A stretch of 43,936 nt of DNA. Source: Armatimonadota bacterium. Lineage in GTDB: Bacteria > Armatimonadota > UBA5829 > DTJY01. The translations under genes were made by a program, and so were the position numbers. The notes under the pieces are model-generated. The model worked only from the letters and a program-made list of their open reading frames with translations, searched no databases and was not told where the DNA came from. This document shows positions 1 to 43,936 of this stretch, piece by piece; the stretch's first letter is position 1; each line of letters opens with the position of its first letter. The stretch spans positions 1 to 43,936 of the forward strand of contig JANYKG010000171.1 in NCBI GenBank assembly GCA_025358205.1, in the 5' to 3' direction.

Positions 1-36
1 GTTGCTTGATATTGGTAGTTGAGTTAGAATGGATCT

Positions 37-91
37 GCATGCGCGTAGTCTCCTTTTTGATTTGGCGATCATCAAAGAGACTACCGCATGC
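37..91. repeat. Long imperfect palindrome before the decayed sulfatase
   Basis: Two arms of about 24 bases pair across a short loop: GCATGCGCGTAGTCTC at 37-52 against GAGACTACCGCATGC at 77-91, with further pairing of the T-rich part near 54-61 and 68-76. It lies just before the broken end of a sulfatase gene, so it could be a small palindromic insertion or a hairpin marking the breakpoint. No run of T follows it. No target-site duplication is visible. Function unknown. Confidence 0.6.
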
Positions 92-257
92 TTCTCTATC
101 TTTTCAACTCCGAGTGTTCATAATGTCATGAGACTGGACACACAACCGTTGGCATGACCCGTCCTATGCAGCCGTCAAGTGCGAGATGCTCCAGAAGTTC
201 ATGAACGCGACCCTGGAGTGCGAGCCGACCCGCCAGCCTCGCATTGCGGGAGCCTGA
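92..257 (+). pseudogene. C-terminal remnant of a sulfatase
   Basis: The frame ending at the TGA at 255-257 reads THNRWHDPSYAAVKCEML and continues KFMNATLE...PRIAGA. This matches the end of S1-type sulfatases, where 'LYDL..DP.E..N.W.DP.....K.EM' closes the protein; compare HVNLWDSPEHRDLKMEMM in the intact sulfatase downstream. The frame is closed upstream by TGA at 129-131. Bases 92-131 still look like a decayed 'LYxLFNxE' stretch with lost bases. Only about 40 residues survive, so this is a pseudogene tail. Its genuine body must have been deleted or displaced, because nothing before base 92 resembles a sulfatase. Confidence 0.6.
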
Positions 258-268
258 TGAGGTGATTT

Positions 269-1285
269 ATGAAGTATGCCATCGTCGCCGTTATTCTTAT
301 TTTAGGAGCATGTAGCATGGGAGTATGTGAAGGAAAGAACGCGGATCGGCCTGTCAAGCTGATCTTTGATACCGACATGGGGAACGACATTGACGACGCC
401 CTGGCGCTGGCGATCATCCACGATCTCGCCGACCGAGGGGCGTGCGAACTGCTTGCGGTAACCCTCTCTAAGGACAATCCGTGGGCGGCGGTCTACGTGG
501 ATGTGGTCAACCACTTCTACGGCAGGCCCGATGTGCCCATAGGTGTCGTCCACAACGGCAAGACCCCGGCGGACGGGACGTATACCCGGGCAGTCGCCGA
601 GCGCAAAGTGGGCGACAAGTTCGTCTATCCCCGCAAGCTTAAGAGCGGCGCGGATGCCCCCCAGGCGGTCGGCCTGCTCAGAAAAACGCTGGCCGCTCAG
701 CCCGATGGGTCGGTGGTCATCGTCAGCGTCGGTTTCATGACGAACCTGGCGCGGCTTCTGGACTCCAAACCCGATTCAGCGTCTCCGTTAACCGGCAGTG
801 AACTTGTGAGGCGCAAAGTGCGTCTGTACTCAATGATGGCCGGTGCGTTCTGCCCTGATCCCGGCCCCGAGTACAATGTGGTTGAGGACGCAGAAGCCGC
901 GCGCGAGGTCTTTGCGAAGTGGCCGACTCCGATCATCGCAAGCGGATACGAGGTTGGGGCCGCGATCTGCTACCCGGCTTCGAGCATCGCGAAGGACTTC
1001 GGTTACGTGAGGAACCACCCAATCGCAGAGGCTTACCGCGCTTACATGAAGATGCCGTACGACCGCCCGTGCTGGGATCTCACGGCTGTCATGTGTGTTG
1101 TACGCCCGGATGACGGCTATTTTGGACTCTCAAAACCCGGCGGGATATCCCTGGACTCCGGCAACGTGACGAGGTTCGCGGAGGACAGTGTAGGCAGGCA
1201 CCGCTTCCTCACTGTATCGCCGGAGCAGGCCACCCGCGCGCGCGAGGCGTTCACATGGCTGGCATCGTCGCCGCCGCGTAAGTAG
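269..1285 (+). CDS. Inosine/uridine nucleoside hydrolase-like lipoprotein
   Basis: The 338-residue protein carries the calcium-binding motif of the nucleoside hydrolase family, DTDMGNDIDD, at residues 34-43. It also has the later 'VSVGFMTNLARLL' and 'MMAGAF...EYNVVEDAEAA' segments typical of the fold. The N-terminus is a hydrophobic signal with LGAC at 12-15, so it is probably a lipoprotein anchored outside the cytoplasm. The family hydrolyses the N-glycosidic bond of ribonucleosides. Secreted members beside sulfatases and glycosidases may act on other glycosides, and the substrate cannot be read here. The start follows a GAGGTG ribosome site. It precedes a run of sulfatases on the same strand and probably shares their transcription. 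Confidence 0.8.
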   Translation: MKYAIVAVILILGACSMGVCEGKNADRPVKLIFDTDMGNDIDDALALAIIHDLADRGACELLAVTLSKDNPWAAVYVDVVNHFYGRPDVPIGVVHNGKTPADGTYTRAVAERKVGDKFVYPRKLKSGADAPQAVGLLRKTLAAQPDGSVVIVSVGFMTNLARLLDSKPDSASPLTGSELVRRKVRLYSMMAGAFCPDPGPEYNVVEDAEAAREVFAKWPTPIIASGYEVGAAICYPASSIAKDFGYVRNHPIAEAYRAYMKMPYDRPCWDLTAVMCVVRPDDGYFGLSKPGGISLDSGNVTRFAEDSVGRHRFLTVSPEQATRAREAFTWLASSPPRK

Positions 1286-1292
1286 CCGTAGC

Positions 1293-1309
1293 GCCGGCAG
1301 CTTGCCGGC
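1293..1309. repeat. GC-rich hairpin in spacer
   Basis: A perfect 7-base stem, GCCGGCA, GCT, TGCCGGC, follows the nucleoside hydrolase stop codon. There is no T-run, so it is not a clear terminator. It may be a mRNA 3' end stabiliser or a dispersed palindromic repeat. Confidence 0.45.
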
Positions 1310-1335
1310 ATACTAGCTCAAGTAGAGGTAGTCGT

Positions 1336-2703
1336 ATGATAGAGAACCCGAGAACAACACGCAGACATTTCCTGAAGATCGCAGGGGCAGCGGCAACCGC
1401 CGCGATGGTTCTGCCGTTCCCCGAACTACTCGCCGCCGAGAAGAAGAAGCCGAACATCATTCTGATCCTTGCCGACGATTTGGGCTACGCTGATCTGGGA
1501 TGCCAGGGCTGCAAGGACGTGCCGACCCCAAACATTGACAGAATCGCCAAGAACGGCATGCGGTTTACCGACGCCCATGTGAGCTGTCCGGTATGCAGTC
1601 CGTCGCGCGCGGGAATCTTGACGGGCCGATATCAGGAGCGGTTTGGTCATGACAGCAACCCCGGTTCCGAGTTCGACAGGAAAGACTGGGGCCTGCCGCT
1701 CGATCAGAAGACGTTCGCCGAATACATGAAGGATATGGGATACGCTACGTGTGCGATCGGCAAGTGGCATCTCGGCGACAACGCGGCCCACCATCCGAAC
1801 AAGCGGGGCTTCGACGAGTTCTTCGGCTTCATCGGCGGTGCGCATCCATATCTTGACCCCACGGTCAACTCGTTCAACATGATCCAGCGGAATGGCAAGC
1901 CGGTTGATGAGAAGGACCACCTCAGCTATGCGTTCGGTCGCGAGGCTGTCTCATTCGTAGACAGGAACAAGGACAAGCCGTTCTTCCTCTACCTGGCGTT
2001 CAACGCGCCGCACCAGCCGCTGCAGCCCGCGATTCGGGATGCCGACGCGTTCCCGGAGATCAAGGACGAGAAGCGCCGCAACTTCGCCAAGCTGATGAAG
2101 TCCATGGATGTTTCGATAGGCGCGCTGCTCGACAAGGTGCGCGAGTCAGGCATCGAGGACAATACTCTCATCTTCTTCCTGTCGGACAACGGCGGGCCGA
2201 CACCGGGCAACACGTCGCGCAATGATCCGTACAAGGGCTACAAGACGCACGTCCACGAGGGCGGAACCCGCGTGCCGTTCATGGTTCAGTGGAAGAGCAA
2301 GCTTCCCGCCGGTAAGGTGTACAGCAAGCCGCTGATTGCGCTGGATATCCTGCCGACAGTGGTTACCGCGGCGGGCGGCAAGGTGGCGTCGAATGTGGAC
2401 GGCGTGGACCTGATGCCGTATCTGACCGGCAAGAAGTCCGGCGCTCCCCATGATGTGCTCTACTGGCGGTTCGACAAGCAACTGGCGATCCGAAAGGGCG
2501 ACTGGAAGATGTCGAAGCACGAGGAGAAGGGCGTCCGGCTGTACAATTTGGCCGATGATCCGAGCGAGAAGAACGACCTGTCTGCCAAGTACCCGGATAA
2601 AGTGAAGGAGCTTCAGGCGGAGTGGGACGAGTGGAACGCCAAGAACGCCAAGCCGATGTGTCCGGCCAAGATGGACGCGCCGTGGGTCAATAGCGAGTGG
2701 TGA
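1336..2703 (+). CDS. Tat-exported sulfatase (arylsulfatase A-like)
   Basis: 455 residues. A Tat signal (TTRRHFLK at 7-14, then an Ala-rich hydrophobic stretch) precedes a complete S1-type sulfatase. ADD at 46-48 supplies the N-terminal metal ligands. CSPSR at 87-91 is the sequence whose Cys is converted to formylglycine. GKWHLG, NAPHQPL and FLSDNGG supply the other active-site residues. The protein hydrolyses sulfate esters, most likely on a polysaccharide fragment in the periplasm. The formylglycine-generating enzyme it needs is not in this window. The product ends with the usual 'LYNLADDPSEKNDL' segment. The start has GAGG upstream. It is the first intact member of a four-sulfatase row, each separated by a repeat-filled spacer. 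Confidence 0.92.
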   Translation: MIENPRTTRRHFLKIAGAAATAAMVLPFPELLAAEKKKPNIILILADDLGYADLGCQGCKDVPTPNIDRIAKNGMRFTDAHVSCPVCSPSRAGILTGRYQERFGHDSNPGSEFDRKDWGLPLDQKTFAEYMKDMGYATCAIGKWHLGDNAAHHPNKRGFDEFFGFIGGAHPYLDPTVNSFNMIQRNGKPVDEKDHLSYAFGREAVSFVDRNKDKPFFLYLAFNAPHQPLQPAIRDADAFPEIKDEKRRNFAKLMKSMDVSIGALLDKVRESGIEDNTLIFFLSDNGGPTPGNTSRNDPYKGYKTHVHEGGTRVPFMVQWKSKLPAGKVYSKPLIALDILPTVVTAAGGKVASNVDGVDLMPYLTGKKSGAPHDVLYWRFDKQLAIRKGDWKMSKHEEKGVRLYNLADDPSEKNDLSAKYPDKVKELQAEWDEWNAKNAKPMCPAKMDAPWVNSEW

Positions 2704-2717
2704 TGGGACGTGTCGGA

Positions 2718-2766
2718 GTGTGGGAGACTTATTCTCCCATACCCCCATACGCCCATACTCCCACAC
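2718..2766 (+). repeat. Octamer array NCCCATAC x4 inside an inverted repeat
   Basis: Four tandem octamers, TCCCATAC, CCCCATAC, GCCCATAC and TCCCACAC, fill 2735-2766. The last unit pairs with GTGTGGGAG at 2718-2726, making a 9-base stem around the array. It occupies most of the spacer between two sulfatase genes and ends 16 bases before the next start codon, just ahead of its ribosome site. Confidence 0.7.
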
Positions 2767-2782
2767 ATAACGCGAGGAGACT

Positions 2783-4213
2783 ATGAACGACAACCGACCT
2801 AACATACTCTGGATATGCACCGACCAGCAGCGATTCGATACCATCGCCGGGCTGGGCAACAAGCACATCCGCACGCCGAATCTTGACAGGCTGATGACCG
2901 AGGGCGTGACATTCACGCACGCCTTCTGCCAGGCGCCGGTCTGCACGCCCAGCAGGGCGTCGTTCCTCACCGGGCGGTATCCTCGCACAAACGGCGCACG
3001 GCAGAACGGCCAGTGCATCCCGTCCGACGAGGCGCTCATCACCAGGATGCTCGCGGATGCCGGGTACGACTGCGGGCTTTCCGGCAAGCTCCACATCGCT
3101 CCGTGTCAGGGCGTGGTTGAGGAGCGCATTGATGACGGCTACCGGGTCTTCAACTGGAGCCATCATCCGCATCCCGACTGGCCGGAGAACGAGTACACTC
3201 AGTGGTTGGAGTCCAAAGGCCGCAAGTGGAAGGATGTATACGCCGGCGCCAAGGGCAGGCACGCCTTCCCGGGCGTCCCGGCGGAATTCCACCAGACTCC
3301 GTGGTGCTTCGACAGGGCGATTGACTTCATCAACGAGAAGCGCGAGGGGCCGTGGTGCATGAGTGTGAACGTCTTCGCGCCGCACCACCCATTCGATCCG
3401 CCCAGGGAGTATCTGGATCGCTATGACCCGGACACGCTTCCCGATCCCGACTACAAGCCGGGTGAACTGGACAACAAACCGGTCTTCCAGCAGGTAGACC
3501 ACGACGGCGCATACGGTGGGATGCTCCTGGGCTACAGCAAGATGACTCCTCGACAGCGCCGCGAGGTGACGGCGGCCTACTACGCCATGGTAGAGCAGAT
3601 TGACGACAACGTCGGGCGCATCCTCAAGATGCTGGATGACACCGGCCAGCGCGAGAACACCATCGTCATTTTCATGAGCGATCACGGTGAACTGCTCGGC
3701 GATCACGGCATGTACCTGAAAGGCCCGCACATGTACGATTGCTCGATCAGGGTTCCGCTGATTATCTCCTGGCCGGGTCACTTCAAGACCGGCCTTCGGT
3801 CAGACGCAATCGTCGAGCTGGTTGACCTGGCGCCGACGCTGCTGGATGCCTGCGGTATGGAGACGCCGGTCCGCGTGCAGGGCGAGTCGCTCTACGACAT
3901 CTGCACGGGCAAGGCCGATCCGCACGAACACAAAGAGTATGCCTACGCTGAGTACTACGTCGCCCAGCCGTTCCACCGGGCGCTGAAGGAAGTGCCGCTG
4001 GTGACGACGGTTCGTACCCGCACGGCCAAGATCAATGTTTACGCGGGACTGGAGCCGGGTGAGCTGTACGATCTGGTTGCCGACCCTGGTGAGCACGTGA
4101 ACCTGTGGGACAGCCCCGAACACCGCGATCTCAAGATGGAGATGATGAAACTGTGTTTCGACGCAAGTGTGCTGACGCAGGACCCGCTGCCCGTGCGCAC
4201 GGCGGACTGGTAG
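2783..4213 (+). CDS. Sulfatase without export signal
   Basis: 476 residues beginning directly with the catalytic fold (RPNILWICTDQQR at 5-17). CTPSR at 54-58 holds the formylglycine Cys. GKLH, APHHPFDPP and MSDHGELLGDHGMYLKG are the other active-site segments. An in-frame TAA at 2768-2770 lies just upstream and GCGAGGAG precedes the ATG, so no signal peptide can be added and the enzyme is predicted to be cytoplasmic. It is closely similar along its length to the next sulfatase, which does have a Tat signal. The pair looks like a tandem duplication. A cytoplasmic sulfatase would act on imported sulfated sugars. The exact substrate is unknown. Confidence 0.9.
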   Translation: MNDNRPNILWICTDQQRFDTIAGLGNKHIRTPNLDRLMTEGVTFTHAFCQAPVCTPSRASFLTGRYPRTNGARQNGQCIPSDEALITRMLADAGYDCGLSGKLHIAPCQGVVEERIDDGYRVFNWSHHPHPDWPENEYTQWLESKGRKWKDVYAGAKGRHAFPGVPAEFHQTPWCFDRAIDFINEKREGPWCMSVNVFAPHHPFDPPREYLDRYDPDTLPDPDYKPGELDNKPVFQQVDHDGAYGGMLLGYSKMTPRQRREVTAAYYAMVEQIDDNVGRILKMLDDTGQRENTIVIFMSDHGELLGDHGMYLKGPHMYDCSIRVPLIISWPGHFKTGLRSDAIVELVDLAPTLLDACGMETPVRVQGESLYDICTGKADPHEHKEYAYAEYYVAQPFHRALKEVPLVTTVRTRTAKINVYAGLEPGELYDLVADPGEHVNLWDSPEHRDLKMEMMKLCFDASVLTQDPLPVRTADW

Positions 4214-4222
4214 GCTTGGGAA

Positions 4223-4287
4223 ATGGCTGATGGCCATCAGGGAATGGTCAGATGGTCCGATGGTCACCAGGGCATGGCTGATGGTTG
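4223..4287 (+). repeat. Degenerate heptamer array (ATGGCTG family)
   Basis: Successive 7-base units can be read as ATGGCTG, ATGGCCA, TCAGGGA, ATGGTCA, (G)ATGGTCC, (G)ATGGTCA, CCAGGGC, ATGGCTG, ATGGTTG. Single inserted bases break the register twice. The array begins nine bases after the upstream sulfatase stop and ends just before the next ribosome site. A related copy, ATGGCTGATAGCC, lies at 40439-40451 beside the korB-like gene. Confidence 0.6.
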
Positions 4288-4316
4288 ATGAGGAAGTAAG
4301 AAGAAGAGGCAAAACA

Positions 4317-5834
4317 ATGAAAACCGACATCGGCGTAACCCGCCGTGAGTTCATCAAGGGCGCGGGGGCCGCAGTGGCCGGCCTGGCGCTTGGAAGTAGC
4401 GCCGTATCAGCGGCTGAGGAGACCATGAGTACAGACAAACCGAACATCCTGTGGATATGCACGGATCAGCAGCGCTATGACACGCTGTCGGGTCTCGGCA
4501 ACAAGTACATCCGCACGCCGAATATTGATCGCCTGATGACCGAGGGCGTGACATTCACGCACAACTTCTGCCAGAGTCCGGTCTGTACGCCGAGCAGGGC
4601 ATCGTTCCTCACGAGTCGCTATCCACGCACCACCCGCGCTCACGAGAACGGCCAGTGCATCCCCGCTGACGAAGCGCCGGTAACGAAGATGCTCGCCGAT
4701 GCCGGATACGACTGCGGTCTCGCCGGTAAGCTGCACATCTCCGCATGCTTCAAGCGAGTCGAGAAGCGCATTAACGACGGTTACCGCGAGTTCCACTGGA
4801 GCCACGACCCCAGTCCGCGGTGGGGTAAGGATAACGAGTACACCGCGTGGTTGGAATCGAAGGGCCACAAGTGGAGCGACGTGTACAAGCAACCCAAAGG
4901 CAAATGGGCTTACGCAGGCGTCCCGGCTGAACTGCATCAGACGAAGTGGTGCGCCGACCGGGCGATAGATTTCATAAAGGAAGACCACAAGTCGCCTTGG
5001 CTGATGAGCGTGAACATCTACGCGCCTCATCACCCGTTCGACCCGCCCAAGGAGTACCTGGATCGCTACGACCCGGACAAGCTGCCGGACCCCGCTTATG
5101 TCAAAGGTGAGTTGGACAACAAACCGGCTTCCCACCGGGAAAACCACGATAACGTGATGGGCGGTTTTGAGAAGATGACCCCTCGTGAGCGCCGGGAGAT
5201 CACCGCCGCCTACTACGCGATGATAGAGCAGGTAGATGACAATGTTGGGCGCATGCTCAAAGCGCTGGAAGAATCAGGCCAGAGGAAGAACACGATTGTT
5301 ATCTTCATGAGCGATCACGGCGAGCTGCTGGGAGACCACGGGATGTACCTAAAAGGCTCCTTCGTGTACGATTGCTCGGTCCGTGTGCCGCTGATTATAT
5401 CGTGGCCTGGGCATTTCAAGTCCGGTGTAAAGAGCGATGCGCTGGTGGAACTGACCGACGTTGCGCCGACGCTGCTCGCGTCCGCCGGTATGCCGATTCC
5501 GAATCGGATGCAGGGCAGACCGCTCAACGATCTTCTGACAGGCAAGACCGATCAGCACAGAGAGCATGTGTTCTGTGAGTCATACGGCACCAAGGTGAAT
5601 TCTACTGAGCCGACATGGACCGTCTCTATGGTTCGCACAAAGACGCACAAGATTGCCGTCTGCCACGGAACCGATCAGGGCGAGCTGTACGACATGCAGG
5701 CCGATCCCGGTGAGCACGTGAATCTGTGGAACGATCCCAAGCATGCCGCGCTGAAAGCGGAAATGATGAAGCGCTGCTTTGATGCGAGCATTGCGACCAT
5801 GGACCCGGTTCCCATGCGCGTTGCGCCCTGGTGA
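4317..5834 (+). CDS. Tat-exported sulfatase, paralogue of the preceding one
   Basis: The ATG at 4317 is chosen because it follows AAGAAGAGG and puts the twin-arginine motif TRREFIKG at residues 8-15. An ATG-like extension to 4230 would run through the repeat array and hide the signal. The product has 505 residues. The fold starts at KPNILWICTDQQR (41-53). CTPSR at 90-94 carries the formylglycine Cys; the GKLH, APHHPFDPP and DHGELLGDHGMYLKG segments match its neighbour. Between the signal and the fold sits an internal Met (37) at the position where the cytoplasmic paralogue begins, as if a Tat leader had been added to a complete cytoplasmic gene. Predicted periplasmic; substrate unknown. Confidence 0.9.
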   Translation: MKTDIGVTRREFIKGAGAAVAGLALGSSAVSAAEETMSTDKPNILWICTDQQRYDTLSGLGNKYIRTPNIDRLMTEGVTFTHNFCQSPVCTPSRASFLTSRYPRTTRAHENGQCIPADEAPVTKMLADAGYDCGLAGKLHISACFKRVEKRINDGYREFHWSHDPSPRWGKDNEYTAWLESKGHKWSDVYKQPKGKWAYAGVPAELHQTKWCADRAIDFIKEDHKSPWLMSVNIYAPHHPFDPPKEYLDRYDPDKLPDPAYVKGELDNKPASHRENHDNVMGGFEKMTPRERREITAAYYAMIEQVDDNVGRMLKALEESGQRKNTIVIFMSDHGELLGDHGMYLKGSFVYDCSVRVPLIISWPGHFKSGVKSDALVELTDVAPTLLASAGMPIPNRMQGRPLNDLLTGKTDQHREHVFCESYGTKVNSTEPTWTVSMVRTKTHKIAVCHGTDQGELYDMQADPGEHVNLWNDPKHAALKAEMMKRCFDASIATMDPVPMRVAPW

Positions 5835-5842
5835 GGAGTGGG

Positions 5843-5926
5843 CAGTGAACCGTAAATAGTAAATCGTGAACAGTGGATAGTGAACAGTATCCAGTGAACG
5901 GTGGACAGTGAACAGTGGACAGATGG
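5843..5926 (+). repeat. Array of twelve heptamers (CAGTGAA family)
   Basis: The 84 bases divide exactly into twelve 7-base units with no breaks: CAGTGAA, CCGTAAA, TAGTAAA, TCGTGAA, CAGTGGA, TAGTGAA, CAGTATC, CAGTGAA, CGGTGGA, CAGTGAA, CAGTGGA, CAGATGG. It begins eight bases after one sulfatase stop codon and ends just before the AGGAGG ribosome site of the next. It resembles the short tandemly repeated heptamers known from cyanobacterial intergenic DNA, although this genome is not evidently cyanobacterial. Confidence 0.85.
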
Positions 5927-5941
5927 CAGGAGGAGTTCGAG

Positions 5942-7429
5942 ATGAGTTACCGCAGCACGCGACGCGAGTTCATGAAGTCAGCCGGAACAGCAGCTGCCGG
6001 TTTGGCGCTGGGCGGGCTGACTCTCCTCCCGTCTGAGGCGGCAGGGGACGAGCGACCGAACATCCTGTTCATCCTCGCCGATGACTGGTCCGCTCCGCAC
6101 GCGGGCATCCTCGGCGACAAGGTCATCAAAACCCCGAACTTCGACAAGTTCGCGAAGGATGCCGTGCTGTTCACCGACGCGCACTGTGCCGCGCCGACGT
6201 GTACTCCGTCCCGCGCGGGCGTCGTCACCGGCCAGGCGATTCACAAGCTGGACGAAGGCGCGAATCTCTACGGCATCCTACCTGGCCGCTTCAAGGTCTA
6301 CCCGGATGTCCTGGAGGCGAGCGGGTACTGCATCGGGATGTGCGGCAAGGGCTGGGCCCCGGGTCAGATCGAGGGCAGCGGACGAACCCGAAACCCCGCC
6401 GGTCCCGAGTTCACGAACTTCAAGGAGTTCATGAAACAGGTTCCCGCGGATAAGCCGTTCTGCTTCTGGTTCGGCAGCCACCGCCCGCACCGGGACTACC
6501 TGCCGGGCAGTGGAGTGACCGCCGGTATGAAGCCCGAGGACGTGACAGTTCCGCCGTTCCTGCCGGATACCATCGAGGTCCGAAACGACATCCTGGACTA
6601 CTACGCCGCCGTCGAGGCATTCGACAAGGAGCTTGGCGCCGTCCTCGCTAACCTGGAGCTATCGGGCCGCGCGAAGAACACGCTGGTGGTGGTGACCAGC
6701 GACAACGGCATGCCGTTCCCTCGGTCGAAGGCGAACCTGTACAACATCGGCACGAACATGCCGCTTGCCATTCAGTGGCCTGCGAAGGTCAAGGGCGGCC
6801 GCAAGGTGGACGACCCGGTGATCCACACGGATTTCGCGCCGACGTTCCTGCAAGCCGCGGGGCTAAAGCCGCTCCCCGAGATGACCGGCACCAGCCTTCT
6901 GCCTATCCTCACCAGTGGCAGATCGCTCAAACGTGAGTTCATCGTTGTCGAGAAGGAGCGCCACACCAACTGCCGCGAGGGGAACAAGGGCTATCCGTGC
7001 CGGGGCCTGCAGACCAAGGACTTCCTCTACATCCGCAACTTCCATCCCGATCTGTGGCCTGCGGGTGACCCGAAGCGGTGGGCGGCGGTCGGCGACTTCG
7101 GCGACATAGACACAGGCCCGTCCAAGGCGGTGATACTCGACCGCCGGGACGATCCGAAGATCAAGCCGTTCTTCGAACTCGCGACCGCCAAGCGGTCTGC
7201 CGAGGAGCTGTACGATCTGAAGGCGGACCCCTGGCAGCTTCACAACCTGGCGGATGATCCGAAGCATGCGAAGACCAGGGAGAAGCTCGCCGGGCAGCTT
7301 CAGGCGTGGATGGCCAAAACCGGCGATCCGCGTGCGACCAACCCCAACGATGACCGCTGGGACAAGTATCCGTACTACGGCTCAATCGAACCCTGGGTCT
7401 ACCCGAAGAAACCGGTCGCCAATCCCTGA
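5942..7429 (+). CDS. Tat-exported sulfatase, heparan N-sulfatase-like
   Basis: The ATG at 5942 follows a strong AGGAGG and gives a Tat leader (STRREFMKSAG, residues 5-15). Earlier in-frame codons run into the repeat array. The 495-residue product has ADD at 46-48, CTPSR at 87-91 with the formylglycine Cys, then CGKGW in place of the usual GKWH, SHRPHRDY and TSDNGMPFPRSKANLY. The GKGW and DNGMPFPR forms are typical of the sulfoglucosamine sulfohydrolase (heparan N-sulfatase-like) branch of S1 sulfatases. Predicted to remove sulfate from amino or hydroxyl groups of glycosaminoglycan-like oligomers in the periplasm. The branch assignment is moderately sure; the substrate is inferred. Confidence 0.88.
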   Translation: MSYRSTRREFMKSAGTAAAGLALGGLTLLPSEAAGDERPNILFILADDWSAPHAGILGDKVIKTPNFDKFAKDAVLFTDAHCAAPTCTPSRAGVVTGQAIHKLDEGANLYGILPGRFKVYPDVLEASGYCIGMCGKGWAPGQIEGSGRTRNPAGPEFTNFKEFMKQVPADKPFCFWFGSHRPHRDYLPGSGVTAGMKPEDVTVPPFLPDTIEVRNDILDYYAAVEAFDKELGAVLANLELSGRAKNTLVVVTSDNGMPFPRSKANLYNIGTNMPLAIQWPAKVKGGRKVDDPVIHTDFAPTFLQAAGLKPLPEMTGTSLLPILTSGRSLKREFIVVEKERHTNCREGNKGYPCRGLQTKDFLYIRNFHPDLWPAGDPKRWAAVGDFGDIDTGPSKAVILDRRDDPKIKPFFELATAKRSAEELYDLKADPWQLHNLADDPKHAKTREKLAGQLQAWMAKTGDPRATNPNDDRWDKYPYYGSIEPWVYPKKPVANP

Positions 7430-7481
7430 AGCAGAAGAGGAATCAGCAGCAATATCGGAGAAACCTGTAATAATCACTAGT

Positions 7482-7498
7482 TTGGCACGAATCTTGCA
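7482..7498 (+). promoter_or_regulatory. Sigma-54 (-24/-12) promoter before a PEP-CTERM gene
   Basis: TTGGCACGAATCTTGCA fits the RpoN consensus TGGCACG-N4-TTGCA. GG at 7484-7485 and GC at 7496-7497 start exactly 12 bases apart. It lies 79 bases upstream of a PEP-CTERM start codon, with transcription expected near 7508-7510. The 15-base core is identical to the site before the other complete PEP-CTERM gene at 24433. Sigma-54 promoters need an enhancer-binding activator; none is encoded nearby. Confidence 0.85.
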
Positions 7499-7576
7499 CT
7501 GAGAATAGTCAGGAAGGTTTGCCAGCTGTATTGGCGGGCTGGACTGAGTCCAACAAATATTACGGGGGAGAGTTCT

Positions 7577-8269
7577 ATGTTACGGGTTGCTGGCTTCTTC
7601 TTCTCATGTCTGGCACTGCTGTGCATCACCGCGATGTCCGCAGGTGCAACCACCAAGATTTTCACTACGGCAGAATCAGATGGCGGGGTGGGAAGACACG
7701 GCGATTGGTGGTCAGAGGTTGATCATCACGAATCGGTGGACACCCGGGGGCCATTTGCGGATACCGTCTATTATCCGGGGCAACCCAGGTACTATTCTAT
7801 GGGTTGGGTCGTTCTCCAGTTTCCTATATCCAATCTCCGAGGGCTGACTCTTGCGCCGAATAGCGTGAAGATGCATGTGTATGATTCTGTGCATGGCTAT
7901 CCGCTTGCGCCGACTGTAGAACTTCTTGGTTTTACCCTCGATGGCGGGGGAGTGATCACTACTAGCCAGACGGTCGGGGTTCGCGTGGCAGATGTGCCCG
8001 TCTCTGCGTCCGCAGCCTGGCGTGAGGTGGATATCACCGCTGATCTGCAGAGGCAGATCAACGCCGGGTACAACTGGGCTGGCTATGTTTTCTCGATGGA
8101 AAAGAGCTACCGCGAGGGCTATTATGATACTGACGTATGGATTTATACCTACGAGGATGCGGACCACAGGCCGTACATCGAGATGCCGACCGTCCCCGAG
8201 CCGTCGAGCCTGATGGCGTTGGGTGGAGGGTTGTTTGGTCTTCTGGGATTCGTGCGTCGAAGGCGGTAG
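7577..8269 (+). CDS. PEP-CTERM secreted protein, beta-rich
   Basis: 230 residues with an N-terminal signal peptide (hydrophobic to about residue 22, Ala-Gly-Ala end). The C-terminal sorting tail is VPEPSSLMALGG, a hydrophobic stretch, and FVRRRR. PEP-CTERM tails are recognised by an exosortase, which cleaves at the tail and passes the protein to the surface or extracellular matrix. The middle (VVLQFPISNLRGLTLAPNSVKMHVYDS ... WREVDITADLQRQI ... HRPYIEM, here in parts) is beta-rich and resembles DNRLRE-type carbohydrate-associated modules, with low certainty. GGGGGAGAG precedes the ATG. A sigma-54-type promoter lies upstream, so expression is probably switched on by an enhancer-binding regulator. 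The exosortase is not in the window. Confidence 0.85.
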   Translation: MLRVAGFFFSCLALLCITAMSAGATTKIFTTAESDGGVGRHGDWWSEVDHHESVDTRGPFADTVYYPGQPRYYSMGWVVLQFPISNLRGLTLAPNSVKMHVYDSVHGYPLAPTVELLGFTLDGGGVITTSQTVGVRVADVPVSASAAWREVDITADLQRQINAGYNWAGYVFSMEKSYREGYYDTDVWIYTYEDADHRPYIEMPTVPEPSSLMALGGGLFGLLGFVRRRR

Positions 8270-8327
8270 TCGCACTACTTCACGATGAGAAGGAATACCA
8301 GAACTGTGGGTGGAACGGATGGATACT

Positions 8328-10280
8328 ATGAGAACCCGAATACTCGCAGGTCTTTTCATGCTTATGACAATCATCGCTTCCTCACTATCAGCCGACGTTC
8401 CGAAGCCGTACACGCCCGTGAAGGCTTTGGTAGGGGAGTTTCGCTGTCTGGGACGGATGACCAAGCTTGGGCCGATGCTTCTGCCGACGCAGATCACCGC
8501 TGCCGATAAGCCTCTGCTCATCTCGCCGATTCATCTCGCTGCCGACGCGGGCGCATTCGACGGCATCAAGGGCAAGGCAAACCTCATCAGCAACGACGGA
8601 AATTCGGCTGTGTGGGAGTGGAAGGGCGGCTCCTCAGCCTTCACCATCGCCGTCCGCATGACCGCGCAGTGCGACGGCTTCCAGTGGTACGACATCACGC
8701 TGACCCCGAAGCAGCCCGTCAAGCTCTCGTCCCTGCGGCTGGAGGTTCCGCGAAGTGAGCCAACCGCGCGCTACATTCACGCGGCGGCGTTCCAATGGGG
8801 CGGCCAACTGACCAGTGGGCTCAGGGAGTACGGGGGCAAGTGGAACCAGAAGTTCGTGCCCTACGTGTGGCTGGGCGATGAGGACAGGGGACTTGCCTGG
8901 ACCGCCGAGTCAGCGCAGGGCTGGCGCCTGGATGCCGATACCCATGCGCTTCACATCGAGACTAACGGCGGTACGGCGCTGTTCGTCACCACGTTCCTCG
9001 ACCACGAGGAGACCATCTCCTCGCCGATCAAGATCAGTTTCGGCTTGCAGGCCACCCCTGTGAAGCCGGTCTCGTTCGCCTGGCGCGCAAAGGCCCGCAT
9101 TTTCCACGATATTCACTACCAGGATGGCGAACCTGACGCACAGGGCAAGATACTGCTGGACACACTCAAGGATGCCGGGGTGAAGACCGTTGTCTTCCAC
9201 GACATGTGGCCTGCGTACTATGGCCAGCTCATACCTGAGAAGCCGGAGGAACTGCGTAAACTGATCGCCGAATGCCACAAACGCGGCATGAGGATGCTGG
9301 TGTACATCGGCTATGGGCTTGCGCGCAATGCACCCGAGATGCAGGTCAAAGGCCGTCATGACGAGTGGTCTGTGCTTCCGCTTATCCCGTGGGTACCCGG
9401 CTACAAGCCGGAGTTCCGAACATTCGACGCCACGTGTGCGCGCAGCGGATTCCAGGACTGGCTGGTCGCCGGGATAGACAAGCTTTTCACGGACTACGAT
9501 CTGGACGGGCTGTATTTCGACGGCACGACCGAGGCGTGGAAGTGCGAGAACGAGGCGCACGGCTGCGGATGGCGCGATAAGGATGGAAACCTGCACCCGG
9601 ACAACCCAGTTCTCGCCGTGCGGACAATGATGCGCCGCATCGCCGATACCGTTCGCAAGCACAAACCCGATGCCATGCTGGACGCCCATATGTCCGCCAG
9701 CCTTACTATGCCGACGCTCTCATTCATGGATAGCTACTGGGACGGCGAGCAGTACGAGACTTATACCGCTGCGGACAAGGTCGAGATCCCGCTGGACGCA
9801 TTCCGAGCGGAGTTCATGGGCTATGCGCACGGACTGGATGCTGAGTTCCTGTGCTATATCAACCGACCGTTCACAACCGACGAGGCGATTGCCATCGCGG
9901 GTTTGCACGGCGTGGAAGTTAGGCCGGACGGCATTGCGCAGGTGGATCCCGTCAGCCGACTCTGGGCCGTGTATGACCGGTTCGGGATGCCCAGCGCGAA
10001 GTGGCTGCCGTACTGGAAGGGCTCCGGCGTCGAGTGCGGTGACTCATCGGTCAAGGCAAGCGCCTGGTCGAAGGACGGCCGCGCGCTGCTGTTCGTCAGC
10101 CATCTGAAGCGAGAGCCGCTCACCACGGTTCTGCATCTTGACCGCAAACAGCTTGGACTGGGTAAGGGGACTCTCAACGCGACCGACGCGCTCACCGGCG
10201 CTGTTCTGCCTACCAACGGCGACTCGCTATCGCTAAGTTTCACGAGCATGGAGTACCGGCTGATCGAGGTGCGGGAATGA
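8328..10280 (+). CDS. Secreted GH123/DUF6067-like glycoside hydrolase
   Basis: The ATG at 8328 gives a clean signal peptide (MRTRILAGLFMLMTIIASSLSA). An ATG at 8319 or GTG at 8310 would only add charged residues before it. About 650 residues. The N-terminal half is a beta-sandwich ending in YVWLGDEDRGLAWTAES, a phrase typical of the domain preceding GH123-type barrels (DUF6067). The second half looks like a TIM barrel, with VVFHDMW, MLVYIGYG, DGLYFDGT and DAHMSASL strands, followed by a small beta domain. GH123 enzymes act on N-acetylgalactosaminides. The link to this substrate is an inference from family resemblance. It lies 58 bases after the PEP-CTERM gene and may be co-transcribed with it. 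Confidence 0.7.
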   Translation: MRTRILAGLFMLMTIIASSLSADVPKPYTPVKALVGEFRCLGRMTKLGPMLLPTQITAADKPLLISPIHLAADAGAFDGIKGKANLISNDGNSAVWEWKGGSSAFTIAVRMTAQCDGFQWYDITLTPKQPVKLSSLRLEVPRSEPTARYIHAAAFQWGGQLTSGLREYGGKWNQKFVPYVWLGDEDRGLAWTAESAQGWRLDADTHALHIETNGGTALFVTTFLDHEETISSPIKISFGLQATPVKPVSFAWRAKARIFHDIHYQDGEPDAQGKILLDTLKDAGVKTVVFHDMWPAYYGQLIPEKPEELRKLIAECHKRGMRMLVYIGYGLARNAPEMQVKGRHDEWSVLPLIPWVPGYKPEFRTFDATCARSGFQDWLVAGIDKLFTDYDLDGLYFDGTTEAWKCENEAHGCGWRDKDGNLHPDNPVLAVRTMMRRIADTVRKHKPDAMLDAHMSASLTMPTLSFMDSYWDGEQYETYTAADKVEIPLDAFRAEFMGYAHGLDAEFLCYINRPFTTDEAIAIAGLHGVEVRPDGIAQVDPVSRLWAVYDRFGMPSAKWLPYWKGSGVECGDSSVKASAWSKDGRALLFVSHLKREPLTTVLHLDRKQLGLGKGTLNATDALTGAVLPTNGDSLSLSFTSMEYRLIEVRE

Positions 10281-10354
10281 TGAGTGAACTGCTGCCATCC
10301 TTCTACCCAAGCTGCGGAAGGTAGCTCACTCATCACTCATCACGTATCACGACA
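10279..10354. repeat. Inverted repeat plus CACTCAT heptamers
   Basis: GATGAGTGA at 10279-10287, overlapping the stop codon, pairs with TCACTCATC at 10326-10334, with a further CCTTC/GAAGG pairing inside. The right arm continues as heptamers CACTCAT, CACTCAT, CACGTAT, CACGACA (10327-10354). The same words occur in reverse orientation at 43035-43062, about 33 kb away. Confidence 0.65.
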
Positions 10355-10363
10355 GGAGCGCCA

Positions 10364-10888
10364 ATGATCCCCGGATGCCTGATATCGCTGCTCACGTTTC
10401 CCGGCGTGGTCGTGCATGAGATGGGGCATCTGATCTTCTGCCGGTTGTTCGGGCTGTCGGTTCACAAGGTCTGCTACTTCCGGTTCGGCAACCCTGCCGG
10501 ATACGTGATTCACGAACAGCCGTGTAGCTACGGCCAGGGGTTCTGGGTTTCAGTCGGGCCGCTGGTCATCAGTACGCTTATCGCGGCCGCCGTCGGGTTT
10601 CCGGTGGGGATGCTGGTCATACATCACGGCGCGCCTGAACTTCGGCACTGGGTGCTGGGATGGCTGGCGGTGTCCATCGGCATGCATGCATTCCCCAGCA
10701 CCGGCGATGCGGCGAACCTCTGGCGGGCAAGCACTTCGTCGCTCTTCAAGGGCAACGTCCCCGCGCTCATCGGTTTCCCGGTCGTGATACTGCTCTACCT
10801 CGCCAACATCCTCTCGTTCCTCTGGTTCGATGCGATCTATGCCGTCGCGGTAATCCTTGCCGTTCCGTGGCTCATCATCCACCACTGA
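10364..10888 (+). CDS. Small membrane zinc-metalloprotease-like protein (HEMGH)
   Basis: 174 residues, mostly membrane-spanning (four or five hydrophobic segments). HEMGH at 18-22 lies inside the first one, as in site-2-protease-like and DUF3267-type membrane metallopeptidases. A later FPSTGDA could supply the third zinc ligand. The protein would cut a membrane substrate, but no partner such as an anti-sigma factor is visible nearby. The start follows ACAGGAG. The end overlaps by 14 bases with the end of the convergent heparinase-like gene, so the two stops lie inside each other. Function is assigned only from the motif and topology. Confidence 0.65.
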   Translation: MIPGCLISLLTFPGVVVHEMGHLIFCRLFGLSVHKVCYFRFGNPAGYVIHEQPCSYGQGFWVSVGPLVISTLIAAAVGFPVGMLVIHHGAPELRHWVLGWLAVSIGMHAFPSTGDAANLWRASTSSLFKGNVPALIGFPVVILLYLANILSFLWFDAIYAVAVILAVPWLIIHH

Positions 10889-13607
10889 GTGAGCTATCGG
10901 CCCCGTCGCCTTTATAAGTCCTGTCACCCACCGTGACAAAGGTTCCGTTTGACAGCGACACGTGCTCTACCTTGCCGTCCCTGGACAGCCGAACCATGCA
11001 CAGCTCGGCATCAGTCTTCAGGTTCCTGTCCTTCTGTAAGATGATCCCGCGAGCTGGTTTCAGGCCCAGTGGATTTTCCGCGTCCGCCGAGATGATAATG
11101 TCACGCCGCCCGTCCTTCAGCGTTATCTCGACGGCGACAAACGAATCTCCGTAAGCCTGACCATCGGGCGTCTCCAGCGTCAGCCTTCGTATCTCCGCGA
11201 TGCTCGATATCTTCTCATAAGGCTCCATCACCGCGACGAACGTCGAGGCCAGAGGGGCAGTGTCCGACTGCCGCCGAGTCATGATTCGCGGAATCCACGC
11301 CTGGTCGGTCGAGTTGTACGCCCCGATCGCAATCCACGCCTCGGCAATGCTCGCTTGCGCGCCCGAAGTCAGGTCCGTGTACTTGAAATGCACGTCGGCA
11401 TCCGGCTTGAGATACTTGAACCGATCCTCTATCTTCCAGTCAACGCTCCAGCCTGGTTTGGCCGCCGAGTCACTCTTGAAACTGCGCATCTCCGTCCCGA
11501 ATCCATAGTCCGGTGCGGCTTGCAGGTTCAGCCCCTGTGCCGTCACCGCGCCGAACGAACTGCCTGTGAACTTCGCGTGATCCTTCCCACCGACCACTCT
11601 GAAGACATCGAAGACGTAGAAGTCCTTGTCCGAAATGTCCACTGACGCCACCGTGCGATCAAACTGCTGACCGCCCATGGTCGCTGTTCCCGATGTTCGC
11701 ACCGCTTTGAACATCTTGCCGTCGGTCCACAGCTTCGTCTCGCCCGCGCCGTTGCCCTGGTCTTGGCCGTCCACCACCACCGTGTTGTGCGAGGCCGTCT
11801 TGGTGTACCAAACCGCCTTCGGAGATCCCCACCCGCCGAACTGAACCGGCGCGTACCCGAAGTCGGGCATTATGTCCAAGCCGTTCGAGAACAGCCCGAT
11901 CTGCATGCAGTCCGCGTGTCCGTGCGAACCCCATGCATCGTAGTCCAGCCACAGGGCGCGTTCATACTCCGCCTCACCGGACCGCAGAATAGCGAGATGC
12001 CACTGCTGCTTGTTGACCGAGTTCAGTTTCGGGGTCGGCCCCACGCGCTTGACCACGCTCCGCACGTCTCGCTGGAAGGCGGCGGGATCATCGGCGAAAA
12101 GGTCATAGGGCAGGTTGTCGGTCGTGTTCCCGTTTGCCCCATACAGAGCCTGTGCAAACGCCGTGTCGCCCGTGAGCTTGTAGAGATTCCACGCGAACGT
12201 ATACATGGATGGCGTCAGCGAGAATCCGTACGTGTTGGGCTGCTGGCTGTATCCTTTGCCCCATTCCACCCCTGCGTACACCGTCGTCTTCGTGCCGAAC
12301 CAGCCGGAGTCGCCGATATTCGGATAGTACTCCCCGATGCACCAGGTGTCCATGTGGAAGCGGTACATGTCATGGAGCCGAGGCTGCCTCTTGAGCGCTT
12401 CTTTCAGGAAATCAGGCTCCACCCGCGAGAACTGCGCCAGAAGCATTGCCACTCCGCGGATGACGTAGGCGGTGTACCCGGTCATGCCTTTCTCGCCTGT
12501 CACGCCGTCCGCCTTCGTCGCCTCGCCGAGAGTCCAATCGAGCTGCGTCATCACATCCTCGCGATTGTTCGGCCAGTCCAGAACAGCTTTCACGACCATC
12601 TGCGTAGCTTGTGTGCGCGGGAAGTTGGAGGATATCTTGGGAGTGTTGTTCAGCGCATCACGGAGAATTCGGTCCTCGACGTTCGCTCGAATGTCCGCAA
12701 TGGAGGACTTCGCGTTTTGCAATCCGTACTGCTTCGACTTCGCGGCGAGGAATTCTACCAACTTCCTATCGTCCTTCATCCCATCGAAGACCATGTCGTA
12801 GCCCATCGCAAGCTCACGGGTCTCTTCGCAGGCGTCGTGCCATACGGAGACGTAGCCGTTCCCGTGGTTCCGCCCGTCGTACAGATCGGCCTGGGTCATA
12901 TAGTCAAAGTCGGGATACACGTCCGCCACGCGGTCCAGTAATATCGCCGCCTTATGGGCGTATTTCGCGTCGCCGGTGACTGCATATGCCGTGCTCAGAT
13001 TCCTGATTCCGCCCAATACCGCCTGCTTCCACTGCCCGTATATCAGATAGGCTGAGATGAACTGCCACCTCTTGTCGCCCTCGACGTACCCGGCGCCGTC
13101 GTCCACTCCGAATGTGTGCAGCGGGTCTTTGGGATCGGGATGGTCGGTATTGAAGAGCAGAGCCTTGTCCCCGCGCGAAGCATCGAAAATGCCGTGCGAG
13201 TCCAGGCCGGACCGGTAGTACGCGCCGAAATCGTTCTTGGGGAAGTATTCCTTGCACTGCGGGCACTGCATTTTCCAAGGGTGTTTCAGGGCGTCGGCGG
13301 ACCAGCCGTACATGGGCACCGGCTTCTTGCATGATGGGCAGTTTCCGTCCGAAAGCACATGCCACGCCCGGTGCAGAGTCGGCCCGTACATCAACCCCCA
13401 AAGCTGGTCGTCTGAGAGCTTCATCCAGGGTCCGGCAGCTTCGATGATAAGCCGCTTCTGCTCCGCCGCCCACGGATACTTTGCGGTATTGGCCCGCGCT
13501 TTCTCAATAACCGACTTAGGATAGAACACTCCAGCCTCCTTCGCCTGTGCTGACACACACCCGACCACGCACATAACCACGGCAAACAAAATCTTTCGCT
13601 TACTCAT
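10875..13607 (-). CDS. Secreted heparinase II/III-like polysaccharide lyase
   Basis: The ATG at 13607 is used because GGGGGAGAG precedes it and it opens a signal peptide (KRKILFAVVMCVVGCVSAQA). The frame is open further upstream but encodes no leader there. The 910-residue product has two CxxC pairs (90/93 and 115/118) that look like a small zinc ribbon. A long alpha-helical (alpha/alpha toroid) region follows to about residue 540. Then comes the beta-sheet domain of heparinase II/III-type lyases with SHGHAD at 561-566 and SHNTVVVDGQ at 606-615. The family cleaves uronate-containing polysaccharides by beta-elimination. It faces the row of sulfatases from the opposite strand. The lyase family number cannot be fixed by eye, and a non-catalytic role is not excluded. 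Confidence 0.75.
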   Translation of the reverse strand: MSKRKILFAVVMCVVGCVSAQAKEAGVFYPKSVIEKARANTAKYPWAAEQKRLIIEAAGPWMKLSDDQLWGLMYGPTLHRAWHVLSDGNCPSCKKPVPMYGWSADALKHPWKMQCPQCKEYFPKNDFGAYYRSGLDSHGIFDASRGDKALLFNTDHPDPKDPLHTFGVDDGAGYVEGDKRWQFISAYLIYGQWKQAVLGGIRNLSTAYAVTGDAKYAHKAAILLDRVADVYPDFDYMTQADLYDGRNHGNGYVSVWHDACEETRELAMGYDMVFDGMKDDRKLVEFLAAKSKQYGLQNAKSSIADIRANVEDRILRDALNNTPKISSNFPRTQATQMVVKAVLDWPNNREDVMTQLDWTLGEATKADGVTGEKGMTGYTAYVIRGVAMLLAQFSRVEPDFLKEALKRQPRLHDMYRFHMDTWCIGEYYPNIGDSGWFGTKTTVYAGVEWGKGYSQQPNTYGFSLTPSMYTFAWNLYKLTGDTAFAQALYGANGNTTDNLPYDLFADDPAAFQRDVRSVVKRVGPTPKLNSVNKQQWHLAILRSGEAEYERALWLDYDAWGSHGHADCMQIGLFSNGLDIMPDFGYAPVQFGGWGSPKAVWYTKTASHNTVVVDGQDQGNGAGETKLWTDGKMFKAVRTSGTATMGGQQFDRTVASVDISDKDFYVFDVFRVVGGKDHAKFTGSSFGAVTAQGLNLQAAPDYGFGTEMRSFKSDSAAKPGWSVDWKIEDRFKYLKPDADVHFKYTDLTSGAQASIAEAWIAIGAYNSTDQAWIPRIMTRRQSDTAPLASTFVAVMEPYEKISSIAEIRRLTLETPDGQAYGDSFVAVEITLKDGRRDIIISADAENPLGLKPARGIILQKDRNLKTDAELCMVRLSRDGKVEHVSLSNGTFVTVGDRTYKGDGADSSLSGG

Positions 13608-13758
13608 TCTCTTACTCTCCCCCGTATAACCCACCTTTCGCCCATTGGCCGGGCGTGTCCTGCCCTGTATCTCATTTTTCAGGAATGGCATGGATGCGAT
13701 AGCGGAAGATTGCGGGGGAATGAAGAATATCAAGCGTGCAGATAAAGCGGTAGGCGCG

Positions 13759-16700
13759 TCACCACGTGTCCGGCAAGGCCATCGCAGCTTCTACGACAGG
13801 CGCTCCGGCGGGACTCATTCGTACCGCCACGGTGGTTCCCAGCGGCCCGGTAGCCAGGTAAACTTTGTCTGCTATGGAGAGTATGGCTTTGTATCCCATG
13901 CCGAGTGATCTCGCCGTGGTATAGCCTCTTGTGAACGCCAGTTCGGGCAGCGCAAGGGCTTCCATGCCTTTACCATGGTCGGATACCACAATTACCAGAT
14001 CGCCTTGAACGTTATGCAGCGACGCTTTTCCGCCCCCGGCGTGTTTGAAGGCGTTTGTGGTGGTTTCGCCAACAGCTAGCACGAAGTCGCAAAGCCTGTC
14101 TTCATGCATTCCGATGTTCTTGGCGATCTCGGAGACGCCCCTCCGAATCTCACTCAGGTCGTCCGGTGCGTCTATCGCCCACGCTGCAATTGGTGTACCG
14201 GCCATCTCCATGATCTCGTGAGTTTCGGCCACTTCCAGTTTGCCTTCCGTAGCGGCCAGAATCGTTCTGCGGTAGAAGTCGCGCTTATGCTGTTCCATCG
14301 CGGCGGTTTCCTGCTCAGTGTGTTTTCGTTCGGTGATGTCGGTAAAAGACGACACCATGCCTGTAATATTGCCCTTCGCATCTTTTAACGGGGTCGCATT
14401 CACGGATATAATGACTCGTGTGTGGTCTGCGGTCTCAATGGCATATTCTATCCCGAACACGGATTTTTCCGTCTTTACCACGCGCGCAAACGGCAGTTTA
14501 TCCTCTCGCAGTGATGTGCCGTCTGCAGAAGTGATATGCCAAGATTCGTCGTTGTACCGTTTGCCTGTCATCTCCTTGCGTGATCTCCGCATTATCTTCT
14601 CGGCTGATGCGTTTGCGAAGGTAACCCGCCCTTCATTGTTGACCAATATGATGCCTGCGGGCGTTGTGTCAAGCACTCGCGACAGGCGTTCCTCGCTGTC
14701 CCTAAGCTTCTCTTCGGCTTGTACTTGCTCTGTCACGTCATTGGCAAGCACCAGTTCCGCTCGTCTGCCTTCGAAGTCTATCGTGTGAGATATGATCTCC
14801 ACATCAATGATTGTGCCGTCCTTTTTCAGGTGCCGCCACAGCCCTGCTCTGTCAATTCCCACCGTCACGTGAGAGATGTTCTCCAGAAGCCGTGGAACAT
14901 CGTCTGTCGGGCGAATATCCTCTATGGTCATCGAGATGAATTCTTGTTCGCTGTAACCGTAGTGTTTGACTGCAGCCTCATTGACGGCCAGGATTCCGAG
15001 CGCTTCCAGGTCATACACCCACATAGGCAAGGGGCTGTTCGCAAACAGCAGTCTGTAGCGCTCTTCTGACTTGCGGGTGGCTTCCTCTGCTTTCTTCCGT
15101 TCCGTTATGTCGCGGAAGAAAACCGCCAGTCGTTGCTTGTTGTCAATGGGAATGGCGTGGACCTCGAATGCGCCCGAGATACCGCTCTCGTCATACTGCA
15201 CTTGCTCATCTTCATATGTCTCACCTTTGCGAACCACGTTCCTATAAGCGGCGGGCACCTTTCCCCCAACCAATCCTGGGAATGCTTCCTCTATAGTTTT
15301 ACCTATGAACCGGCTGTTGTCCACCCCCAAAATTTCGTCTGCCGAACGGTTCGCGTCAACGAATACCAGTCGGTCGTTCTCCTGCAATTCATAAATATGG
15401 CAGCCGTAGGGCGCAGCGTCTATCACTGCTCTCAGGTGCGCCTGGGTCTGTTCCAGAGCTTTCTCAGCTTCCTTGTGGTGGGTGATATCCAACGCCGTAA
15501 ACGTAGTCCCGCCGGACAGGTCATCAACTGCAAGAGGCGTGGAACTCAGGATCACATCTATCATTGACCCATCTTTGCGCCGCCACCTGGTTTCCACCGA
15601 ACCGGTACCCTTATTCTTGATCTGCGCGTACTTTTCGCGGCCCACGAACTCGAAGTCCTCGTCGGTTTCGTACAGTATTCGTGCGCTCTGGCCTACCAAC
15701 TCTTCCTTGGTGTAGCCGGTCATATTGCACAAAAAGTCATTCGCGTCCAGGATCACACTGTTCACTGTGAGGCCTATTCCAACCGGTGCGGCGCGGAATA
15801 TGCTGTGAAGCTTGGCTTCTCTTTCCTTTAGCTTATGCTCGGCTCGTCTTCGCTCGGATCTGTCCTGCAAAGTAGTGTAGACCTGGTATGGCTTCTTCTC
15901 TCCCGGTCTGAACTGAGGGATGGACGTGACATCTATCCAGGTATGCTGGTCTGTCCTGGGGTTGTATATTCCCATCATCACATCGTACACAGGTTTGCCG
16001 GTGCGCAGGGCAATCATGGAAGGGTGCTCTTCTCCGGGGAATGGTGTTCCGTCTTCGTGTAGGGATTGCCAAGCCGGGTCAACGGAAGTCCGCCCCTGCA
16101 ATTGATCCATGGTCAATCTAAGTATTCTGAGCGCCGCCGGGTTTGCCGACGTAATTGTGCCATTGGCGGATTGATAAATTACCCCCTGGGACATGGTTTC
16201 AAAGAGTGTGCGGTATTCCTCTTCACTCCGCTGAAGCGCGAGCTCGGCTTCTTTGTGCTCAGTCATATCGGTGGCGATGTGGATGACCTTCTGCAGGTTG
16301 CCCTCATCATCGTAGATAGGCGTGCATGCCACCAGATATGTCCTGCCATTGGCTTCAACCTCCATCTCCGCCGTGGTCATGGAGTGTTCTGTCTGCAACA
16401 GCTTCGTCGGGCAGCTTTCCGGCGAATGATCAGTGTGATGAAAAACCTCGTGGCAGATCTTGCCCACCAGTTCCTGTTTGGGTTGCCCCGCCACTTTGGC
16501 TGCTGAGTCGTTTGCTTCAATGATTCGGAACCCAGAATCCAGAATCAGCGCCGGCTGTCCTATCGCCTGGAAGACGTATTCATAGTCTCGAAGTGCAAAC
16601 TCCAGCGCCTCTTCAGTCATCCTTCGCTGCGTGACATCGTACATCACCCCGCGCACAGAATACGGAGAACCATCTCCGCCGCCGGAATTGTGGATCATGT

Positions 16701-17052
16701 CGTGAATCCAGCGGACCTGGCCGTCCTTGCGCATTATCCTGTATTCCTGCTCCACAACCGCATCAGGCTTGTTGGTCAGAGTCTCGATGTTCTGGAGTAC
16801 GAAGGGGAGATCCTCGGGGTGGATAAGATCTCGCCATCGAGTTGTACCGGAGAGGAATTCGGAGTCTTTGTAGCCGGTGATTTTCTCTACAGCGCCGTGA
16901 AAGAAAACCGGCTTTGCGTCCAGCGATCCCTGGTAACAAATGCCTTGGAAATCCGTTACGAACGAACGGTACTCGTCCGCCAGACCAGATTCCGTTTGCT
17001 GCCTCGCCCCCGGTGGATTATGTTGTTTCTTGCCATCGCCTTTGTTGGCCAT
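13759..17052 (-). CDS. Seven-PAS sensor with RsbW-type ATPase domain
   Basis: 1097 residues without membrane segments. Seven PAS/PAC units follow one another at about 27-150, 151-275, 276-410, 411-535, 536-661, 662-785 and 786-917, each ended by a linker such as DITERKKAEE. The C-terminus (about 930-1080) is a HATPase_c_2 domain: GETTTNAFKHA at about 995-1005 is the N-box, DHGKGM the G1 box and LGMGY the next. There is no HisKA phosphoacceptor domain. It therefore resembles anti-sigma/serine kinases of the RsbW and SpoIIAB type more than classical histidine kinases. It probably senses several cytoplasmic cues and acts on an anti-sigma antagonist or stress sigma factor, but no partner is encoded beside it. 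It stands alone, 151 bases from the lyase gene. Confidence 0.85.
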   Translation of the reverse strand: MANKGDGKKQHNPPGARQQTESGLADEYRSFVTDFQGICYQGSLDAKPVFFHGAVEKITGYKDSEFLSGTTRWRDLIHPEDLPFVLQNIETLTNKPDAVVEQEYRIMRKDGQVRWIHDMIHNSGGGDGSPYSVRGVMYDVTQRRMTEEALEFALRDYEYVFQAIGQPALILDSGFRIIEANDSAAKVAGQPKQELVGKICHEVFHHTDHSPESCPTKLLQTEHSMTTAEMEVEANGRTYLVACTPIYDDEGNLQKVIHIATDMTEHKEAELALQRSEEEYRTLFETMSQGVIYQSANGTITSANPAALRILRLTMDQLQGRTSVDPAWQSLHEDGTPFPGEEHPSMIALRTGKPVYDVMMGIYNPRTDQHTWIDVTSIPQFRPGEKKPYQVYTTLQDRSERRRAEHKLKEREAKLHSIFRAAPVGIGLTVNSVILDANDFLCNMTGYTKEELVGQSARILYETDEDFEFVGREKYAQIKNKGTGSVETRWRRKDGSMIDVILSSTPLAVDDLSGGTTFTALDITHHKEAEKALEQTQAHLRAVIDAAPYGCHIYELQENDRLVFVDANRSADEILGVDNSRFIGKTIEEAFPGLVGGKVPAAYRNVVRKGETYEDEQVQYDESGISGAFEVHAIPIDNKQRLAVFFRDITERKKAEEATRKSEERYRLLFANSPLPMWVYDLEALGILAVNEAAVKHYGYSEQEFISMTIEDIRPTDDVPRLLENISHVTVGIDRAGLWRHLKKDGTIIDVEIISHTIDFEGRRAELVLANDVTEQVQAEEKLRDSEERLSRVLDTTPAGIILVNNEGRVTFANASAEKIMRRSRKEMTGKRYNDESWHITSADGTSLREDKLPFARVVKTEKSVFGIEYAIETADHTRVIISVNATPLKDAKGNITGMVSSFTDITERKHTEQETAAMEQHKRDFYRRTILAATEGKLEVAETHEIMEMAGTPIAAWAIDAPDDLSEIRRGVSEIAKNIGMHEDRLCDFVLAVGETTTNAFKHAGGGKASLHNVQGDLVIVVSDHGKGMEALALPELAFTRGYTTARSLGMGYKAILSIADKVYLATGPLGTTVAVRMSPAGAPVVEAAMALPDTW

Positions 17053-17211
17053 CTTGCATCATCCCATCCGCATTATCACAAGTAGCATCAATAATGCTCA
17101 GCAGGCCCCGCATGCGCGCGTCGTGTGCGTTGCAGGCTAGGTACACAAACCAGCTAGCCATATTCACATGGCATTTTAAGTTTACCCAATCCCGCAGCAA
17201 TTTACTCATCC

Positions 17212-17240
17212 TTGTTCCAATAGCTTCTCTCCTGTATAAT
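17212..17240 (+). promoter_or_regulatory. Sigma-70-type promoter
   Basis: TTGTTC at 17212-17217 and TATAAT at 17235-17240 are separated by 17 bases, the preferred spacing. Transcription should start near 17247, giving a leader of roughly 37 bases before the ATG at 17284. It lies between the divergent sensor and the pectate-lyase-fold gene and points towards the latter. Confidence 0.7.
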
Positions 17241-17283
17241 CTCCATGGTCCGGTATTCTGATCTGTGATGAGGAGATGCGAAC

Positions 17284-18561
17284 ATGAAATACGGCTTTGT
17301 GCTGCTGACTGCGTTGATGATCATACCCGGAATCCTCCATGCGAAGGAGACAATAATGCAAGAGCAGGGATTATATCCCGTGAAGGCGTACGGCGCGAAA
17401 ATGGACGGCAAGACTGATGATACCGCTGCTATCCAGAAGGCGATGACCGCCGCCGCGAAGGTTGGGGGTACAGTCACACTACCGCCTGGAAAATATCTGG
17501 TCAATGGCAGCCTGAACGTGCCTGCCGGCGTGGATGTGAAGGGCGCGGCAAATGCCCCTCGTTATAGTGAACCGCTCGTGGGCACGGTCATTCTTGCCAC
17601 CGGTGGGCGTGATAAGGAAGATGCTCCCGCACTCTTCGAGGTCAATAGCTCCTCGTCGGTTAGCGGCCTTACCATCTACTATCCTGAGCAGAAGGTGGCC
17701 GATATCCGTCCGTATTCCTGGACCTTCCACCTTCAGGGCAATGACAACACGGTCGAGAACATCACACTGGTCAACAGCTATAACGGCATCAAAGTCGGGC
17801 CGGAGGGGAACGTGCGCCACCGCATCCGAAGCGTCTACGGTTGCGTGCTGCGGCGTGGCATATTCGTGGACGCCTGCACGGACATCGGGCGCATAGACAA
17901 CGTGCAGTTCCACGGTCACTGGTGGTGGGCAGGCGAAGTTCACGGCAACTCGGACATCGTGAACAAGTATATGATCAACAATCTCGAGGCCTTCATCTTC
18001 GGTCGCACCGACTGGGAGTACGTGAACAACACGTTCGTCTTTCCCGTAAAGATCGGCTACCGTTTCATCGAGACGCCCACCGGCGCGTGCAATGGGCAGT
18101 TCAGCGGCATCGGCGCGGACTATGCGCAGCGGTGCGTGGTGGTAGATGCCATACAGAACATGGGATTACTCATCACGAACGGGCAATTCGTCGCGTTCGC
18201 GGGTGACAATCCCATACAGGTCGAGATCAACAAAACAGCCAAGGGATCTGTTCGCCTCGTGAACTGCGCGTTTTGGGGTCCGGCGGTTCAGAACGTGGTC
18301 TCGCATAACCAGTCCTTCACCTCTCTATCCGACTGCTATCTCAGCAGCCCGCACGGCGCATTGAAGCCGCTCGTAGAAGCGGATAACGGCAGGCTTCAGG
18401 TTCGCGGGTGCAGCTTTGAGGGCGGCAAGCGGCCGGACATCCTACTCAAGCAGGGCCTCCAGCACGCCATTATCTCTGAGAACAACGGCGAGCTAGGCGT
18501 GAAGGTAGTCAACGAGATCGGCGACAAGGCGATCATCGTGAACAACGAGCCGAAGCAGTGA
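17284..18561 (+). CDS. Secreted pectate-lyase-fold protein
   Basis: 425 residues with a signal peptide (FVLLTALMIIPGILHA) and the opening phrase of Pectate_lyase_3 parallel beta-helix proteins: VKAYGAKMDGKTDDTAAIQKA, here residues 33-53. The rest consists of short beta-helix turns with Asn ladders (GNDNTVENITLVNS, NVQFHGHWWW, NNTFVF). Members cleave polygalacturonate or related uronans, or act as epimerases or depolymerases. Catalytic residues cannot be assigned by eye. GAGGAGATG precedes the ATG and a good sigma-70 promoter lies upstream, so it is a single-gene unit. Its role fits the surrounding polysaccharide-degrading set. Confidence 0.75.
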   Translation: MKYGFVLLTALMIIPGILHAKETIMQEQGLYPVKAYGAKMDGKTDDTAAIQKAMTAAAKVGGTVTLPPGKYLVNGSLNVPAGVDVKGAANAPRYSEPLVGTVILATGGRDKEDAPALFEVNSSSSVSGLTIYYPEQKVADIRPYSWTFHLQGNDNTVENITLVNSYNGIKVGPEGNVRHRIRSVYGCVLRRGIFVDACTDIGRIDNVQFHGHWWWAGEVHGNSDIVNKYMINNLEAFIFGRTDWEYVNNTFVFPVKIGYRFIETPTGACNGQFSGIGADYAQRCVVVDAIQNMGLLITNGQFVAFAGDNPIQVEINKTAKGSVRLVNCAFWGPAVQNVVSHNQSFTSLSDCYLSSPHGALKPLVEADNGRLQVRGCSFEGGKRPDILLKQGLQHAIISENNGELGVKVVNEIGDKAIIVNNEPKQ

Positions 18562-18697
18562 CGCGGAACCGGATCCGATACCCTTGCGGGGAGCCAATCT
18601 CTATTGCGTTAAGCATAGCACTCGACTAGGAACTCCGCTCTGAACGTAATCCCAGGAGTAATCGCACGTACTGAGTCGACAAACTAGAGGATGTGCA

Positions 18698-19978
18698 ATG
18701 ATGGACAAAACGATACTCAAGCTCGTGACGGGTTTCTATCTGAGATCCTCTGATTTCAACGGTATGCCACTGGACACGATCGCGAGCAAGCTGCAAGACC
18801 CAGACGAAGCCAGCGCCGCGCAGGTTACAGATGCGATAGTGCGATTGATAATGGAGGAAAAGGTCACCCTTACCTTCAGCAGCATCTTTGTGAATCCTCA
18901 TATTAAGGCGCTGGAGGACCTACCGCCTGGAGAACAAGTCGAGCGGCTGTTGAAGGAGGACTCCTCGGGTATATGCGTGTATCCGACCTCGCAGGTTATT
19001 GGTGCTGCGACGGATACCGGAGTATATGACGACAGGCCGTTCACGAAGAGAATGCTGCTGGGTGATCCTCAACTGACACCGATATTCTTCGATCTTCATG
19101 TCCTGGACCCCTATTATTCCGATCCAAGGTACTTGTACAGCTTCAATGACTATGACGGCTCGATCTCGGTCTCCGACGAGTACTTCGAATCGGAGAATAT
19201 GCCAGAACGAGACCAGGTATTACTGCAAACTTTTGGCATCGGATATGACTCCAATCGTAGCCGAGTGGTCGTAGTGTTTCTCAGATACTTGTCTGATCTA
19301 TCTGCTGAACACCAACGAATTTGGCATGCGCACATGCGTACCGATGAATGCCAGATGGTCTACGAGTACTATCAGAACAGCTTCCTCGCCGAATGGGCAG
19401 AGTGCTTGTCCGTGTACCAAGCAATAATGGAGGAGCAGAAGATACTCAATTCACTGGCGTCCAGGCTAGGCAGATCACGGCTCTTCAAGGTCACTTACGA
19501 TGAGAGACCGCCTGAGTTCTCGTCGTTACTTCGTCCCACCCTCAAGAACTACCTGGAGTTTGTACTCGGGTTCGACAAGATGCTATCTGACAATATGAGC
19601 AAGGAGTTCTTCGCTGATGATGTTCCGCTGGAGGAAGAGGTGCAGAGGAAGGACGGCAGAGTAGAGGTGCGGCAGAAGGGTACACTGGCGCTTCTGGAAG
19701 AATGGCTCCGGAAGACCGTTCGCTTTCGCGATGAAGAGCCATACAAGGCGATCATGGAGCCGTTGCGGGAGGTTCGCAAGATTCGGCAACGGCCCGCACA
19801 CTCAGTGATCCAGGACGCGTACGATACGGACTACATACGTCAGCAGGACGCGCTAGTCGAACGGGTACATAATGCGCTTGCTGGGCTGTGCATTGTTCTG
19901 TCTACACACCCGCGCGTGAAGGTGTCCGGCTATGTTCTGCCGGATTGGCTTGAGAAGAACAAGGTGAAGATCTACTGA
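18698..19978 (+). CDS. Unrecognised 426-residue protein, possible HEPN-like C-terminus
   Basis: No signal peptide or membrane segment; predicted cytoplasmic. I do not recognise the family. The last hundred residues are helical and contain LREVRKIRQRPAHS. RQRPAH at 363-368 fits the Rx4-6H motif of HEPN ribonucleases, followed by a long helix (RQQDALVERVHNALAGLCIVL) as in HEPN bundles. The N-terminal two thirds are acidic with many aromatic residues (DLHVLDPYYSDPRYLYSFNDYDG, in parts). By eye the gene is less GC-rich than the glycosidase genes around it, which could mean transfer. It is followed after 225 bases by a toxin-antitoxin pair. The HEPN reading is an inference from a short motif only. 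Confidence 0.5.
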   Translation: MMDKTILKLVTGFYLRSSDFNGMPLDTIASKLQDPDEASAAQVTDAIVRLIMEEKVTLTFSSIFVNPHIKALEDLPPGEQVERLLKEDSSGICVYPTSQVIGAATDTGVYDDRPFTKRMLLGDPQLTPIFFDLHVLDPYYSDPRYLYSFNDYDGSISVSDEYFESENMPERDQVLLQTFGIGYDSNRSRVVVVFLRYLSDLSAEHQRIWHAHMRTDECQMVYEYYQNSFLAEWAECLSVYQAIMEEQKILNSLASRLGRSRLFKVTYDERPPEFSSLLRPTLKNYLEFVLGFDKMLSDNMSKEFFADDVPLEEEVQRKDGRVEVRQKGTLALLEEWLRKTVRFRDEEPYKAIMEPLREVRKIRQRPAHSVIQDAYDTDYIRQQDALVERVHNALAGLCIVLSTHPRVKVSGYVLPDWLEKNKVKIY

Positions 19979-20143
19979 GTCGCCCGCTAGTCCGCGGCAA
20001 GAAGTCCATCCGAGTTACCTTCCGGCCCAAGTCAGGCTCTTGGGGCATCGGCGAACTGCGCGCATTCTGGTGTGTGAGCCGCTAGCTCTGAGACCCGTAT
20101 CCTCACCTGTTTCGGATTTCTGATCTCGCAAGGAAAATGTTCT

Positions 20144-20171
20144 TGACTTCCCAGTGTTTTTATGCTATATA
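20144..20171 (+). promoter_or_regulatory. Promoter of the toxin-antitoxin operon
   Basis: TTGACT at 20144-20149 and TATATA at 20166-20171 are 16 bases apart. TG at 20163-20164 adds an extended -10. It lies about 30 bases before the toxin start codon. The AT-rich dyad-like stretch from 20158 to 20180 may be the antitoxin operator, but no clear palindrome can be drawn. Confidence 0.6.
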
Positions 20172-20203
20172 TGGAATAATCAGACTGGAGATATGGACTC
20201 AGT

Positions 20204-20581
20204 ATGACCATCGTCTATTTCAGGGATAGCGACGGAGTAGTGCCTGTCAAGGACTGGCTGGATGGCGAAGTGAAGAGGCGAGACGTGCGCATTGCGGCCA
20301 AGTGCCGGGTTCGCATCGCGCTACTGCGGACACACGGCAACTTGCTTCGAAGGCCATACTCAGAATACTTGAGAGATGGAATCTACGAACTGCGGATAGC
20401 CTACGGAAGAGTGAACTACCGGATTCTTTACTTTTTCCACAAGGGAGATGAAGCAGTTGTTTTGGCACACGGACTGACAAAGGAGGCTGCGGTGCCAAAC
20501 GTGGACATCGAGCTTGCGCTGAGACGAAGGATGATCTTCGAGTCCAGCCCGGAAAGGCATACTTACCATGAAGCAGAGTAG
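20204..20581 (+). CDS. higB: HigB/RelE-type toxin (phage Gp49-like family)
   Basis: 125 residues. The order IVYFRDSDGVVPVKDWLD, then LLRRPYSEYLRDGIYELRIAYGRVNYRILYFFHKGDEAVVLAHGLTKEA (given here in parts) and EIELALRRR-like VDIELALRRR is that of the Gp49-like HigB toxins. These are RelE-fold ribonucleases that cut mRNA, usually on the ribosome. The end overlaps the start of the next gene by 14 bases, the usual coupling for toxin-first HigBA operons. It has its own promoter upstream. The stretch after the ALRRR segment (MIFESSPERHTYHEAE) is longer than in many family members and includes the overlap. Confidence is high for the family, moderate for activity. Confidence 0.88.
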   Translation: MTIVYFRDSDGVVPVKDWLDGEVKRRDVRIAAKCRVRIALLRTHGNLLRRPYSEYLRDGIYELRIAYGRVNYRILYFFHKGDEAVVLAHGLTKEAAVPNVDIELALRRRMIFESSPERHTYHEAE

Positions 20582-20894
20582 AAAGCGGATAACCGATGCG
20601 GTAGAGATTGTGGATCGCAAATACGGAAACACGCAAGAATGGGACCGGCTTGTTGCGGAAGAGGAGCTTAAGGTGAGCGTTGGGCAACTGGTGTACGATC
20701 TGCGGGTGGAATCTGGACTCTCGCAGACCAGGCTCGCGGGGCTGATAGGCACCAGCCAGTCGGTGATTTCCAGGGTGGAGAGCGCCGATTATGAGGGCAG
20801 TGCGCTGCAGATACTCGCCCGTGTCTGCATGGCCTTGCATAGAGATTTGAGCGTCAGCCGGAAAGAAGGCGGCCCTGTAGCCATCGCCTGCTGA
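20568..20894 (+). CDS. higA: HigA/XRE-type antitoxin
   Basis: 108 residues. A helix-turn-helix of the XRE type spans about 38-95 (LSQTRLAGLIGTSQSVISRVE). An N-terminal basic helix (KQSRKRITDAVEIVDRKYG) probably wraps the toxin. It should neutralise the HigB-like toxin encoded just upstream and repress the shared promoter at 20144. The ATG lies inside the last codons of the toxin gene (overlap 20568-20581). A secreted glycosidase-like gene begins 30 bases after its stop codon, so some read-through into it is possible. Confidence 0.87.
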   Translation: MKQSRKRITDAVEIVDRKYGNTQEWDRLVAEEELKVSVGQLVYDLRVESGLSQTRLAGLIGTSQSVISRVESADYEGSALQILARVCMALHRDLSVSRKEGGPVAIAC

Positions 20895-20924
20895 GATCCG
20901 AATAGCACGAAGGAGATTCCCACT

Positions 20925-23681
20925 ATGCGAGCAATGGCTGTCTTTGGCGTGACCATCGCGGTGTGCCTGCTGTCCATGTCCGCGTGGGCCGGTCCCGGCG
21001 GCAAGCCTCAGCTCGGCCCGAAGGACGGCCAGCGCCGCCTGTTCGCGCCCTATGACATGGTCAAGCTCAACTGTCTGGGCATGAACTACAACGAGAACCT
21101 GCTGGACATGCGCGGCAACCTCGTCAGCTACTCCCACATGGGTTTCGACAGCAACTGCGCCGACGCATGGCACCTGCATTTCCCTGATGACATGGCGCGC
21201 CTCATGGAGGGTGTGGCGTGGGAGTCGGAGTTCTCGCCGGTGGCTCGGCTGGAGTTGGCGCGGCGAATGACCAAGGGGCTGATCAACACCCACTACCCCG
21301 GCACGCAGGCGGACAACGCTTTCAGGCACCGGACCGGCGGCAAGACCGATCAGATCCTGGCCGATAAGGACTCGGGCAGGGTTGTGCTCAGCGACCTGGG
21401 TGATGCCATCGCCCCGCTGGTTAAGGTGGGCTGGCGCGCACAGCAGGTTGGCGAGTGGCGCGAGATGGGCGGCTTCGAGTACATGGACGAGCCTGCGGAT
21501 GCGGGAAGCCCCGGTGTCTCGCGCAATCCCCAGAACTGGAACAAGTCGCCTTACGTGTTCAAACGGCACTACGCTGCGGACGGCATGAACGTGGACTTCA
21601 CCGGCAAGTGCTGGCTGAGCGATGAGGACATGCCGCTGGAGTTTGCTTTTGCCTCCTCTCAGGCGGATCGTCTTCAGATCGTGATCGGTGAACCGGGTAA
21701 GCCGACTGCGCTCTTCGCCGATGGAAACGTGCCTGGCGCCATTCACCTGCCTGATCGCAAGACCGCCTTTCACTCTGATGAGACCGGCGACAAGACGATT
21801 GAGAACCCTTCGTTCAACTACCTGATTCTCAGCAAGAAGACTGCGTGGGCCGCGCCGGGCTATTCGGCGTGTCTGCTGGTCATATGGGAAGGGCGTCCCG
21901 AGAGCATCGAGGCGCTGGCTGAGAACGGCTATGGGCAGATTCGCATCTCGTACCCGAACAAGGATGGCGCTGCTGCCGGGAAGGTCTGGCTGCTTCCCAT
22001 TCAGGCCGCGAACGAGTATGACATGGAGTACATCTTCCGCAACGCGGAGCACTTTCTTACTGAAGGCAAGCTCATGACCGCCGGGTTCCCGCCTCAGCAG
22101 ATGCACAACGCCATCCCGGCAGGCCTCGCCGCGGGGGCCTACATGCTCACGCGCTACAACGACCCGCTCGCGCCCACTGCTCGCATCAACGCCGCAAACG
22201 CGGTGAACGAACTGCTTGACGCGGAGAAGCGCGGGATGAAGTTGGTACGAGTGTTCTTCCCGGTTCGCGCCGCCGCATGGATGGTGAAGACCGGCAAGGC
22301 GCTCGGCGATCAGAAGATGGTTGACCACTACACCGAGTTGCTCGACCTGGTGATGAAGCGCATGCTCTCCCCCGAGAGCGGCTACGACGGCAAGGGCTGG
22401 CCGGGCGGATGGGACCACTGGAACTGCGTGAAGGCCGCATGGCTGGCATACGATGCTACCGGCAAACAGGAGTACCGCGAGGCATGGGAACGCGCCCTAA
22501 CCGTCTACACCATTGACGACAAGACGATCTACCGTTACGGCAAGCCCATGGATGACCCCGGCGGCATGAATACCTACTTCGGCTCCATGCCGATGGGCGT
22601 CTGGGGCAACGCCGGGAAGCTGGAGGATGTGGACAAGCTGATCAAGCTCAAGGCGATTACGCTGCCGACCTGGAAATCGGAGTGCTGGGAGATGTGGCAC
22701 GATGCGGGCTGCGGACCCTGGGCGCAGGACGACGCGAACCCGGAGTACGTGGGGCTATGCCTGAAAGGCCTCAACATTCCACGGAAGACGCAGTACCTGG
22801 TTCCGGTCGGCGCATTCCCGATGTACGATGCTTCGGGCAAGGTGGAGATAACCAAACAGGCGATTGTCCAGAACCCGTTCTTCATACCTGGGAGAGACAA
22901 GCTCCAGACGATCAGTGCAGGCACAAGGCCCAAGCATGATATCCGAACCATCACCATCACCCCTGGGTCAGCCGCCGAGAAGGCGCACCTGGTCGGCCCG
23001 GCTGGGAAGAACTCGCGCGTCTACCGCTTCGACACGAAGGGGTCGTCCGGCGCGGGTGTTGATCTTAGGATTCGGGGTCAGTTCCGCGTGGAGGTCTCCC
23101 CGGACGGCAAGCGCTGGTACGAGCGTCTAGACTCCTGGAGCGAGGGTATTTCCGACCAGTCGCTCGACCTGTCGTTCCTGACCGGCAGCAAGGACGATCT
23201 GCTGAAGATGCTCATGCTTGCCCCGCCGAACGACAAGAGCATCCTGAGCGCCGACAACGGATCTTCAATAGTGGACGGCAACTGCCGCTCGGTCGCGTCC
23301 GGCAAGTCCTTCATCTATAAGCTTAGCCTGCCTAACGTGACCGACTGCCGCGTGGAGCTTCTGGCGGCGAACGGGTACAAGGTTGAGTGCTCGTCCGCCG
23401 GCAAGACCTGGCGCGCGGAGTTGACCTCGCCGACGAAGGGCACACCCGACGCGGCGTGGTTCCACCTGCTCGACCTAACACGGTATCTCAAGCAGTCCAA
23501 GACCGTCTACCTGAGGTTTACCGGCCAGGCTGCCTCAGGGTACGCAGGCCGTCCCGCGTTCCTTCGCCGGGTGGTGGTCTACGGCGTGCTGGACTCGGAC
23601 GCGGTGTTCGTCAGGCTTTCCGCTACATCGGACAAGGGCTTTACCCTGCGCGAACTGAAGTTCCGCCAGTGGGCGAAATAG
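20925..23681 (+). CDS. Secreted protein, possible alpha/alpha-barrel glycosidase
   Basis: 918 residues with a signal peptide (MAVFGVTIAVCLLSMSAWA). I do not recognise a named family. The region about 380-620 is rich in helix pairs with Trp and His (YDGKGWPGGWDHWNCVKAAWLAYDATG, in parts), as in six-hairpin glycosidases or unsaturated-glucuronyl hydrolases. The N-terminal 350 and C-terminal 250 residues look like beta-sandwiches, the last with VEVSPDGKRWYERLDSW-like F5/8-type wording. AAGGAGAT precedes the ATG. A D-lyxose isomerase-like gene follows 16 bases after the stop codon and is almost certainly co-transcribed. This suggests a role in releasing a sugar for that pathway. Catalytic residues cannot be named. 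Confidence 0.65.
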   Translation: MRAMAVFGVTIAVCLLSMSAWAGPGGKPQLGPKDGQRRLFAPYDMVKLNCLGMNYNENLLDMRGNLVSYSHMGFDSNCADAWHLHFPDDMARLMEGVAWESEFSPVARLELARRMTKGLINTHYPGTQADNAFRHRTGGKTDQILADKDSGRVVLSDLGDAIAPLVKVGWRAQQVGEWREMGGFEYMDEPADAGSPGVSRNPQNWNKSPYVFKRHYAADGMNVDFTGKCWLSDEDMPLEFAFASSQADRLQIVIGEPGKPTALFADGNVPGAIHLPDRKTAFHSDETGDKTIENPSFNYLILSKKTAWAAPGYSACLLVIWEGRPESIEALAENGYGQIRISYPNKDGAAAGKVWLLPIQAANEYDMEYIFRNAEHFLTEGKLMTAGFPPQQMHNAIPAGLAAGAYMLTRYNDPLAPTARINAANAVNELLDAEKRGMKLVRVFFPVRAAAWMVKTGKALGDQKMVDHYTELLDLVMKRMLSPESGYDGKGWPGGWDHWNCVKAAWLAYDATGKQEYREAWERALTVYTIDDKTIYRYGKPMDDPGGMNTYFGSMPMGVWGNAGKLEDVDKLIKLKAITLPTWKSECWEMWHDAGCGPWAQDDANPEYVGLCLKGLNIPRKTQYLVPVGAFPMYDASGKVEITKQAIVQNPFFIPGRDKLQTISAGTRPKHDIRTITITPGSAAEKAHLVGPAGKNSRVYRFDTKGSSGAGVDLRIRGQFRVEVSPDGKRWYERLDSWSEGISDQSLDLSFLTGSKDDLLKMLMLAPPNDKSILSADNGSSIVDGNCRSVASGKSFIYKLSLPNVTDCRVELLAANGYKVECSSAGKTWRAELTSPTKGTPDAAWFHLLDLTRYLKQSKTVYLRFTGQAASGYAGRPAFLRRVVVYGVLDSDAVFVRLSATSDKGFTLRELKFRQWAK

Positions 23682-23697
23682 AGAGAACGGAGTAGAC

Positions 23698-24357
23698 ATG
23701 AAAAGATCGGAGATCAACAAGGCGATAGACATAGCGGCTGAGTTCTTCGCAAAGATGAACTTCCTGCTGCCCGAGTACGCATCATGGCCGCCGGAGAAGT
23801 GGCGGGAGCTTGGGCCGGAGATGGACGAGATCCGCAACTGCGCTCTCGGCAGCGGCGACTTTGCCACCATCGGGCGGACGCTCTTCACCATCCGCAACGG
23901 GCGGCACGGCGATCCCAGATACGCCAAAATATACGCGGAAAAGGCGATTTACAACCCCGAAGGCCAGCGCGCGCCTTTGCATTTCCACGTGTCCAAGATG
24001 GAGGATATTATCAACAGGGGCGGCGGCAATGTGCAGATCACCGTCTGGCAGGCTGGCCCGGACAACCGTCCGTCCGATGAACCGTTCACTCTCAAGATCA
24101 GCGGTATCAGTCGGATGGTCTCGCCCGGCGAGACACAGCGCATCCTCCCCGGCGAGAGCATCTGCCTTCCGCCGAGGACCTTCCACCAGTTCTGGGGCGA
24201 GGAGGGTACCGGCCCGTCGCTAACAGGCGAGGTATCAAGCGTGTGCGACGACAAGACCGACAACTATTTCCTCGAAAAGCGAGAGCGTTTCCCGGCGATC
24301 GAAGAGAATGAACTTTCGCGCTACACGCTCGTCAATGAGTACCAGGTTCCCTGTTAA
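23698..24357 (+). CDS. D-lyxose isomerase-like cupin
   Basis: 219 residues without signal peptide. HFHVSKMEDIINRGGG (95-110) is the metal-binding signature of the D-lyxose ketol-isomerase family: His95, His97 and Glu102, with a later His in PPRTFHQFW. Members are manganese-dependent cupins that interconvert D-lyxose and D-xylulose and also accept D-mannose/D-fructose. The length is normal for the family. The gene starts 16 bases after the secreted 918-residue protein, so the pair probably forms an operon that releases a sugar outside and isomerises it inside. A short hairpin (24358-24379) follows the stop codon. Confidence 0.82.
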   Translation: MKRSEINKAIDIAAEFFAKMNFLLPEYASWPPEKWRELGPEMDEIRNCALGSGDFATIGRTLFTIRNGRHGDPRYAKIYAEKAIYNPEGQRAPLHFHVSKMEDIINRGGGNVQITVWQAGPDNRPSDEPFTLKISGISRMVSPGETQRILPGESICLPPRTFHQFWGEEGTGPSLTGEVSSVCDDKTDNYFLEKRERFPAIEENELSRYTLVNEYQVPC

Positions 24358-24379
24358 GACTACCAGTTTTTCTGGAGTC
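24358..24379 (+). terminator. Weak hairpin after the isomerase gene
   Basis: GACTACCAG and CTGGAGTC form a stem with one mismatch around a loop of five T. No T-run follows, so termination would be inefficient or Rho-dependent. Confidence 0.3.
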
Positions 24380-24399
24380 TCACGCACAGATCACCGGAG

Positions 24400-24420
24400 C
24401 CGGCATGGTAACAATACCGG
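24400..24420. promoter_or_regulatory. Dyad just upstream of a sigma-54 promoter
   Basis: CCGGCATGGT and ACAATACCGG are inverted halves around one A, with 8 of 10 positions matching. It could bind a dimeric activator or repressor. It lies only 13 bases before the -24 element, closer than most sigma-54 enhancers, and no copy is seen before the other PEP-CTERM promoter. Confidence 0.35.
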
Positions 24421-24432
24421 ATAGGCGCGAAC

Positions 24433-24447
24433 GGCACGAATCTTGCA
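24433..24447 (+). promoter_or_regulatory. Sigma-54 (-24/-12) promoter before a PEP-CTERM gene
   Basis: GGCACGAATCTTGCA has GG at 24433-24434 and GC at 24445-24446, starting 12 bases apart, as RpoN requires. All fifteen bases, including the usually variable spacer, match the site at 7484-7498. Transcription should begin near 24458, leaving a leader of about 110 bases before the ATG at 24567. Confidence 0.83.
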
Positions 24448-24566
24448 CCTTACCGATAGGAGTCATAGTGTTTCGAATTGGGTAAGCTTAAGATGATGGT
24501 AGTTATCAGGCTTGTGCTCAGGACAACCATGCACTCATATCAGTACATTATCCGAAGGAGAAGAAA

Positions 24567-25397
24567 ATGAAGAGTGGAAAAATCGTTCTTATGCTGGGCT
24601 TGGCATTTCTGCTGGGAGCAGTCTTCTGTATCCCGGCGTTTGCAGGTTCGGCTTTCACACCAACGTACGACGGAGTCATCAACAACGAGCAGGTGATACC
24701 ACAGACAACGCCTACGCAGGGACCGGCAACAGTAGTCAGTGTGAACTTGGTTAGCGAGACTCCAGGTTACTGGGGGAGCATCTCGACTACGGGTGGCGAC
24801 GGCGGCGCTTTGGCGCTCGGAGCAACGATAGGTCAGCCTACGCTTGCGTTAAGCCAATACATAGGTCCGGCATATTCCTGGACGGGATTTGGTATGTGCA
24901 TTGATTCCCTGCACACCATTGGTTATGGGCCGCAAAGCTCGAATTTTGCAGTGTATAATTTCAGCACAAATGGAACCTATATGAACAACAACATCCATAC
25001 CTCTACGGATTGGTACAAACTGACCAACATGCTGAGTAATGCGGATGTGTCCAACGACCTTGACCGCGCCGCCCTCCAGTTGGCGACGTGGAAAGGCGTC
25101 CAGGGGGATTGGAACACAAGTCGCTCAGACTTCTGGGGGACGTACGGAAGCACATATGGCTTCAGTGTAAGCGGCGGGAACGCATCCGACTTGTTCGCCA
25201 AAGCTGAGGGATATCTAGCCCTGGGAGATGCGTACACCGGATCAACTGAGGTCGGCAATTTCAAAATCCTGCGTGACACCAACCTGCAGATGTTTGCCAT
25301 CAAGGCGTCACCGGTTGTCCCAGAACCTATGAGCATCATCCTCGGTATTATGGGACTCGGCTCAGTCGCAGGGTTCAAGAGACTGCGCAGGAGCTAG
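24567..25397 (+). CDS. PEP-CTERM protein with thioester-adhesin signature
   Basis: 276 residues. A signal peptide ends near AFA (24-26). The exosortase tail is VVPEPMSIILGIMGLGSVAG followed by FKRLRRS. Between them, MCIDSLHTIG (110-119) and AALQLATWK (168-176) match the Cys...Gln pair of thioester domains (TQxA/TED). In these domains the Cys (here C111) and Gln (here Q171) form an internal thioester that can bond covalently to amines on a target surface. Such domains are best known from Gram-positive adhesins. Predicted to be displayed by an exosortase and controlled by the sigma-54-type promoter upstream. AAGGAGAAG precedes the ATG. A terminator follows. The PEP-CTERM call is sure; the thioester reading is moderately sure. 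Confidence 0.85.
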   Translation: MKSGKIVLMLGLAFLLGAVFCIPAFAGSAFTPTYDGVINNEQVIPQTTPTQGPATVVSVNLVSETPGYWGSISTTGGDGGALALGATIGQPTLALSQYIGPAYSWTGFGMCIDSLHTIGYGPQSSNFAVYNFSTNGTYMNNNIHTSTDWYKLTNMLSNADVSNDLDRAALQLATWKGVQGDWNTSRSDFWGTYGSTYGFSVSGGNASDLFAKAEGYLALGDAYTGSTEVGNFKILRDTNLQMFAIKASPVVPEPMSIILGIMGLGSVAGFKRLRRS

Positions 25398-25428
25398 GTC
25401 ATCTAGACATCTGGTTCTCACTTTGCAG

Positions 25429-25462
25429 GCCCGCCTTAGCATAAGCCGAGGCGGGCTTCTTC
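25429..25462 (+). terminator. Rho-independent terminator of the PEP-CTERM gene
   Basis: GCCCGCCT at 25429-25436 and AGGCGGGC at 25449-25456 form an 8-base perfect stem, followed by TTCTTC. It ends the transcript of the gene stopping at 25397. Confidence 0.8.
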
Positions 25463-25480
25463 ACCTCTCAGTGTTCTCGT

Positions 25481-25538
25481 GCCTGCCCTGAATCTGTCGA
25501 AGGGTGTCTTGGTGGTCTAGCTGTTGCGCGACACCCTT
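25481..25538. repeat. Dispersed-repeat-like motif and inverted repeat
   Basis: GCCTGCCCTGAATCTGTCGA at 25481-25500 followed by AGGG resembles the widespread 'CCTGAGCTTGTCGAAGGG' repeat of environmental bacterial genomes. AAGGGTGTC (25500-25508) and GACACCCTT (25530-25538) then form a perfect 9-base inverted repeat. The gap from 25398 to 25637 contains nothing else recognisable apart from the terminator. Confidence 0.5.
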
Positions 25539-25637
25539 GACACCACCCGTCTGCAGAAACGCTATGACACCAGCTTCGCTGAAAATGTCCCGAGGTTTAT
25601 GGGGAAGTGACGAAATGAACGTCAGCAGTTCTGATCC

Positions 25638-25982
25638 TTATCCCCAGAATATGCCCGTCGGGTCGTCGTCAACTTCGTCCAGCAAGTCGTGGATGTCCTC
25701 TGATGCATCGGTATCGAAATACAGATGCCATTTTTCGTTCCGGTCGGCGGAGTACAGATCCCACTCCCCACTTTCTTCGTCATAGCGAAACTGCGCTATC
25801 GCCCCTTTAGTCCATCCGCCCCGTCCGTCCCAGGGCGGGCGTTCCTCGTATAGAGTCACGCTGTTGCCCCGGATTCCAAACGACACCCTGATCTTGTCAC
25901 GATGTTGCAGGGGTATCTTCTTCGCGCAATACTCCTGCATCACTCCTTCAACTTCGGTTCGCACTTCATTTGGTAACGCCAT
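25638..25982 (-). CDS. DUF3024 domain protein
   Basis: 114 residues forming one complete DUF3024 domain: HRDKIRVSFGIRGNSVTLYEERPPW, IAQFRYDEESGEWDLYSADRNEKWHLYF (both in parts) and the closing DDDPTGIFWG are characteristic. The biochemical role of the family is not known. It is cytoplasmic by lack of a signal. The start lies nine bases after the stop codon of the UPF0158 gene, so the two form an operon read on the minus strand, opposite to all neighbours. Confidence 0.85.
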   Translation of the reverse strand: MALPNEVRTEVEGVMQEYCAKKIPLQHRDKIRVSFGIRGNSVTLYEERPPWDGRGGWTKGAIAQFRYDEESGEWDLYSADRNEKWHLYFDTDASEDIHDLLDEVDDDPTGIFWG

Positions 25983-25991
25983 TGTCTACCT

Positions 25992-26522
25992 TCACCCTTC
26001 TTCGAGCTGAATGTTTATCGACTCCAGCCAGTCCAAAGCCCTTGTTCTGAGTCGGTCATTCTTGAACTCGAACCATCGTTCCCGCTCGTCATGAACGTCT
26101 ATCAGCGTGTCCTTGAGCATTCGGAACGCGCCTCTGCCCCCAACGGCTCTCCAAAGCCTGTTCTGCAACTTCTCGTCGTCCACGGTCTCGATGAACGCTT
26201 CCATGTCGTGATAGCTCTCACGCGAGTCAGCGGCCGGTATCGTCACGAATCTGCCAGTGTCATCGCATTCCATCTGGTATCGCAGCCTTAGCTCGTCCTG
26301 TTGCCAATCGGGAGAACCAGACTCCGCAAGCCATGCCTCAAAGCGCGCCGATTCCTCCTCAGAGCCGGTCAACTCGCCTACGCTTTCCAGAAAATCGTCC
26401 AGATCGCATTCCGTGTCGCCCGTGAGGAGGATTACTTCGCCTGTTTGTTTGTCCAGGTGGTAGCGTTCTTCCAAATCCCCGCAGTCCATCGCCAGTAGCA
26501 GTTCGTCCATGTCTATCTTCAT
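25992..26522 (-). CDS. UPF0158 family protein
   Basis: 176 residues matching the UPF0158 pattern: a YHLDKQTGEVILL start, RFVTIPAADSRESYHDMEAFIETV in the middle, GGRGAFRMLKDTL, then WFEFKNDRLRTRALDWLESINI (each quoted in parts). Acidic (many Asp and Glu), no signal peptide, function unknown. It is the first gene of a two-gene minus-strand unit with the DUF3024 gene and is divergent from the agarase-like gene. The 133-base divergent spacer holds no clear -10/-35 pair for it that I can defend. Confidence 0.85.
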   Translation of the reverse strand: MKIDMDELLLAMDCGDLEERYHLDKQTGEVILLTGDTECDLDDFLESVGELTGSEEESARFEAWLAESGSPDWQQDELRLRYQMECDDTGRFVTIPAADSRESYHDMEAFIETVDDEKLQNRLWRAVGGRGAFRMLKDTLIDVHDERERWFEFKNDRLRTRALDWLESINIQLEEG

Positions 26523-26655
26523 GACCAGCCGCCCTCATCTCGTGCTAGGTTCTACAAGGTGGGTTTCGATGTAGACGCCGAATCATCCTCCACGCAAGGA
26601 ATACCGCCACATCGTGTCCAACATGCCATTGGTCAACGCTAAACCGGAGGCTTCC

Positions 26656-29376
26656 ATGGCGAAACACGTCTTTCATACATCACAGCGTCTCGCAATGATC
26701 TGCGTGTTGGCGGTGCTGTCGGTCGGCTGCGCGGCCTCTGACGTTGTTTCGGGAAAGGGCGCTACCATGTCACCTCCATCATATCCCACAAAGAGCAGCA
26801 TCGGAATCTTCGGCAAGAAGACCGGCTTTTTCCACGTGCAGCGTTTTGGCGACAAGTGGTGGACAATTGACCCGGCAGGCAACGCCTTCTTCATCATCGG
26901 CACCGACCACGTGAACTACAACGTCCACTGGTGCGAGGCGCTGGGATATGCGCCGTACCAGAAAAACAACGAGAAGACATACGGGGGCGAGGAGAAGTGG
27001 GCCGACAACGCGGTCGAGCGCCTGAAGTCCTGGGGATTCACCGCGCTCGCCGCCAACAATTCGCCGTCAACCCGGTACAAGGGTCTCCCATATATGGAGT
27101 TCGCTGCACTGGGTCAGGGCTTTTCGAGCATAGACTACATTACTGAGAGAACTACGTGGACCGGGTTCCCGAACGTCTTCAGCGCGAAATGGCAGCAGTT
27201 CTGCGATGACGAGGCAACGAAGCAGTGTACGCCTCACAAGGACGATCCATGGCTGATCGGCTACTTCCTGGACAATGAGCTTGAGTGGTACGGCAAGACC
27301 GGCTCGCTTTTCAATGACACGTTCAAACGCCCGTCTGACCACACGGCAAAGATCGCACTGGTGGATATGCTGAAAACGCGCTACGGCGGTGACATAAGCG
27401 CGTTCAACCTTGTTTGGCAAACGAATGCATCCAGCTTTGATGACCTCCTGAAGCTCATGGAGGCGCCGAAATCCGCATCCCCGAAGGCCCAGGAAGACGT
27501 CATCGCCTATGCCCAGCTTTGCGCCGACCGGTATTTCGCGGGAACCACCTCCGCCATCCGAAAGATTGACCCAAACCACATGATCCTCGGGTGCAGGTTT
27601 GCCGGGTCCGCGCCTGATGTCTGGGCGGCCGACGGAAAGTACTGCGATATCGTGAGCGTGAACTGCTATCGGAACCTCGATCTGGTGAGGGGGGTTATGA
27701 CTGACGGCTTCGAATCCGACCTCGCGGGCTGGCATACGAAGGCGAATCGCCCGATGATGATCACGGAGTGGAGCTTCCCCGGACTGGACGCGGGTCTGCC
27801 GTCGGTCCACGGCGCGGGTATGAGGGTCCGCACTCAGGCTGATCGCGCGCGGGCCTTTACGGTCTTCCAGAAGTTGCTTTTCTCCACGCCGTTCATAGTG
27901 GGGTCAGACTATTTCATGTGGGTGGACGAGCCGGCGCTTGGCATAGCAAAGACTTTTCCTGAGGACTCGAACTACGGTCTGGTGGATGTCAACGACAAGC
28001 CGTATGGGCCGATCACCGAGGCTGCGACCAAACTTCACGCTCGCGCCTATGACATTCACAGCAGCAATGTAGCGGATGTGTATACCAAGCCTTCGGGAAA
28101 GCAGGGCGTCTTCGTTGTGGGTAACAGCGGCAAGGCCTCAGCGAAGTGCAAGGTGACCACTTGGGTTGACGGTCGGAAGTCAGAGCGCACCGTGAGCCTC
28201 GTTGGCGGAGAGTCACGGAATCTGGATCTGCTGAACGGCGAGTCACCAAAGCCCGGCGGCCACTTGCTCATCTGCCGCATCGAATCCGACGACCCCCTTG
28301 CCGAGCCGAATTCTGCCGACAACGAAGCGCATGATCTCTTCTACGTTCCTGAACCGTCGTCCGCAAGACGCATCCCTGTGCTTGTCGCGAACCTGACCGA
28401 TCAGGAAGCCCTGAACGTGCCGATGTCCATCAAACTTTCCGACCTTCGCATGTCCTTCAGTCGGGATGCGACCATGATCGGCGAGACAGATATCAGTTTA
28501 GGGGGCAATGTTCACATGATGGTTCCGTCGCAGGTCATACCTGGGGACAGCATTCTCTTTCAAGTCCAAATCGTCGAGCCACGAAAGTGCGCCACTCTCT
28601 ACGTTTATCCCGGCGTGCATGATGATGCGGAGACCGATACTCCAGTCAAATACACCCCGGCGGGCAGTGGATTCGAAGCTGACAACGGGATTCTGAAGCT
28701 GATCAGAGGTGACAGCGGTGGAAACGCCTTCGACCGCATTGAGTACAAGAGCACGGAGGTAGGGGGTCTCTTACCGATAGTCAACCAACAGGCGGGACAG
28801 GGCTTCTGGCTGAGGCCGGACACCGTGGAGGACATCCGGGCGACGAACGGACCGGTCGCACTGGTCCTGGACATGACATTCCGGTGGAGCGGCGATTCAT
28901 CGGCAAAGACATCGGTTCGTCCGCACGCATTTCGCACGAAGTATCGGTTCGTCGTGTACCCGAACCAACCGTACCTGACCAGTCGCTGTCTGTGGATCGA
29001 GAACGCCGACCTGGAACCCTGGAGCCTTCGGTCCTATTTTCACTACCTGGCTCCCAGCATCGGCGGTGATCCGTCCGTCGGCCAGTCGCGCGGCAGGTAC
29101 TGGTACGATGATAAGACCAATCTGTGCTATGGAGTGTCGGCGCCCGCAAACTTCCGAATCAGCCTGTGGAAGGACCCCGCAGGAAAGTGGCGTGGCGATG
29201 TCCACAGGTTCCCGTTCCTGGATGTCTCTCTGAAGCCCGGCCAGCGATTCACGCCGGATGATTCGCCGGTCTACGTCATCACGGGCGACGAGGAGACCTT
29301 TGATCGCGTGTCCCACATCGCTTCCGATTCATCCGGCCTTGCGGTGAAGGTGTGCAAGATGGACGCGGTAAGATAG
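26656..29376 (+). CDS. Agarase-like glycoside hydrolase lipoprotein
   Basis: CCGGAGG places the start at ATG 26656; an in-frame GTG at 26614 has no ribosome site. 906 residues. A lipoprotein signal ends in LSVGC (Cys25). The fold opens with RFGDKWWTIDPAGNAFFIIG, as in beta-agarases of the GH50/GH86 type. DDPWLIGYFLDNELEW carries the acid/base Glu208 and RPMMITEWSFPG the nucleophile Glu371, typical of a GH-A clan TIM barrel. About 400 C-terminal residues form beta-rich modules. It should cut a galactan or similar beta-glycan at the outer surface or in the periplasm. The next gene begins 67 bases later on the same strand with the similar leader MAKxVF, so they are probably co-expressed. Confidence 0.78.
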   Translation: MAKHVFHTSQRLAMICVLAVLSVGCAASDVVSGKGATMSPPSYPTKSSIGIFGKKTGFFHVQRFGDKWWTIDPAGNAFFIIGTDHVNYNVHWCEALGYAPYQKNNEKTYGGEEKWADNAVERLKSWGFTALAANNSPSTRYKGLPYMEFAALGQGFSSIDYITERTTWTGFPNVFSAKWQQFCDDEATKQCTPHKDDPWLIGYFLDNELEWYGKTGSLFNDTFKRPSDHTAKIALVDMLKTRYGGDISAFNLVWQTNASSFDDLLKLMEAPKSASPKAQEDVIAYAQLCADRYFAGTTSAIRKIDPNHMILGCRFAGSAPDVWAADGKYCDIVSVNCYRNLDLVRGVMTDGFESDLAGWHTKANRPMMITEWSFPGLDAGLPSVHGAGMRVRTQADRARAFTVFQKLLFSTPFIVGSDYFMWVDEPALGIAKTFPEDSNYGLVDVNDKPYGPITEAATKLHARAYDIHSSNVADVYTKPSGKQGVFVVGNSGKASAKCKVTTWVDGRKSERTVSLVGGESRNLDLLNGESPKPGGHLLICRIESDDPLAEPNSADNEAHDLFYVPEPSSARRIPVLVANLTDQEALNVPMSIKLSDLRMSFSRDATMIGETDISLGGNVHMMVPSQVIPGDSILFQVQIVEPRKCATLYVYPGVHDDAETDTPVKYTPAGSGFEADNGILKLIRGDSGGNAFDRIEYKSTEVGGLLPIVNQQAGQGFWLRPDTVEDIRATNGPVALVLDMTFRWSGDSSAKTSVRPHAFRTKYRFVVYPNQPYLTSRCLWIENADLEPWSLRSYFHYLAPSIGGDPSVGQSRGRYWYDDKTNLCYGVSAPANFRISLWKDPAGKWRGDVHRFPFLDVSLKPGQRFTPDDSPVYVITGDEETFDRVSHIASDSSGLAVKVCKMDAVR

Positions 29377-29443
29377 CGTTCTACACAGGAATCCACATGC
29401 TCGACAGCCAAAGAGTATCGTAACTCAACCCTCGGAGGTTTCA

Positions 29444-32400
29444 ATGGCGAAATTCGTCTTTCGAATAGTAATCCTGCTTGCGATACTGGTTGCCGTCGGT
29501 ACGTCCGCGTGTTCTGCTTTGGTGCGGAAGCCGTTCGTACTCGATACCGTGCTGGTGAAGGACGGCAAACCGAACGCCGTCATCATTTCTCCCGATTCGA
29601 GCCTTGCCGCGAAGGTGCAAGGCGCGGTCAAGAGCGCGTCCGGTGCGGAACTGCCTATCGCCAACGATACCGACTACGCTGAGCCGCCCGGCAAGCTGAA
29701 GCAGACGCCGGATCGAAACATTATTCTCATTGGCAATCAGGAGTCCAGCCTGCTTGTGACCTACCTCTGCTTCATGGCTTATGCCGGCGTGGACACCCAG
29801 TACCCCGGCGCGGGCGGATACATCATCCGCACGATCCACGATCCCTGGGGTACGGGTGCGAACGTTGTTCTCATCACCGGCAGCGATTCATCCGGCATCA
29901 AACGCGGAGTTGAGCGATTCTGTTCTAATATTTCCACTGGCCCAACACTGACAGTCACGCGGACTTTCGATGCGCAGTTCTCACGCGCCGCGATCAAGGC
30001 AAATCCCAAGCTGGTTACCGATCTGACTGACGCCGAGATCGCCAAGCAGGTGAAGGATGCCGAAGACGCTTACAAGGCGGGTATCCAAGCAGGAGTCTTC
30101 AACCCTATCAGCTATGCCGCGGGTGCGTACAACCAGAGTGGTCGCGAGTGCTACGCCAAGTTGTTCCGCGACCTGGCGCTGAAGGCAGGCGAACTGGCAA
30201 AAGGCGAGGGCCAGGGTAGTTTCGGCGGGCCGTGGGGCGGGGCAGCAGACTTCCTGTTCGGCCCGTTCATCACCGGCTGGGACAACCTCGAAGAGAGCGC
30301 CTCGCTGACCGACTCGGACCGAGAGCGTATCACTGCCATCATCCTCGACTACATCAAGTATTGGGAAGACCATGGCTACTCAAAGGGCCTGGAAAAACCT
30401 TCGCTTCGGCAGAACCACTACACGTTCGAGGGGCAGGGGTGGCTTGCGGCAGGCCAGTATTTCGGCAAATACTACGACACGCCTGACTCCGCGAAGTGGC
30501 TGCAGATGGCCGACTGGTGCTTCGGACTGCAGATGAAATCGTTCAAGCCAATGGAAGACTGCGGCGCATACCAGTGGATCATCACCCGCCACATGTGTCG
30601 CTATGCCGTCAGCCGCCAGGATTTTGGTTGGTTCACGTCCGGCAAGTCGCGCATGTCCGGCAACCTCGGCATCATGGAGATGGACAACCTCGGCTACCCA
30701 GTCAGCTTCGGCGACGTGGCCGGGTATGCGCCGCTCTCTGTGCAGGCGCCCTGGTCAATGATGCTCGGTGTTGACCGCGACGGTCGCTGGGCCTGGGCGC
30801 TGGAGAAGACCCGCAAGGCGCAATGTCAGACCGGCCCCGGCGCGCTTGCCGCGAACGTTAAGCCGGTGGAACCGACGGACCTTTTCGGTCTCAAGTGTAT
30901 GCCCACCGATCCGCTCTTCTACGCGCATTACGTGGGCAAGGAAACCGTGCCTCAGGAGCGCACCTATGAGAAAATCACCTTCCGCAAGTCGTTTGACCCG
31001 AAGGACGCCTACCTGCTTCTAGACGGCATCAGCTACTGCTACCACGGCCACTGGGACGGCAACTCAGTTCTGCGCATGACCGACCGCGGGCGCATCTGGC
31101 TGTGCGATTCGGACTACATCAAGTCGCTGCCGAAGTACCACAACACGATGCTCATTTTCCGCAACGGCCAAAGCTCTGGGCTGCCCATCTTCTGCGAAAA
31201 GCGGGTTTCCGCCGATCTGCCGAGCGTCGGCATGAGCAGCACAACTACGCACGATTATGCAGGAACCGACTGGACGCGCAACATCATCTGGGACAAGGGC
31301 CACACCTTCGTTTTTATTGACGAGTTGAAGGCGCAGACCACCGCTGAGTACAGTTTCCGCGCGTACTGGCAGACCCTCGGCGAACCGACTCTCGACCGCA
31401 ACCTCTTCCGCGTAACGCAGAAAGGTCCCGCGTTTTCCATCCGCAACCTGGACGGCGCGAATCTCCGCAAAACCGACGACTCCGTGATCGGCCAGAACTG
31501 GAAGGGCTACAAGTACGCCGAACCCAATATTCGCACGCTCCAGCAGATTCGTACACAGAAGCTGCGCACCGGCGGCAAGGTGTTCATCATGAACGTGATG
31601 AGTACAGAGGCTTACGGCGGCGCTCCCGTTGAGTCGCAGAGGGCAGGGGAGTCGTCCATCCTTCTCGGCACGGGCGATGACCAGGCGCTCATCGGTGTCC
31701 GCGGCGGCAGTGACGAGGTCGTTCCCGGCGTGACAACCGATGCAGGCGTCTACCGTTTCTCCCGAAAGAGCATCGCGCTGGCGAACACGACCTATCTGGG
31801 GATAGGCAGATTACTAGCGTTCAAGAGCGATGTGCCGGTTTCAGTGGAGTTCTCCGGCGGCAAGGCGGTTGTCGTGACCGATGCCAACGCTAGAGTGACG
31901 CTTCAGGGCGAGATCACAGAGCTGAAGCCGGGGCGGACTGAGATCACCGGTGTGTCGTTTCCATCGGGCTTCCACCTGACCCTGCCGAAACCTGCGCCCG
32001 CGTATGCAGTCACATCTTCCGTCGCGTCCACCCAGGTCAAGACCGGTGTCCCCGGCAAGTTCTGTTCGCTCGCATCGGACGAAAGCGGCATCTACGCAGG
32101 CACAACCGACAGAAAGGTGAACGCCTTCACCGCTGACGGAAAACCTCGCTGGACCTTCGATGCGGGTAGCTCCGTCCGCGCCGTATGGGTCGGCAAGCTG
32201 GAGCCAAGCGCACCGCCCGTAATCGCAATCGGGACATCCGGCGCATCCGTCTATCTGCTCGATCAGTCCGGCAAACAGCTCTGGAAGCACGATCTGCCGT
32301 TCTTCAAAGTCCCGGCGTCGGTGGTCTGCATCACGTCCGGCGACCTCAACGGCGATGGCAAACGCAAGCTGATAATCGGGACCGAGAATTGGAACTACTA

Positions 32401-33061
32401 TGCCCTCGACTCCGCCGGAAACGAGATCAAGAACTACGAGATACTGCACAGCGCAACCGCTGGAGCCACTGCCGACCTGGATGGCGACGGCAAGCAGGAT
32501 GTCATAGCCGGATCGGACTACTACTCGTGGCGCGCTTTCAAGTCCACAGGCGAAATGCTCTGGGACTACAAGCCCATCGGCCCGCGAAACAACAGCGTGG
32601 TTGTGGGCGATGTGACCGGCACGGGTAAGCCGGCCGTCCTCTTCGGCGGTGCGGACGGCAACGTGCATGCCGTGGATGCGGCGGGCAAGCGACAGTGGCT
32701 CTACAACACCGGCGACGAGGTGACCGGTATGGCGCTGACGGATGTGGACGGCGACGGCGTTCAGGACATCGTCGCGGGGTCGCTCGAGTTCGATGTTGTG
32801 GCACTGAAGGGGGACGGCACACCGATCTGGCGACGCGATGTAGGTGAGCCGGTCGTCAACCTGGTTCTCGCTGACCTGAACGGCGACGGCAAGCAGGAGA
32901 TCTGCGTTGGGACCGAGGATGGGGATGTCTTCGTTCTCGACCTGAACGGGAAGATCACTACCAGTTGGGCCGTTCAAGCCAAGGTCACCGGACTGTCTGT
33001 CATCCCCGGGAATACCGAGAGACTCGCTGTCATCACGCCATCCGGTCTGACCCTGTTGTAG
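29444..33061 (+). CDS. Secreted lyase-like protein fused to a FG-GAP beta-propeller
   Basis: 1205 residues with a signal peptide; a Cys at 22 or 23 could be lipidated. Residues about 35-180 resemble the small N-terminal domain of alpha-glucuronidase-type enzymes (VIISPDSS..., NIILIGNQESS). Residues 180-480 are helical. YHGHWDGNSVLRM (533-545) and YHNTM (565-569) correspond to the SHGHAD and SHNTV strands of heparinase II/III-like lyases. From about 870 to the end comes a propeller with five calcium-type loops (DLNGDGKRK, DLDGDGKQD, DVTGTGKP, DVDGDGVQD, DLNGDGKQE). The combination would hold substrate on the propeller while the lyase part cleaves it. TCGGAGG precedes the ATG. A strong hairpin overlaps its stop codon. 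Confidence 0.72.
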   Translation: MAKFVFRIVILLAILVAVGTSACSALVRKPFVLDTVLVKDGKPNAVIISPDSSLAAKVQGAVKSASGAELPIANDTDYAEPPGKLKQTPDRNIILIGNQESSLLVTYLCFMAYAGVDTQYPGAGGYIIRTIHDPWGTGANVVLITGSDSSGIKRGVERFCSNISTGPTLTVTRTFDAQFSRAAIKANPKLVTDLTDAEIAKQVKDAEDAYKAGIQAGVFNPISYAAGAYNQSGRECYAKLFRDLALKAGELAKGEGQGSFGGPWGGAADFLFGPFITGWDNLEESASLTDSDRERITAIILDYIKYWEDHGYSKGLEKPSLRQNHYTFEGQGWLAAGQYFGKYYDTPDSAKWLQMADWCFGLQMKSFKPMEDCGAYQWIITRHMCRYAVSRQDFGWFTSGKSRMSGNLGIMEMDNLGYPVSFGDVAGYAPLSVQAPWSMMLGVDRDGRWAWALEKTRKAQCQTGPGALAANVKPVEPTDLFGLKCMPTDPLFYAHYVGKETVPQERTYEKITFRKSFDPKDAYLLLDGISYCYHGHWDGNSVLRMTDRGRIWLCDSDYIKSLPKYHNTMLIFRNGQSSGLPIFCEKRVSADLPSVGMSSTTTHDYAGTDWTRNIIWDKGHTFVFIDELKAQTTAEYSFRAYWQTLGEPTLDRNLFRVTQKGPAFSIRNLDGANLRKTDDSVIGQNWKGYKYAEPNIRTLQQIRTQKLRTGGKVFIMNVMSTEAYGGAPVESQRAGESSILLGTGDDQALIGVRGGSDEVVPGVTTDAGVYRFSRKSIALANTTYLGIGRLLAFKSDVPVSVEFSGGKAVVVTDANARVTLQGEITELKPGRTEITGVSFPSGFHLTLPKPAPAYAVTSSVASTQVKTGVPGKFCSLASDESGIYAGTTDRKVNAFTADGKPRWTFDAGSSVRAVWVGKLEPSAPPVIAIGTSGASVYLLDQSGKQLWKHDLPFFKVPASVVCITSGDLNGDGKRKLIIGTENWNYYALDSAGNEIKNYEILHSATAGATADLDGDGKQDVIAGSDYYSWRAFKSTGEMLWDYKPIGPRNNSVVVGDVTGTGKPAVLFGGADGNVHAVDAAGKRQWLYNTGDEVTGMALTDVDGDGVQDIVAGSLEFDVVALKGDGTPIWRRDVGEPVVNLVLADLNGDGKQEICVGTEDGDVFVLDLNGKITTSWAVQAKVTGLSVIPGNTERLAVITPSGLTLL

Positions 33062-33072
33062 ACAGGGTCAGA
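33046..33072 (+). terminator. Hairpin spanning the stop codon
   Basis: TCTGACCCTGT at 33046-33056 and ACAGGGTCAGA at 33062-33072 pair perfectly over 11 bases with a 5-base loop. The TAG stop (33059-33061) lies in the loop. There is no T-run behind it, so it may be a weak or two-way terminator, or an mRNA stabiliser. Confidence 0.5.
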
Positions 33073-33315
33073 TCCCCGGTGTCCTTACATCACCCACTGG
33101 TCTGGCCGCCGCCGGATAGTTCGTCTTGTGATCTCCTCCTCACGGACGGTTATCCAATCCGCCACTACTCATCACATCGTCTGAAGTGAGTTTGGTCTCG
33201 CTTGGTGTCTGGGTATGAACAACGATATGCAATCCACAAACGTCCTCACTGTGTTTTACGACGGGCGTAAACTAATCAAACACTCCCGTCATTGGTGGAG
33301 AGGAGGGGGCGGAAC

Positions 33316-35694
33316 ATGACGCAAGAGCCTCGACAGAAGAAGAGAGCAGATGTGGGGATCAAGGGACGTTCGCCCAAGATCACGTCTGCAGATCAAGACA
33401 AGAGAGAACCCCGCATTTGCGCTTGTCCCCCCAAAGTCTCCACCGATGCCGCTGCCGCTCGCATGGACGCAAGGCGAAGTGAGGATGGGTCTGCGGCCAG
33501 TCTGTTTGATGGACCGATGGACACCGTGTTCCTATTTGAGCCGGCTACCGGCAAACCGATAAGATGGAATGAGCGGTTCGCAGAAGTCAGTGGCTACACA
33601 GACGAAGAGATAGCAGGCATGAAGGCGCCTGAGGAATTCTGTGCCGAAGCCGACCGCAACGCGGCACAGATGGCTGTCGGCTCTGCACTCGCCAAAGGAT
33701 ATGGAAAGGCAGAGCTGTCGTTGGTCACGAAGCAGGGGACGCACATTCCGTTCGAGTATGTTCTGACGGCGCTTGAATCAGCGGATGGCAAACCGCTCCT
33801 CCTATGCGTAGGCAGAGACCTGGCTGAGCGCAGGCAGGCGGACGAGGCTCTGAAGGCAAGCGAGTTGAGATACCACCGCCTCTTCGAAGCAGCCCAAGAT
33901 GGAATACTGATTCTGAATCAGGATACCAGCGAGATCATTGACGTCAACCCGTTCATCGAGTCGCTCATCGGATATTCAAAAGAAGAACTGATCGGGAAGA
34001 ACCTCTGGGATATCGGTTTAATCAAGGACGAAACCGCGTCAATCAGGGCTTTCGAGGAACTGCAGTCGGAGGGTTATATCAGGTACGAAGACCTCCCCCT
34101 TGAGACGAAAGATGGTCGTAGGATTCAGGTTGAGTTTGTCGGCAATGTCTTCCGAACTGACGACGCATCGTTGATCTACTGCAATATTCGCGATATCACA
34201 GAGCGCAAGAGATCTGTTGAAGAGCTTGCCATGGCGAAGGACAGCACTGAGATTCTGAACCAGCAACTCCAGGAAGCCTTGGTTCATTCCTATGACTATT
34301 CAGTCTCTTTGGAGGCCGCGAAAGGGGAGATCGAGGAGAACGCTATCGAGCTGAGCCACCAGGCGACGCACGACACGCTCACCGGCCTGCCGAATCGCGA
34401 GTACTTCGAGCAACGCCTCCGCGAACTTGTCACAGGAGATGCTGGCAAGAAATCACGCTCCTTTGCTGTGCTATTCCTTGACTTGGATAGGTTCAAGATC
34501 GTCAATGATACGCTTGGGCATAAGGTCGGAGATCTGCTGCTTGTAAACGTGGCGGCCAGGCTTCAGTCATGTCTCCGTTCTGATGATATACTTTCGCGTC
34601 TCGGCGGGGATGAATTCACTGTGATCCTCCCTCGGGGTGTGAGCCGCGAGACCGCTGAGAGTGTGGCTTCCAGGGTAATTGACAGCATTAGCCGACCGTT
34701 CGAGATACACGGTCACAGATTGGTAATTGGGGTGAGCGTCGGTCTAGCTAGCTACCCGTCTGACGGCGCGGATACTGTCGCTCTGGTCAAGCATGCCGAT
34801 GCCGCGATGTACAGTGCCAAGCAATCAGGCAGAGGGCAATCCTGCTGGTATAGCGGCGATATGGACGTTGAGATTCAACGCCGGGCGGACATGGAAACAG
34901 ACATCCGCATGGCTCTCGATGAGGGCCGGTTCGACGTCCACTACCAGCCTATCATGTCCCTAAGGGATGGAAAGATCCTCGCCGCTGAGGCGCTTCTTCG
35001 CTGGGATCACCCCGAAAAAGGTATGCTCTCGCCAAGCCTCTTCATACCCATCGCCGAGGAGATTGGCGTAATGGGCCAGATCGGGCAGTACGTGCTGCGC
35101 ACGGCTTGCGCGCAGACAATGGCCTGGCGTGACGAAGGGATACACTTGTCTCAGATCGCCGTGAACGTATCCACCAGACAGGTTTGCGAGGCGAGTTGGC
35201 TAGACTCAGTCAGTGCCGCACTATCGGATACCGGGCTTGATCCGCAATGCCTTAACTTGGAAGTGACTGAGACCGATTTCGCCGCCGATTACCAGTCAAT
35301 GAAAAAGACTCTACGGAGAGCGCGGGAACTGGGCATCTGCATCGCTATTGATGATTTTGGCACAGGCCACTCATTGCTCCGTCGCTTGAAGGATTTTCCT
35401 GTGGTACTTCTGAAGATTGACGGCTCCTTCGTCAGAGACATCGAGTACAATACGAACGACAACGCGCTGGTCCGTTCCATCGTTGACATGGCGCATGGTC
35501 AGCCGGGCGTCAAGGTGACCGCGGAATGGGTGGAAACCGAATCGCAGATGGAGATACTGCGCACCATCGGCTGCGATTACGCGCAAGGTTATTTCATCAG
35601 CCCGGCGCTCGCCGCAGAGGCATTTGGGAACTTCGTACGGGAGTGGGATCCTGCACAGCAGGAGCTGGCTGCAGCCGGAAGTACCGCTAAGTAG
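33316..35694 (+). CDS. PAS-PAS-GGDEF-EAL cyclic-di-GMP protein
   Basis: The ATG at 33316 follows AGGAGGGGG; a TTG and a GTG just upstream are less likely. 792 residues, no membrane segment. A basic unstructured N-terminus precedes two PAS domains (about 62-175 and 182-298). GGDEF (430-434) is intact with an inhibitory I-site RSDD at 421-424, so a diguanylate cyclase can be active and feedback-controlled. The EAL domain has EAL (558-560), NVS, LEVTET, DDFGTG (679-684) and the catalytic Lys (700). The usual AEGVE reads AEWVE (736-740). Phosphodiesterase activity is possible. It probably links an internal cue to biofilm or surface attachment. It stands alone, between an extracellular enzyme and a dehydrogenase. 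Confidence 0.9.
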   Translation: MTQEPRQKKRADVGIKGRSPKITSADQDKREPRICACPPKVSTDAAAARMDARRSEDGSAASLFDGPMDTVFLFEPATGKPIRWNERFAEVSGYTDEEIAGMKAPEEFCAEADRNAAQMAVGSALAKGYGKAELSLVTKQGTHIPFEYVLTALESADGKPLLLCVGRDLAERRQADEALKASELRYHRLFEAAQDGILILNQDTSEIIDVNPFIESLIGYSKEELIGKNLWDIGLIKDETASIRAFEELQSEGYIRYEDLPLETKDGRRIQVEFVGNVFRTDDASLIYCNIRDITERKRSVEELAMAKDSTEILNQQLQEALVHSYDYSVSLEAAKGEIEENAIELSHQATHDTLTGLPNREYFEQRLRELVTGDAGKKSRSFAVLFLDLDRFKIVNDTLGHKVGDLLLVNVAARLQSCLRSDDILSRLGGDEFTVILPRGVSRETAESVASRVIDSISRPFEIHGHRLVIGVSVGLASYPSDGADTVALVKHADAAMYSAKQSGRGQSCWYSGDMDVEIQRRADMETDIRMALDEGRFDVHYQPIMSLRDGKILAAEALLRWDHPEKGMLSPSLFIPIAEEIGVMGQIGQYVLRTACAQTMAWRDEGIHLSQIAVNVSTRQVCEASWLDSVSAALSDTGLDPQCLNLEVTETDFAADYQSMKKTLRRARELGICIAIDDFGTGHSLLRRLKDFPVVLLKIDGSFVRDIEYNTNDNALVRSIVDMAHGQPGVKVTAEWVETESQMEILRTIGCDYAQGYFISPALAAEAFGNFVREWDPAQQELAAAGSTAK

Positions 35695-35719
35695 GTTGTG
35701 CAAGCCGAAGTGGCCCCGC

Positions 35720-35749
35720 TTGGATTGACCGCACCGCCTGTGATAAGAT
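35720..35749 (+). promoter_or_regulatory. Possible promoter of the dehydrogenase gene
   Basis: TTGGAT (35720-35725) and TAAGAT (35744-35749) are 18 bases apart, with TG at 35741-35742 as an extended -10. It lies 34 bases before the chosen start codon. Confidence 0.45.
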
Positions 35750-35782
35750 TGGGTGTATCTTGATCTTACGGGAGGAACCCGC

Positions 35783-36874
35783 ATGACACACGGACCGCAA
35801 CTGCCCAAGACCATGAAAGCTGTCGTCATCTACGGCGCAGAAGACTACCGACTGGAAGAAGCGCCTGTTCCGCAGGCCGGGCCTGGCGAGGTGGTCATTA
35901 GGGTTGACCACGCCGGGGTCTGCGCTAGCGACGTGAAGTGCTACACCGGCGCGCACCACTTCTGGGGCGACGAGGTTACCCCCGGCGCGTGCGAGCCGCC
36001 GATCATCACCGGTCACGAGTTTGCGGGCGAGGTCGTGCAGCTCGGCGAAGGGGCAGGTGAGAAGCATGGGCTGAAGATCGGCGACATGGCGGTCTCGGAG
36101 CAGATCGTCCCGTGCGGTGAGTGCCGGTACTGCCAGACCGGACGCTACTGGCTGTGTCGGGAGTCTCACGTCTACGGATTCCGCCAGGCCGTCCCCGGCT
36201 CGTGGGCGGAGTACATGAAGTTCCCCGCGAAGGCCAGAAACTACAAGCTGCCCGAGGGGATGCCTCGCACTCATTCAGCAGTGGTGGAGCCTTTGGGATG
36301 CTCCATCCATGCGGTTCAGCGCGCGCAGATTCAGCTTGGCGATGTGGTTGTTATCGCCGGAGCAGGCGCGATTGGCCTCGGCATGGTCGGGGTCGCGAAA
36401 CTGCTGAATCCCTCGCTGCTGATCTCCATCGACCCTAAAGACTACCGGCTGGAGGTAGCGAAAACCCTTGGCGCCGACCTGACGCTGAACCCTGACAAAG
36501 AGGATGTGGTCGCCCGCGTGCAGGAGCTGACCGACGGCTACGGCTGCGATGTCTACATAGACGCGACCGGCTATGCGTCGTCCGTGTTGCCCGGCCTGCT
36601 GATGCTGAGAAAGCTTGGCACGTTTGTGGAGTACGGAGTCTTCCGCGAGCCGGCCACCATTGACTGGACGATCATCGGCGACAAGAAGGAACTGAGCGTC
36701 CTGGGCGCGCACCTGGCCCCGTACTGCTTCCCGCTGGCGATCGACTACATCACCCGCGGGCTGGTGGACGTTTCGCGGATCGTCACGCACGAACTGCCGC
36801 TTGAGCAGTACGAGAAGGCGCTCCACATGGTCCACGATGCCAAGGAATCCATCAAGGTGCTGCTGAAGCCGTAA
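35783..36874 (+). CDS. Zinc-dependent medium-chain alcohol/polyol dehydrogenase
   Basis: GGGAGG precedes the ATG at 35783; the frame is open further up but has no better start. 363 residues. GVCASDV carries the first catalytic-zinc Cys and GHEFAGEV the next His-Glu. PCGECRYCQTGRYWLC is the four-Cys structural zinc site. GAGAIGLGMVG is the dinucleotide-binding loop, followed by SIDPKDYRLEVAKTLGAD. An acidic residue after the second strand favours NAD(H). The family includes threonine, sorbitol and erythritol dehydrogenases. The substrate here is not readable, and oxidation of a sugar alcohol or sugar released by the surrounding enzymes is a fair guess. It is cytoplasmic. Confidence 0.88.
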   Translation: MTHGPQLPKTMKAVVIYGAEDYRLEEAPVPQAGPGEVVIRVDHAGVCASDVKCYTGAHHFWGDEVTPGACEPPIITGHEFAGEVVQLGEGAGEKHGLKIGDMAVSEQIVPCGECRYCQTGRYWLCRESHVYGFRQAVPGSWAEYMKFPAKARNYKLPEGMPRTHSAVVEPLGCSIHAVQRAQIQLGDVVVIAGAGAIGLGMVGVAKLLNPSLLISIDPKDYRLEVAKTLGADLTLNPDKEDVVARVQELTDGYGCDVYIDATGYASSVLPGLLMLRKLGTFVEYGVFREPATIDWTIIGDKKELSVLGAHLAPYCFPLAIDYITRGLVDVSRIVTHELPLEQYEKALHMVHDAKESIKVLLKP

Positions 36875-36880
36875 ATGAAG

Positions 36881-36946
36881 GTTTGCTTTACTTTTGCGCG
36901 CGTTTTTGCTATCATAATAAACGAAAATGGGGTTTTGCTTTATTAT
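36881..36946. repeat. TTT(GC/CG)TTTA elements and palindrome upstream of Fic
   Basis: GTTTGCTTTA occurs at 36881-36890. At 36914-36946, ATAATAAACGAAAA, loop TGGGG, TTTTGCTTTATTAT make a near-perfect stem in which CG faces GC in the middle. The same palindrome recurs after the gene at 38206-38242. These are probably operator or mobile-element ends, not simple terminators. Confidence 0.75.
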
Positions 36947-36985
36947 GGCCCATCAGATCTATCCCATAGTAAAATTTGGTGAACT

Positions 36986-37102
36986 ATGATAGATTAAGAA
37001 TCTACCCGCGCAGGGCAGTACGTTAGCCAACTAACAGGTGAACTGCAGTACAAAGCGTTCATCCCAAATCCGTTACCGCCTGAACCTCCGATCAACATAG
37101 AT
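36986..37102 (+). other. Natural N-terminus of the Fic gene, interrupted by a stop codon
   Basis: An ATG at 36986, preceded by GGTGA, is in frame with the Fic gene. It reads ATG ATA GAT TAA, so a stop stands at codon 4 (36995-36997). After it the frame encodes QYVSQLTGELQYKAFIPNPL and PPEPPINID, the normal beginning of Fic_N proteins. There is no other ATG, GTG or TTG in this stretch. The stop is either a nonsense mutation, a sequencing error, or a deliberate block, with re-initiation at 37103. Confidence 0.7.
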
Positions 37103-38170
37103 ATGGAGCTATGGCAACGCCTGTCTGATGCCGACCGCGCTCTCGGCCGTCTTGATGCGGTTGCAGAGTCACGCCCCAACCCTGATCTTTTTGTAGCGAT
37201 GTATGTCCGCAAGGAGTCGGTCCTAAGTTCTCAGATTGAAGGAACGCAGACCTCACTGGTTGACCTGCTCGAGTATGAGGCGAGCCATGCTAGTCGTGGA
37301 GTGCCGGCGGATGTTGGAGAAGTAGTAAACTATGTCCGGGCGCTCAACCATGGTATAGCTGGTCTGGCTGAGTTGCCGATATCGCAACGTCTCATACGTG
37401 GAGTTCACAGTAAGTTGCTCCAAGGAGTGAGGGGCGGGGAGCGCAAACCTGGTGAGTTCCGCACGTCACAGAACTGGATTGGTCCCGCTGGGAGTTCTCT
37501 ATCAAAGGCTACCTTTGTCCCACCTTCCGTGCCGGATATGGTTTCTGCGCTAAGCGAGTTGGAGAAGTTCATCCACAACGAATCTCCGATGCCCGCCTTG
37601 ATCAAGATTGGTCTTGTTCATTCTCAGTTCGAGACCATCCACCCGTTTCTCGACGGCAACGGGAGAATTGGCAGGCTGTTGATAACTCTTATGCTCTGCG
37701 AACAGGGCATACTGAGGCGTCCGCTGCTTTACCTGAGTTACTATTTCAAGCAGAACCGTCAGGAATACTACGACCGTTTGATGGCAGTTAGGCTCAAGGG
37801 TGACTGGGAAGGATGGCTGAAGTTCTTTCTGAGAGGTGTATACGAGGTATCTAGGCAGGCAACAGACACCGCTGGTCGAATCGTTGCTCTTCGCGAAGAT
37901 CATCGGCGCCTGATTCAGGATACTTTTGGCAGAGCGGCAAACAGCTTGAGGCTGCTGGATGTTCTGTATGATAGCCCGATCATTAGTGTTAAGATAGCTC
38001 ACAAAATCCTGGGGATCTCCATTCCGGCAGCTAACAACATTGTCGCGCAGTTTGTGGCGGCTGGACTGCTGACACAGACCGGTGCCGGGAAACGCGACAG
38101 GGTGTTCTCATACCAACCATATCTCGACATGTTTGCGGATGAGACGGACGTTCGCGTGGTGGAGACGTAG
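37103..38170 (+). CDS. Fic family AMP transferase with C-terminal winged helix
   Basis: 355 residues from the first available ATG; about 36 residues of the usual Fic_N start lie upstream behind a stop codon. SSQIEGTQ at 42-49 holds the class II inhibitory motif (S-x3-E-G) that blocks the active site. HPFLDGNGRIGR at 180-191 is the full Fic catalytic motif. The enzyme should transfer AMP from ATP to a target protein and be held back by its own inhibitory helix. The last 80 residues look like a winged helix (SVKIAHKILGISIPAANNIVAQFVAAGLL, in parts), which may bind the palindromes around the gene. By eye it is less GC-rich than its neighbours, so transfer is likely. Confidence 0.82.
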   Translation: MELWQRLSDADRALGRLDAVAESRPNPDLFVAMYVRKESVLSSQIEGTQTSLVDLLEYEASHASRGVPADVGEVVNYVRALNHGIAGLAELPISQRLIRGVHSKLLQGVRGGERKPGEFRTSQNWIGPAGSSLSKATFVPPSVPDMVSALSELEKFIHNESPMPALIKIGLVHSQFETIHPFLDGNGRIGRLLITLMLCEQGILRRPLLYLSYYFKQNRQEYYDRLMAVRLKGDWEGWLKFFLRGVYEVSRQATDTAGRIVALREDHRRLIQDTFGRAANSLRLLDVLYDSPIISVKIAHKILGISIPAANNIVAQFVAAGLLTQTGAGKRDRVFSYQPYLDMFADETDVRVVET

Positions 38171-38280
38171 TAAACGAATCTTAGTCAATGAAGGCTGAAC
38201 CGGCGAGATAATAAACGAAATGCCGTTTTGCTTTATTATCTCGCGCCAAATTCACGCGTTAGTTAAGTTTCGTTTACTAC
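38167..38280. repeat. Nested inverted repeats downstream of Fic
   Basis: GTAGTAAACGAA at 38167-38178, overlapping the stop codon, and its exact reverse complement at 38269-38280 enclose a second palindrome. That inner one is GAGATAATAAACGAAA at 38205-38220 (from G), loop TGCCG, TTTTGCTTTATTATCTC at 38226-38242. It copies the palindrome before the gene. Altogether seven TTT(GC or CG)TTTA words frame Fic. Confidence 0.78.
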
Positions 38281-38289
38281 GGCCAACTC

Positions 38290-39471
38290 CTACCGCACGA
38301 TTTCCCTATGCTCGGTGCTGACCAGTGCGCCGCGTGCGTCCGTCAGACTGATGAAGCACGCGATCGGCCGCGCCCCGGGCAGATCGGCTTCGATGGACGA
38401 ACCCCGAACCACCGCCGGTTTGGTGATCCACTTCCTGTCGCGCCAGTTTCCCGTGTCCGTCGTGTAGTTCAGCACCGCCAATTTCGCCCCAGCCTCGGAC
38501 TGAAAGCCGACCGATATCTTGCCGCCGACCAGCTTCATCTTGCCCAGCTTGGGGAGCGGCTGTCCGCACTTGAGGTGTTGGTCCATGAATATCCTGATCT
38601 CCTCAGGCGACGCGCCCTGCTCCTGACCGTGCGGCATCTCGATGTGGATGGAAAGCGTGCGGTTCTTGGCCAGGCGGTAGGTCTTCTGGTAGCTGTCGAG
38701 CCAGAAGCACGTGTCGTTCGTGCCGTTGATGAACAGCATGGGCATCTTCGCGTTGGAGAGGTAGCTGGATGGGTCGAAGTTGCTCACCCAGTTCGCTCTC
38801 TGCGCCGCGTCCATCGCGGTCAGCGTCTCCATCCATATGCTGCCCTCATGCAGGAATCCGCAGCCGTAGATCGGGGCCGCCGCCTTGATGCGGTCGTCCA
38901 GTCCGGCGGCGATGCACGTCACGAAACCGCCCCAGGAGACGCCCGTCAGGCCAATTCGCTTCGGGTCAACCTCCGGCATGGCGGAGAGCAACGACACCGC
39001 ACGGATGACGTCTGCCACCGCGTGGTAGGGCCATGCGTCCTTCGTATCCACCTTCGCGAAGATGTTTCCAATATCCGGTCCGCCGTCAGCCGACCGCGTC
39101 CCGTCTGGTCCGTTGCCAAAGTGGTCCATTGCAATGGCGACGTACCCGCGCTTGGCCCACATCTGCGCCCACTCCGGGAACGCGCGGCCGGCCCCACCGT
39201 GTACCAACACGATGGCGGGCGACGGCCCTTTCGCGTCGCTGGGGAACGCCAGATACGCGAACACCCTGGTCGGCTTGCTGTTGTAGGGTTCGCCTTCGTA
39301 GTAAATCGAGATCAGGTTGCCGTCTGTCTTGTCCACTTCGTACCTGATCGGCTGCCTCAGACGCGCCAAGTCCCACGGCCCGGTGGACTTTGATGCCTCA
39401 GCCGCACTTCCCACTACCATGATGCACATCATAATCAGCCACACTATCGCAAAGTTTATCGTATTCCCCAA
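38290..39471 (-). CDS. Secreted alpha/beta hydrolase (acetyl esterase-like)
   Basis: 393 residues starting at a TTG with GAGGCGG upstream and overlapping the end of the deacetylase gene by 16 bases; a later ATG would cut into the hydrophobic leader. Signal peptide to about AEA. The alpha/beta-hydrolase fold shows HGGAGRAFPEWAQMWAKRGY, GVSWGG with the nucleophile Ser, NGTNDTCF with the Asp, and MPHGQEQG with the His. This is like acetyl-xylan esterases and dienelactone hydrolases. A C-terminal beta module of about 90 residues follows. It probably removes acyl groups from a polysaccharide, helping the lyases and glycosidases. The coupling to the LmbE-type gene suggests one transcript. Confidence 0.78.
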   Translation of the reverse strand: MGNTINFAIVWLIMMCIMVVGSAAEASKSTGPWDLARLRQPIRYEVDKTDGNLISIYYEGEPYNSKPTRVFAYLAFPSDAKGPSPAIVLVHGGAGRAFPEWAQMWAKRGYVAIAMDHFGNGPDGTRSADGGPDIGNIFAKVDTKDAWPYHAVADVIRAVSLLSAMPEVDPKRIGLTGVSWGGFVTCIAAGLDDRIKAAAPIYGCGFLHEGSIWMETLTAMDAAQRANWVSNFDPSSYLSNAKMPMLFINGTNDTCFWLDSYQKTYRLAKNRTLSIHIEMPHGQEQGASPEEIRIFMDQHLKCGQPLPKLGKMKLVGGKISVGFQSEAGAKLAVLNYTTDTGNWRDRKWITKPAVVRGSSIEADLPGARPIACFISLTDARGALVSTEHREIVR

Positions 39472-40241
39472 AATGCCGCCTCAAATCTTTCAGAGTAGCT
39501 GCCTTCGTCCGCCGCCGCCCGGTGGTTCATGCCCAGAATACGCTCGGCGAACGTCATCCCGCGAGTCGCCTGGTTTCGCAAGCTCTGCGTGCGGTGGCAC
39601 TCCAACAACGAACCTTTCCAGTGAGCCTCCTGCTCCCCGAAAAGCGCTTCCGTGTTCGGCGAGAAATGCTGAGACTTCGGGTCTTCGTTCCCTAGTCCCA
39701 ACACCGGCGAATTCCATTCCTCCGCCCACTCTGCGAACCACTCATAGACCATGCGGTGAGTCGCGTTGGAGTCATTTCCGTGAGGCAGAATCACAACGCT
39801 GGGGTCAATGTCGCCGAGCAGGGAGTTGAACTTCTCATAGTTGCGGTCAGTCCACGCCAGGTCACCCGCGTTGTTCTCCGATAGGCCGAGGAAGAGCAGT
39901 CGTTCCTCAGGCAGGCCAAAAAGCCGGGCCGATGCAATCTGCTCGGAGGTTCTGACAAGCGCTTTCGCATCGCGCTCTCGTCCGCAGCAGTGGTCGGGTA
40001 CGCCTGACCATCCGGAGGTCAGTATGGCCCAGTAGAGGTTCCAGCCGTTTCGTTCGAGGAGCTTCAGTGTCACTGCCACCGCGTCAGGGTCGTCGGGGTG
40101 CGGCGCCAGTGCGAGCGCGTTGCCCGTGCCCCACACCTCGGGTTCGCCCATCCGCACGCACCGCTTTTCCTGAGCGGCCTCGCGTATATGCAGTACCCAC
40201 TCCGGCAAGTCGGGTCGGTCTATCGTCTTGTCATCATCCAT
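39456..40241 (-). CDS. PIG-L/LmbE-type N-acetyl sugar deacetylase
   Basis: The ATG at 40241 follows GGTGGAG; a GTG at 40310 is open but lacks a ribosome site and lies in a palindrome. 261 residues. LAPHPDDPDAVAV is the zinc-site motif (usually AHPDDE; the Glu is replaced by Pro here). HGNDSNATHRMV is the distal His motif (usually HGDHNxDH). Between them GVPDHCCGRERDAKALVRTSEQIASARLFG (in parts) follows the family pattern. Members remove acetyl from GlcNAc-type groups, either in cofactor synthesis or on oligosaccharides. No signal peptide, so it is intracellular. The same transcript probably continues into the esterase. Confidence 0.82.
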   Translation of the reverse strand: MDDDKTIDRPDLPEWVLHIREAAQEKRCVRMGEPEVWGTGNALALAPHPDDPDAVAVTLKLLERNGWNLYWAILTSGWSGVPDHCCGRERDAKALVRTSEQIASARLFGLPEERLLFLGLSENNAGDLAWTDRNYEKFNSLLGDIDPSVVILPHGNDSNATHRMVYEWFAEWAEEWNSPVLGLGNEDPKSQHFSPNTEALFGEQEAHWKGSLLECHRTQSLRNQATRGMTFAERILGMNHRAAADEGSYSERFEAAFWGIR

Positions 40242-40332
40242 GAATGCGTCTCCACCCGAACAAATGACATCAAGATAGTTCTTCACCCCGCTCTGTGTCA
40301 AATCCGGCACAGAGCCGGGACGTATTCTCTGT

Positions 40333-40456
40333 CTCGTGAATCGTACTCGTCGATCATCCTCGTACTCGATTCTTCCAAAGCGAACGACAGCCGAGTACGT
40401 GTACGAGTAAGATGCACGAGTCTCCTGCTTCCCCGCTGATGGCTGATAGCCCTCAG
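40333..40456. repeat. Mixed heptamer repeats (TCGTACT and ATGGCTG families)
   Basis: TCGTGAA TCGTACT at 40334-40347 and TCGTACT CGATTCT at 40360-40373 are followed by inverse copies (CGAGTACG, TACGAGTA) at 40392-40409, then ATGGCTGATAGCCCTCAG at 40439-40456 ending at the korB-like stop codon. The same words recur at 42998-43018 (first family) and 4223-4243 (second family). Confidence 0.55.
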
Positions 40457-41302
40457 CTACTCATAGCTCTTCAGTATGCTCACAAGCTCAGCGCTGTCCG
40501 ACTTGTGAAGTGCAAGAGGCCCTTTCATATCGAGGTGGTCTTCCAGTGTTCGGCGGTCGTTCTTGTAGAGGACGCCGACCGGTATCGTCTCGCCCCACTG
40601 CGCCGCCGTTCGCAGGGCGATCTCCCAGTCCGTGGGGTCGTAGTCATCGGGCAGTGGGGTGCATCGCGACTTGTACCAGGCGAAGGTGTTCACCTTGTTG
40701 AACGAAACGCACGGCTGCAACACGTCAATGATCGCCATCCCCTTGTGCGCCATGCCCTGCTGAATCAGGTCTGACAGATGATCAGGCAGCCCGGAAAATC
40801 CCCGCGCGACAAACGACGCCCTCATTGCGACTGCCACCTCCACGGGGTTGAACGGCTCAGAAGCCACCCCGGACGGTTGTGCCTTTGTTACGTGGCCTTC
40901 CTCGGTCGTCGGGCTAGCCTGACCTTTCGTGAGTCCGTATACCTGGTTGTCGTGAACGATCAGTGTGAAATCAGGGTTCCGCCGGATAGCCGCCAGGAAA
41001 TGGTTGCCGCCTTCGCCGTAAGTACACCCGTCGCCGCTCTCGACTATCATGTGCAGTTTGGGATTCGCCAGTCTCGCACCGGTCGCTGCAGGCAGTGCTC
41101 GACCGTGCAGGCCGTTGAACACATTGCAGTTGAGGTAGTGGGGCAGCTTGGCCGCCTGGCCGATGCCGGAAACCATCAGCGCCTCATGGGGTGACAGCTT
41201 TGCTGCAACAAGCGCGCTCTTCACCGCGTCCAGTATCGCGAAGTTCCCGCAACCTGGGCACCATGCTGTTTCGTATGTTCCGTAGTCTTCCAGTGTTGTC
41301 AT
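40457..41302 (-). CDS. korB: 2-oxoacid:ferredoxin oxidoreductase, beta subunit
   Basis: 281 residues, a normal length for the beta subunit. WCPGCGNFAIL near the start carries two conserved Cys. GDGCTYGEGGNHFLAAIRRNPDFTLIVHDN (in parts) is the thiamine-diphosphate and magnesium site (GDG...N), and NQVYGLTKGQASPTT follows as in 2-oxoglutarate/2-ketoisovalerate types. Together with KorA it oxidises a 2-oxoacid to acyl-CoA and reduces ferredoxin. The start codon overlaps the upstream stop by four bases (ATGA), showing translational coupling. 2-Oxoglutarate is the likeliest substrate, but branched-chain oxoacids cannot be excluded. No gamma or delta ferredoxin-type subunit is seen. Confidence 0.9.
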   Translation of the reverse strand: MTTLEDYGTYETAWCPGCGNFAILDAVKSALVAAKLSPHEALMVSGIGQAAKLPHYLNCNVFNGLHGRALPAATGARLANPKLHMIVESGDGCTYGEGGNHFLAAIRRNPDFTLIVHDNQVYGLTKGQASPTTEEGHVTKAQPSGVASEPFNPVEVAVAMRASFVARGFSGLPDHLSDLIQQGMAHKGMAIIDVLQPCVSFNKVNTFAWYKSRCTPLPDDYDPTDWEIALRTAAQWGETIPVGVLYKNDRRTLEDHLDMKGPLALHKSDSAELVSILKSYE

Positions 41303-42972
41303 ATCTTAAGCGCCCTCAGCACGTACTCCGGCGTGATCGGCAGCCCGTCGTATCTCGGCAGCCTATCGCTGACGTCAAAGCAGCACTCCGCCCGCAAGAG
41401 CCGCGCAAACTGCCCAGTCGCATTGCCCTCCACGCAGATGGTCCGCCCTGCGGAGAGCAGATGCCTCTCGAATTGCTCCGGCACCAGCGGCCAGACCTGC
41501 GAGAAGCTGAGCACAGCCGTCTTCTTTCCGCGTCCCCTGATATCCTCAGCAGCCTCTTCCACGGAGCCGCGGCTCGATCCCCACGTGACGAACAGGATGT
41601 CGGGGTCAGGATCGCCCACGCAAGTTGGGGACAGCACGTCAGTACACACGCCGTCCAGTTTGCGCAGACGCTTGTCCACCATCGCCTTGCGCACGGTGAG
41701 GTCTTCGGTGATGTGGCCGTCTTCGGTATGCTCATCGCTGTCCGCCACCACCAGGTTTTCAGACATCCCCGGCAGCAGCCTGGGCGAAACCCCGCTGTCC
41801 GTGACGTGGTACCGCTTGTATGGCTCAGACGAGGTATGTCTTCCGATTCCCGATGCGACCGGCTTGAGATCCTTCGCCGCAAACGGCTCAACCGCCCGGT
41901 ATGAATCGGCGAGGAACTGGTCAATGAGGACAAACGCGGGAATCTGGTACTTAAGCGAAACATCAAACGCCTTGCGCGTGAGGTGAAAGCACTCCTCGAT
42001 ATCAGCCGGTGCAAATATCGCCCTCGGGAACTCACCGTGACCTGCGCGCAGTACGAATTCCAGGTCTGCCTGCTCGGTTCGCGTGGGCAGTCCGGTCGCG
42101 GGGCCGGGGCGCTGTCCGACCACTATCACTACGGGCGTCTCTGTCATGCCCGCGAGGCTGACACCCTCGGACATGAGCGCGAACCCGCCGCCGGAAGTCG
42201 GCACTATGCTCCGCGCGCCCGCATACGCCGCACCCAGCGCCATGTTGATCGCGGCAATCTCGTCCTCCGCCTGCTCCACGATGACGCCAGTGCGTGTGGA
42301 ATACTCTGCGAGCGTCAGGGAGATCGCGGTCGCCGGGCTCATGGGGTAGAACGAGCAGAAGGTCACACCCGCCGCCATTGCGCCAAGTGCCACGGCGTCC
42401 GTGCCGTTCATCGTCAGCCGTTTACCCGCCTCTTTCGCCGGTGGGAGCATCGCCTCGCGCCCGTTGATCCAGTCGAATGCTGCAGACAAGGCTGAGGCGT
42501 TCTCATCGGCGGCTTCCGGGTGGTCGGCGAACGTCTCTGTTACCAGGGATGCCAGCAAGTCCTGCGGCATGCCGAGGATGGCCGCAGCCACCCCGACCGC
42601 TGCGACATTCAGCGATTTGCCCCTTGCCAGTTTGCTGTAAGGAACCGCGAGTCCGCGAGGACTGAGGTCGTCGGGCAGCGTGAACTTCTCGTCCGCGATC
42701 ATGACGCCGTTTGGAGTGAGGAGCTTGCCGTCAATCGTGATGGTATCGTCGTCCAGCGCGACCAGCACGTCCACCATCTCGCATGGGGCGTGGATGGGAT
42801 CGGCGCTGACGCGGATGGCGAACGTGTTATGCCCACCGCGTATGCGCGACTCGTAGCCCTGAGTGACCACGATATAGTAGCCGCATCGAACGAGGCCCTT
42901 CGCCAGAAGCTGTCCCACTGTGACCAGCCCCTGACCCGCCTCGCCTCCGATAACTATGGTAAGTGATTCCAA
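41299..42972 (-). CDS. korA: 2-oxoacid:ferredoxin oxidoreductase, fused gamma-alpha subunit
   Basis: 557 residues. The N-terminal 185 residues are the gamma domain (GGEAGQGLVTVGQLLAKGL, then QGYESRIRGGHNTF). From about 188 comes the alpha domain (GTDAVALGAMAAGVTFCSFYPMSPATAI, in parts; QAEDEIAAINMALGAAYAGARS; TSGGGFALM; GQRPGPATGLPTRTEQADL). This gamma-alpha fusion is the usual KorA layout. The start is a TTG with GGAGAGAG just upstream; no ATG stands close. It forms the complete enzyme with the beta subunit encoded directly downstream. The pair fits anaerobic or microaerobic central metabolism. It has no obvious link to the polysaccharide genes. Confidence 0.9.
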   Translation of the reverse strand: MESLTIVIGGEAGQGLVTVGQLLAKGLVRCGYYIVVTQGYESRIRGGHNTFAIRVSADPIHAPCEMVDVLVALDDDTITIDGKLLTPNGVMIADEKFTLPDDLSPRGLAVPYSKLARGKSLNVAAVGVAAAILGMPQDLLASLVTETFADHPEAADENASALSAAFDWINGREAMLPPAKEAGKRLTMNGTDAVALGAMAAGVTFCSFYPMSPATAISLTLAEYSTRTGVIVEQAEDEIAAINMALGAAYAGARSIVPTSGGGFALMSEGVSLAGMTETPVVIVVGQRPGPATGLPTRTEQADLEFVLRAGHGEFPRAIFAPADIEECFHLTRKAFDVSLKYQIPAFVLIDQFLADSYRAVEPFAAKDLKPVASGIGRHTSSEPYKRYHVTDSGVSPRLLPGMSENLVVADSDEHTEDGHITEDLTVRKAMVDKRLRKLDGVCTDVLSPTCVGDPDPDILFVTWGSSRGSVEEAAEDIRGRGKKTAVLSFSQVWPLVPEQFERHLLSAGRTICVEGNATGQFARLLRAECCFDVSDRLPRYDGLPITPEYVLRALKI

Positions 42973-42997
42973 TGGCTCTCTCCGCTCGTTCCCCTTC

Positions 42998-43087
42998 TCG
43001 TGAATCTTACTCGTACTTGTGCTCGGAAACCTTCGTGATGAGTGATGAGTGATACGTGACCGGATTCCGTTCCTCGTACTCTTACTC
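42998..43087. repeat. Heptamer repeats before korA
   Basis: TCGTGAA TCTTACT CGTACTT at 42998-43018, GTGATGA GTGATGA GTGATAC GTGACCG at 43035-43062 and TCGTACT CTTACTC at 43074-43087 fill the spacer between korA and the RNase P RNA. The second set is the reverse complement of the words at 10327-10354. Confidence 0.6.
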
Positions 43088-43194
43088 TCTCTCCGGTTCT
43101 TTATTCGGCTCTGAGTCTCCCACGCAAGCCATCTCGTCTGCCGTAGCCCTGGCGACCGAGGGTGTCCGCCATCATTTCCCGTTCGTAAAGTTAA

Positions 43195-43564
43195 GGAGTA
43201 GATCGGTAAGCCGGGTTCTGTCTCGGATGATCATCTATCTGGGATGCGGGTTGCCTCGCACCTCGTGCGGCCTTTACCCGGAGAGTCGGCGGGCAGCTTC
43301 ACTCCCGCCCGAGGGCGGGAAACCTCTCCCTATTTGGCCTTGCTCCCGATGGGGTTTGCCAAGCTCCCGCATCACTGCGGGACTGGTGGTCTCTTACACC
43401 ACCGTTTCAGCTCTGCTCCACCCGAAGGCGGGGCGTTTTCTTTTCTGTGGCACTTTCCGTGGGATCACTCCCCCTCGCCGTTAGCGAGCATCGCGCCCTG
43501 CGGAGCCCGGACTTTCCTCCCGCCATAGCTTTACGCGACGGCGGGCGACCATCTGATCTACTCC
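43195..43564 (-). ncRNA. rnpB: RNase P RNA, bacterial type A
   Basis: Read on the minus strand it opens GGAGTAGATCAGATGG and closes ACCGATCTACTCC, which pair as helix P1. GAGGAAAGTCCGGGCTCC (complement of 43503-43520) is the conserved 5' half of the P4 core. AGAACCCGGCTTAC (complement of 43207-43220) is its 3' partner. About 370 bases is the usual size. The RNA is the catalytic subunit that trims the 5' ends of tRNA precursors. Several stem-loops of the specificity domain are visible in between. Confidence 0.95.
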
Positions 43565-43679
43565 ACGACGATTATACCACTTTTTCCGCCTCCCAACACC
43601 TCCGCTTCTCCTAATCGCACTCGTACTTGAACTCCCTTCCGAGGGATTAGCACCGTTTCCGACATATTCCGATGACAAA

Positions 43680-43701
43680 GGGAGACGGTTTCCCGTCTCC
43701 C
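43680..43701 (-). terminator. Terminator of the third PEP-CTERM gene
   Basis: GGGAGACGG and CCGTCTCCC form a perfect 9-base stem with a TTTC loop. On the minus strand the stem is followed by TTTGTC. It lies 29 bases behind the stop codon of the PEP-CTERM gene. A heptamer pair (TCGCACT CGTACTT) lies further on at 43615-43628. Confidence 0.7.
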
Positions 43702-43729
43702 CAGTGGTAGCTGTTTAGCCGATGATAGA

Positions 43730-43936
43730 CTACTTCCCTCTGCGCCGCCTAAGCGCGAAGAGAGGTGACACTAGCGCGCCCAGTGCGATAAGCGAAGACG
43801 GTTCGGGGACGGTGGTGTAAGCTACGTAATCCCAATACGAATCTGACGTAGCTCCAGCCACAAGGTACGGTGCTCCAAACACGATTCCACCTCCTATGTT
43901 TCCGCCTGATGCCGACCCGACCAGCACGGAACTGCC
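43730..43936 (-). CDS. PEP-CTERM protein, C-terminal part
   Basis: Only the last 68 residues are in the window; the gene continues past its right end. They read Gly-rich (SASGGNIGGGIVFGAPYLV), then TTVPEPSSLIALGALV, a hydrophobic stretch and ALRRRRGK, a standard exosortase sorting tail. The body of the protein is unseen. It is the third PEP-CTERM gene of the window. Its promoter lies outside, so it cannot be tested for the sigma-54 element found before the other two. Confidence 0.85.
   Translation of the reverse strand, partial: GSSVLVGSASGGNIGGGIVFGAPYLVAGATSDSYWDYVAYTTVPEPSSLIALGALVSPLFALRRRRGK

Follow-up and report, generated by a model that had tools for sequence, protein, structure and literature searches.

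In the textbook case, one sigma-54 serves many activators. For PEP-CTERM genes, Haft et al. (2006) described DNA motifs common to Proteobacteria only, and the motif accompanied 99 of the 167 PEP-CTERM genes counted there (PMC1569441). Aquincola tertiaricarbonis pepA is RpoN1-dependent; its start has been mapped, and its promoter reads TGGCAC/CTGCTT (PMC9850573). Activators without a DNA-binding domain (type Ic) are exemplified by FlgR of Helicobacter pylori and CtcC of Chlamydia, and FlgR acts from solution (PMC3162934). In Cereibacter sphaeroides, two RpoN paralogues are kept apart by the base at -11 and by the activator that belongs to each (PMC11999139, citing Poggio et al., 2006). Our literature search on sigma-54/RpoN together with PEP-CTERM in Armatimonadota, which left subscription papers and preprints outside its scope, found no paper.

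Here we analysed a contig of 43,936 nt (hereafter the window, meaning this whole stretch), together with the remainder of its genome and with other genomes of its phylum. Our analysis makes it likely that a subset of PEP-CTERM genes is controlled, across the phylum, by sigma-54 -24/-12 promoters of one class (class A), and that an RpoN paralogue (RpoN_P) and a kinase-activator pair lacking the Fis domain act on them without an enhancer, the address lying in the core and in the matching RpoN. Class A was defined as TGG(C/T)ACG-A(A/T)TC-TTGCA. An earlier, sequence-only reading of the window had drawn attention to an identical 15-mer before two PEP-CTERM genes, and both copies of GGCACGAATCTTGCA are indeed exact, at 7484–7498 and 24433–24447 on the + strand; the 12-base spacing between GG and GC that it noted is also true of both, the two elements starting at 7484/7496 and 24433/24445. 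The first predicted class A core (TGGCACG-AATC-TTGCA, 7483–7498, +) matches TGGCACGNNNNTTGCW exactly, and is followed after 78 bases by the ATG of a 230 aa PEP-CTERM gene (7577–8269, +) with the tail VPEPSSLMALGGGLFGLLGFVRRRR, which scores 26.6 bits against PF07589, above the cut-off. The second predicted core (CGGCACG-AATC-TTGCA, 24432–24447, +), in which the first base is the sole mismatch, lies 119 bases before the ATG of a 276 aa gene (24567–25397, +), whose tail, VPEPMSIILGIMGLGSVAGFKRLRRS, was recognized by inspection and is absent from the PF07589 listing at E ≤ 0.05. Both products combine a signal-like N-terminus with the PEP-CTERM tail. A third tail, VPEPSSLIALGALVSPLFALRRRRGK (43742–43813, -; PF07589, 23.8 bits), belongs to a gene broken by the contig end, with its promoter beyond that end; it is of a tail type that, in the rest of the genome, occurs without class A sites. 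As we estimate that about two exact 15-mer repeats are expected by chance in 44 kb when both strands are counted, the repeat within the window is by itself weak evidence.

The genome as a whole gives a pattern that, unlike the window repeat alone, could not be chance. In the 4.08 Mb assembly, the whole-genome search with two mismatches that the sequence-only reading had proposed returned 26 sites for the class A sequence, compared with three for the reversed pattern. Because this search pattern includes the spacer, it is unable to prove spacer conservation, and a spacer-blind search was therefore added. This placed a site upstream of 10 of the 30 PF07589-detected PEP-CTERM genes, where 0.32 were expected from shuffled upstream DNA, and in nine of these 10 the spacer was AATC or ATTC. 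The sites fit the sigma-54 pattern TGGCAC-N5-TTGC(A/T), with GG and GC 12 apart, a result with which the spacer-blind search agrees; in three site sets, GG and GC do not vary at all (2.0 bits), which is in part an effect of how the sites were selected. At one mismatch or fewer there are 14 sites, 10 of them directly before PEP-CTERM genes, one at the head of a gene run on contig C118 that includes PEP-CTERM genes, two heading probable small RNAs, and one (C92:10698, minus strand, exact class A) ∼370–410 bases before a nanE-like gene. A PEP-CTERM regulon, as proposed from the window, is supported, but it is narrower than had been implied, as about two thirds of the recognized PEP-CTERM genes in this genome have no class A site. 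Of the conditions that the sequence-only reading had named as refuting it, the two that sequence data can address, an equal frequency of the motif before genes without PEP-CTERM tails and a lack of rpoN, did not speak against it.

Exact matches to TGGCACGNNNNTTGCW across the genome fall into two groups. Those of class A end in TTGCA, have the spacers ATTC, AATC or close variants, and are mostly found before PEP-CTERM genes. The remainder, class B, have NNNA-TTGCT cores (TGGCACG-NNNA-TTGCT), four of the five being located on contig C12. The two classes thus differ in their spacers and also at position -11, with A in the former and T in the latter. Separately, a variant core, TGGCACG-GTTC-TTGC(T/G), precedes each of three consecutive PEP-CTERM genes on another contig (C75:5868, 6815 and 7743; L116). 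The sorting system itself is present, with 26 PF07589 matches at E ≤ 0.01 and one EpsH-type exosortase (C127:40363–41127). The tails of site-bearing genes are mostly GxGLxGL, whilst those of siteless genes are often AxP or TGFAA (P = 0.003, a lead only, as the classes were drawn post hoc), and these types differ although just one exosortase was found in the genome.

The inference of a non-proteobacterial lineage, also made from the window alone, proved correct: the organism belongs to Armatimonadota, and three relatives in this phylum have loci with 100 % identity to records named Armatimonadetes, Chthonomonadaceae and Chthonomonadia. Searching 121 genomes of the phylum with TGGCACGAWTCTTGCA and one mismatch, we found 277 sites, compared with six for the reverse. 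These sites follow rpoN closely, with 275 in the 86 genomes that carry rpoN and two in the 35 that do not; counted by genome, at least one site occurs in 52 of the 86 and in two of the 35 (Fisher P = 1e-8). In three near relatives from the window's class that lack rpoN, the activator, PEP-CTERM tails, exosortase and sites are all absent. Distant families also carry sites before PEP-CTERM genes, these making up 12 of 27 in family f7 and ∼10–11 of 20 in f10/f16/f26/f35. The link is not universal, however, since the Fimbriimonadaceae-like family f15 keeps the proteins but few sites: it has RpoN_P, the Fis-less activator and mostly 28–64 PEP-CTERM genes per genome, but zero to two sites each. Two further observations were made in f7. 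Seven of its genomes (G003, G018, G044, G064, G072, G080 and G094) have a class A site ∼180–215 bp before an exosortase gene, and four of its loci (L158, L161, L163 and L427) have one with a conserved flank, with a cold-shock protein gene following it in L161, L163 and L427. That the 15-mer might be a chance match, or a dispersed repeat travelling with duplicated genes, could be argued from its two exact copies in 44 kb and from a tandem duplication on contig C49. We regard this as scarcely credible, given that the flanks diverge immediately outside the core, that the downstream genes are unrelated except for their tails, and that the sites track rpoN across the phylum. The diverging flanks led us to reject a dispersed repeat.

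The presence of rpoN had been set as a check on the original suggestion, and the genome carries two copies. One, RpoN_P, is an orphan on contig C40; the other, RpoN_F, lies on C12 in a flagellar cluster (gene identities by inspection of translations), along with a Fis-bearing activator. Only two strong sigma-54 activators are encoded, one on C164 and one on C12, each adjoined by a kinase gene. The C12 protein consists of receiver, AAA+ and Fis (HTH_8) domains, whereas that encoded on C164 (402 aa) has Response_reg, Sigma54_activat and AAA_lid_14 but not HTH_8 (Pfam), and ends 39 residues from where its WPGN motif begins. As it stops before the Fis domain, it should act from solution. Its kinase gene, 14 bases upstream, specifies 1041 residues arranged as GAF-GAF-GAF-PAS-histidine kinase. 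Downstream of the activator gene is one for a REC-PilZ protein, and these two genes are separated by a class A-like site, TGGCACGGATTGTGCA; a similar site occupies the same activator/REC-PilZ position in the relative G005.

The sequence-only reading had also raised the PrsK/PrsR pair, so that the simplest alternative is a regulon of the proteobacterial type, in which PrsR, bound to an upstream enhancer box, activates sigma-54. The logic and the type of target gene are alike, both activators match the PrsR model TIGR02915 strongly, and a kinase gene lies beside each. On this point, however, the genome did not bear the suggestion out. The best TIGR02915 scores, 420 and 405 bits, are below the cut-off of 502.6, and both activators score best against AtoC; for PrsK, the kinases beside the two activators, to which the TIGR02916 scoring was confined, reach 95 and 93 bits with a cut-off of 300. 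In addition, the TTTACA enhancer box, sought 32–92 bases upstream of the sigma-54 motif, occurs before 1 of 17, 0 of 27 and 0 of 20 promoters in three sets, with 0.5–1.2 expected, and so is not enriched. Based on the sub-cut-off scores, the missing box and the lack of a Fis domain in the C164 activator, we rejected membership of the PrsK/PrsR family and consider this alternative largely refuted, and very improbable.

At least 11 families (f1, f2, f3, f4, f7, f10, f15, f16, f24, f26 and f35) share the short, Fis-less form of the activator tail, and a kinase gene adjoins the short activator in those relatives whose flank was read. Across the 121-genome set, the numbers of rpoN and activator genes rise together (Spearman 0.89), with 34 genomes having neither, 59 having one of each and 15 having two of each, although the genomes are mostly incomplete assemblies, in which an additional activator is possible. 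Another reading has the PEP-CTERM promoters driven by the flagellar machinery, i.e. the Fis-bearing C12 activator or RpoN_F, in place of the C164/C40 pair. In its favour, a DNA-binding domain is present in just one of the activators of this genome, that on C12. Nevertheless, G005 has 25 class A sites, as well as 28 PEP-CTERM genes, although its sole RpoN is RpoN_P and its sole activator the Fis-less one; the many class A sites of f7, likewise, occur in genomes with neither a second RpoN nor a Fis-bearing activator. Moreover, the cores in the C12 cluster are of class B, not class A. We therefore judge it improbable that the flagellar pair is responsible, and favour the C164 activator with RpoN_P.

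This assignment is in keeping with the RpoN proteins, which form separate, well-supported clades of old origin. In the window's class, the -12 recognition helix reads HEST(V/I)SR in 12 of 12 P copies and HEST(V/I)CR in eight of nine F copies, and the RpoN boxes also differ between the two. Class B cores, however, were found in only six of the nine genomes of the class with RpoN_F, and in none of the six without it (P = 0.03). In f7 (the seven genomes named above), the RpoN box is either KHR or KYR, and KHR goes together with TGGTAC in place of TGGCAC as the -24 element: TGGTAC accounts for 47 of 62 sites in KHR genomes and 10 of 31 in KYR genomes (P = 9e-5, with ancestry not corrected for), a covariation that would be predicted if RpoN reads the -24 element directly. 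Clades, helix differences and core classes thus agree in pointing to two RpoN types with, presumably, distinct promoters and activators.

Turning to the DNA upstream of the core, no 6-mer was enriched above shuffled DNA in G000 or in the f10/f16/f26/f35 set, and the columns outside the core hold little information in either, which fits enhancer-free action of the C164 pair. The f7 promoters do not fit, as A/T tracts lie ∼30–36 bases ahead of their -24 element, where some other protein could bind. These tracts are one reason to consider that the promoters are genuine sigma-54 promoters whose specificity comes from upstream DNA and a DNA-binding partner of the Fis-less activator, instead of from the core. 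Precedent exists in FleT of Cereibacter sphaeroides, which has no DNA-binding domain and works in complex with FleQ (PMC11999139). Most genomes with a single rpoN, however, have no second activator with which the first could pair, and this argues, together with the featureless upstream DNA of G000 and of the f10/f16/f26/f35 set, that a partner-based mechanism is unlikely. Specificity is best ascribed, for the most part, to the core promoter and the RpoN that goes with it, and not to an enhancer further upstream.

The class A regulon appears to include small RNAs. After a dxs-like gene on contig C49, two near-identical units of ∼70–85 nt lie in tandem (C49:45630 and 45783; L114, 9630 and 9783), each consisting of a class A site, a stretch of TTTCTCCTT and an intrinsic terminator. 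Similar candidates headed by sigma-54 sites were seen at C110:13904 in this genome and, in other Armatimonadota, at L304 (4694 and 4935, in tandem), L298 (1839), L264 (6582) and L278 (4989, minus strand). The candidate units contain no ORFs, and have strong terminators and UC-rich stretches complementary to Shine–Dalgarno sequences. Folding z-scores are -5.9 and -6.3 for the C49 pair and -5.0 for C110, with the terminator contributing part of each value. An Rfam search with the C49 small RNA returned only sub-threshold matches (suhB/mmgR, 22 bits compared with 41). Elsewhere, sigma-54-driven small RNAs are known, namely Qrr and GlmY, such that those predicted here would be a new instance, rather than a new kind, of such transcripts.

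The same core was also encountered outside Armatimonadota. It stands before flgB-like genes in Planctomycetota (L231, L248, L275 and L301; names by inspection), and before rpoN-like genes in Chloroflexota, a Lysinibacillus and an alphaproteobacterium (L229, L240, L280 and L285; names likewise by inspection), the latter perhaps representing autoregulation. The AWTC spacer is therefore shared with genes other than those for PEP-CTERM proteins. In two loci (L271 and L291), TTTGGCACGAWTCTTGCA lies upstream of sphingomonad PEPxxWA-type CTERM genes. In Tannerella and other Bacteroidales MAGs (L232, L249, L259–L261, L265, L269, L273 and L288), the 18-mer is followed immediately by a GA microsatellite, several times within one genome; this is probably an unrelated repeat.

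Taken together, we infer the following course of events. RpoN_P, the C40 orphan, most likely keeps polymerase closed at class A sites until the C164 kinase, responding to some surface or biofilm signal, phosphorylates the response-regulator/AAA+ activator; this would then open class A promoters from solution, with no need for an upstream enhancer. RpoN_F and the Fis-bearing C12 activator, in turn, would serve class B cores, and since class A and class B cores differ, the two circuits would be insulated from one another by sequence. A more general proposal, for which we see the chances as evenly balanced, is that sigma-54 regulation in Armatimonadota consists of insulated, one-to-one RpoN/activator circuits that carry their address in the core (the spacer and the -11 base) instead of in enhancers. 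The older of these circuits would control a defined subclass of PEP-CTERM genes, extending in some families to the exosortase, as well as small RNAs with pyrimidine-rich anti-Shine–Dalgarno stretches. Such a near one-to-one match of RpoN and activator departs from the textbook arrangement, and allows a direct test of insulation by promoter cores alone. Sigma-54 control of PEP-CTERM genes, in turn, predicts when surface sorting would turn on in Armatimonadota, a phylum with little genetics, and a link between sigma-54 and PEP-CTERM genes that uses different machinery outside the Proteobacteria would show that this link arose, or persisted, elsewhere.

When compared with known systems, the closest likeness is to PrsK/PrsR/PrsT of Proteobacteria (PMC1569441), where a sigma-54 -24/-12 motif also lies shortly upstream of PEP-CTERM genes, the activator is a response regulator with an adjoining kinase gene, and only part of the PEP-CTERM genes are included. 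The system described here differs in that its proteins fall short of the PrsR and PrsK models, no TTTACA box accompanies its promoters, whose spacer is instead fixed as AWTC, and its activator ends without a Fis domain. A. tertiaricarbonis is similar in having one of several rpoN paralogues control a PEP-CTERM gene, but is a proteobacterium with PrsK/PrsR and another core, and its case was tested by experiment, whilst ours is predicted from sequence. With FlgR and CtcC, the C164 activator shares the composition of a receiver and a sigma-54 AAA+ domain with no HTH_8, although it belongs to another phylum and would have other targets, and its short form is spread over at least 11 families, in some genomes beside a second RpoN–activator pair. 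Finally, the RpoN1/RpoN2 system of C. sphaeroides (Rhodobacter; PMC11999139) is similar in that each RpoN has its own activator, one of the two is flagellar and the -11 base helps to discriminate between them (here A versus T). That pairing is termed exceptional there; in Armatimonadota, by comparison, rpoN and activator counts match throughout the phylum, and the non-flagellar circuit would be devoted to surface proteins.

Follow-up and report, generated by a model that had tools for sequence, protein, structure and literature searches.

Predicted operator palindromes at both ends of a SoFic-like Fic gene in an Armatimonadota bacterium

The Fic gene and its product

The window, which here means the whole analysed stretch of 43,936 nucleotides, contains a SoFic-like class II Fic gene on the forward strand (36,986–38,170, stop codon TAG at 38,168–38,170). 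The encoded protein has Fic_N and Fic domains and a C-terminal winged helix. Across 47 sequences, the Fic motif HPFLDGNGRIGR (residues 215–226, pattern HPFx[D/E]GN[G/K]R) is nearly invariant and the N-terminal inhibitory motif SSQIEG of class II ([S/T]xxxE[G/N], residues 77–82) is invariant. The PADLOC SoFic profile PDLC03963 matches residues 17–380 (364 residues, E 1.6e-121). The NCBIfam SoFic equivalog NF046030 gives 165 bits, far below its cut-off of 550 bits. Judged by these profiles, the protein is a relative of SoFic and not an NF046030 equivalog.

The AlphaFold2 model of the Fic protein has a pLDDT of 87 and aligns with SoFic (Z 38.5 over 356 residues), CccR (Z 25.4), and CbFic2 (Z 25.3). 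Residues 296–375 alone align with the DNA-binding domains of PerR/Fur proteins (Z 10.4, rmsd 2.1 over 80 residues). The predicted fold resembles that of SoFic and includes a winged helix of the Fur/PerR type. The C-terminal winged helix proposed in an initial annotation of this DNA is thus found in the predicted model, with a pLDDT of about 90 and the PerR/Fur alignment in its favor. Its recognition helix region (38,015–38,059, forward strand; residues 340–354, ISIPAANNIVAQFVA; helix 342–354 in the model) carries the sequence ISIPAANN, which places it in the 'AAN' class.

The start codon at 36,986 is preceded by GGTGA and opens the series ATG ATA GAT TAA, which puts an in-frame TAA at codon 4 (36,995–36,997). 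The frame is otherwise open from 36,998 to 38,167, and the next in-frame ATG is at 37,103. This Fic copy may be damaged, translation may restart at 37,103, or the stop may be an assembly error. Because of the stop at codon 4, the full-length protein may not be made from the window copy. The predicted operators described below do not appear decayed.

Palindromes before and after the Fic gene

A scan of the window for TTTSSTTTA found exact words at 36,882(+), 36,918(−), 36,934(+), 38,212(−), 38,227(+), and 38,268(+). These six compare with a mean of 0.35 and a maximum of 2 in window shuffles and, together with one 8/9 copy, all lie within 36,882–38,276. Seven copies of TTT(GC/CG)TTTA had been listed initially; six are exact, the one at 38,171 is TAAACGAAT and matches at 8/9 only, and those given as 36,919 and 38,269 were off by one. 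The accompanying claim of matching stems on both sides of the gene, with CG facing GC in each, is confirmed by palindromes P2 before the gene and D after it.

P2 (36,913–36,947, centre 36,930) has the form CATAATAAACGAAAA-tgggg-TTTTGCTTTATTATG with 13 of 15 positions paired. It is flanked by two predicted operator palindromes that had been missed, making three upstream in total: P1 (GTAAATgaaggtttgcTTTAC, 36,871–36,891, centre 36,881) and P3 (CATAGTaaaatttggtgaACTATG, 36,965–36,988, centre 36,976.5), the final three bases of which form the start codon. The sole promoter called near the start of the Fic gene is a sigma-70-like TTTACT-17-TATCAT with an extended −10 TG (36,887–36,915, forward strand), which scored 9/12 in a consensus scan in which such matches generally occur at background rate. 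It lies between P1 and P2 and overlaps both, its −35 hexamer being overlapped by P1. RNA folding does not support the upstream palindrome as an RNA hairpin (z −0.74).

The downstream array fills the 120-bp gap between the Fic gene and a convergent gene. Its inner stem D (38,203–38,244, centre 38,223.5) reads GCGAGATAATAAACGAAA-6 nt-TTTGCTTTATTATCTCGC with 16 of 18 positions paired. D is enclosed by two outer arms with the half-site TAGTAAACGAA, one on the forward strand at 38,166–38,183 and one on the reverse strand at 38,264–38,281, 50 bp from the centre. The enclosing repeat, initially described as 12 perfect bases, exists but is longer (17 of 18 paired, 13 of them perfect), and the arms share exactly the centre of D. 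For this repeat 16 is observed, against a maximum of 11 in 300 shuffles of the region. A chance origin of the words is ruled out by the window and region shuffles. The asymmetry and the outer bases on both sides common to D and P2 point to D having diverged from a copy of P2 and not having arisen independently. No antisense promoter was called in the downstream array by the promoter scan. With P3 at the start codon and the left outer arm including the stop codon, the Fic gene is bounded by half-sites.

Palindromes in the genome, the phylum, and related Fic loci

The initial annotation had held that a palindrome scattered over the genome away from Fic genes would speak against its proposal. The TARTAAASSAAA palindromes occur at this locus only in the 4.08-Mb genome, and the strict P2 palindrome at this locus only among 291 genomes of the same phylum. 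Both searches rule out a genome-wide repeat. The 12-mer has one other match in the genome (contig C176), just before a pseudopilin gene; this is about the background of a reversed control, and the match lacks a palindrome and is taken as chance.

Relatives of the Fic gene were compared at 80 loci from genome contigs and, within the same phylum, at about 90 others. Among about 150 relatives, palindromes ahead of the gene were often seen, with words specific to each locus and frequently at a pitch of 35–36 or 45–46 bp. In 44 of 103 relatives, drawn from many phyla, an inverted repeat scoring at least 10 stands upstream of the gene, compared with 4 inside genes and 0–2 in shuffles; a palindrome of this strength is missing in more than half of the relatives. 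The words vary by locus, as in CTTTAATATGG, CTTATTATAG, TTATTTTA, and TAATTAAA. Neighboring palindrome pairs favor two pitches, 34.5–37.5 bp (12 of 53 pairs, 3e-8) and 44.5–46.5 bp (10 of 53, 8e-5), and the window pitch of 46.5–50 bp is just outside both. Extra half-sites in relatives cluster 37–39 and 52–54 bp from the main centre.

In the closest relative (L013, 64%), the palindrome TAATAAATAAA...TTTTGTTTATTA lies at −57 from the start, compared with −56 in the window. A distant SoFic-like group (26–37% identity) has upstream palindromes at 11 of 20 loci where 1.7 are expected, with CGACATGT-like words in several cases. One member of this group, L164 (G000:C116:10600-14500), is a second, diverged Fic of the window genome with 31% identity. 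Its upstream palindrome, TCGACATGTT-gacgg-AACATGTCGA with a 5-nt spacer, is unlike that of the window Fic.

Strong upstream palindromes (score 17–22) were also seen at L100, L180 (= L117), and L153. At L102, from the same class of bacteria, an inverted repeat with arms of about 38 nt (GAGAAAACGCACAAA...) precedes the Fic gene. The framing of Fic at L189 and L190 was judged to be chance.

The predicted operator word and the recognition helix

When loci were sorted by recognition helix, many with an AAN helix carried CCATATTAAAGGC-like half-sites. The word CATATTAAAG (at least 9/10) stands before 16 of 25 AAN loci and 15 of 126 others (Fisher 1e-7, uncorrected for kinship). Comparison of each AAN locus with its closest non-AAN relative gave 19 higher and 3 lower (p 0.0005, an optimistic value as neighbors were reused). 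A weight matrix was built from 17 foreign AAN loci with the window excluded and run over the 44-kb window (about 88,000 positions). The right half-site of P2 ranked first, and 7 of the 20 best matches fell in the two arrays of the window Fic gene. No other result argues as strongly as this matrix search that the words would be read by the Fic protein itself.

Over all loci, similarity of the word correlates weakly with that of the winged helix once similarity of the Fic domain is accounted for (partial correlation 0.095, p 0.016), and the partial Mantel test for the recognition helix alone is nil. The word–helix link is therefore carried by the AAN class rather than by a general code, and a covariation of the two that would hold across all classes was rejected.

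Probable self-regulation and its alternatives

The palindromes are probably operators of the SoFic-like class II Fic protein itself, which would bind them via its winged helix and keep its own expression low. Such self-regulation, one of two explanations offered initially, is well supported by upstream arrays in many relatives, the word–helix class link, the sigma-70-like promoter inside the array, and the precedent of CccR. In the model that we infer, the C-terminal winged helix of the Fic AMPylase would bind the palindromes over its own promoter and start codon and hold a potentially toxic defence enzyme at a low level. Since the palindromes are in tandem at a fixed pitch, dimers may bridge neighboring sites. 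A bolder version, which we consider rather unlikely, makes Fic both its own repressor and a sensor. Its ATP/AMPylation state or a phage-triggered change at the C-terminus would decide between bound protein and active toxin, so that a single protein would act as toxin, antitoxin, and regulator at once, and the downstream array would close a loop around the gene.

That the palindromes are instead sites of another, host regulator is very improbable: they occupy one locus in the genome, the word follows Fic's own helix class across phyla, and nothing was found in favor of such a regulator. Hardly more credible is the other initial explanation, that the two arrays are ends of a mobile Fic cassette recognized in transposition or recombination. 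The gene is indeed patchy, with a close homologue in none of four genomes of the same family; three of these keep the neighboring dehydrogenase gene (80–85% identical) with other genes beside it, and the fourth offers nothing closer than a 31% match. Fic genes of the family elsewhere are flanked by duplicated neighbor DNA, a 30-nt direct repeat at L200 and gene ends at L058, L014, and L201, but those repeats are host DNA and not operators. Palindromes in most relatives are upstream only, at promoter distance, and the words vary between loci, which is unexpected for the ends of one element. At the window locus, the four nearest genes examined are not recombinases, neither a transposase nor a target duplication was seen, and the Fic unit is not bracketed by a perfect direct repeat. 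Comparison with the four genomes of the family revealed no empty site. Patchy inheritance is thus shown, but cassette ends are not. Patchiness within the family, together with close relatives spread over many phyla, suggests horizontal transfer of the Fic gene.

The framing repeats at L200, L201, L058, and L014 were not counted as operators. They are possible insertion footprints.

The downstream array

Predicted operator words recur after the gene in the same-phylum loci L101, L104, L105, L035 (= L150), L151, and L162, and possibly L213. With the window included, downstream copies occur at about 8 of 86 loci in the phylum and at 1 of 71 other loci (L085, Clostridiales). The downstream array is a minority trait, and any function of it is putative. 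The next gene is convergent in L104, L105, L162, and the window, so the downstream copies at these loci do not serve as its promoter. In L105, as in the window, the stop codon lies inside a half-site. Near-identical downstream copies span 47 nt in L101 and 62 nt in L085. The latter (1420–1500) lies after Fic and before a HEC-01A/HEC-01B defence pair (1587–3451), and this HEC-01-type two-gene system is possibly a second target of Fic.

The array most likely binds the same Fic protein, either as a second anchor of a loop or as a roadblock against read-through; looping between the arrays is possible. Two other accounts are each doubtful to a similar degree. The array may mainly be a 3′ RNA hairpin or a terminator serving both of the convergent genes, with its operator sequence incidental. 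It occupies the gap between these genes, and the RNA of 38,160–38,290 folds to −47.5 kcal/mol (z −5.9; other strand z −5.2). However, the array has no U-tract and no terminator was called in it. The downstream words of L104 and L105 are those of their own upstream operators at a similar spacing of 36–37 bp (by eye), and the half-sites score with the helix class of the Fic protein. Alternatively, the downstream copy may be a functionless by-product of duplication, as the copies in L101 and L085 resemble recent duplications and so few same-phylum loci have one. This accords poorly with the exactly concentric and highly paired outer and inner arms of the window and with the recurrence of the trait in several lineages, mostly beside convergent neighbors. 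A further point against it is that the sequence after the array in the window, and after the copies in four relatives, showed no trace of a second Fic gene.

Comparison with known systems

The nearest precedent is CccR of Yersinia pseudotuberculosis, which represses itself via AGATAATCAT-N26-ATGATAATCT, as established by footprint and EMSA (PMC9755527). CccR (PDB 7XUX) is a class II Fic protein with a C-terminal winged helix, as predicted for the window Fic, and has an inverted-repeat operator over its own promoter, as the window appears to have from its sequence. The CccR half-site centres are 36 bp apart (10 + 26, computed from PMC9755527), the commonest palindrome pitch in the relatives. 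Its word AGATAATCAT differs from that of the window, and its half-site is a single 10-mer whereas the window unit is itself palindromic. For CccR no downstream array is reported in the text consulted (PMC9755527), and the protein is secreted by a T6SS.

SoFic (PDB 3EQX, 3ZCN; PMC12249575) shares with the window Fic the PADLOC match, the fold, SSQIEG, and HPFLDGNGRIGR, at about 25% identity. The 120-bp downstream gap of the window leaves no room for an AS1-like small gene, and no operator has been described for SoFic. The terms HTH and DNA-binding are absent from the 2025 Sofic anti-phage study, which suggests that leakiness of expression is enough for toxicity (PMC12249575). A 2023 paper noted that SoFic had not been demonstrated to bind DNA (PMC10628234). 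In CbFic2 of Coxiella burnetii (PDB 8CIL), another class II Fic protein, the winged helix binds DNA, tested with random DNA only, and no operator is known (PMC10628234). A search of largely non-subscription literature yielded no account of operator arrays for the SoFic family, so their novelty is provisional.

The predicted operators bear on the means by which SoFic-type defence proteins stay quiet. Across many phyla Fic genes carry dedicated predicted operators, whose word is predictable from the recognition helix for one class. This suggests that self-control sites are common in the SoFic-like Fic family, a kind linked to phage defence. The autoregulated toxin–antitoxin operons Phd-Doc and AbiE likewise have tandem inverted repeats over the toxin promoter that are read by the cognate regulator. 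There the antitoxin binds, whereas in the window the Fic protein itself carries the predicted DNA-binding domain. For a single gene to carry operators at both of its ends, as predicted here, is unusual.
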